From NCBI GenBank assembly GCA_027076905.1, contig JALTGP010000313.1:7089-42244 (forward strand): a DNA stretch of 35,156 nt, given 5' to 3'. Shown in pieces: positions 1-35,156 of the stretch. Each line of letters starts with the position of its first letter. The first letter of the stretch is position 1. Position numbers and translations under genes: made by a program. This DNA is from Campylobacteraceae bacterium (lineage in GTDB: Bacteria > Campylobacterota > Campylobacteria > Campylobacterales > Sulfurovaceae). Under the pieces are notes generated by a model that saw only the letters and a list, made by a program, of their open reading frames with translations, made no database searches and had not been told where the DNA came from.

Positions 1-37
1 TTCTGTTGTTGTTTCTGTTGTTGTTTCTGTTGTTATT
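1..37 (-). repeat. 12-bp tandem repeat in the rpsF tail
   Basis: On the plus strand the unit is ttctgttgttgt, present as two exact copies plus a third with one change (ttctgttgttat). It reads as Thr-Thr-Thr-Glu units in the S6 C-terminus. The unit is a multiple of three, so copy-number change would alter tail length without shifting the frame. The array continues past the window edge. Confidence 0.85.
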
Positions 38-417
38 TCAGCAGGTGCTTCGGTTTTGCTCTCTTCTTTTGGAGCCTCTTCAACTTTGTTTGCAGCGGTT
101 ACAAGCTTTTCAAATTGTGCAACTTCTTTTACTTTTGTATATCTAACAGTAAGGTACTTGATAACCTCTTCATTGAACTTCAAGTTTCTTTCAAGTTCAT
201 TAATAACTGTACCTTTAGCTTTAAAATAAACGATTGTGTATACACCACGCTCATTTTTTTCAACAGGGTAAGCTAGTTTTCTCATTCCCATATTATTGGT
301 AGCAAGAATTTCAGCACCTTCACGTACAAGAATCGCTTTGATTTTTGCAATGTTTGCTGCTGTCTCTTCCTCTGTTAGTGTAGGTTTAAGTACATACAGT
401 GTTTCGTAGTTGTTCAT
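1..417 (-). CDS. rpsF: 30S ribosomal protein S6 (3' end outside window)
   Basis: This is the N-terminal 139 codons of S6, a small-subunit ribosomal protein that binds S18 and 16S rRNA. I translated it by hand from the minus strand. It begins MNNYETLYVLKPTLTEEE, the typical S6 opening, and contains the conserved stretches MRKLAYPVEKNERGVYTIVYF and NEEVIKYLTVRY. The ATG is preceded by AAGGA. After about residue 105 the globular domain ends and an acidic, low-complexity tail follows, built of Thr/Glu units encoded by a 12-bp tandem repeat that runs off the window. In many relatives ssb and rpsR follow rpsF, but here they would lie outside the window. The identity is very secure; only the length of the tail is unknown. 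Confidence 0.96.
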   Translation of the reverse strand, partial: MNNYETLYVLKPTLTEEETAANIAKIKAILVREGAEILATNNMGMRKLAYPVEKNERGVYTIVYFKAKGTVINELERNLKFNEEVIKYLTVRYTKVKEVAQFEKLVTAANKVEEAPKEESKTEAPAEITTETTTETTTE

Positions 418-678
418 TGTGTTCCTTTTGGTTTTATAGCCCATTATTGTAATCTATCAGATTATCCAAATATATGAGCAAGAATTTTGGAAGCGGTATT
501 TTATCATAAAATGATATCTAATCAACTTAGTATTAAAGAATAATGTTTTAGAATAGATAAAAATAGAGTTTATTGTAAAATAAAACTTAAATAATTAATT
601 TATAATAAATATTAAGATATAATTTAGAATACAAAATAATATTAATAGTTTTATAATATTTTAATCAAGGATTCAATA
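418..678. promoter_or_regulatory. Divergent intergenic region between rpsF and the sensor kinase
   Basis: This is a very AT-rich, non-coding 261-bp gap from which rpsF is read leftward and the kinase rightward. Two TATAAT hexamers face the kinase, at 618-623 and 652-657, and AAGG lies 9-12 bases before its ATG. On the minus strand a weak TACAAT-like hexamer lies near 440-450, ahead of rpsF. No clear -35 boxes are seen, and no RNA gene is recognised. Confidence 0.4.
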
Positions 679-3072
679 ATGAAAAAAAATAAAATGCTAA
701 TTGTTATGTTACTAGCCGATATACTTCTTATGATAGGTTCATCTTATGCTCTTTATACCTCTTATACACATCATAACACTATTGTTAATAAAATTGAAAA
801 GGTGGCTAACAATGAAACAATAATTGGTTTTAATATAGAAATTTTAGAAGATCGTCTTTTTGAAGAGAAGATAATACTCTTTACCTCTTTTTTAGTTTTG
901 ATTTTAGCGATGTTTATGTTGCATCGTAAAGAGTATCTGTTTCGCTCTATGTCTATGGAGGAGAGGAGTCTACAAAAGCTACTATTGGAGATGGAGAACT
1001 ACTCTGAGTTTAATAAAAATAATCTAAATGATTTTAAAGAGACAATTAAAAATAAAAATACCCCTGAACTGCATATGTTGATGTCCGAGATGATAGAAGA
1101 GCTTCATAATATGAAAGAGTTAGCTGATGAAGCCAATCAGACCAAGAGTCTTTTTTTAGCAAATATGTCACATGAGATTCGTACCCCCCTTAATGGGATT
1201 GTTGGTTTTACAAAACTTTTAAACTCAACAAACCTAGATGGAGAGCAGGAAGAGTTTATTCATGTTATTCGTAAAAGTTCTGAAGATTTGATTACTATTG
1301 TTAATGATATTTTAGATATCTCCAAAATGGAGAGTGGTAATGTTGCATTGGAAGAGGTTTCGTTTGCTCCTATTGAGGAGTTTGAGAATGTTATCGAGAC
1401 CTATGCGGTAAATGCGTCAAAAAAGAGCATAGACTTCTCTTTATGGATTGACCCTCTGCTCTCTACAAAAATGGTTAAAAGTGATAGTACTAAGATTAAA
1501 CAAGTACTTATCAATCTTATCTCTAATGCTGTAAAATTTACCGATGAAAACGGAGCGATAGATGTTAAAATAGAAAGAATTCCAAGCCAAAATGCTCAAA
1601 TAGAGAGAATTAAATTTAGTGTAAAAGATACAGGTATTGGTATCAGCAAAGAGCAGAGCGAGAGAGTCTTTGATGTGTTTACACAAGCCGATATCTCTAC
1701 GAGTAGAAAGTATGGAGGGACAGGTTTGGGTCTTGCTATCTCCTCTCGATTGGTTCAGATGCTAGGAGGGTCATTATTACTAGAGAGCGAAGTGGGTAAA
1801 GGGAGTACTTTTTCATTTATGCTTGAATTAGAAGTAGAGAGTGAGGAGAAAGGAGCCTCATTTAAACCTCATGATATTGCCATTTTTTCGTTAAGAGAGG
1901 TAGAAGAGAAACAGTCAGATATCTATTTGAAAAATTATCTAAACAGCTATCCTGAGATATCACTAACCTATTTTCACGGTTATGAAGAGTGCTTAACCAA
2001 TAGAAAAAACTTTGATGTTCTCTATATTCACTGCACGAAGGTAAAAAAAGAGATTTTGAGTCAACTTGTCAATAGATATGAAAAGAGTACAGATATAGTC
2101 TTGGTAACCAATTTAAATCAACGAAAAGTTATTTTGGATTTGTCTCCAAACTTCACACACACTATCTATGAACCTGTTACTTTTTCAAAAGTTGAAAAGT
2201 CGATTAAAAAAATTTTAGAAAAAGAGAAGCAGGTTCTTAATTCGAGACAGATAGCAGTAGATAAAGGTATTAAAATAGCACCCTATCAAGGGATAAAATC
2301 GTTGGTGGTTGATGATAATGTTATTAATCAAAAGATGATTGTACATACGCTTAAAAACTTAGGGATTTCATCTGATGTAGCAAGAAATGGAAAAATAGCG
2401 TTTGAGATGCGTATCAAAAATGATTATGATATTATTTTTATGGATATACAGATGCCTGTGATGAATGGGGTGGATGCTACCCATGCTATTTTAGATTATG
2501 AGATGGAGCATAAGCTAAATCATGTGCCTATTGTAGCAGTTACTGCCAATGCTTTAAAAGGTGATAGAGAGCGATTCTTGGCAGAAGGACTAGATGATTA
2601 TGTTTCAAAACCAATTCAGCTAGATAAGTTTATTGTGGTGTTAGAGAAGTATTATAAAAACAGTCAGATAAGTAAAAATATAACACCTGCAAATAGCCTT
2701 ATTAAAGATATTTTACTCTTTAAAGAGACCGCGATGGAGTCAAAAATTATTGGTGCTATTTTAGAAAAAATAGGATATACCGTGGAGGTGGTTAACACTA
2801 TTGATGAATTGAGAAAAGTGATGGGTAGTAGACGATATAGAAGTATTCTTATTGACCGTGTTAGTTCGGATATTGAGCATAGTAAATTGACAAGAGAGAT
2901 TAAAAAAAATAGAGTGCCAACACTTCTTTTTGTTGATAATCAAGAAGAGGTTACGGCAATTGAGATAGAAGGTTATACCTATGTTGCCGATAAAATAACA
3001 GACTATGCACGTATTAAACAGAAGGTGGATAATATGATGAAGTTAACATCTATAGATACTGCTGTAGCTTAA
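679..3072 (+). CDS. Membrane-bound hybrid sensor histidine kinase (HisKA-HATPase-REC)
   Basis: This is a 797-residue hybrid kinase: it senses a signal, autophosphorylates on His and relays to its own receiver. Two membrane segments (about 6-27 and 65-82) enclose a short, roughly 37-residue periplasmic loop; a charged helical linker follows. The H box is SHEIRTP with His165. The N box is [10 protein letters not shown] (Asn283), G1 is DTGIG (317-321) and G2 is GGTGLGL (346-352). A full receiver spans about 538-660, with the acidic pair DD at 545-546, phospho-acceptor Asp589 in FMDIQMP and Lys644 in SKP. The segments at about 395-515 and 675-790 look like degenerate receivers; the first shows no acceptor Asp. 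There is no separate periplasmic sensor domain, Hpt domain or adjacent response regulator. The 3' end overlaps the convergent holA by 23 bp. The partner and signal cannot be read from the sequence. Confidence 0.93.
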
Positions 3073-4027
3073 TAAATCCTGCATATAGTAATGCCTCTTT
3101 GTCCATCGAAGTGCTGTTTTTTAGCTGTAGCTCTAACGCCAAAAGATGTTCAAATATATTCAAAATATTTTGACTTTTGATACGAACTGCAAGGGAGGCT
3201 TTTTTCTCCTCTATATTTTTTGGCAGTTTATATCCCAATATCGCTTTGGAGTCGATAGAGCCATGTAGTTTCATATAGGCGTGAAAAAGAAAAATTTGAT
3301 TGATAAAAAACTGTGTTGAACGTAGTATGGAGTACTCATCCACCCCAATCTCTATTAGTCGGTTTATGGTAGCTACGACAGGTTTTTTTTCAAATAGCTC
3401 TAGGAGCAGTTGTTCAACCTCCAAAGGAGCTGTGGAGTAGACCAGTCTGTTTATATCTTTAGAGGTTACTTTTCCTTCTAAAATAGCCAATTTATTGAGT
3501 TCATTGGCACATAGTGCCAGATTGTTATTGAGCAGAAGTAGCAGGTGTTGGAGTGCATAGTGGTCTATATCTAGTTTTATATGCTCGGCTTTTCTCTGTA
3601 AAAAAGCGATATTTTCTCGCATACTTGGCTCAAAAAGTCGTAACCAATTCGCCCCTTTTTTGGGAGAGAATGAGTTTTGTAGAGATTTAGCATCTTTTGC
3701 GACTCCTTTGTACTCAAAAAGAAGATAGTTATCACGACTTTTCTCTACAAGCTCTACTAATCTATCAAGCTCTTTTTTGGGAATTTTTTTATCTCGTTTG
3801 ATAATAAGTAGATTTATCCCACCAAAGAGAGAGGTTTGAGAGAGATAATTTTTTGCTATGGCAAAGTCATACTCCTCAAAATATTGCGTCAATAGCGAAT
3901 CTTTGGCATGGGTGATATTGATATAATGCTGTAGGTAGGAGCTGATGAGGTACTCATTCTCTCCATAAAATAGCATTGCTCGTGGGGGTGTGCCTCTTAG
4001 TGCATTTTCAAACTCTCGTTGATACAT
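3050..4027 (-). CDS. holA: DNA polymerase III delta subunit
   Basis: This is the clamp-loader delta subunit, which opens the beta sliding clamp during replication. The 325 residues match the family's usual size of about 320-345. The N-terminus, with [18 protein letters not shown], is the characteristic HolA start, where delta has a degenerate nucleotide site instead of a working P-loop. The middle has the helical lid region (NELNKLAIL) and the C-terminus the helical collar domain ([21 protein letters not shown]). It is co-directional with the small membrane protein gene 14 bp upstream. In Helicobacter, as I recall it, rnr-holA-rpsF-ssb-rpsR are neighbours. Here rpsF is close by on the same strand but separated from holA by the kinase. 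Confidence 0.9.
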
Positions 4028-4041
4028 ATTAAACGGGGAAG

Positions 4042-4233
4042 TTATTTCCCACCCATGATGTCACACTCACCTGTAACTTTACAGAGTGGACAGAAGTTTA
4101 AAAGACCAGCTATCAAAGGGAGAACTCCTAGGTATAACCAATCAATTCCACTATATACTCCATAACCAATAAGCCCTAAGCCTAATACTACTCTAAATGG
4201 TCTACAGATACTTCTAATTTTTTGTACGTTCAT
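4042..4233 (-). CDS. Small YgaP-like/DUF2892 membrane protein
   Basis: This 63-residue protein has two hydrophobic segments (about 14-29 and 31-45) joined by a short turn. The pattern, including RPFRVVLGLGLIGYGVYS and the tail NFCPLCKVTGECDIMG, fits the DUF2892/YgaP-like transmembrane family. It carries three cysteines (CPLC, then C) in the C-terminal tail, which could bind metal or sulfur species; this is inference. AAGGA precedes the ATG, and a TATAAT lies further upstream at 4268-4263 (minus). It probably shares a transcript with holA. Related domains are often fused to rhodanese domains in other bacteria, but no rhodanese is present here. Confidence 0.8.
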   Translation of the reverse strand: MNVQKIRSICRPFRVVLGLGLIGYGVYSGIDWLYLGVLPLIAGLLNFCPLCKVTGECDIMGGK

Positions 4234-4262
4234 TGTCGATAATCCTTGTGATATTTTTTGTA

Positions 4263-4268
4263 ATTATA
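4263..4268 (-). promoter_or_regulatory. Candidate -10 box for the DUF2892-holA transcript
   Basis: The minus strand reads TATAAT about 30 bases ahead of the small membrane protein's ATG, with AAGGA between them. No convincing -35 box is seen. Confidence 0.45.
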
Positions 4269-4300
4269 TCGAAAATAATGAATATGCTCTTTTGCGTAAC

Positions 4301-4320
4301 ATTGCCATGAAAGAGGCAAT
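4301..4320. repeat. Short inverted repeat between divergent promoters
   Basis: attgcc at 4301-4306 pairs with ggcaat at 4315-4320 across an 8-base loop. It sits between the promoters of the DUF2892 gene and the desaturase gene. It could be a weak hairpin or an operator; nothing decides which. Confidence 0.3.
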
Positions 4321-4358
4321 TTACTTTTGAATCTTAAGATATAAATTCAAGATATGCT

Positions 4359-4367
4359 TGTTATAAT
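4359..4367 (+). promoter_or_regulatory. Extended -10 promoter of the desaturase gene
   Basis: TGTTATAAT is a perfect -10 hexamer with the TGn extension, 43 bases before the desaturase ATG. An extended -10 can replace a -35 box, which is not obvious here. Confidence 0.55.
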
Positions 4368-4409
4368 TATTATTAATTTAAAGAATAAATTTAACAAAAA
4401 AGGGAAAAT

Positions 4410-5378
4410 ATGGTACACACACGGTATCCAAACAATTTTGATGAGCTAAGAGCAGAGGTGAGAGAATCAGGACTTCTCGATAGAGTTCCTATACGAGGTA
4501 CGCTAGAGATGATAGGTGTGCTTATTGCCATTACAATAGCATTAACAACTGCTTCAATGTGGAATCCATTTCTGCTTGGTCTATTTATGGTTGTTATTGC
4601 CACCCGTGCAGTTTTTATCTCTCATGATATCTTACATACACAATATTTTAAAAGTAAAAAATTATCTTTTCAACTCTCCTATCCCTTCTCGGCAATTATT
4701 TTAAGTAACTCCTCAAAATGGTGGGATTATAAACACAACGTTAATCATCATACATTTTGTAATATTATTCAAAAAGATGAAGATATTCGAGCATTAGATG
4801 GTACATTTACCAACGAAAATCACCGAGGAAACAGCCCCCTTATTAAAAAGTACAAATATATCATCTTTTGGGGGTCAATGTTTTTTATGAACAGTGCTTT
4901 TATTGCTCAATCATACGCTTTTGCTCTAAGAAACAGACACTATAGTGAGTTTGCATTAATGCTTCTTCATTGGCCTATTATTTGGGGAACTATCTTTTAT
5001 TCTCTTGGTTTTAGCAATGGTCTTATCGTTCTTTTGACCTATAACTTTATTCTCTCTCCATGGTTAGCATTTGGTTTTATCACAAATCACTTGGGATGTG
5101 AGACATTTGAGGAGGAAGATGGCAAAAAACTCTCATGGATGGAGTTACAGATGCGTACAAGTCGCTCTTTAATTGGAGGGAAATTTGTACATTGGTTTTA
5201 TGGTGGATTAAATACTCAAATTGAGCATCATCTCTTTCCAAAAGCCCCAAGATTTAACCTTTTGGAAGTGCAAAAAATTACCAAAAATTTTGCTAAAAAA
5301 CATAATATTTTCTATTTTGAGACAACACCAATCGAGGCGTATGTTCAGATAAATAATGGATTAAAAGCGTATAAATAG
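4410..5378 (+). CDS. Membrane fatty acid desaturase, front-end type
   Basis: This is a diiron membrane desaturase that introduces a double bond into acyl chains and so tunes membrane fluidity. All three histidine boxes are present: HDILH (72-76), HNVNHH (109-114) and QIEHH (270-274). A Gln instead of His opening the third box, followed by LFPKAPRFN, is the signature of front-end (delta-5/delta-6-like) acyl-lipid desaturases. No fused cytochrome b5 domain is present, as is usual for bacterial forms. Hydrophobic segments lie near 32-70, 150-172 and 182-225, and an extra NH at 226-227 may also contribute. The start has aaaaaaggg just upstream. The regiospecificity and acyl carrier cannot be told from sequence. 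The gene appears monocistronic. Confidence 0.88.
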   Translation: MVHTRYPNNFDELRAEVRESGLLDRVPIRGTLEMIGVLIAITIALTTASMWNPFLLGLFMVVIATRAVFISHDILHTQYFKSKKLSFQLSYPFSAIILSNSSKWWDYKHNVNHHTFCNIIQKDEDIRALDGTFTNENHRGNSPLIKKYKYIIFWGSMFFMNSAFIAQSYAFALRNRHYSEFALMLLHWPIIWGTIFYSLGFSNGLIVLLTYNFILSPWLAFGFITNHLGCETFEEEDGKKLSWMELQMRTSRSLIGGKFVHWFYGGLNTQIEHHLFPKAPRFNLLEVQKITKNFAKKHNIFYFETTPIEAYVQINNGLKAYK

Positions 5379-5415
5379 ATAAGTTATATTGATTTATATT
5401 ATAATCTTATCTATT
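5374..5415. repeat. 10-bp inverted repeat at the desaturase stop codon
   Basis: aatagataag (5374-5383) and cttatctatt (5406-5415) are perfect complements around a 22-base AT-rich loop. The left arm contains the desaturase stop codon. It may act as a hairpin that protects or ends the transcript, but it lacks the T-run of a classical terminator. Confidence 0.4.
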
Positions 5416-5459
5416 GTTAAAATCTAAATTATATAAGTAAAAATTAATATTATATTCAT

Positions 5460-5465
5460 TATAAT
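5460..5465 (+). promoter_or_regulatory. Candidate -10 box for the 44-residue protein
   Basis: TATAAT lies 27 bases before the small ORF's ATG. Its distance from the strong ribosome-binding site fits a short leader. Confidence 0.4.
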
Positions 5466-5491
5466 TTATATCCAAGAGGAGGATAAAGATT

Positions 5492-5626
5492 ATGAATGAC
5501 TATACAAGTACGGAAAGAGAAACATTAATTGGTACATTAATGTTGGGTTTTGTTGGTATATCAGCAGTTGCTGGACTCATACCACTTGGGTATGTTCTGG
5601 TTTGGTTTTTTCGACACTATTTATAA
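5492..5626 (+). CDS. Unannotated 44-residue single-pass membrane protein
   Basis: I found this gene by hand. The start is ATG at 5492, preceded by an exceptionally good ribosome-binding site (AAGAGGAGG, about 9 bases before the ATG). Translation gives a polar N-terminus, MNDYTSTERETLIG. One hydrophobic helix follows at about residues 15-40, rich in Gly and Ala with a mid-helix Pro31, then the short basic end RHYL. It stands alone, with a TATAAT upstream and a strong hairpin terminator 25 bases past its stop. I do not recognise the family. The layout (promoter, strong site, short ORF, terminator) argues for a real gene. It could be a small respiratory-complex or transporter accessory subunit, but that is only a guess. 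Confidence 0.65.
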   Translation: MNDYTSTERETLIGTLMLGFVGISAVAGLIPLGYVLVWFFRHYL

Positions 5627-5651
5627 GTTTTCTATTTTGACTTATTTCTAC

Positions 5652-5681
5652 AAAAGGTATTTTCTGGAGGAAATACCTTTT
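5652..5681. terminator. Hairpin terminator between convergent genes
   Basis: The 11-bp perfect stem AAAAGGTATTT / AAATACCTTTT encloses an 8-base loop, TCTGGAGG. A-rich and T-rich flanks on either side would suit bidirectional use. It lies between the 44-residue gene and the convergent MscS-type gene. Confidence 0.7.
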
Positions 5682-5699
5682 GTTCTGCCCTTAATATCA

Positions 5700-6917
5700 T
5701 CACTTTTTAAAAATGGAATGCTTTGGCACTTGCTCAATATATAGCGATTGTGATGGGAAAGCAAACTCGGCATTATTATCTTCTACTATTTTCATAATTT
5801 TAAGGTTTACATCCTCTTTTATTGCCATGTATTTTGTCCAAACGGCAGTGTTGCTAAAGGTGTAGATAAAGATACCCAAGGAGCTGTCATCAAAGGAGGT
5901 AAAATTGACAAGCATGGTACTATCTTGGGAGATATTAGGATGGTTTCGTAACATGGTTTTGATATCACCCACGATATTTTCTATCTGCTCTGAAGTGGCT
6001 GAGTAGGTGATGCCTATCTTCATTTTAATACGTCTGCTTTGACGACGTGAGAAGTTCTCTATGGGACTGTTTGCAATGGCTTGGTTGGGTAGGGTGATAA
6101 GTGAGTTTCGAAAAGAGCGAATTTTGGTGGTACGCATTCCAATATCCTCCACGGTTCCCTCTACACCATCTATCTTTATCCATTCACCAATACGCACCGA
6201 CTTGTCCAAAAGTAGGGCAATGGAGCCAAAGAGGTTTGCAGCTGTATCTTTGGCTGCAAGAGCAAATGCCAAACCACCAATTCCTAGACCTGCGACCAAT
6301 CCTGCTACATTTATGCCCCACAGTTGCAATATTGCTCCTAGACCTACCGCGATAATAATACCACGAATAATGGTTAAAATAAAGTTTCCCATCTCATGTG
6401 AAAGTTCAGGATTGAAACGATTGGTAAATTTATAGACAATATCTCGTAGAGCATAGGTGAGCAGATAGATTGTCCAAAAAATATTGAACATAATCATGCT
6501 GTTTATAATTTTTGTGACCACAGGGGTTTCTAAAAACATTAAAGCAAAAAATAGGTTCACACCGATAATAACGAAGCTAAACGAGATAGGACCTTTGAGT
6601 GCAGATAGAATTCTGTCATCATAAAATGTTAGGGTTGTTTTAGTAAGAGGATGAAGTATCTTAATGGTAAGTGTAGTAAATAGCTTTCTAAGAAAGAGAA
6701 AAAAGAAAAGTGCTAAAAAAGCAGAGATTATATTTGCCAAAGGAATATTAAAAAAAGTAGAGGAGAAGAAATCTCCATATCTACTGTTGTAGAGATGAGA
6801 TAGAAGTGTTTGAGTATACCAATCAAGGTGTAAGTCCAGCGTTTCAATAATCTGTTCACTCTGTGTGGTATTGATATCTATAGGTATTTGTGTAGGGGTC
6901 TCAATTGTTTGATTCAT
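5700..6917 (-). CDS. Small-conductance mechanosensitive channel, MscS family
   Basis: This is an inner-membrane channel that opens under membrane tension to release solutes on hypo-osmotic shock. The chosen ATG at 6917 gives 405 residues and follows a GGAAA ribosome-binding site. A GTG at 6983 would add 22 residues but has no such site, and promoter-like sequence lies between the two. Several N-terminal membrane helices lead to the glycine/alanine-rich pore helix (GLGIGGLAFALAAKDTAANLFG). The conserved MscS beta domain follows (IDGVEGTVEDIGMRTTKIRS, then SLITLPNQAIANSPIENFSRR), and a C-terminal alpha/beta domain ends the protein. This is larger than E. coli MscS (286 residues) because of additional N-terminal helices. 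It is transcribed divergently from the DUF3108 gene. Confidence 0.9.
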   Translation of the reverse strand: MNQTIETPTQIPIDINTTQSEQIIETLDLHLDWYTQTLLSHLYNSRYGDFFSSTFFNIPLANIISAFLALFFFLFLRKLFTTLTIKILHPLTKTTLTFYDDRILSALKGPISFSFVIIGVNLFFALMFLETPVVTKIINSMIMFNIFWTIYLLTYALRDIVYKFTNRFNPELSHEMGNFILTIIRGIIIAVGLGAILQLWGINVAGLVAGLGIGGLAFALAAKDTAANLFGSIALLLDKSVRIGEWIKIDGVEGTVEDIGMRTTKIRSFRNSLITLPNQAIANSPIENFSRRQSRRIKMKIGITYSATSEQIENIVGDIKTMLRNHPNISQDSTMLVNFTSFDDSSLGIFIYTFSNTAVWTKYMAIKEDVNLKIMKIVEDNNAEFAFPSQSLYIEQVPKHSIFKK

Positions 6918-7048
6918 AAGTTTCCGTTTTAAAAAATAATATATAACTTTATAGCTATAATGCATACTGTTTGGGAATTTCACATTTTTTGCACATAAAT
7001 ATGATTAAATTTCGATATTGTAGATATTAAAAAGTTAAAGAAAGGTTA

Positions 7049-7789
7049 ATGATGAAAAAAATATTGAGGTCTATACTCTTAGTGCTTGTAATGTTAAATA
7101 TAATTCAAGCAAAAACAATTACCGTAGATTATCTCGTAGAGTTTGGAGTAGTTGGAGAGATTGGGGTGGCAAATGCAGTTCTGACCCAAAATGAAAATAG
7201 TTATGAGATTGATATTAAACTAGAGGCAACGGGAATTGCAAAGACACTTTCAGGGGGAAGAGAGGAGAGACACGTCTCAACAGGGCATATAGAGAATGGT
7301 ATCATGGTATCAGATATGTATCAGGTGATTAAATCAAGTGGTTCTAAGACGACCAATAAAGTATATCGAATAGACCATGTGAACAAAACTGTTACCAAAG
7401 AGTATCAACGATGGAAAAGAGGTGTAAAGGTCAAAGATACGAATACCACAGAGAGTTACTCAAAGGATGACCTCTTGACTCTCTATTTTAATCTAAACAG
7501 TTATGTTCCTAATAAAAAACAGAGTCAAGATTTACTCTTTACTGCCATAGGTGCTGAAAAACAGAATGGTTCAGTGACAATTCATATCCCAAATAGCAGT
7601 GAACTCGTAGAGTACAAAGATATTTTAGGTAAAGATGGAGCGTGGTATGCACAGGCAATTATCAATCAAGATATTTTTTCTAGTGACAAGGGAGAGCTTT
7701 TTTTAAGTATTGGAGAAGATGGAATTACTAAAAAAGCAGTCTTGAAAGATTTAATATTTTTTGGGGATATTCGTGCGATTAGATTGTAG
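7049..7789 (+). CDS. Secreted DUF3108-family protein
   Basis: This 246-residue protein has a clear signal peptide: MMKK, a hydrophobic core to about residue 17, and likely cleavage after IIQA. The mature part is mostly beta strands, with phrases such as SDMYQVIKSSGSKTTNKVYRID and YSKDDLLTLYFNL that match the DUF3108 pattern (periplasmic beta-barrel-like proteins of unknown role). The start has AAAGG 5-9 bases upstream. An alternative ATG one codon later (MKK) would make little difference. Homologues are common in Campylobacterota and often lie near envelope genes. The function is unknown, and the family assignment is moderately confident. Confidence 0.7.
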   Translation: MMKKILRSILLVLVMLNIIQAKTITVDYLVEFGVVGEIGVANAVLTQNENSYEIDIKLEATGIAKTLSGGREERHVSTGHIENGIMVSDMYQVIKSSGSKTTNKVYRIDHVNKTVTKEYQRWKRGVKVKDTNTTESYSKDDLLTLYFNLNSYVPNKKQSQDLLFTAIGAEKQNGSVTIHIPNSSELVEYKDILGKDGAWYAQAIINQDIFSSDKGELFLSIGEDGITKKAVLKDLIFFGDIRAIRL

Positions 7790-7806
7790 TTGTTTAATTT
7801 GTATTC

Positions 7807-7983
7807 CTAAGTAAACCCAAATTTAACGATAAGAAATGTGCCTTTTTCTTATCGCCCGTAGGGTGAAATGATTTTGCTTCATCTTTGCACTTAAATATAC
7901 TCGAATTAGCTATGGCTAGTCCTTCGTATATCTAAGTACAAATCTAAGGTAAACTCATTTTCATTAAATTTGGGTTTACTTAG
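7807..7983. mobile_element. 177-bp MITE-like element with perfect 20-bp terminal inverted repeats
   Basis: The left arm ctaagtaaacccaaatttaa (7807-7826) is the exact reverse complement of 7964-7983. Inside, a second perfect 9-bp hairpin cgataagaa/ttcttatcg (7827-7835 with 7846-7854) starts directly after the left arm. A partial copy of the arm, ctaaggtaaac, precedes the right arm. The inside has no ORF, and its GC is higher than that of the flanks. No target-site duplication is evident. It fills the gap between the DUF3108 gene and the convergent Roadblock gene. It may be a miniature transposable element or a structured non-coding RNA/terminator. Confidence 0.55.
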
Positions 7984-8005
7984 CGTGAACGGTACTAGAG
8001 GTAAT

Positions 8006-8374
8006 TCACGATAGTTCTGCAACAGATTTTTTTAATATCTTAGGTAATACCATTTTTGCAAGTGCAACATTTCCATCTTGCTTAAAAATAGCAAAAACGT
8101 GCAGGTGAACAGATTCATCTTCTCCTGAACATGCCATAAGAATTTTTGCTTTTTCTGTAGTAATCTCCATAACTGTTGTTTTTCCCAATGAAAGCTTTCT
8201 TGAGAGAGTATGAGAACTCCTAAAGACATCATTAAAAATAACTGCTGTCTCTTCAAGATTTATTTTATTATCAAGTTTATCAGAAAGTAAAAGTTCTCCT
8301 GTATATTGACTGATACCGATACCAAGATAGCCATTAATCTGTTTTATATCTTCAAAAATAGACTCATTTATCAT
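8006..8374 (-). CDS. Roadblock/LC7-like protein (first paralogue)
   Basis: This 122-residue protein is about the size of the Roadblock/LC7 (MglB-like) fold, a small alpha/beta domain that forms dimers and often regulates small GTPases. Visible features are a first helix, then NGYLGIGISQYTGELL, the helix motif FNDVFRSS, a central beta sheet, and the closing motif GNVALAKMVLPKIL. It shares GY.G, TGE, FND.FR and GNV.LAKM with the second copy at 9084-9422, so they are paralogues. A GGTTGGAG ribosome-binding site precedes the ATG at 8374. It is transcribed divergently from the PAS-Roadblock-LRR operon, with a dyad element in the shared control region. The family call rests on pattern and length only. 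Confidence 0.65.
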   Translation of the reverse strand: MINESIFEDIKQINGYLGIGISQYTGELLLSDKLDNKINLEETAVIFNDVFRSSHTLSRKLSLGKTTVMEITTEKAKILMACSGEDESVHLHVFAIFKQDGNVALAKMVLPKILKKSVAELS

Positions 8375-8402
8375 AACTCCAACCTTTTTTAATCAATTGC
8401 AT

Positions 8403-8433
8403 TAAGTTCAATATATTAACTATTTTGAACTTA
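8403..8433. promoter_or_regulatory. Dyad operator candidate ahead of the Roadblock gene
   Basis: taagttcaa (8403-8411) and ttgaactta (8425-8433) are perfect inverted arms with a 13-base spacer, so the half-site centres are 22 bp apart, about two helical turns. It lies just downstream of an extended -10 (8450-8442, minus), roughly at the predicted transcription start, a usual position for a repressor operator. It could instead form a 5' leader hairpin. Confidence 0.5.
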
Positions 8434-8441
8434 TGTTAGAA

Positions 8442-8450
8442 AGTATAACA
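8442..8450 (-). promoter_or_regulatory. Extended -10 promoter of the first Roadblock gene
   Basis: The minus strand reads TGTTATACT, a near-consensus -10 with a TGn extension. The predicted start near 8435 abuts the dyad element at 8403-8433. The rest of the gap to 8568 is AT-rich with no other gene; it should also hold the promoter of the PAS operon. Confidence 0.5.
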
Positions 8451-8568
8451 TAATTAAACTTTATTATTATTATTTGTATGTAAAATTTTAATACTAAATT
8501 AATACAATTTATATTATTATTACACAAGCTTACTGAGGAGTAATCTTGCAAGAAAGGAGATAAATAGT

Positions 8569-9069
8569 TTGGAAAAAGAGAGAATATTAAGTCCTGTTGA
8601 TATTATTGTTTCTCAGTCTGACTTGGATGGTTTTATTATCTATGCTAACCCAATTTTTTATAAAATTGCGGGGTATAACTATGGAGAGTTGATTGGAGAA
8701 AACCATAATATTATACGTCATAATGATATGCCAAGGATAATTTTCAAGTTACTTTGGGATGCGTTAAAGCAGAAAAAAGAGGTCTCTTGCTTGGTTAAAA
8801 ATAGATGTAAAGAAGGGGGGTTTTATTGGGTGTTTGCCTATATTCGCCCCTCTATTAATCAGGATGGGACAGTTCGTAACTATATCTCTACCCGTCGTGC
8901 CGCTTCAAAAAAAGCAAAGTCTATTATTGAACCACTTTATAAACAGCTGTTAGAGACTGAAAAAGAGTATGGTATGGAGTTGGCTAATGAGCAATTTAAA
9001 CAGTTTATAGATATCAATCGATACGGAGAACAATCCGATAATGAGGTAATTTATAATATACAATATTGA
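8569..9069 (+). CDS. Aer-type PAS domain signalling protein
   Basis: This 166-residue protein is essentially one PAS domain. The motif IIYANPIFYKIAGYNYGELIGENHNIIRHNDMP is the Aer/PAS-fold pattern, in which related proteins bind FAD or haem to sense redox or oxygen. FYWVFAYIRPS and the closing YISTRR complete the domain by about residue 125. The remaining 40 residues are helical and charged. There is no kinase, methyl-accepting or output domain, so it presumably signals by contact with a partner. The start is TTG at 8569, with AAGGAG upstream; no better start lies nearby. It is the first gene of a three-gene operon with a Roadblock protein and an LRR protein, which suggests it feeds a signal to them. 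Confidence 0.8.
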   Translation: MEKERILSPVDIIVSQSDLDGFIIYANPIFYKIAGYNYGELIGENHNIIRHNDMPRIIFKLLWDALKQKKEVSCLVKNRCKEGGFYWVFAYIRPSINQDGTVRNYISTRRAASKKAKSIIEPLYKQLLETEKEYGMELANEQFKQFIDINRYGEQSDNEVIYNIQY

Positions 9070-9083
9070 AAGTAGGAGAGAAA

Positions 9084-9422
9084 ATGAAACTAGAAAAAGT
9101 AATTAATGAAATTAAAGGAATTAGTGGTTATATTGGCTCAACAATCCTCAATAAAACAGGAGAGATTATCTATATTGATGAAGACAAAACGATAGACCTT
9201 GCTTTTTCATCTAGCCTATTTAATGATACATTTAGAACGCTTACTGAAGCATCTTTGGATATTGGATTAACAGATTTAATTCATTTAGAGGCAGAGACTA
9301 AGGAGGGGGAGATTTTTTTGATTTATGCGAACCAAACGAATACAATATTTGCTACTTTTGATTCAAAAGGTAATGTATCCTTGGCAAAAATGATTCTTTC
9401 ACAAGCTATAAAGAGTAAATAA
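9084..9422 (+). CDS. Roadblock/LC7-like protein (second paralogue)
   Basis: This 112-residue protein is paralogous to the one at 8006-8374, with the same order of motifs: ISGYIGSTILNKTGEII, FNDTFRTLTE and GNVSLAKMILSQ. I chose the ATG at 9084 because TAGGAGA lies just before it. An upstream TTG overlapping the PAS stop would add six residues but has no site. The next gene's ATG overlaps this stop codon by one base, so the two are probably translationally coupled. Roadblock proteins typically pair with a GTPase of the MglA or Roco type. Here the neighbour is an LRR protein with no P-loop. The family call is by pattern only. Confidence 0.65.
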   Translation: MKLEKVINEIKGISGYIGSTILNKTGEIIYIDEDKTIDLAFSSSLFNDTFRTLTEASLDIGLTDLIHLEAETKEGEIFLIYANQTNTIFATFDSKGNVSLAKMILSQAIKSK

Positions 9423-10516
9423 TGTTTAATGTATTCAAAAAATTTTTTCATGATCCCAACAAAGAGACAATTGACATATTTGAAAGAGAGATAAAAGTTG
9501 AGTACGATTCTAGTTTCTTTTTATCTCTAACTGTCCTCTCTTTAACAAATACTAACCTTCGAAACCTTGTGCCGTTATCTGTTTTTACCAATGTAGAGAT
9601 TTTAAACCTTGCTAACAATAGAATCTCTGATATTGCCCCTTTGGAGGCATTAAAAGAGCTAAAAATTCTTGATTTACGATTCAATCAGATAAAAGAGCTT
9701 CCTTCTTGGATTCATGAACTTGATAAGCCTCTCTATTTGTCACGAGATGATGAAGAGAAAGAGGGAATCTATTTAGAGGGAAACTCTTTGAGTGAAAGAA
9801 CGATTTTAAAAATAAAAGATAGACTTAAAAGTATTTCAAAAGAAAAAAAACCTATATTAGCCTTAACAGAGCCAATAAAAGAGAGAGATGCTTTAATTCA
9901 GCTAGAACCTTTAAATACTCAACATCTTATTGTTTTTTTACCCAAAGAGAATCATTCTAAAATTCTTGATGAGATAAATTCATTTAATACAAAATTACAT
10001 ATCAATCTTTCGGTTTTAGAGTATGATAATCGTGATACTATTTTGAATCCAAAACATCAAATTTTAGAGAAGGCTAGATACATAATAGTAATTCTTAATG
10101 ACAGAGAGTGTTCTTTGCATCCTCATTTATGGGAGTCTATTTTCAAAGGGTATGCCTCTAGTAAACTATTTTTAATAATAGAGGGAGAGGTAAAAGATAT
10201 TCAAAAGAAGATGAAATTTTTTAAGACATATAGTAAATTAAATACGCTTTTAGAAGTTTTTAATGGCTATGATAGCAGAAGTAATCAAGAGATTATTAAA
10301 AAAATTTATCATTATGTTGAAACCTCACAAGAGGTTAGAAGCCTCTGGAAGCGAGAGTGGATACTTCTAAAAGAGGCTATTGAGGCAAAAGAGAAAGACG
10401 ATATAACCTTTGAAGAGTTTCAAGTAGTAGCAGAGAGTTTCTCCATCTCCACCGAGATGAGGGAGTATATCTTTGATTATCTGAAGAGAGTGGGGTCTAT
10501 TAAAGAATTTGATTAG
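9422..10516 (+). CDS. LRR protein with TIR-like middle and COR-like C-terminus (Roco-like, no GTPase motif)
   Basis: This is a 364-residue protein. Residues 34-122 form leucine-rich repeats (LTVLSLTNTNL, VEILNLANNRIS, LKILDLRFNQIKELP) closed by IYLEGNSLS, as in bacterial Roco proteins. Residues 305-364 match the start of the COR segment (LWKREWILLKEAI, DDITFEEFQVVAESF, YLKRVGSIKEF), ending where a normal COR would continue. Between them (about 165-300), where Roc should be, I see no GxxxxGKS/T P-loop or other GTPase motif. The stretch EKARYIIVILNDREC...LWESIF instead resembles the core of TIR domains, with Glu238 at the position of their catalytic Glu. There is no signal peptide, so it is cytoplasmic. 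It is coupled to the Roadblock gene by a one-base overlap. The LRR call is secure; the TIR-like and COR-like calls are inference. Confidence 0.7.
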   Translation: MFNVFKKFFHDPNKETIDIFEREIKVEYDSSFFLSLTVLSLTNTNLRNLVPLSVFTNVEILNLANNRISDIAPLEALKELKILDLRFNQIKELPSWIHELDKPLYLSRDDEEKEGIYLEGNSLSERTILKIKDRLKSISKEKKPILALTEPIKERDALIQLEPLNTQHLIVFLPKENHSKILDEINSFNTKLHINLSVLEYDNRDTILNPKHQILEKARYIIVILNDRECSLHPHLWESIFKGYASSKLFLIIEGEVKDIQKKMKFFKTYSKLNTLLEVFNGYDSRSNQEIIKKIYHYVETSQEVRSLWKREWILLKEAIEAKEKDDITFEEFQVVAESFSISTEMREYIFDYLKRVGSIKEFD

Positions 10517-10620
10517 GAAGGATGCCTTACTTCAACTAAAATATTATTATTTTCATCTTGGTAATGCTCTCTTATCCATAGATAAAAGAGATAAAAAATG
10601 CCAAGCAGACCTTTTATACT
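10513..10620 (-). pseudogene. Possible C-terminal gene relic after the deacetylase gene
   Basis: On the minus strand a reading frame without a start codon gives SIKGLLGIFYLFYLWIREHY, then a polar tail ending in VRHPS and a stop at 10513-10515. A hydrophobic helix followed by a charged tail resembles the end of a membrane protein. A stop lies in frame just upstream (within the deacetylase C-terminus), so it cannot be translated as an independent gene. It may be the residue of a deleted neighbour, or chance. Confidence 0.25.
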
Positions 10621-11462
10621 ATAATGGGCTTAATCTTTTTCCAATTTATACACTTATCAGCTTCATCTAAATCAACAAACTTAAAATCATTTATTAGTTT
10701 TTCAAGTTTACCAAATGCACTTCCCAAACCATAATATGATTTAAATTTTCTAAGATTTGATAAATCTTTGATTATCGGTTGATTTTTATCGAAATCCCTT
10801 GGATGAAAATAGGTCATAATATAGTCGCCTCTCTTGACCAAGAGTTTTATTATCCAATAGGGAAAAAATCTAAAATATCCTCCACCAGAAAATATTATTT
10901 TTTTGCTACCTAAATCAAAAGTATTAATTGGAAACTCCTTGATAGTCAAACCACCTATATCAATTACTCCTGCTTGATCACTTCGATAATTTTCAAACCC
11001 ACCATGAGCTCTCTTGGTTGGGAAAACACTACAGTCAAACTCTATCCCATAATTAATTAATTCTTCAAATACCCATTTATTATCCTCTCTGACTGAAAAA
11101 CCAGGAACTCTATATGCTCTAATTTTTTTACCTGTAATATCTTCTATAGATTTAATAGAGCTATCTAAATCATTTCTAAATTCATCTCGACTCTGCTCAT
11201 ATGCAAGTTGATGCATATCAGAGTGTGTTGCTATCTCAAACCCCATATTGTCTATTTTTTTTATAATATCTGGAAACTCTCTTGCCACCCAACCTAGACA
11301 AAAAAATGTAGCTTTTTGATTTTTTCTATCCAAAAGTTCAAATATCCTCTCCATATTTGACTCAAGTCTATACTCGTAGTTTACCCACTCTTTTGCTGTT
11401 TTTGTAGATTTGTGGTCAAGGATATGAAACCACTCTTCTATATCAAATGTCAATATATTCAT
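10614..11462 (-). CDS. Polysaccharide deacetylase, XrtA-locus type (DUF3473-like C-terminus)
   Basis: This 282-residue protein is a NodB-type carbohydrate esterase that removes N- or O-acetyl groups from a polysaccharide. It opens with TFDIEEWFH (Asp7 and Glu9, the catalytic base region), has the metal-binding motif THSDMH (His80, His84) and RVPGFS with Arg118. The C-terminal MTYFHPRDFDKNQP followed by a helical tail is the pattern of deacetylases found in exosortase/PEP-CTERM exopolysaccharide loci (DUF3473). No signal peptide is seen. It starts directly after the HAD gene's stop, with no gap. No exosortase is present in the window. Confidence 0.88.
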   Translation of the reverse strand: MNILTFDIEEWFHILDHKSTKTAKEWVNYEYRLESNMERIFELLDRKNQKATFFCLGWVAREFPDIIKKIDNMGFEIATHSDMHQLAYEQSRDEFRNDLDSSIKSIEDITGKKIRAYRVPGFSVREDNKWVFEELINYGIEFDCSVFPTKRAHGGFENYRSDQAGVIDIGGLTIKEFPINTFDLGSKKIIFSGGGYFRFFPYWIIKLLVKRGDYIMTYFHPRDFDKNQPIIKDLSNLRKFKSYYGLGSAFGKLEKLINDFKFVDLDEADKCINWKKIKPIIV

Positions 11463-12071
11463 TTATTTATTGAATTCCTTTTTAAACTCATTTATATCTC
11501 TACAAATCTTCTGATTATCTCCCGTTACGACCATAATATTATCTGATATAGTCGCTAGAGGGTAATCAAAAAAACTATCAGTAAATAGGGTATTAATTCT
11601 ATCAACACCTATATCTCTTAGATAATCAATTTTTTTATTTCTGTAGCAGTTACGCCCTAGTCCATCTACTACACCACTTTTATACTCTACTGTAGAAGCA
11701 ACAATTGTGACAAATGAAGGGAAGAGTGGTCTCAAATAATCTTCAAAAGAGGCACTAACAATATAGTAATCTACATTTTTATCAAATGATATTTTTTTAT
11801 ACAATTGATTAAATTCAATATATAAATAGTAATTTTTACATCTATTAAGAAATATCTTTTTATCCAAACCTTTTAAAAAAAGAGCTATACCTATATTTTT
11901 TAATGTTGTATTACTAAATAGATTAAATTTAGTCAATATCATAGATATGAAATATACTGCTACTTTGAATGGATAAAAAATATTTTTATTTGAAGCAAAT
12001 CTAAAAAAAAGAAATAGTGTATCTCTATAGGTTAATGTTTTATCAAAATCATAAACAATCACTCTTCTCAT
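11463..12071 (-). CDS. HAD-IB family phosphatase-like protein
   Basis: This is a 202-residue haloacid-dehalogenase-superfamily protein, which typically dephosphorylates small phosphorylated metabolites. Motif I is YDFDKTLT (nucleophile Asp8, Asp10). Motif II is VSAS in YYIVSASFEDYL, and motif III/IV is TDSFFDYPL near the C-terminus. A helical, partly hydrophobic cap lies between motifs I and II (FYPFKVAVYFISMIL). Its relatives include SerB-like and PGP-phosphatase-like HAD-IB proteins. In this operon it may dephosphorylate a sugar or lipid-linked precursor. The substrate is unknown. It is two bases downstream of the ATP-grasp gene. Confidence 0.82.
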   Translation of the reverse strand: MRRVIVYDFDKTLTYRDTLFLFFRFASNKNIFYPFKVAVYFISMILTKFNLFSNTTLKNIGIALFLKGLDKKIFLNRCKNYYLYIEFNQLYKKISFDKNVDYYIVSASFEDYLRPLFPSFVTIVASTVEYKSGVVDGLGRNCYRNKKIDYLRDIGVDRINTLFTDSFFDYPLATISDNIMVVTGDNQKICRDINEFKKEFNK

Positions 12072-12073
12072 TA

Positions 12074-13198
12074 TTAAAAAACCTTTTTAAATAGTTTTTT
12101 TATCTTTTTATAGTCAAAAATATTATATAAAAGAAAAAAAGTAGAGCGATAATAAGTAGAGTAGGTAAAATTAATATAACAAGTATTATCTTTATCAAGA
12201 GACCAAAAATTTTTTATATCTCCTCTACTTTTTATGTAAGATATTACATCCCAAGGAAATATCCATCTAATATATCTATTTTCATTCACTTCTGAGGCTA
12301 TAGTCATATCACCTAAAGAGATTTTAATATAATTTTTTAATATATTAGAGTTAGAAAATTCAGATAACATAATAGAACCCCATGCTCTAGGATTGACCTC
12401 TATTATCTTATAACTGCCACTCTTTGTATCAAAAAGAAACTCGACCATAGCTATACCAGACCAATTAAGACCCTCTAATAATTTACTACCTAACTTTCTT
12501 AATTCTCTATTTATTTCACATTTAGAGTAGACGGTAACCCCACCATTTCTAGGATATGTTCTAATCCTCTTATGTCCATAATAAGATACCAGTTTGCCCT
12601 TGTCAAAGAGAAAAAAAGCTCCCTCTATATCTTTTGAGTTATCCAATCGTTCTTGAATAATATATCGACTAAAATCCAACTCTTTATAATCCAAAAAAAC
12701 ATCAAATGTATCAATAAACTTTATCCCAAGAGAGCCTGAACCAAACTTGGGTTTTATAATTAAATTACAAGGCAACTCTCCTAATTTTAAAATATCATCA
12801 TATTGATACTCTAAAGGTATTGGAAAACTGTTTTTACTACAATATGCTGAAAATTTTGATTTATCTCTTACGCAATCAAATGAGTCTCTTGGTGGTAGTG
12901 TATAGTAAAAATTAGATATTTTACTCTCTTGAATAAAATCATAAAATTTAAGAGTAGTATCCTCTTCAATAGGAAAATATATATATTTAGTATCTATATC
13001 ATCACTAGCAAATCTAAAAGAATAAGATAAGTTACTCTTGTCTAGCATATCTATTTTCTGCCCATAAATCAGCTCTAAAATCTTCAACTCTATCCTACTA
13101 GAACTACTATATGCGTTAATATCATACTTATAATATTTCATTAAATTAAAAATATCAAATGCTTTTCTAGCATCTAAATCTGTCAAAATCAATTTCAT
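12074..13198 (-). CDS. ATP-grasp enzyme
   Basis: This is a 374-residue ATP-grasp protein; the family uses ATP to form an acyl-phosphate and then joins it to an amine or similar nucleophile. Lys149 and the glycine-rich loop in IIKPKFGSGSLGI bind ATP. The C-terminal metal-binding strand reads KIIEVNPRAWGSIM (Glu267, Asn269). The N-terminus starts with a Rossmann-like MKLILTDLDAR. Such carbamoyl-phosphate-synthase-like ATP-grasp proteins are common in polysaccharide loci and may amidate or add an amino-acyl group to a sugar. The product is not predictable. It follows the GT4 gene by a single base and is part of the same operon. Confidence 0.82.
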   Translation of the reverse strand: MKLILTDLDARKAFDIFNLMKYYKYDINAYSSSSRIELKILELIYGQKIDMLDKSNLSYSFRFASDDIDTKYIYFPIEEDTTLKFYDFIQESKISNFYYTLPPRDSFDCVRDKSKFSAYCSKNSFPIPLEYQYDDILKLGELPCNLIIKPKFGSGSLGIKFIDTFDVFLDYKELDFSRYIIQERLDNSKDIEGAFFLFDKGKLVSYYGHKRIRTYPRNGGVTVYSKCEINRELRKLGSKLLEGLNWSGIAMVEFLFDTKSGSYKIIEVNPRAWGSIMLSEFSNSNILKNYIKISLGDMTIASEVNENRYIRWIFPWDVISYIKSRGDIKNFWSLDKDNTCYINFTYSTYYRSTFFLLYNIFDYKKIKKLFKKVF

Positions 13199-13199
13199 A

Positions 13200-14405
13200 C
13201 TATCTACTTATAAACTCTATCATTTTAGTAGCTAAAAGTTCTCTATCAAACTCTTGACTCATACGGTTTAACCCCCCTTGATATATATCCAAAAAGTGAT
13301 CTCGGCTATCATATAGTTTAGCTAAGGCTTCTTGGAACTCTTGACTATTTTCTGGTTCATATACGACACCTGCATTGTATTTCTCTATAATATCCTGCAT
13401 CTCTCCCTCTACACCCAACAGTATAGGTTTCTCCATAGCAACAAGCTCAAACGTTTTAGAGGGGATAACTCTTAAATAAGCATCATTTTTAGCAAGAGGA
13501 ACCAAACCTATATCAAATATAGATATATATTCAACGATTTTATCTTTTGTGACAGATTCTAATATTGTGACATTTAGAAGATTATACTCCTCTATCCACT
13601 GAAGCATATTGGTTCTCATAGCACCATCTCCCAAAAAAAGAAAATGAATATGAGGATTTTTTACCTTAGATATTTCTTTAAAAATAAACTCTAGACTATG
13701 ACTCATTCCAAAAGTTCCTGCATATCCTACAATAAATTTATCTTTAAGATTTAAACTGTGAACTAATTCCCTACTCTTCTTTTTTATAATAAATTTTTTA
13801 TTATTTGAACCGTTATATACAACTTCTATTTTTTCATTTTTTATTTTAGCTCTTTGGATAATATTATCCTTAAATCCTTGGGTAACAGTTACTATCTTAT
13901 TGGCATCTCTATATAGAGCCAGTTCAATCTTCTCTAAAACTCTATATAATCTAGAATTTTTATCTAAGAATATAATGCCCTCAGGCCACATATCTCTAAC
14001 TTCAAATAACCAAGGTGTTCTCTTAAACTTTGATAAAAGATATCCTGACCATGATGTAAAAAATTGTGGTGATGTGGCTACTATATAGTCAAATTTACCT
14101 AAAAATAGAGCAACAAAAAATGATGAGAAAGCAAAGCTTAACTGGTCAATAGAACGTTTTAGAAATCCTTTATTAGCAGTAATATAACTCCAAACTCTTA
14201 CAACTTCGATTCCTTCAACCATCTCTTTTTGATAGAATTTGTTTTTATAGCCTTTATAAACTTCTCCTTGTGGAAAATTTGGAGTACAAGTAATCACAAC
14301 AACTCCATGCCCCATCTCAATCCATTTTTTACAATGTTCATAAGTTCTAGTCGCAGGTGCATTAACTTCAGGAGGAAAATTATCTGTTATAAATAATATT
14401 TTCAT
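13200..14405 (-). CDS. GT4 glycosyltransferase, WbuB-like
   Basis: This 401-residue GT-B enzyme transfers a sugar from a nucleotide donor to a lipid-linked acceptor at the inner face of the membrane. The opening FITDNFPPEVNAPATRTYEH is typical of WbuB-type GT4 transferases, some of which add a 6-deoxyamino sugar. The C-terminal half has VGYAGTFGMSHSLE and the donor-binding segment PSKTFELVAMEKPILLG. The acceptor-facing half has a short hydrophobic amphipathic stretch (about 87-105). It is the first gene of the four-gene minus-strand group running to 10614 and has its own promoter region. The donor and acceptor are unknown. Confidence 0.88.
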   Translation of the reverse strand: MKILFITDNFPPEVNAPATRTYEHCKKWIEMGHGVVVITCTPNFPQGEVYKGYKNKFYQKEMVEGIEVVRVWSYITANKGFLKRSIDQLSFAFSSFFVALFLGKFDYIVATSPQFFTSWSGYLLSKFKRTPWLFEVRDMWPEGIIFLDKNSRLYRVLEKIELALYRDANKIVTVTQGFKDNIIQRAKIKNEKIEVVYNGSNNKKFIIKKKSRELVHSLNLKDKFIVGYAGTFGMSHSLEFIFKEISKVKNPHIHFLFLGDGAMRTNMLQWIEEYNLLNVTILESVTKDKIVEYISIFDIGLVPLAKNDAYLRVIPSKTFELVAMEKPILLGVEGEMQDIIEKYNAGVVYEPENSQEFQEALAKLYDSRDHFLDIYQGGLNRMSQEFDRELLATKMIEFISR

Positions 14406-14596
14406 TATATTCTCTTTAATTATTTTTCAACAAAATATTATTATAAATAATATAATTTATCTATAATTAATTTTTATTAATCTAAAAAAGTATTATACAA
14501 TATTTTTAACTATTTTACTACAAATTATGCTACAATCCAAAAATAAAAGTAGGTTGACAAAAAATTACTGCAATCCCTATAAGTAAGGAGAAATAT
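14406..14596. promoter_or_regulatory. Divergent control region between the GT4 and MBOAT genes
   Basis: This is 191 bp of very AT-rich DNA. Leftward, TATAAT lies at 14445-14440. Rightward, TGCTACAAT at 14528-14536 is an extended -10 about 61 bases before the MBOAT start. No gene or RNA is recognised in it. Confidence 0.5.
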
Positions 14597-16057
14597 TTGT
14601 TATTTAATAGTTTTGAATTTATTTTTCTATTTGTACCAATCACATTTTTTATATATTTCTTTTTATTAGAAAAAAATTTAAGCATTATTGCAAAAAGTTT
14701 TTTAGTTCTTAGTAGTTTATTTTTTTATGGCTGGTGGAATATTTTATATTTACCTATTATAATTGTAAGTATATTATTTAACTATATTATTGGTAACAGA
14801 TTAAATCAAGAGTCAGAAAATTTACACTTTTCTAGAAAACTACTTTTAGCAATTGGAATAGTGTTGAATATATCACTACTGGGATATTTTAAATATACAG
14901 ATTTTTTTATAGAAAATTTTAATTTGATAAGTGAAAATAATATAGAACTATTACATCTGTCACTACCTTTGGCTATTAGCTTTTTTACATTCCAACAAAT
15001 ATCATATTTAATAGATAGCTATAGAAAAGAGACCAAAGAGTATAGCTTCTTAAACTATGCTCTTTTTGTAACATTTTTTCCTCAGTTAATTGCTGGTCCT
15101 ATTGTTCACCACAAAGAGATGATGCCACAATTTTTTAAAAATGAAAATAATCTAAAAAACTATAAAAATATCTCTATGGGATTATTTATATTTTCTATAG
15201 GACTTTTTAAAAAAGTTATTATTGCAGATATGTTTTCAAAGTGGGCTACACAGGGATTTGATATGGCTACAACATTAAATTTACTTGAAGCATGGGTAAC
15301 ATCCTTATCTTATACTTTCCAACTATATTTTGATTTTAGTGGTTATACAGATATGGCAATAGGTATTGCATTATTTTTCAATATTAAATTACCAATCAAC
15401 TTTAATAGTCCATATAAAGCAATAAATATTCAAGATTTTTGGAAAAGATGGCATATAACTTTAAGTAAATTTTTAAAAGATTACATATATATCCCTCTAG
15501 GAGGAAATAGACAAGGTAGTTTTAGAACTTATAATAATTTAATGATTACTTTTATTATTGGTGGATTATGGCATGGTGCAGGATGGACTTTTGTTTTTTG
15601 GGGATTTTTACATGGTATGGCACTCATTATACATAGAATGTGGAGCCACTTAAATTTTAGACTTTGGTCTTGGCTAGGATGGTTTATCACTTTTAATTTT
15701 ATTAATATTACTTGGGTTTTTTTTCGAGCCGAGAATTGGGAAGATGCTACTAAAGTTTTAAAAAATATGTTCAATTTAAATAATATAATATTGCCTGAAC
15801 AGTTAAGTGAAAAATTAGCTTTTTTAAATAATTATAATATAGAGTTTGGAGCATATTTGGAAAATATTGATGGTTCAACCAAAACTATTCCTATGATAAT
15901 AATTATCCTATTTATGATTTTATTATCTAAAAACTCTATTCAAAAACTACAAAAGTTTCAATTGAATTATAGAACTGTATTATTTACAGTTATTACTTTT
16001 TTTATTGGTATTATATCATTAGATAAAGTTAGTGAATTTTTATACTTTAACTTTTAG
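14597..16057 (+). CDS. MBOAT-family O-acyltransferase, AlgI-like
   Basis: This 486-residue polytopic membrane enzyme passes an acyl (usually acetyl) group across the membrane to modify an exported polysaccharide. It starts at TTG (14597) with AAGGAG six bases upstream. The N-terminus MLFNSFEFIFLF is the standard AlgI-like start. Conserved segments are FPQLIAGPIVHH, FDFSGYTDMAIG, DFWKRWHITLSKFLKDYIYIPLGG (His286) and GGLWHGAGWTFVFWG (His326, the expected catalytic His). It forms a two-gene operon with an SGNH-like protein nine bases downstream and is one of only two plus-strand genes in the locus. Confidence 0.93.
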   Translation: MLFNSFEFIFLFVPITFFIYFFLLEKNLSIIAKSFLVLSSLFFYGWWNILYLPIIIVSILFNYIIGNRLNQESENLHFSRKLLLAIGIVLNISLLGYFKYTDFFIENFNLISENNIELLHLSLPLAISFFTFQQISYLIDSYRKETKEYSFLNYALFVTFFPQLIAGPIVHHKEMMPQFFKNENNLKNYKNISMGLFIFSIGLFKKVIIADMFSKWATQGFDMATTLNLLEAWVTSLSYTFQLYFDFSGYTDMAIGIALFFNIKLPINFNSPYKAINIQDFWKRWHITLSKFLKDYIYIPLGGNRQGSFRTYNNLMITFIIGGLWHGAGWTFVFWGFLHGMALIIHRMWSHLNFRLWSWLGWFITFNFINITWVFFRAENWEDATKVLKNMFNLNNIILPEQLSEKLAFLNNYNIEFGAYLENIDGSTKTIPMIIIILFMILLSKNSIQKLQKFQLNYRTVLFTVITFFIGIISLDKVSEFLYFNF

Positions 16058-16065
16058 GAGAATCT

Positions 16066-17124
16066 ATGCTCAGTGCTAAACAATGGATAAAGATATTTTT
16101 TATTCTCTTACTTTTTGCTTTTAGTTCTCTTGGATTAATAAATTATACTATTGACCCATTGTGGACATTTAACCACGTGAATCAATTTAATCAAATCCAA
16201 GAGGGATTTAATGAACGACAACAAAAAAGTAACTATGTCTATTTTAATAAATTAAATCAATTTGATGGAATTCTTCTTGGTAGTAGTAGAAGTACATTTA
16301 TCAATCAATATGATTTTGCTCCTATCAAAATTTATAATTACGCATGTAATAGTATGTATCCATTTGAATATAAAAAATATATTGATTTTGCAAAAAAAAA
16401 CAGTTTAAGTGATTTTAAATATATAATTATTGGTATAGATTTCTATGGTTCTAACATCCCAAATATGAAAAAAATTCAATTTTATCTACCTGAACATTAT
16501 ATTAATAATACTTTATCATTTTTATACAGATACAAAATGCTTATTTTAAAAGATACATTAGAAAAGTCATTAATCAATATAAAAAAAAGTCTGACAAATT
16601 ATAGACAACATGGATTCAGTCGAGATAATATCAAATATAATCCAAAGGTTTCAGAGGCAGAAAGAGTAAAAAGATACTTAACTAATATTAAAAGACATAC
16701 TGATGAGATGTCTAATAAAAATTATATTTACAATAAAAATTATATAAATATTTTAAAACATATAAAAGAAGATAATCCTCATACTAAGTTTATAATTTTT
16801 ACCTCACCGATTACTGCTGATTTATTGGTTTCAATTATCACAAAGGGCAATAGATTTAAAGAGTATGAGAAATGGTTAAAAGAGACGATTAGTGTCTTTG
16901 GAGAAGTACACCATTTTATGAATATTAACATTGTCACTAAAAATCTACAAAATTATGCTGATGATGACCATTATTACCCATACATTGGAACACTTATAGC
17001 TCATAAACTTATAGAGAAAAAAGATAATAATATACCAAAAGATTTTGGTATATTATTAAATAAACAAAATATAAATAATTTTTTAATCGAATTTCATCAA
17101 AAAATAAAAAAATATGAACTATAA
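16066..17124 (+). CDS. SGNH-like partner of the MBOAT acyltransferase
   Basis: This is a 352-residue protein with a single N-terminal membrane anchor (about 7-27), so the rest should face the periplasm. It has LLGSSRST (Ser73/Ser74), a nucleophile motif like that of DltD/AlgJ-type proteins, and YADDDHYYP (Asp299/His302), a D-x-x-H pair expected to complete a catalytic triad. Such proteins receive the acyl group from the MBOAT channel and place it on the sugar. The start ATG has TAGGAG just upstream, overlapping the MBOAT stop. Lengthy charged insertions make it divergent from AlgJ/AlgX. The role is inferred mainly from motif and neighbour. Confidence 0.72.
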   Translation: MLSAKQWIKIFFILLLFAFSSLGLINYTIDPLWTFNHVNQFNQIQEGFNERQQKSNYVYFNKLNQFDGILLGSSRSTFINQYDFAPIKIYNYACNSMYPFEYKKYIDFAKKNSLSDFKYIIIGIDFYGSNIPNMKKIQFYLPEHYINNTLSFLYRYKMLILKDTLEKSLINIKKSLTNYRQHGFSRDNIKYNPKVSEAERVKRYLTNIKRHTDEMSNKNYIYNKNYINILKHIKEDNPHTKFIIFTSPITADLLVSIITKGNRFKEYEKWLKETISVFGEVHHFMNINIVTKNLQNYADDDHYYPYIGTLIAHKLIEKKDNNIPKDFGILLNKQNINNFLIEFHQKIKKYEL

Positions 17125-17141
17125 TTCATCTATACAATCCT

Positions 17142-18257
17142 TTATAAAAGGATATTGGTATCTTTTCTACTCTCAACAAAAGCATTGTTTGGAAAATTAT
17201 TAATATCAAGTCCTTTACAATATCCACATAATTTATGAAATCTACCTTGATGAAATGCACTCCTTAACTCTTTCATTTTTTTTGAATTCCATATCTCTTC
17301 TAAACTCTTTTCATATAAGTTTCCTATATCATATGATGATTTGACACATACTTTAACATCTCCCTCTATCGTAACAGTCAACTGTCCAATCCAAGGTACA
17401 ATACATGTCCCTTTTTCTGGAATAATAGGTAAAATTCTCTTTTTAAAGATTTTGTTTGTTCCTCTATTTATAAAATCTCCTACTGAATTTAAACCATGCT
17501 TTTCAAACTGATTCATTGTTCCATACTCTATTTTTATATTTAACTGAGAAGCTAATTCATTATAGCGTGGGACATTTGTAATAAATTTGTCAATAACTTC
17601 TTTATTAAATTGTTCAAAATATTTTAAGTTAAAATCTCTTTTTTCTACACCTTTGACAATATCTAAAGTAGGATTTAATCTCATAAATCTTACACTTTTG
17701 ATTCCACAATAGTTTGCTAGTTTTAAAAAATCTTCAATCTCATCAATATTCTCTTTCATAACTATATAGCTAAACCATAAATCATGATTTTTATCTTTAG
17801 ATATATCTACAAGATATTTTATTTTTGATGCAACATTTTTTAAACTACCACCAATGATTTTTTTATAGGTCTCTTCTCTTCCTGAATGAATAGAAAATCT
17901 TATTGATAAACCATAAGCTTTTGCCAAAAGTGTAGCCTTCTTTTTTGATAACAGTTCACCTGTTGTATTCATATGAATAACAAATTTATGCTTATGAGAG
18001 TTTTCTACAAAATAATCCATATGATTAGAGAGCAATGGCTCTCCTAACCCATGTATTGATAAAACCTCTAATCCATGATAATAAGGCTCTAGTTTTTTTA
18101 ATAAACTCATTGAAACATCCACAGACTTAGTGTTTCCAACATTACACATAGCACAATCAAACGGACACCCTCGTACTGATTCCAAGTGAATAACGGCTGG
18201 TAATGTCTCTAACGTAATTTTTTTCTTTTTGTAATTATCAAATAACTTATTTTTCAT
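17142..18257 (-). CDS. Radical SAM/SPASM domain protein
   Basis: This 371-residue enzyme uses an iron-sulfur cluster to cleave S-adenosylmethionine. The cluster motif CPFDCAMC (Cys31, Cys35, Cys38) is followed by the usual SIHGLGEPLL. The C-terminal SPASM part has cysteines in GTCIVPW, VKVCVK and KLCGYCKG for auxiliary clusters. The chosen ATG at 18257 has GGAG just upstream. A longer reading frame to 18344 would run into an inverted-repeat element and is rejected. SPASM enzymes modify peptides or other substrates. In a polysaccharide locus the substrate may be a sugar or a carrier, which I cannot tell. It lies convergent to the SGNH gene. Confidence 0.87.
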   Translation of the reverse strand: MKNKLFDNYKKKKITLETLPAVIHLESVRGCPFDCAMCNVGNTKSVDVSMSLLKKLEPYYHGLEVLSIHGLGEPLLSNHMDYFVENSHKHKFVIHMNTTGELLSKKKATLLAKAYGLSIRFSIHSGREETYKKIIGGSLKNVASKIKYLVDISKDKNHDLWFSYIVMKENIDEIEDFLKLANYCGIKSVRFMRLNPTLDIVKGVEKRDFNLKYFEQFNKEVIDKFITNVPRYNELASQLNIKIEYGTMNQFEKHGLNSVGDFINRGTNKIFKKRILPIIPEKGTCIVPWIGQLTVTIEGDVKVCVKSSYDIGNLYEKSLEEIWNSKKMKELRSAFHQGRFHKLCGYCKGLDINNFPNNAFVESRKDTNILL

Positions 18258-18278
18258 TTTTAATCTCCAATTATAAAT

Positions 18279-18370
18279 TAGACTTTTTGCAAAACTCTTT
18301 AGAATCGGAGACTTTGGTCTGGAACAAGACGAGGCTAAAGCCATCGGTTCCTAGTTTTGCAAGAAGTCTA
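18279..18370. mobile_element. 92-bp MITE-like inverted-repeat element
   Basis: tagactttttgcaaaact (18279-18296) is the reverse complement of 18353-18370 with one mismatch in 18. The interior is GC-richer than the surroundings and has no ORF of its own. It lies between the heparinase-like and radical SAM genes in the same operon. No clear target duplication is seen. It looks like a miniature element or the ends of a lost insertion sequence. Confidence 0.6.
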
Positions 18371-18417
18371 TTTAAAAAATATCATATAATATTCTTCTCT
18401 TCTTATCGTATTCTAAT

Positions 18418-19956
18418 CTATATCTCTACACAAATATTTAATTTTTCATTAAACTCTACCTCCAAAAAATATGATTTACTAAGATTATTAAAACTCAAAG
18501 AATAAAAACACTTTTTTATACTCCATTTAAAATCTTTAATTGTAACTCTTTCTATAATTTCATCTCTATCTACACTTGGATGAAAATATAAACGTGCAAC
18601 TCCCTCATAGTTACCGTTAAATTTATCTTCTATAACTATTTTATTCTCTTCTGAAGTCCACCTGCGTGTATGAAAAATTGGCTTGTATCCATCATGTGTT
18701 GCCTCTATAAAATCATTGCCCTCTTTTAAATTGATAATATTACCCCTATTCGCAACCCTAAATCCACCCCAAACATCACTCTGATTTCTGCCATTAATCT
18801 CGACGGTATTATGCCCTTTTGTGCTACGTTCTATATCTCGTCTATCACAAGTCTCATAAGTAGATAAACCTATATCCACAATAAAAGGTTTGCCCTCAAT
18901 TCTAAGCTCAAAATTAAATATATCGGCATGAGTATGACCTGGAATATATGATGCCTCTATATCTCCCACATCTACAACCAATTCATAGTTTTTATGCTCT
19001 ATTTTTCTATATCCACTCTCTTTAAGTTCTATCCCTCCTATGGTTAAACCCAAATTAGTTGCATAGTTGACAAGTTGCTCTGTTCTAGGGGCAATATCAT
19101 TGGTACTATCGTTAAAGAGTGGAATATCTCCATTTTTGTAGCTTATAAGCTCTAGCCAACCCAACATAAGTTCTGCTTTTGTTTTTAAAAATTCTAAAAG
19201 CTCTCTCTGTTTCCAATTGTTGTTTTTAACCAAGTTTATAATGTCAAGAAGCCTAAATAGCATTATCTGATGATACATTGGACTAAGTTCAAAATGCCCT
19301 CCATCATCCAGTATCTGTTCCTCTAACTGCTCTAGTAAAATCTCCTTTGACTTTTGGTATAAAATCTCATCTTGAAAATAGTAAGCACCAAAGAGAAGCG
19401 AGAAACCATTTTCCAAAAGATGATTACCCAGTAGATGGTACTCTAAGTGGTCAAATAAAATATAATATTGTGCATAGAGAGAGTCATCTATTTTTTGATT
19501 TTTAATCTTCTGATAAGAGAGATATTTAATCCAGTTTATTCCTCTAAGACTTATTGGGAAAGGCTCTAATCCATATTCAATCTTTGAACTATTTTCTATA
19601 AATAACTCTATAAGATCTAACTTATCATCCTCGTTATCTTGAGATAAAAAATCAAAATAGTTTAGATTATATGTCCAAAGTTTTCCATAATTGGCATAGT
19701 TCCAATCTATCTCTTTAAACTTCACAGATAAATTTAAAAATTCAAACTCTTTATCACCCAAATAGCAATCTATAATATGGATACTATTTTGTAATTTAAG
19801 CTCAACAGAGTTTGATTTTTTTAAGAGTATGGGCTGACTGCCCATAACTCTTCTAACCCTACTTTTTATCAAATAATAGAGCCTATAGTTTATCTGTTTT
19901 ATTTTTAGAAATTTTATGGTATTAAAAAGTCTAATGGCTTTATGTAAAACTAACAA
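18418..19956 (-). CDS. Heparinase II/III family lyase
   Basis: This 512-residue protein has an alpha/alpha-toroid N-terminal half and a beta-sandwich C-terminal half. The catalytic region includes GNHLLENGFSL (Asn178-His179), SPMYHQIML (Tyr228, His229), PGHTHADIFNFEL (His341/His343) and GHNTVEINGRNQSDVW (His382). These match heparinase II/III and alginate-lyase-like enzymes, which cut uronic-acid-containing polysaccharides by beta-elimination. There is no typical signal peptide. Its start overlaps the end of the bi-domain oxidoreductase gene by 17 bp, a pairing that recurs in surface-polysaccharide loci. In a biosynthetic locus it may trim, release or epimerise the polymer; the cellular location is uncertain. 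Confidence 0.85.
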   Translation of the reverse strand: MLVLHKAIRLFNTIKFLKIKQINYRLYYLIKSRVRRVMGSQPILLKKSNSVELKLQNSIHIIDCYLGDKEFEFLNLSVKFKEIDWNYANYGKLWTYNLNYFDFLSQDNEDDKLDLIELFIENSSKIEYGLEPFPISLRGINWIKYLSYQKIKNQKIDDSLYAQYYILFDHLEYHLLGNHLLENGFSLLFGAYYFQDEILYQKSKEILLEQLEEQILDDGGHFELSPMYHQIMLFRLLDIINLVKNNNWKQRELLEFLKTKAELMLGWLELISYKNGDIPLFNDSTNDIAPRTEQLVNYATNLGLTIGGIELKESGYRKIEHKNYELVVDVGDIEASYIPGHTHADIFNFELRIEGKPFIVDIGLSTYETCDRRDIERSTKGHNTVEINGRNQSDVWGGFRVANRGNIINLKEGNDFIEATHDGYKPIFHTRRWTSEENKIVIEDKFNGNYEGVARLYFHPSVDRDEIIERVTIKDFKWSIKKCFYSLSFNNLSKSYFLEVEFNEKLNICVEI

Positions 19957-22078
19957 GATTTCCTCTTTTAATAGACTCTAAAATCTTAAATGTTGTTTTG
20001 GTGGTATTATATAGTGAATCAAAAGGGATAGCAGGTTCACCACTCTTTATAGATGCTTTAAATGCTCTAAACTCATTGGAAAACCCTTTATCTTGGTTGT
20101 AACTTTTCTCTTTTGTCTCTTTTCCATTTTTATAGATAATCAACTCTCTAAAGTCTGTCATTCTCATGCTCACTCCATTTCCAAACACCTCTATATACTC
20201 TTTTGACATAGAGTTGTCACCATAAGCATAATAGCTAATAGTAGCCATACTCCCATTATCATAATTGAGTACTATATTAATATTATCCTCATCAGGTATA
20301 GATTGGTCATTTTTATGTATGGTTGAGGCATAAACAGAGATAACTTTACTATCTATTAAAAAACTACAACTGTCTATAAAGTGACACACTTCACCTATAA
20401 TTCGCCCACCACCTGTCTCTCTATCTTGAATCCAAACATTTTTGGGAATAACTCCTGCATTAACTCGATAGTTCACCGATATTTGACCACTTAAATGCTT
20501 TTTCATGTTCTTAAGCATAGGTGAAAATCTTCGATTAAATCCTACTTGAATAATAGATGCTCCATCATAACTATCGGATATACTCTCTAACTCCTCCTCA
20601 TAAATAGCCAAAGGCTTCTCCACAAAGCAATGTTTTTTTGATGATATAGATTTTAGAACCAAACTGGCATGATGATTATGTTGAGTAGTAATAAGAATAG
20701 AGTTTATCTCAGAGTTAGAAAATATCTCATCACTATCAGTTGTGATATACTTAAAACCGTACTTTTTACCTGTTCCCTCTGCACTAACACCAGTCGCAGT
20801 ACAAACCCCAACAAGTTCATAACCCTCTATTTTTTCTATATTGGGTAAAATCACAGATTTACTAAAATTACCAGCACCAATCAAACCGATATTCACATTG
20901 TCACTCTGTACTACTTTACTGTTTCGCTTCACTATTTTATGCTCATTAAGGTTTAGAGAACCACTATATTTCAAGATAATCCCCAAATATTTTTCTTTTA
21001 TTTTACCCTCTAACAAATCATAAGCACTTATTGCATCATCATACTCAAAACTATGAGTCAACAGCTCTTTTGGTTTAACTTTTCCCTCCTCTATTAACCC
21101 TAAAAAAGCCTCAAAATTTCTCTGTTCTGTCCATCTAACCAAATCATAAGGGTAATCAATACCTTTTTCCTCATAATTTGGGTCATATCTCCCAGGTCCA
21201 TATGCCATAGATAATCGTAAATCCAACTCTTTTTTATAATAATCATTTCGGGGAATATCCATACCAACCATACCTAGAAAAACTACCCGTCCTCTCATTC
21301 TTGAGATTTCAGCTGAATCTATGACAGGTTGATTGGAGCTAGTAGAGGCAGCGATAATAACAGCATCGACTCCATAACCATTTGAAAATTCATTGGATTT
21401 TTTTATTAAATCTCTTGCCTCACACACCTCATTAGCACCCATTTTTTTTGCCAATTCTAGTTTATCAGGGTCTATATCGCTTCCTATCACCTTACAGCCA
21501 TTGGCTTTAAGTAGTTGAACGGTTAATTGTCCTAGTAGACCAAGACCAATTACAGCCACTCTCTCTCCAAGTTTTGGTTCAGTTTGTCTTACCCCTTGTA
21601 GAGCAATAGCACCTACTGTAACAAAAGAGGCATCAATATCATCAACCCCATCAGGTATCTTGACCATTAGATTTTTGGGAACATAGTTTATCTCACTATG
21701 GTTTGCATATCCTGCTCCTCCACATGCCACTCTATCACCAATATTAATACCACTTAAACTCTCTCCCACCTTAATAACTTTTCCTGCAAGACTATATCCC
21801 AATGGAATAGGTGAATCAAGTTTGGTAAAGACCTTTTCAAGTGTATTTTTTACCCCCTCTTTTTTCATCTTATCAACCACCTGCTTTACCAAATCAGGTC
21901 TATCTTTTGCTTTTGCCAACATTGATTTTTTTGCAAAATCCACCAACATTTTCTCCGTACCAGCACTCACTAAACTAATTGTTGTCTCAACCAATGCCCC
22001 ATTTTTTTGACATATAGGAGCAGGAACATCAAATAGTCCTAGTTCTCCTGTTTTAAAACTCTGTATTAACTGTTTCAT
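19940..22078 (-). CDS. Bi-domain oxidoreductase: zinc-ADH-like plus Gfo/Idh/MocA
   Basis: This is a 712-residue fusion. Residues 1 to about 365 are a medium-chain (zinc alcohol dehydrogenase-like) reductase: PLGYSLAGKVIKVGESL, GDRVACGGAGYANHSE and the Rossmann motif VAVIGLGLLGQLTVQLL. Residues about 392-712 are a Gfo/Idh/MocA dehydrogenase, opening with NIGLIGAGNFSKSVILP and carrying EKPLA in the active-site region. Both bind NAD(P). The combination is known in surface-polysaccharide loci beside a heparinase-like gene, presumably to oxidise or reduce a nucleotide sugar or released sugar. The ATG at 22078 has AAGG upstream, beside a 7-bp tandem repeat. The substrate is unknown. Confidence 0.9.
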   Translation of the reverse strand: MKQLIQSFKTGELGLFDVPAPICQKNGALVETTISLVSAGTEKMLVDFAKKSMLAKAKDRPDLVKQVVDKMKKEGVKNTLEKVFTKLDSPIPLGYSLAGKVIKVGESLSGINIGDRVACGGAGYANHSEINYVPKNLMVKIPDGVDDIDASFVTVGAIALQGVRQTEPKLGERVAVIGLGLLGQLTVQLLKANGCKVIGSDIDPDKLELAKKMGANEVCEARDLIKKSNEFSNGYGVDAVIIAASTSSNQPVIDSAEISRMRGRVVFLGMVGMDIPRNDYYKKELDLRLSMAYGPGRYDPNYEEKGIDYPYDLVRWTEQRNFEAFLGLIEEGKVKPKELLTHSFEYDDAISAYDLLEGKIKEKYLGIILKYSGSLNLNEHKIVKRNSKVVQSDNVNIGLIGAGNFSKSVILPNIEKIEGYELVGVCTATGVSAEGTGKKYGFKYITTDSDEIFSNSEINSILITTQHNHHASLVLKSISSKKHCFVEKPLAIYEEELESISDSYDGASIIQVGFNRRFSPMLKNMKKHLSGQISVNYRVNAGVIPKNVWIQDRETGGGRIIGEVCHFIDSCSFLIDSKVISVYASTIHKNDQSIPDEDNINIVLNYDNGSMATISYYAYGDNSMSKEYIEVFGNGVSMRMTDFRELIIYKNGKETKEKSYNQDKGFSNEFRAFKASIKSGEPAIPFDSLYNTTKTTFKILESIKRGNLVSFT

Positions 22079-22086
22079 TTTTTACC

Positions 22087-22121
22087 TTTTTTATTTTTTA
22101 TTTTTTATTTTTTATTTTTTA
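22087..22121. repeat. 7-bp tandem repeat, five copies
   Basis: Five exact copies of TTTTTTA (plus strand) cover the acyltransferase-3 stop codon and the leader of the oxidoreductase gene, ending next to its ribosome-binding site (AAGG). As 7 is not a multiple of three, slippage would change the acyltransferase's last residues and the intergenic distance. Confidence 0.85.
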
Positions 22122-23169
22122 AATTACGTTCAATAAATATACTATGTGTTTTTAACCTCAATATCGGTTTTTCAACAAAATGCCAACTCAAAATACCCAA
22201 TAGAGTACTAATCGCGATGATATAAAATAAATAAGAGACCTCTCCCTTAAAATTTAACTCTATAAAAATATTAATAACTATCATATGATATATATAGATA
22301 CCGTAGGTGTAATCATTGTTATGTAATATCTTCTCACTTAACCCTCTATAAGAGAATGCTAATGAGAAAATCATAAAAGAGAATAGAATCCATTTTAAAA
22401 TAAAAAACAGAATAGACTCATTTATTTTTAATAAACTTGATGTATATAGTAACAACATATAAAGAATAATCCACCATATAAATTTATTTTCTATATACTG
22501 TTTTAAATAAGCAAAATATTTATAAAATCCCATCCCTATGATAAAAACAAAAAGGTGAGGTATTATAGAGATGTTCAGTAGCTTATTGATAAATGAATCA
22601 TGATTTGAATATGTATCATATACCCAAAGAGCAAAGGAGAGAATAAATATTAGTATAATTAAATATCGACTCTTTTTATATAGATAAAAAAGAAGAGGAA
22701 CTACCATATAAAATATCAATTCCACGGAGACTGTCCAGAGTGAACCATTTATAACTCCCGTTCCAAAATCATGAATAGTAGAGAGGTTATAAAACTGAAA
22801 AAAAGTTACTTGTGCAATAACCCACATAAAAAATTCAAAATTAAAATCTAAAATACCAAAAAAATATAGAACAACAATAGATACAAAAAAATTAACATAT
22901 AGAGCAGGGTAAATTCGTAATACTCTATTTTTAATATACTCTCCTAAATATGGATTCTTTTCATATGACATAGAAATTAAAAAGCCACTAATTAAAAAGA
23001 ATATAGCCACACCATGAAAATTTTGGAAAAATTCATTAAAAGAGGTAATATAATTATCTATTTTTTCAACTTCTATTATATCCTTTGTGTATAAATGATA
23101 GACAGAATGCTGAAATAATACTTGAAAGGCTGCATAAATTCGTAATAAGTTAAAATTATTTTCATACAT
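22105..23169 (-). CDS. Acyltransferase-3 family membrane protein
   Basis: This 354-residue protein has about ten hydrophobic helices. It opens MYENNFNLLRIYAAFQVLFQH (His21, the conserved early histidine) and has the segment YIKNRVLRIYPALYV, both standard for the acyltransferase-3 (OafA-like) family. These inner-membrane enzymes transfer acetyl or other acyl groups onto surface sugars. It ends in the basic tail LKNKK, whose stop lies inside a 7-bp tandem repeat. With the MBOAT pair it gives the locus two separate acyl-transfer systems. The acyl donor and acceptor are unknown. Confidence 0.9.
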   Translation of the reverse strand: MYENNFNLLRIYAAFQVLFQHSVYHLYTKDIIEVEKIDNYITSFNEFFQNFHGVAIFFLISGFLISMSYEKNPYLGEYIKNRVLRIYPALYVNFFVSIVVLYFFGILDFNFEFFMWVIAQVTFFQFYNLSTIHDFGTGVINGSLWTVSVELIFYMVVPLLFYLYKKSRYLIILIFILSFALWVYDTYSNHDSFINKLLNISIIPHLFVFIIGMGFYKYFAYLKQYIENKFIWWIILYMLLLYTSSLLKINESILFFILKWILFSFMIFSLAFSYRGLSEKILHNNDYTYGIYIYHMIVINIFIELNFKGEVSYLFYIIAISTLLGILSWHFVEKPILRLKTHSIFIERNLKNKK

Positions 23170-23179
23170 ATCAAATTTC

Positions 23180-24532
23180 CTATATTTCTACTAACTCATT
23201 AATATACACTTCTAAGTTTGTATACCCTGTTTTACTCAAATCTTTTCCATTTCTATCATTTTTATTTTTTGGATTTAAGCCATGTAAAGACTCCCACTTA
23301 TCAGGCATACCATCATGGTCGCTATCTAAATGTGGTTCAGCCCCTTTAAGTACTGGCCAACCTCCTACCTCTTTTGGATGATTAACAAGTATCTTAGGTA
23401 CTACACCACTTCTCACAACATCAATTACTCTACTATCTGCTGAATCTCTTTTTGGGTAATTTGCACCAACATTATCTAATACTAATAGATACGAATCCTG
23501 CACACTCTCATACACAGGAGAGAGAAAGGAGTAGGGGGTCTCCATATCTTTGATATGTTCAATGGAAGCAGAAGATTTATGCTGATGTAGAATTCTAATA
23601 TTTTCTTCACTTAGATTATTCTCTTTTCTAAAATATAAATCATAATTATCTCTATAATAGACACCAGAGATACCATCATATCCCTTATTGTAATCATATA
23701 CACGAATTGGTGGTCGTTTATGGTAAAATGAACGAAAATAATTGGATATAAAATTTGCTCTTACAGCCCCTTTAAATGGTTGAATAAATACTTGATATTG
23801 AGGGTTTACAATAACATTATTGATGACATCTGCATCTGAACTCTGAATAAGAGGATTTCGCTTATAGTTTCTATAGATTAAATTATGATGTAACGTAATA
23901 TTATGACTATCTTCAGCAATTACAATCCCTCGACTATGCTTACCTTCACTGTGTATAGAATCATGCAACCCTTCTGCAATAATTGACCATTGTATAGTTA
24001 TATTATCATTAAATGAGCCACTATCTATGGTTTCATCTACTCCCCAAAAAGCTGAAATATGGTCAATAATAATATTTTTCTTTCGTTCGTGCCTATTTGG
24101 GGACACTATCCTTAATGCATCCACATCAGGACGAGCAGGACCTGGTCGTAATCTAATATATCGAATAATAACCTCATTTGCATTAACCACTAACCCTCCA
24201 TTTTTTATCTGAATTCCATCTCCTGTGGCTGTCTGCCCTGCTATGGTTATATTATCATTTTTAATAACAATATCTTTTTTATCCAAATCAATTGTTCCCC
24301 CCACACGAAACACAACTGTCCTAGTACCATTGGATTCACAGGCAAAGCGTAAAGAACCCTCTCCTTTATTATTTAGATTTGTTACCTCAATAACTTTTCC
24401 ACCTCGTCCACCCACACTGTCTGCTCCACCACCTTCAGCGGTGGGAAATGCCAATAGTCTCTGTTGCTTTTTTTGATATAAAAAACCAAATACAACCAAA
24501 GCTATCGCAATCAAGATTAAATATTTTTTCAC
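23180..24532 (-). CDS. Pectate-lyase-like (PL1-type) beta-helix protein
   Basis: This is a 450-residue exported protein with an N-terminal hydrophobic signal or anchor (about 4-18), then FPTAEGGGADSVGGRGG, the typical mature start of PL1-like pectate lyases. The right-handed beta-helix contains NITIAGQTATGDGI, IIRYIRLRPG and IIIDHISAFWGVDE, the PL1 core with acidic calcium ligands. The C-terminal HLDSDHDGMPDKWESLHGLNP is a calcium-binding type-3-like repeat, followed by GYTNLEVYINELV, a combination common in secreted lyases. A uronic-acid polymer is the likely substrate, possibly the one made by this locus. It is three bases downstream of a GT4 gene. Confidence 0.85.
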   Translation of the reverse strand: MKKYLILIAIALVVFGFLYQKKQQRLLAFPTAEGGGADSVGGRGGKVIEVTNLNNKGEGSLRFACESNGTRTVVFRVGGTIDLDKKDIVIKNDNITIAGQTATGDGIQIKNGGLVVNANEVIIRYIRLRPGPARPDVDALRIVSPNRHERKKNIIIDHISAFWGVDETIDSGSFNDNITIQWSIIAEGLHDSIHSEGKHSRGIVIAEDSHNITLHHNLIYRNYKRNPLIQSSDADVINNVIVNPQYQVFIQPFKGAVRANFISNYFRSFYHKRPPIRVYDYNKGYDGISGVYYRDNYDLYFRKENNLSEENIRILHQHKSSASIEHIKDMETPYSFLSPVYESVQDSYLLVLDNVGANYPKRDSADSRVIDVVRSGVVPKILVNHPKEVGGWPVLKGAEPHLDSDHDGMPDKWESLHGLNPKNKNDRNGKDLSKTGYTNLEVYINELVEI

Positions 24533-24534
24533 TA

Positions 24535-25608
24535 TTACTCCTTAAATAAATTAAATATTTTTTTGCAATTATTATCTATACTATGATTGTCTATTAATAT
24601 TTTTTCACTGTTTGTAGAGAACTCTGCTCTTAATTTTTTAGATTCTCCTAATTTTAAAATTGAAGAGAGAAGTTCTTGTCTATTTTTTGCTTTTATAAGA
24701 AACCCATTTTTTCCATCAATAATACTTTCTGAAATCGCTCCAACATCAGTAGCAATCACAGGAAGTTTATAGCTTAATGCTTCTAATATAACATTGGGAA
24801 ATCCCTCTGCATAAGAGGGCAAGATGAACCCATCCACCTTTTTATAATAGGGTATAATTTCATTTTTTTCTAACCAACCTGTAAAACAAATATTCGTAGA
24901 GGGACTCTTCTCTACTTTACATTTTAACTCCTCTAATAATGTACCTCCTCCAATCAATATAAAGTTAAATTTATCCAATGTTCTATTTTCTAAAACAACA
25001 TTAATTAACTCTCTTACCCCTTTTTTTTCAACCATCCAACCAACATAGAGAAATGTTACTGTAGAATTATCAAACTCTTTTGAGTGTTTATTTATCTCTA
25101 TCCAGTTTAAAATCTTAATTAACTTCTCTTTTTTTATGCCTAAATTGGTATATAAAGAGTTCCAACTACCTCCTTGATGTCCAATATAAGACAATCTATT
25201 CATCAAGAACTTTTTGATAGGTACTTTGTACTTTTTATCAATAATATGTTGCATAAAATGACCCGAACGAATAAAGAAAAGTGTTTTAACGGTATGTCTT
25301 TCAATAACTAATGAAAAAAACAGTTTTTCCCAAAATCCAAACCCATATGAGGTAAATACAACTGCACCGTTGTAACTATTATTTTTTAAGTTTGTCCGTA
25401 ATTCTCTATACATTCTAAAAGAGCTAAATAGCTTATTTTTTATGGAAGGTACAGGAAAAGTGCTTCTAAAAGTATCTATAATATCATAAGAGATTCTATT
25501 ATTTTTAATGTATTGAATTAAATTTGTTGTAGCAGTTAGCTGTCCTCCTGCATGATTAATATCTTTATTAAATGGACTAGGACCTAGAATAAGTAATTTT
25601 TTTTTCAT
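24535..25608 (-). CDS. GT4 glycosyltransferase
   Basis: This is a 357-residue GT-B glycosyltransferase. The donor-binding C-terminal half has LYVGWMVEKKGVRELI, FILIGGGTLLEEL and ICFTGWLEKNEI. The EX7E-type motif is EGFPNVILE, in PSYAEGFPNVILEALSYKLPVIATDVG. The N-terminus starts LLILGPSPFN with a glycine-poor but typical first strand. It has no signal peptide and is cytoplasmic or membrane-associated. It follows the DUF2334 deacetylase gene by one base and precedes the pectate-lyase-like gene. The sugar donor is unknown. Confidence 0.9.
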   Translation of the reverse strand: MKKKLLILGPSPFNKDINHAGGQLTATTNLIQYIKNNRISYDIIDTFRSTFPVPSIKNKLFSSFRMYRELRTNLKNNSYNGAVVFTSYGFGFWEKLFFSLVIERHTVKTLFFIRSGHFMQHIIDKKYKVPIKKFLMNRLSYIGHQGGSWNSLYTNLGIKKEKLIKILNWIEINKHSKEFDNSTVTFLYVGWMVEKKGVRELINVVLENRTLDKFNFILIGGGTLLEELKCKVEKSPSTNICFTGWLEKNEIIPYYKKVDGFILPSYAEGFPNVILEALSYKLPVIATDVGAISESIIDGKNGFLIKAKNRQELLSSILKLGESKKLRAEFSTNSEKILIDNHSIDNNCKKIFNLFKE

Positions 25609-25609
25609 T

Positions 25610-26353
25610 TTATCTCTTTTTATTTTGATAATGGTGTCGTTTTCTAAAAAAATATAAAGAGTAACAGATATCTATTAAGGATTTTTTTCGATATTTATAC
25701 TCTTGATGAATCTGATTTATATCGCCAATAAACTTATCTGAATTTTTTTCAATAAACTTTTCAAACTCTTTAAACTTTAACTCACTCATAGTATTAGGAT
25801 GCATACATATGGTCCAAATCCCACTTCTTTTCTCTTTAAATCTCCATATCTGTTGTGGTATCCAAAAAAAACCTTTTGCACTATAGGGGTAAAATGAAAC
25901 TCCATCAGATACTATATTTACAGAAGTTTCCTCTTTTAAAACCTTTAATGTATTATCATCAAAACTATGTGCAGGTGCTACCCAAATATTAAATTTTATA
26001 TTCTCTTTTTTAAATATTGCACACCCCTTTTGAATTTTATCTCTTTGAATCTCTATATCAACACCAGCAAATTCACTTTGAGTATTCATAGGGACAATAC
26101 CTCTACTTTTTGATGTATAAATATGTGTATAACCATGAAGAGCAATAGAGTATCCACTCTCTTGCCAAGCTTTAACTTTATCCCAAAAACAGCTATCATA
26201 CTCATCTATTATCATCTTCTTATCTCTATTATTAGGAATAACAGCAACAATAGGTTTTATACTGTATCTATCTAATACCCTAAATACACGATTCCAATTG
26301 CTTCTATTCATAGTAGGACAAGCATCATCCAGACGAATTATATACCTAACCAT
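25610..26353 (-). CDS. DUF2334-type polysaccharide deacetylase-like protein
   Basis: This is a 247-residue NodB-fold protein. It starts MVRYIIRLDDACPTM, with the Asp-Asp metal/catalytic pair. HGYTHIYTS supplies the two metal-binding histidines, and WVAPAHSFDDNTLKVL the later conserved segment. I chose the ATG at 26353, placed after AAAAAGGG; a TTG two codons further upstream would overlap the GT4 stop and is unnecessary. DUF2334 proteins belong to the glycoside hydrolase/deacetylase superfamily. The sequence has no signal peptide. It differs clearly from the XrtA-type deacetylase at 10614-11462, so the locus has two unrelated deacetylases. Confidence 0.82.
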   Translation of the reverse strand: MVRYIIRLDDACPTMNRSNWNRVFRVLDRYSIKPIVAVIPNNRDKKMIIDEYDSCFWDKVKAWQESGYSIALHGYTHIYTSKSRGIVPMNTQSEFAGVDIEIQRDKIQKGCAIFKKENIKFNIWVAPAHSFDDNTLKVLKEETSVNIVSDGVSFYPYSAKGFFWIPQQIWRFKEKRSGIWTICMHPNTMSELKFKEFEKFIEKNSDKFIGDINQIHQEYKYRKKSLIDICYSLYFFRKRHHYQNKKR

Positions 26354-26355
26354 TA

Positions 26356-27456
26356 TCAAACCCTTTTTAAATTATTTAAATCAATCAATAGAGAGTTTAT
26401 CTCTAAAGATTTACCTTTTTTTCTATCTTCAATACTCTTCATATCTATCTCTTTATAGTTTAATATAGCCTCTGAAAGTGATATATAATCATCAACATCA
26501 ACTAAAAAACCACTCTTGCCATCATCAATTAACTCATTCATAAAAGGGATACATCTGGTTGCGACAATAGGCTTTTTGAGATATAAATTTTCTAGTACAG
26601 CATTTGGTAAACCCTCTCTTCTTGAGGACAATACAAAAAGATTACTATAATAGAAAAATCTATATGGATTGTCTTGGAAATCCCAAAATTTAACTCTATT
26701 CTCAATAGATAGTTCTCTGATTATTTTTTCTAAATTTTTCTTCTCCCCCGCATCTCTACCTATGATATGAAGAAAAAAACTACTACTCCTCTTCTTCTTT
26801 AGAACTAGATTAAAAGCATTTATCAGAGTATCAAATCCTTTAACTGTAGATAATCGACCTGCTGCAACAATATTTATCATCGTATTATCAAAAGGATTTG
26901 AACTATTTGATATCTTTTTATCTATCAATTCAGTATCTAAAGGATTTAAAAAGCTCTCTATCTTGTCTATATTAATATTATGATATTCAGAGATTTCATC
27001 TCTCATTTGTGGCGTTTGGGCTAAGATTTTATCAGCACCCTGATAAGCTTTCTCTAGTAGTAGTCGCATTATCAAACTCAACTCCCCCCTCTCTATCAAA
27101 ATTTTAGGGGAAGTTGGACTTCTAAAAAGAGTTTTTGGTCTTTCTCTTATAAATACTAAAGCTAAATCTATAGCTATATGTGTACGAAAAAGGGTAGAGT
27201 AGATAATGTCAGGTTGAATTTTTTTTATCTCTTTTCTTAATTTCAAAATAGAATAGAGTGTCTTTTTAGAATTCAAGTCAATTATCTTTACATAATTGGG
27301 AATGAATTCCAAAAAAGAGCCTCTTTTTTCAACCAAAATCAGATATATATCAAATATATCTCTATCTAGTTTTCTAATAAAATTAACTGTAACTTTTTCA
27401 GCACCACCTGCTTCCAGAGTTGATATATAATAGATAATTTTTATTTTTAAACCCAT
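26356..27456 (-). CDS. GT4 glycosyltransferase
   Basis: This is a 366-residue GT-B glycosyltransferase. The N-terminus IIYYISTLEAGGAEKVTVNF has the AGGAE motif common to this group. The C-terminal half carries VAAGRLSTVKGFDTLI, HIIGRDAGEKKNLE, VKFWDFQDNPYRFF and the EX7E-type motif EGLPNAVLE followed by NLYLKKPIVATRC. Its stop overlaps the region just before the DUF2334 deacetylase start, suggesting translational coupling. It is cytoplasmic, with the donor unknown. It is distinct from the neighbouring GT4 genes, so each may add a different sugar. Confidence 0.9.
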   Translation of the reverse strand: MGLKIKIIYYISTLEAGGAEKVTVNFIRKLDRDIFDIYLILVEKRGSFLEFIPNYVKIIDLNSKKTLYSILKLRKEIKKIQPDIIYSTLFRTHIAIDLALVFIRERPKTLFRSPTSPKILIERGELSLIMRLLLEKAYQGADKILAQTPQMRDEISEYHNINIDKIESFLNPLDTELIDKKISNSSNPFDNTMINIVAAGRLSTVKGFDTLINAFNLVLKKKRSSSFFLHIIGRDAGEKKNLEKIIRELSIENRVKFWDFQDNPYRFFYYSNLFVLSSRREGLPNAVLENLYLKKPIVATRCIPFMNELIDDGKSGFLVDVDDYISLSEAILNYKEIDMKSIEDRKKGKSLEINSLLIDLNNLKRV

Positions 27457-27466
27457 AATAGACTTT

Positions 27467-28825
27467 TCATATTTTCAAAAAATTTATAACAAGAACTAAT
27501 GTTATATAAAATAGACTCATGCCAACCCATATTTTTGTCCTTTCAGTTATACTCATCTCTAAATAGCTAAACACCATAAATAGATAGAGTATAGGATATA
27601 CGGGCATCTGTCTTCTCGTACTAGTAATTATAGTAGCAATGAGTATTAAATATAACATTGAGATAAAAAACATTAAATTTAATTTAAAATCTATCTTGCT
27701 TAAAATTTTCTTTTTAAACAATCCGTAAAGTAAAAAGCCCCAACCTAGAAACCATGCTATTCCAGCAATTAAATATGATATTTGAAACAGACCTTTATTG
27801 TCTCCTGTAAATATCCATGAAGGAGGAAATGGTTGCATTTGACCATAACTAAATTGGGCTATAATATTAATAGGTATTGGTAATTTGGCAATTTTTGCAC
27901 CCATACCAGATGCTTGTGTTTCTGAGGGTTTATTACCTGAACTATTTGCTGTCATATCATACACTTCCATCAAGTTAGAATTAAGTACTCCAATTACTAT
28001 AATCCCTATTAAAATTAGATATATTAATAGTTCAATATATCTGTTGGAGACCATACTTCTAACAAAGAGAAAAAAATAAATAACACTAAAACCCATCATA
28101 AATAATCCTGTTTGAGGTCGCAAATAGTATGAAGTAAAAAATGCAAAAATTAATATAATAAAATTTACAATAGATAATTTTTGTAAAATTATATACATAG
28201 TAATTATAAACATCAATGCAATATGAGTATCCCTTAATAAGGTACTAGAAAGATATGGGACAAATGAAAAGAAACCATAAATAGTAGCTACCCAGATAGA
28301 TAGATTTTCAGAAAAATAGAGTCTACTGATACCATACAAGTACATTGGTATAAGGGCAGAAATAAAAACAACAGAGATTTTTAAAATCAAAACACTGTTC
28401 TCTTCAAAAAGATTTGCTAAAGTAGAAACAAGACCAAAAAAGTAAACACCAGCTGTCCCCTCTATGTATATTTTATCCAGTTCAAAAAAGGTATAACCCA
28501 ATTTAAATTTCAAAGCAACAGTATCTGATACCTCACTAAAAAAAAGCTCATCAGACTTAATAAATGGAGAGCCATATACCTCAATTATTCCATAATAAAT
28601 AATAACTGAATGAATCAAATAAATTAAAAAAAATAGTAAAAAGATATATATTAAATTTCGAATATGTTCAGATTCATTAGAGATAAAAGAGCATAGTACA
28701 CCAAAAATAAGATATAAGATGGATACAACCAATATAGCGATATTATCTTCTATATATGTCAGAATAGATAAAATAACCAATATTGAAAATAAAAAAATCA
28801 ATATCCATATACTGTTTTTTTCCAT
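27467..28825 (-). CDS. Polytopic membrane protein, candidate Wzy-type polymerase
   Basis: This 452-residue protein has about 12 hydrophobic helices and a short polar loop near residues 290-310 (TANSSGNKPSETQASG). The LRDTHIALMF and YLRPQTGLFMMGF segments, with arginines in membrane-proximal positions, recall oligosaccharide-repeat polymerases. Its place between glycosyltransferases, with a Wzx-like flippase in the same locus, supports the Wzy role. The alternative is a GT-C glycosyltransferase of the ArnT/PMT type; no firm motif separates them. A GGAGAG site precedes the ATG. An 88-bp AT-rich gap separates it from the next GT4 gene. Confidence 0.55.
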   Translation of the reverse strand: MEKNSIWILIFLFSILVILSILTYIEDNIAILVVSILYLIFGVLCSFISNESEHIRNLIYIFLLFFLIYLIHSVIIYYGIIEVYGSPFIKSDELFFSEVSDTVALKFKLGYTFFELDKIYIEGTAGVYFFGLVSTLANLFEENSVLILKISVVFISALIPMYLYGISRLYFSENLSIWVATIYGFFSFVPYLSSTLLRDTHIALMFIITMYIILQKLSIVNFIILIFAFFTSYYLRPQTGLFMMGFSVIYFFLFVRSMVSNRYIELLIYLILIGIIVIGVLNSNLMEVYDMTANSSGNKPSETQASGMGAKIAKLPIPINIIAQFSYGQMQPFPPSWIFTGDNKGLFQISYLIAGIAWFLGWGFLLYGLFKKKILSKIDFKLNLMFFISMLYLILIATIITSTRRQMPVYPILYLFMVFSYLEMSITERTKIWVGMSLFYITLVLVINFLKI

Positions 28826-28913
28826 AAGATTAGAATCTCTCCTCTCCTAATTCTAACACATTATTTATTTTTATTAAATTAAAAAAAATTTTTTTAAATA
28901 CTTATTAGCTATT

Positions 28914-29999
28914 TTACACAAAAATTGTCTCTTTTTCCCACTTATTTATAACTTTATCTATATGGTATCTACCCATACTGTCTATTTTAGCTCTATCTCC
29001 CAATTGTTTTCTTAATGATTTGGACTCTATTAATTTCTCTATAGAGTATTGAAGTGCTTTAACATTACCTACCTCAACCAATATTCCATTATTATTATCC
29101 TCTATAATCTCATTAGTACCAGTGGAGCAATTAAAACTTACACAAGGCAGTCCCACACTCATGGCTTCAATTAAAACATTGGGAAAACCCTCTATTCTTG
29201 AACTTAATACAAAAATATCTGCATCAACAATACTATTTCTAGGGTTATCTATTACCCCTGGTAGGAAAACTCTATTTTGAAGATTATAATTTTTTATCAA
29301 TTTTTCTAAAATTTTTCTATCCTTTCCCTCCCCTAAAATTACTAAATTCCAATCTAAATATTTTTTACTTATCTCTACAAATGCTTCTATTAATAAATCA
29401 AAACCTTTAATGGCAACCTTTAAACTTCCTACTGCAACTATTGTTGGATTGTTAAATTTAATATTTTTATTACTATTGAAAGTAGGTTTGCTAATTGGAT
29501 TTGGAATTGATATAACTTTTAAATTTGATATTCCACTATAAAAGCTCTTAACTTCATCTGTTTGAACGACAAGAGCATCAGCAAATGGATATATTATCTT
29601 TTTAATAAAAAAACCAATATTATCAGCATAAGGGTCTGTTCTATCTGAAATAATTTTCTTTAATTTTATACCCAAAAGAGCTATAAGTACAATAACATTT
29701 GAAGCACTAATAAAACTAATTACTACATCTGGTTTACTTTTTTTTACAAAAGTTCTAATTTTATAGGATAGTATGCATAAATTAAAACCCGTAGTTAATT
29801 TAGAGGTAGGAGGCTTTAATGATATGTCAATTCGATTAATAGCTTTATTTAAAACATAAAAATCTTTTTTTTCTTTAGTTGCACCTATGGTAAGAATCGT
29901 TATATCCCATCCTTTTTTTGCCCAATAGTTAGATATTTCACTAATAACTCTCTCCGCACCACCTGATGACATTGAACCAATTACAAAAATTACTTTCAC
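28914..29999 (-). CDS. GT4 glycosyltransferase
   Basis: This is a 361-residue GT-B glycosyltransferase. The N-terminus VIFVIGSMSSGGAERVISE has the GGAE motif. The C-terminal half has IVAVGSLKVAIKGFDLLIEAF, LVILGEGKDRKILEKL, the sequence RVFLPGVIDNP and the EX7E-type motif EGFPNVLIE in SRIEGFPNVLIEAMSVGLPCVSF. It shares its general pattern with the 26356-27456 enzyme but is clearly different in sequence. Its start overlaps the asnB stop by four bases, so the two are translationally coupled. The donor is unknown. Confidence 0.9.
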   Translation of the reverse strand: MKVIFVIGSMSSGGAERVISEISNYWAKKGWDITILTIGATKEKKDFYVLNKAINRIDISLKPPTSKLTTGFNLCILSYKIRTFVKKSKPDVVISFISASNVIVLIALLGIKLKKIISDRTDPYADNIGFFIKKIIYPFADALVVQTDEVKSFYSGISNLKVISIPNPISKPTFNSNKNIKFNNPTIVAVGSLKVAIKGFDLLIEAFVEISKKYLDWNLVILGEGKDRKILEKLIKNYNLQNRVFLPGVIDNPRNSIVDADIFVLSSRIEGFPNVLIEAMSVGLPCVSFNCSTGTNEIIEDNNNGILVEVGNVKALQYSIEKLIESKSLRKQLGDRAKIDSMGRYHIDKVINKWEKETIFV

Positions 30000-31855
30000 G
30001 CTATATACTCCTCATACCACATCTGAAATACAATAATATTCCAAATCAGATTATTAAATAACTCCTCTCCATTTTTAAAATTTTTTAATATTGCCGTTAA
30101 CTCTTCATATTCAAAAATATTTTGTTCTTGAATATAAGCTCTATTCAAATATTTATCAAGTAAGTAATTAATATCTGAACGAATCCACTCTTGTATTGGA
30201 ACTCCAAAGCCTTGTTTTGGTCTGTCCATCATTTTTTTAGGAAGATATTTATGCGTTAACATTTTTAACAGATATTTTTTATCACCATTTTTATATTTAA
30301 GAGAGTGTGGAATACTCATGGCATACTCGATAACATGATAGTCTAAGATTGGTGTTCTCGATTCCAAAGAGTATGCCATCGAAGCCCTATCTACTTTAAC
30401 TAAAATATCTTCAGGAAGATAGTTAACCATATCTTGTAGCATATACTGCTCTTGTATATTGGTAGAGTATTTTAAAATATCAAAGTATCTTTTTTCAATG
30501 GAGTAAGTGTTATCTTTTATTAAATTTTTTATATAAAAACTTGCCGAAAGATATTTAAAATTTATAATGTTCTTATTAGTATTTAAATAACCAAATTTCA
30601 TTAGTTTTGGATTAATTTTTGAAATGATTTTGTCCATATTTAATAGTTTCTCAAAAGCCCTATAGCCTCTACTGAAATTTTTATATTTTTGATAGTTTAA
30701 TGCTGTATCATATCTATTATACCCACAAAATAGCTCGTCACCACCATCTCCTGAGAGGGTAACAGTGACACGTTCTTTTGCTAATTTACTTACAAGCATG
30801 GTCGGGATTTGAGAAGAGTCTGCAAATGGCTCATTATAATATTTGGGAATATCGCATATTAGCCCCATTGCATCTTTTATAGGAAGATAGAGTTCATGAT
30901 GATTTGTTCCTAAATAATTTGCTACCTCTTTAGCATAATTGGCTTCATTAAAACTCTTCTCATTAAATCCAATAGTGAAAGTATTGATTGGTTTAGTAGA
31001 CAACTTTTGCATAATAGCCGAAACTAAAGAGGAGTCATATCCTCCACTTAAAAATGCACCCACAGGAACATCTGAAATCATTCTATAATTAACAGAAGAG
31101 GTTAATATGCTATCTAATTCTTGAAGTACCTCCTCTTCACTATCTTCAACCAAAGTTCTATTACAAAAGCTCTCTTCTATTGACCAATAACTATTAATAT
31201 TAATAGTTTTACTCTTTAAATTAAATTCAAGATATCGACCAGCTTCTAACTTATAGGTCTCCTTAAAAATACTATAAGGAGCGGTAATATAACCATGAAA
31301 CAGAAATAGATTCAGAGCATCCTTATCTATATCTTTTTTAAAATCTGGATACAACATAAGTGATTTTAACTCTGAGGCAAAAATAAAATAGCCATTGTTC
31401 AAACTATAATAGAGAGGTTTTTTACCTATTCTATCTCTTATTAAAATTATTTTTTGATTTTCTTTATCATAGATAGAGATAGCGAACATACCATTAAATC
31501 TATCAACAGCTTTTATACCCCATTTCTCATACGCTTTTAATATAACCTCTGTATCACTATCTGATTCAAACCTATAGTTATACTTTTCTAACTCCTCTCT
31601 AATCTCTTTAAAATTATAAACTTCTCCATTATAAACTATCTCATACTCTTTATAACTCATAGGCTGATGACCATGTTTTGATAAATCTAAAATAGACAAT
31701 CTTCTATGACCTAAACCTAGATTATAAAACTCATTGGTATAAAAACTATATCCACTATCATCTGGTCCTCTATGATGAAGAATATCGGTCATAGTGATGA
31801 GAGTTTTTTTCTCTGATTTTTTACTGAAATCACAAAATCCTGTTATTCCACACAT
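29996..31855 (-). CDS. asnB: Glutamine-dependent asparagine synthase-like amidotransferase
   Basis: This 619-residue protein has an N-terminal Ntn glutaminase domain with nucleophile Cys2 (MCGITGF), LHHRGPDDSG and YNGEVYNF. A C-terminal synthase domain has the PP-loop SGGYDSS (270-276) and SGDGGDELFCGY. It is the full length of the AsnB family. In surface-polysaccharide loci such enzymes often amidate uronic acids, or another carboxylate, rather than make free asparagine; this is inference from context. A GGAG site precedes the ATG. It overlaps the downstream GT4 gene by four bases and follows the flippase gene by 15 bases. Confidence 0.9.
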   Translation of the reverse strand: MCGITGFCDFSKKSEKKTLITMTDILHHRGPDDSGYSFYTNEFYNLGLGHRRLSILDLSKHGHQPMSYKEYEIVYNGEVYNFKEIREELEKYNYRFESDSDTEVILKAYEKWGIKAVDRFNGMFAISIYDKENQKIILIRDRIGKKPLYYSLNNGYFIFASELKSLMLYPDFKKDIDKDALNLFLFHGYITAPYSIFKETYKLEAGRYLEFNLKSKTININSYWSIEESFCNRTLVEDSEEEVLQELDSILTSSVNYRMISDVPVGAFLSGGYDSSLVSAIMQKLSTKPINTFTIGFNEKSFNEANYAKEVANYLGTNHHELYLPIKDAMGLICDIPKYYNEPFADSSQIPTMLVSKLAKERVTVTLSGDGGDELFCGYNRYDTALNYQKYKNFSRGYRAFEKLLNMDKIISKINPKLMKFGYLNTNKNIINFKYLSASFYIKNLIKDNTYSIEKRYFDILKYSTNIQEQYMLQDMVNYLPEDILVKVDRASMAYSLESRTPILDYHVIEYAMSIPHSLKYKNGDKKYLLKMLTHKYLPKKMMDRPKQGFGVPIQEWIRSDINYLLDKYLNRAYIQEQNIFEYEELTAILKNFKNGEELFNNLIWNIIVFQMWYEEYIA

Positions 31856-31870
31856 AATTTATTCTCCATT

Positions 31871-33370
31871 TTATAATTCCTTATATCTTATAAGTTTTTT
31901 AATTTTTACCCTTACTTTTGAGAGTGTCAATGCATTTAAAAATAACAAACATATTCCCAAACCTATTAAACTACTAAAAATTTCAAATCGATTATATAAA
32001 CTAAAATCAATATCTATATACTTTAAACAGAATAGATAAGCTATTGTAAGTAGCAATGAGGGGAGTATATCTTTTATCAACCAATCGGCATGAATACCTT
32101 TTGCAAATTTAGCATGAACAAATGGAGGCCAAATTAGAAAACAGATTAACTGTATACCAAACCATGCAATTCCTGCCCCCAATGCTCCATAATTAGTAAC
32201 AGCATAAAATACTATAGGTAGTGTAAATAGAGGAAAATAGGTGTTGAACCTAATATGATATTTTAAATTTCCATGAGCAAATTGTAAGTAGTATTGAAAT
32301 GCTGAAAGAGCTAAAATAGCATTACCAAGTGTATACCAAAATAAAATTGGGGCTGCCCATGTTGCAGCTTCTATATTTCCAGTCCATGCATACAACAACT
32401 CATAAGTATAAAAAGAGACAATCCCTACAATTGAAAATATTATAATAGCAATAAACTGTGTTCCATTTCTATATAAAAGTAACATATCTTTCTCTTTACC
32501 ATTAGATAATAGAGATGTCATTCTTGGAAGAATAGCTTGACTTAAAGGAGATGAAAACTGCATAATTACACCTGAAACAAGTACCACTAAAGTAAAATAT
32601 CCATATTGTTCAAGTGGTATATAGTGAGATAATAATAGTTTATCTAACTGTGTAAAAACAATCCATACACCAGATGTATATGCTAAACCTAAGGCAAAAG
32701 GTGCTATTTTTTTTATAGAGTCTACAGAGGGTAATAAAAAACTACCTTTAGGTAAATTTTTATATACTTTATTTTTTAAAACCATAAATTCAATCATCGC
32801 CACCATAGATTGATAGATAAAATAATAAAATATATCATTCGTAATATAGATAACTAATATCAATCCACCAATAAACCTAAATGTTGCGATAGTTACCTTA
32901 TATATATTAAGCCAAACTTGCTGTTCAAATCCTAAAATCACACCATTATATAAACTTACATACCATCTTAGGACCAAAACAAAACCCATAAGTTGAATAA
33001 CGTGTTCTACTACCTCATGAGATAATTCTTTAGTTTGAAGCCAATTCGTAGATATCCAACCACTCGATACAAATATCGTAAAAAATATAAAAATTGATAG
33101 CACTAATATCATACTTTCAACACTTCTCAATGATAATTTTATATCTATTAATCCATTGATTTTATCTTTAAGCCTTGCTGTTTCTCTTGACAATACTTGA
33201 CTAAAACCCATATCTAATAACATCATCCAAGAGATTAGCATCGTAAAAAAACCAACCATCCCATATGATTCAGCACCTAAGTACTTAAGATAAATAGGTA
33301 GTACGACTATGCCTATAATGATGGTATAAAATCTACCAAGATAATTTGCTATAATATTTTTTTTAAGCAT
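31871..33370 (-). CDS. Wzx-type polysaccharide flippase
   Basis: This 499-residue protein has about 14 hydrophobic helices and no soluble domain. The start MLKKNIIANYLGRFYTIIIGIVVLPIYLKYLG, with GMVGFFTMLISWMMLLDMGF, matches the polysaccharide-biosynthesis (Wzx/RfbX, MOP superfamily) flippases, which move lipid-linked oligosaccharide units across the inner membrane. Conserved charged residues early in the protein (Arg after LS in LSRETARL) fit the family. Its presence implies a Wzy-dependent pathway. It overlaps the downstream end of the GT2 gene by eight bases. Confidence 0.9.
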   Translation of the reverse strand: MLKKNIIANYLGRFYTIIIGIVVLPIYLKYLGAESYGMVGFFTMLISWMMLLDMGFSQVLSRETARLKDKINGLIDIKLSLRSVESMILVLSIFIFFTIFVSSGWISTNWLQTKELSHEVVEHVIQLMGFVLVLRWYVSLYNGVILGFEQQVWLNIYKVTIATFRFIGGLILVIYITNDIFYYFIYQSMVAMIEFMVLKNKVYKNLPKGSFLLPSVDSIKKIAPFALGLAYTSGVWIVFTQLDKLLLSHYIPLEQYGYFTLVVLVSGVIMQFSSPLSQAILPRMTSLLSNGKEKDMLLLYRNGTQFIAIIIFSIVGIVSFYTYELLYAWTGNIEAATWAAPILFWYTLGNAILALSAFQYYLQFAHGNLKYHIRFNTYFPLFTLPIVFYAVTNYGALGAGIAWFGIQLICFLIWPPFVHAKFAKGIHADWLIKDILPSLLLTIAYLFCLKYIDIDFSLYNRFEIFSSLIGLGICLLFLNALTLSKVRVKIKKLIRYKEL

Positions 33371-34397
33371 AATTTTTTTTACTCAATAATTTAAACTTAA
33401 TAGATGCAAATAAATTATGTATATTCTTATTTTTATAAACTAGATACCATACCAACTTCTGCTTAAAAGAGAAATTATTTTTATAAATCTTAAAAACTTT
33501 CTCTCTTTGTAAAATATCTGTTGCTCTTCTTTTTATAAATGAAAAAGTATTTTTAGAAATCACTTTATCAATTTCTAATTGAAATTTCTTCTTTAAATCT
33601 TCATTAAAAAGATTTAACGCTTTATTATTAGATAATAATATATTTTTTTGTTCTATTGAATTTTTTCTATAACTGTCACACCAACTATTATCAACACCTA
33701 CTCGATAAATCGACATAATATTATCTATATATAAAGCTCCCCCATGAAGAGAAGAGTACATTTGTAAAAAATAATCACCAAATATATCTGTAGTGTGTAG
33801 CCATTTAGGTAGATTTTTAACTGCTTCTTTTTTTAAAATAAGTGAAGATGTTGGAGAAAAACCACCTCTTCCAAGAATTACTTCAGAAGAGGTAAATATT
33901 TTATCTTTAGTGGAATATCTATTCAATATTTTTTTCAATTTTATATTTATATTTTCTTTTTCATAAACGGGATGAAAACTCATATGACAATGAGAATTTT
34001 CTTTCATTTTATTTATTTGAATCTCTAATTTATTTTCATTTATCCAATAGTCATCACCATCACAAATAGCAAGATACTCTCCTCTTAAATTAGGAATAAC
34101 AAAAGTAATCAATGGATTTATATTTTTGGTAAATTGATTCTCTTTTTGGTAAATAGGTTTTATAATATGAGGGTATTTTTTCACATATGCTTTAATAATA
34201 CTGACTGTTTTATCTGTTGATACATCATCATTTATGATTATTTCAAAGGGGAAAGTTGTCTTTTGCATTAAAAAACTATCAAGTGCTTCAGCTATATACT
34301 TTTCATGATTAAAAGCCAAACAACAAATACTAACCAATGGCTTATCTCTACTCTTACTCCACGTTTCCATTATATCTTTTTCATCAATTAATAACAT
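33363..34397 (-). CDS. GT2 glycosyltransferase
   Basis: This 344-residue GT-A enzyme has the N-terminal nucleotide-binding half PLVSICCLAFNHEKYIAEALDSFL, then FEIIINDDVSTDKT and the metal-binding LAICDGDDYWI. The C-terminal half is helical and basic, suggesting membrane association. It starts at ATG 34397, with GGAAG upstream. The enzyme probably adds one sugar to the repeat unit using a metal-dependent inverting mechanism. It is the only GT2-type gene in the window; the donor is unknown. Confidence 0.9.
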   Translation of the reverse strand: MLLIDEKDIMETWSKSRDKPLVSICCLAFNHEKYIAEALDSFLMQKTTFPFEIIINDDVSTDKTVSIIKAYVKKYPHIIKPIYQKENQFTKNINPLITFVIPNLRGEYLAICDGDDYWINENKLEIQINKMKENSHCHMSFHPVYEKENINIKLKKILNRYSTKDKIFTSSEVILGRGGFSPTSSLILKKEAVKNLPKWLHTTDIFGDYFLQMYSSLHGGALYIDNIMSIYRVGVDNSWCDSYRKNSIEQKNILLSNNKALNLFNEDLKKKFQLEIDKVISKNTFSFIKRRATDILQREKVFKIYKNNFSFKQKLVWYLVYKNKNIHNLFASIKFKLLSKKNYA

Positions 34398-34473
34398 TTT
34401 TATCTTCCTTTTTATTTTTTATAAAACATCTGTTTCTTTAGCTCTTCTATATTTAGACATAAGCATAATTTTA

Positions 34474-34923
34474 TTAACCATATATTTTTATAAATTTACT
34501 TAAGCGTTTAATCAAACATCTTGTAATTTTATCTTTTGGTAAAATAGATATTCTATAAGCTTTTTTTGCCTTCTCTCCTGCGTAGTATTCATATTTAGGT
34601 TTTAAAGAGCTAATAGCCTCTATAACATCTTTTACAACTACTATCGTTGGTATAGGTTTTATAATTTCAATAACTTCTCTTTCTATTGCTTTAAAAAAGT
34701 ACTTATAAACTTCATACAGTTCAGAAGAAATTCGTTTTTTTAATGCATTCCTATATACAGTATTTTTATCCCAAATATCACTCTTTGTGGCAGTTGGAGC
34801 AATATAAACCACAAATATACCAAATGGAATCAATTCAAAACGTAAAGAGTCAGAAATTGCACGAACTGCAAATTTTGATGCACTTGAAGCTCCAGTAATT
34901 AATATAGATTTTTTATTGTTCAT
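34474..34923 (-). pseudogene. Short-chain dehydrogenase with the catalytic middle deleted
   Basis: The intact frame gives 149 residues. It begins like an SDR (KKSILITGASS) but jumps directly to SASKFAVRAISDSLRFEL, which is the helix that follows the catalytic Tyr in family members. The glycine-rich cofactor loop after GASS, the NNAG region, the catalytic Ser and the catalytic Tyr are all missing: about 140 residues compared with a normal SDR of about 250-280. The remaining C-terminus (FGIFVVYIAPTATKSDIW) is normal. The frame is kept and AAGGA precedes the ATG, so a product may still be made. It would not be an active dehydrogenase. The deletion junction (GCTTCAAGTGCATCA) suggests recombination between the two similar motifs. 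Confidence 0.75.
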
Positions 34924-34938
34924 TAGAAATATCCTTGT

Positions 34939-35156
34939 TTATTCTCTTATCATTTGCTCTTTAAGCTCTTCTCTATCCAAATAGGGACTCATATCTTCAT
35001 AGGGTCTGCTATAATCTAATAGTGGTGAGACTCTCATATCTTTGCCCAATAAACGAATTTCTATAAGTTCAGGATTATCATTTTGCATACTTTTTTTTAT
35101 AATCTCTTCAATTTCATTCACCTTAGAGACTTGATAACTCTTAAGACCATAAGATT
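34939..35156 (-). CDS. C-terminus of a thiamine-diphosphate (acetolactate synthase-like) enzyme, partial
   Basis: The frame is open from the right window edge, so the 5' end lies outside. Visible are the last 72 codons: SYGLKSYQVSKVNEIEEII, then NPELIEIRLLGKD and RPYEDMSPYLDREELKEQMI. This is the closing region of thiamine-diphosphate enzymes related to acetolactate synthase, in the subgroup that occurs in surface-polysaccharide loci (the EDMSP.LDREE ending). A GTG at 35121 could be read as a start, but the frame continues upstream with family-like residues, so it is not one. It stands beside the SDR relic, a pairing typical of such loci. The substrate is unknown. Confidence 0.75.
   Translation of the reverse strand, partial: SYGLKSYQVSKVNEIEEIIKKSMQNDNPELIEIRLLGKDMRVSPLLDYSRPYEDMSPYLDREELKEQMIRE

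Follow-up and report, generated by a model that had tools for sequence, protein, structure and literature searches.

A member of the family Sulfurovaceae carries four linked genes, at positions 8006 to 10516 of the window (the whole 35,156-nucleotide stretch of DNA that we analyzed), which represent one genus's version of a PAS-Roadblock-GAF kinase gene group that occurs across the order. The set looks like a rewired PAS-Roadblock-kinase module in which a pseudo-Roco protein replaces the kinase. We tentatively favor a reading in which it would relay a redox signal in the cytoplasm, from the PAS protein to a Roadblock dimer and on to the LRR protein, with no catalytic switch involved. A preliminary description, made from the sequence alone, had suggested that the locus would be a signaling module not previously known; a set like it was not described among the literature matches listed, but its kinship to the order-wide gene group makes it a variant of something more widespread.

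Results

The first gene, RB1 (8006 to 8374, reverse strand), encodes a 122-residue Roadblock-like protein of a subfamily that we term type K. On the forward strand follow PAS (8569 to 9069), encoding a 166-residue Aer-type protein from a TTG start preceded by AAAGGAG; RB2 (9084 to 9422), whose ATG is preceded by GGAG and whose 112-residue product has the Roadblock fold and belongs to a subfamily that we term type C; and LRR (9422 to 10516), encoding a 364-residue LRR-pseudoRoc-COR(N) protein. The LRR ATG and the RB2 stop codon overlap by one base. The RB2 open reading frame as listed starts upstream of its ATG, at TTG 9066. The exact coordinates and strands bear out the earlier suggestion that PAS, RB2 and LRR are tightly coupled and that RB1 diverges from them.

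RB1 had also been placed under a dyad element, and a dyad with 13-nt arms that are 92% complementary is indeed present in the divergent promoter region (8403 to 8433), but it was not seen in the orthologous intergenic regions of relatives, and we rejected it as a conserved operator. A second dyad (8431 to 8453) was common only to the window and two relatives (L084 and L085). An AT-rich block between RB1 and PAS, TATAACATAAT..AAACTTTATT (8444 to 8465), could be recognized in all eight aligned intergenic regions, some of which carry changes, and is a candidate shared promoter or operator.

The LRR gene is carried by eight genomes, all of them drafts, out of 34 in the genus and 175 in the family. 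Every island gene visible on their contigs keeps the same order, which is maintained although the flanks differ. The complete four-gene order occurs in five genomes (the window, L085, L086, L087 and L088), and PAS-RB2-LRR is visible up to the contig end in two more (L084 and L089); in G420 the set is divided between two contigs, one with RB1, PAS and the 5' part of RB2 and the other with the 3' part of LRR. The LRR gene of L088 continues past the contig end. We therefore rejected a gene order unique to one genome: the order, whose recurrence the preliminary description had proposed as a check, is found in related Campylobacterota of the same genus. A contig scan with a single LRR C-terminal sequence as the query returned no relatives, and one with the orthologue alignment returned seven loci, six of them the island and one a Chitinophagales Roco bearing a P-loop. 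In a viral collection 90 stretches fitted the search pattern, none of them a relative. None of the four proteins matched a PADLOC model (E of 0.01), and we rejected the island as a known anti-phage defense system.

The PAS protein matched PAS_3 (E of 6.2e-14), and the domain search found nothing besides this PAS domain. Its best solved match was the Aer PAS domain 8dik (E of 8.3e-26), confirming its earlier assignment as Aer-type. Seven of seven Aer FAD-site residues (H53, R57, H58, D60, W70, N85 and R115; the set was taken from passages of PMC9668731 and PMC2628428) are identical in the window protein, while M69 is replaced by L and T18 falls outside the alignment. The orthologue of L089 (its sequence labelled L082) has D in place of H58. 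From its sequence, the PAS protein is predicted to bind FAD.

RB1 and RB2 are 33% identical (E of 8e-18 in a two-sequence comparison). An AlphaFold2 model of RB2 (pLDDT of 81) has the helix, two strands, long helix, three strands and helix of the Roadblock fold and matched Roadblock/MglB structures with a Foldseek probability of 1.00, so that the structure check suggested earlier found the fold for RB2; RB1 is classed as Roadblock-like only through its identity to RB2. A profile of the two proteins together matched 7yh1 (E of 4.4e-4). The Pfam model Robl_LC7 scored below its cut-off on RB1 (12.4 bits versus 23; E of 0.14) and did not match RB2, and at E of 1 or less it matched 5 of 12 family members, the best at 0.0028. 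In a tree whose rows had been labelled beforehand by open reading frame length and locus, with over-long frames trimmed and four loci left out (L059, L061, L065 and L068), the RB1 orthologues fell on the type K side of a split with support of 100/100. The two are thus paralogous, as had been claimed, but the tree rejects recent tandem duplication; their sequences place them in two old subfamilies, type K and type C.

Type C Roadblocks have characteristic neighbors across the order. Of 28 loci outside the island, 27 have an Aer-type PAS gene no more than 800 bp away and 26 have a kinase match no more than 3 kb away; for type K Roadblocks, 6 of 10 loci include a GAF kinase or another GAF gene close by. 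The island shares with this PAS-Roadblock-GAF kinase(-SixA-like) group a type C Roadblock gene directly beside an Aer-type PAS gene, but lacks the kinase and SixA-like genes and has, in addition, the LRR protein and a Roadblock of type K. Of nine canonical loci in the genus, seven encode a linked kinase that has lost catalytic motifs. The window's own genome and G415 each carry a canonical PAS-RB locus in addition to the island. Such neighborhoods, and these two additional loci, would fit a scheme in which PAS and RB2 still serve histidine kinases elsewhere in the cell, the LRR protein being an adaptor added there. We consider this unlikely, although it is the most credible of the rival explanations: the canonical partner in both genomes is a pseudokinase, and no canonical Roadblock locus was seen in the other six of the eight carriers, which are draft genomes.

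The LRR protein had been described as LRR/Roco-like, and several comparisons uphold this. An LRR segment (approximately residues 35 to 105; 9524 to 9736) matched LRR_4 (E of 2.6e-14). It is followed by the linker EGIYLEGN (residues 114 to 121; 9761 to 9784), which is common to Roco proteins, kept in the orthologues and present as almost identical residues in the Roco of L090. The protein is collinear with a full Roco (E of 3e-13), and the orthologue profile matched Roco with a score of 95.4, compared to 5.1 for the best of 100 column shuffles. The top three PDB matches in a fold search were Chlorobium tepidum Roco (CtRoco) LRR-Roc-COR structures, the sole ones under an E of 0.001, and two CtRoco entries that contain just the LRR domain reached 0.016 and 0.054; the model itself is weak (pLDDT of 56.7; TM of 0.18 to 0.22 to CtRoco). 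The N-terminal part of a COR domain (approximately residues 306 to 364; 10337 to 10513) is well supported by a profile match to Roco COR, found with this part alone (hhalign probability of 94.7; E of 6e-8). At an E of 0.01, Pfam COR-A had no match in the 34 genomes of the genus. For the C-terminal part of the window member, a profile search matched no Pfam family, Roc included, and a sequence search of the PDB returned nothing meaningful. The sequence evidence thus points to descent from a Roco, best for the LRRs, linker and COR, with the LRR-Roc-COR order kept, the COR partial and the Roc assigned by position.

Between linker and COR lies the putative pseudo-Roc (approximately residues 166 to 305; 9917 to 10336). 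The P-loop, DxxG and NKxD motifs were absent from all seven LRR-protein sequences scanned, and we therefore file the protein as Roco-derived rather than as a Roco GTPase. Its position, its length and a weak model indicate that the segment is probably a motif-less Roc domain, a GTPase relative, fused to the LRRs. We also weighed an unrelated alpha/beta domain between the LRRs and a COR-like part. The Roc segment alone gave no profile match (probability of 0.9) and no Pfam Roc match, and the model, in which strands and helices appear to alternate, is of low confidence, all of which would suit such a domain. We find it distinctly unlikely, since the segment sits between a Roco linker and a COR, spans 174 to 217 residues compared to 201 to 217 in five P-loop Rocos (the anchors differ by some residues), and belongs to a protein for which CtRoco ranks first in the full-length fold search.

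The preliminary description had stated that no GTPase is present, and this holds for an active GTPase within the set; it overlooked the probable GTPase relative within the LRR protein. A Ras-like query found no small Ras-like GTPase in any of the eight draft carriers, from which such a gene could be missing because they are drafts, nor was one found in G025, G269 or G365, three single-contig genomes that carry type C Roadblocks. In five carriers there were 20 Roc-family matches, none small and each in an open reading frame of at least 414 residues; we take the three in the window's own genome to be IF-2, Der and MnmE. In another genus of the family, however, a small Ras-like GTPase gene lies approximately 3.5 to 5 kb from a type C Roadblock at three loci (L056, L062 and L063), and all five searched genomes of that genus have such a GTPase; the type C family may therefore still have a GTPase link. 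These loci, together with the regulation of MglA-type GTPases by bacterial Roadblocks of the MglB kind, as given in a passage of PMC4316618, speak for a module in which the two Roadblocks together act upon a GTPase whose gene lies elsewhere, or in which the Roc-like domain has an unusual mode of nucleotide binding. The absence of Ras-like matches from the carriers, the size of their Roc-family proteins and the identities of the three in the window's own genome weigh against such a module, which we judge distinctly unlikely as well.

The island genes are under purifying selection, with a dN/dS below 0.4 in all listed pairs that have a value (0.10 to 0.30 for RB1; 0.16 to 0.38 for LRR). LRR orthologues with a visible end stop 2 to 6 residues past the same RVG. 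An alternative in which a Roco gene is decaying next to two Roadblock genes, and the three have no function in common, would explain the shortened COR and missing motifs, but this common end point, the dN/dS of LRR and the order kept across differing flanks make it very improbable.

Discussion

Bacterial Roadblocks are mostly taken to regulate GTPases, and Rocos to form a GTPase group uncoupled from Roadblocks. In the redox relay that we tentatively favor, for which we infer every protein contact, the RB1-RB2 pairing, the order of evolutionary events and the output, the Aer-type PAS protein would bind FAD and sense redox or oxygen state. Its state would be transmitted to a Roadblock dimer, either RB2 alone or RB2 with RB1, which would grip or release the LRR protein via the dead Roc domain. 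That domain would have lost its GTPase role and become a docking module, and the LRRs would touch the target of the relay. Because the LRR protein lacks GTP-binding parts, signal transfer may not depend on a functional GTPase. The set may have arisen when a PAS-Roadblock-GAF kinase group gained a Roadblock of the second subfamily and a truncated pseudo-Roco took the kinase's place.

Several known systems resemble the island in part. Actinobacterial conservons comprise the kinase CvnA, the Roadblock CvnB, CvnC and the GTPase CvnD. As in the order's canonical group, a Roadblock gene lies near a sensor kinase in them, whereas the island has neither a kinase nor a small GTPase gene, and only three of the order's Roadblock loci that were scanned have a small Ras-like GTPase gene nearby. 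The MglA/MglB polarity switch of Myxococcus and Thermus likewise uses a Roadblock adaptor, and the RB2 model matches MglB structures; the island differs in that its carriers have no detected MglA-type GTPase, in its two Roadblock subfamilies with PAS and LRR partners, and in a G-domain relative that is motif-less and fused to LRRs. A literature search for MglB together with Sulfurimonas gave no match. Roco proteins, such as CtRoco and the kin of LRRK2, share the LRRs, linker, Roc position and start of the COR with the LRR protein, which lacks the GTPase motifs and ends after the first part of the COR. Rocos in the clade are reported in PMC4316618 as uncoupled from MglB homologues. Finally, in the bipartite energy-taxis receptor CetA/CetB of Campylobacter jejuni, a PAS-only Aer-type protein acts on a separate partner, according to a passage of PMC2628428; that partner, CetA, is a HAMP chemoreceptor, whereas the neighbors in the island are Roadblock and pseudo-Roco proteins.

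A broader proposal, somewhat unlikely in our estimation, is that PAS-Roadblock signaling in the genus shed catalysis twice, with a pseudokinase partner at the canonical locus and with a pseudo-Roco partner in the island. Signals would then be carried purely by binding, with a heterodimer of the two Roadblock subfamilies clasping an inactive G domain or kinase. If true, such binding-only redox relays would be a bacterial counterpart of Roadblock-platform assemblies. The conserved combination of two Roadblock subfamilies with a motif-less Roco relative, taken together with the PAS-Roadblock-kinase loci, most of which have no small Ras-like GTPase gene nearby, suggests that bacterial Roadblocks also act as adaptors for kinases and dead G domains, an idea that four small proteins make directly testable.

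Layout of the island and its Roadblock proteins

The preliminary description placed the island at 8006-10516, coordinates that proved exact to the base. The Roadblock-like gene RB1 (8374-8006) lies on the minus strand, opposite the plus-strand genes for an Aer-type PAS protein (PAS, 8569-9069), a second Roadblock-like protein (RB2, 9084-9422), and a leucine-rich-repeat protein (LRR, 9422-10516). In the window, 14 bases separate PAS from RB2 and the RB2 and LRR genes overlap by 1 base; RB2-LRR spacing is 0 to 11 bases in six orthologous loci (L084-L089). The genes 3' of LRR vary, being of one kind, presumably signal-peptide-peptidase-like, at loci L078, L071, L079, and L083 and of other kinds at L080, at L082, and in the window; the contig of L081 ends within the LRR gene. 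Just 3' of RB1 lies a palindromic repeat of ~177 bases (7807-7983) with 38-nt terminal inverted arms, which resembles a MITE-type element. Searched against its own genome, the stretch 7790-8005 gives 13 hits: itself plus 12 partial ones of 99 bases or less. NG86 dN/dS for pairs with a window member or >60% identity (RB1, 0.10-0.30; PAS, 0.05-0.20; RB2, 0.11-0.24; LRR, 0.16-0.38) points to purifying selection on the island genes, a direction that is safe where the size is not, because no value could be obtained for five pairs and dS was above 1 in many others.

Both small proteins had been described as Roadblock-like; structure prediction, run on RB2, bears out the Roadblock fold there. The RB2 model (pLDDT 81, pTM 0.76) has the Roadblock order of elements. 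Of the 50 PDB matches listed for it, nearly all belong to the Roadblock, MglB, Ragulator, or dynein/axoneme group, such as 6h5b (TM 0.75) and 7yh1 (TM 0.74; both prob 1.00); a profilin complex also appears in the list. A 12-row profile combining the RB1 and RB2 kinds reached one PDB Roadblock, 7yh1 (E = 4.4e-4). In Pfam, RB1 falls below the Roadblock cut-off (12.4 bits versus 23) and RB2 has no Roadblock match.

The PAS protein

Among solved structures, the best match to PAS is 8dik, the PAS domain of Aer (E = 8.3e-26). We placed Aer numbering on this alignment, which excludes T18, through positions named in the literature (S28G, M69, W70, H92). PAS is identical to Aer at H53, R57, H58, D60, W70, N85, and R115 and differs in having N for P at position 59 and L for M69; one of the orthologues, L089, does not keep the residue equivalent to H58. 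In Aer, R57, H58, and D60 are reported to be needed for FAD binding (PMC2628428), and H53, R57, W70, N85, and R115 are named as lying around the flavin (PMC9668731).

Roco descent of the LRR protein and the search for a GTPase

From residue 62 to its C-terminal residue, the LRR protein aligns with a full LRR-Roc-COR Roco from the same taxonomic order (23% identity, E = 3e-13). Prediction of the whole chain gave a weak model (pLDDT 56.7). Just three PDB entries match it at E < 0.001, each a Chlorobium Roco LRR-Roc-COR chain aligned over ~370 columns, but the TM-scores are low (0.18-0.22). Profile comparison of the post-LRR region with five Roco Roc-COR segments gave a probability of 95.4, against 5.1 for the best of 100 column shuffles and 0.4 for the reversed profile. 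When the region is split in two, the COR part carries this match (94.7) and the Roc part alone is without signal (0.9). We call the LRR, linker, and COR Roco-derived with confidence, and the middle domain a pseudo-Roc by position. The linker-to-COR span is 174-217 residues, versus 201-217 in five P-loop-bearing Rocos; the anchor words used to measure it differed slightly between these sets. P-loop, GK[ST], DxxG, and [NT]KxD motifs were found in none of seven sequences (window and six orthologues). Where the end is visible, orthologues terminate 2 to 6 residues past the same RVG.

Alternatively, the Roadblock pair could act on a GTPase coded elsewhere, or the Roc-like domain could bind nucleotide unusually. 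PF08477 gave 20 matches in G000, G411, G413, G415, and G416, every ORF being at least 414 aa; we take those of the island's own genome to be IF-2, Der, and MnmE. The identical search does pick up a small GTPase in G205, where L132:5470-5946 encodes a 158-aa Ras-like GTPase; none of the ORFs in the surrounding 12 kb has a hit to the Roadblock profile at E 10. An N-terminal P-loop scan of 335 small ORFs at 49 loci found seven, including three Ras-like GTPases of one other genus (L056:2655-3215, L062:71-577, and L063:11647-12156). Each of the three lies ~3.5-5 kb from a Roadblock of type C, the RB2 subfamily, which favors the alternative. At L056 and L063, the GTPase gene adjoins a ~400-aa gene that is of one kind at both loci. 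Against the alternative, one of the three GTPases, used as query, matched none of the eight draft genomes carrying the LRR gene. Since the query matched 5/5 genomes of the other genus but 0/3 type C Roadblock genomes assembled as one contig (G025, G269, G365), these Roadblocks do not always come with a GTPase, though they may do so in one genus.

With the middle domain read as a pseudo-Roc, the island departs from the scheme described in PMC4316618, where MglA GTPases are coupled to MglB, conservons combine a Roadblock with a kinase and a GTPase, and the clade's Rocos are uncoupled from MglB: it unites a Roadblock with a Roco relative, which that scheme separates, and its GTPase part is apparently dead.

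Distribution and Roadblock neighbors

In a sample of 398 genomes of the order, three matched the LRR protein at E 1e-8: its own, G004 (a true Roco), and G287 (LRR-only matches). The protein occurs in 8/34 genomes of the genus, 8/175 of the family, and 1/11 genera; named relatives with the island are Campylobacteraceae, Campylobacterota, and Sulfurovum MAGs. A two-row profile found the Roadblock family in 15/34 genomes of the genus (E 1e-6) and 30/398 of the order (E 0.001), the 30 including a marginal member, G084, whose match lies inside a 659-aa ORF.

We sampled 34 loci from 27 of the 30 genomes (without G084, G269, and G293) plus eight further loci in the genus. The tree splits type C from type K, the RB1 subfamily (support 100/100); RB1, RB2, C, and K each form a single group, with supports (90/95, 93/92, 92/90, and 86/78) below the tree tool's own star level. 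Of the 28 type C loci, 27 have an Aer-type PAS and 16 a SixA-like gene no more than 800 bp away, and 26 have a kinase match (at least 60 aa to any of four kinase queries) within 3 kb; all three are present at four extra loci outside the tree. At L050:9439-12591, a FIST-PAS-hybrid kinase gene adjoins such a PAS-Roadblock-SixA-like group. The 10 type K loci have no PAS, and six have a GAF kinase or lone GAF gene. Type C also occurs in 6/9 type K genomes outside the genus, consistent with a joint role but no proof of one. At L037:7114-8398 and L038:7836-9122, near-identical type K genes, in what looks like duplication or gene conversion, flank a gene for a 105-aa protein beside a lone GAF gene.

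We examined nine canonical PAS-Roadblock-GAF kinase loci of the genus (L043, L140-L147). At seven, the linked GAF kinase matched neither HisKA nor receiver at E 0.01 (L043:5234-7132, L140:5190-7058, L141:4157-6010, L142:4281-6149, L143:1995-3917, L144:1269-3089, and L145:1047-2948). In alignment, these conserved pseudokinases have lost the phospho-acceptor His and DxGxG stretch and have kept a GLGL-type box. The L147 kinase is intact, with HisKA and receiver in both L147 and L044; no kinase was found within 7.5 kb at L146. Given the kinase motifs lost at seven of nine canonical loci, besides the motif-less LRR protein, two kinds of Roadblock neighbor in this genus look catalytically dead.
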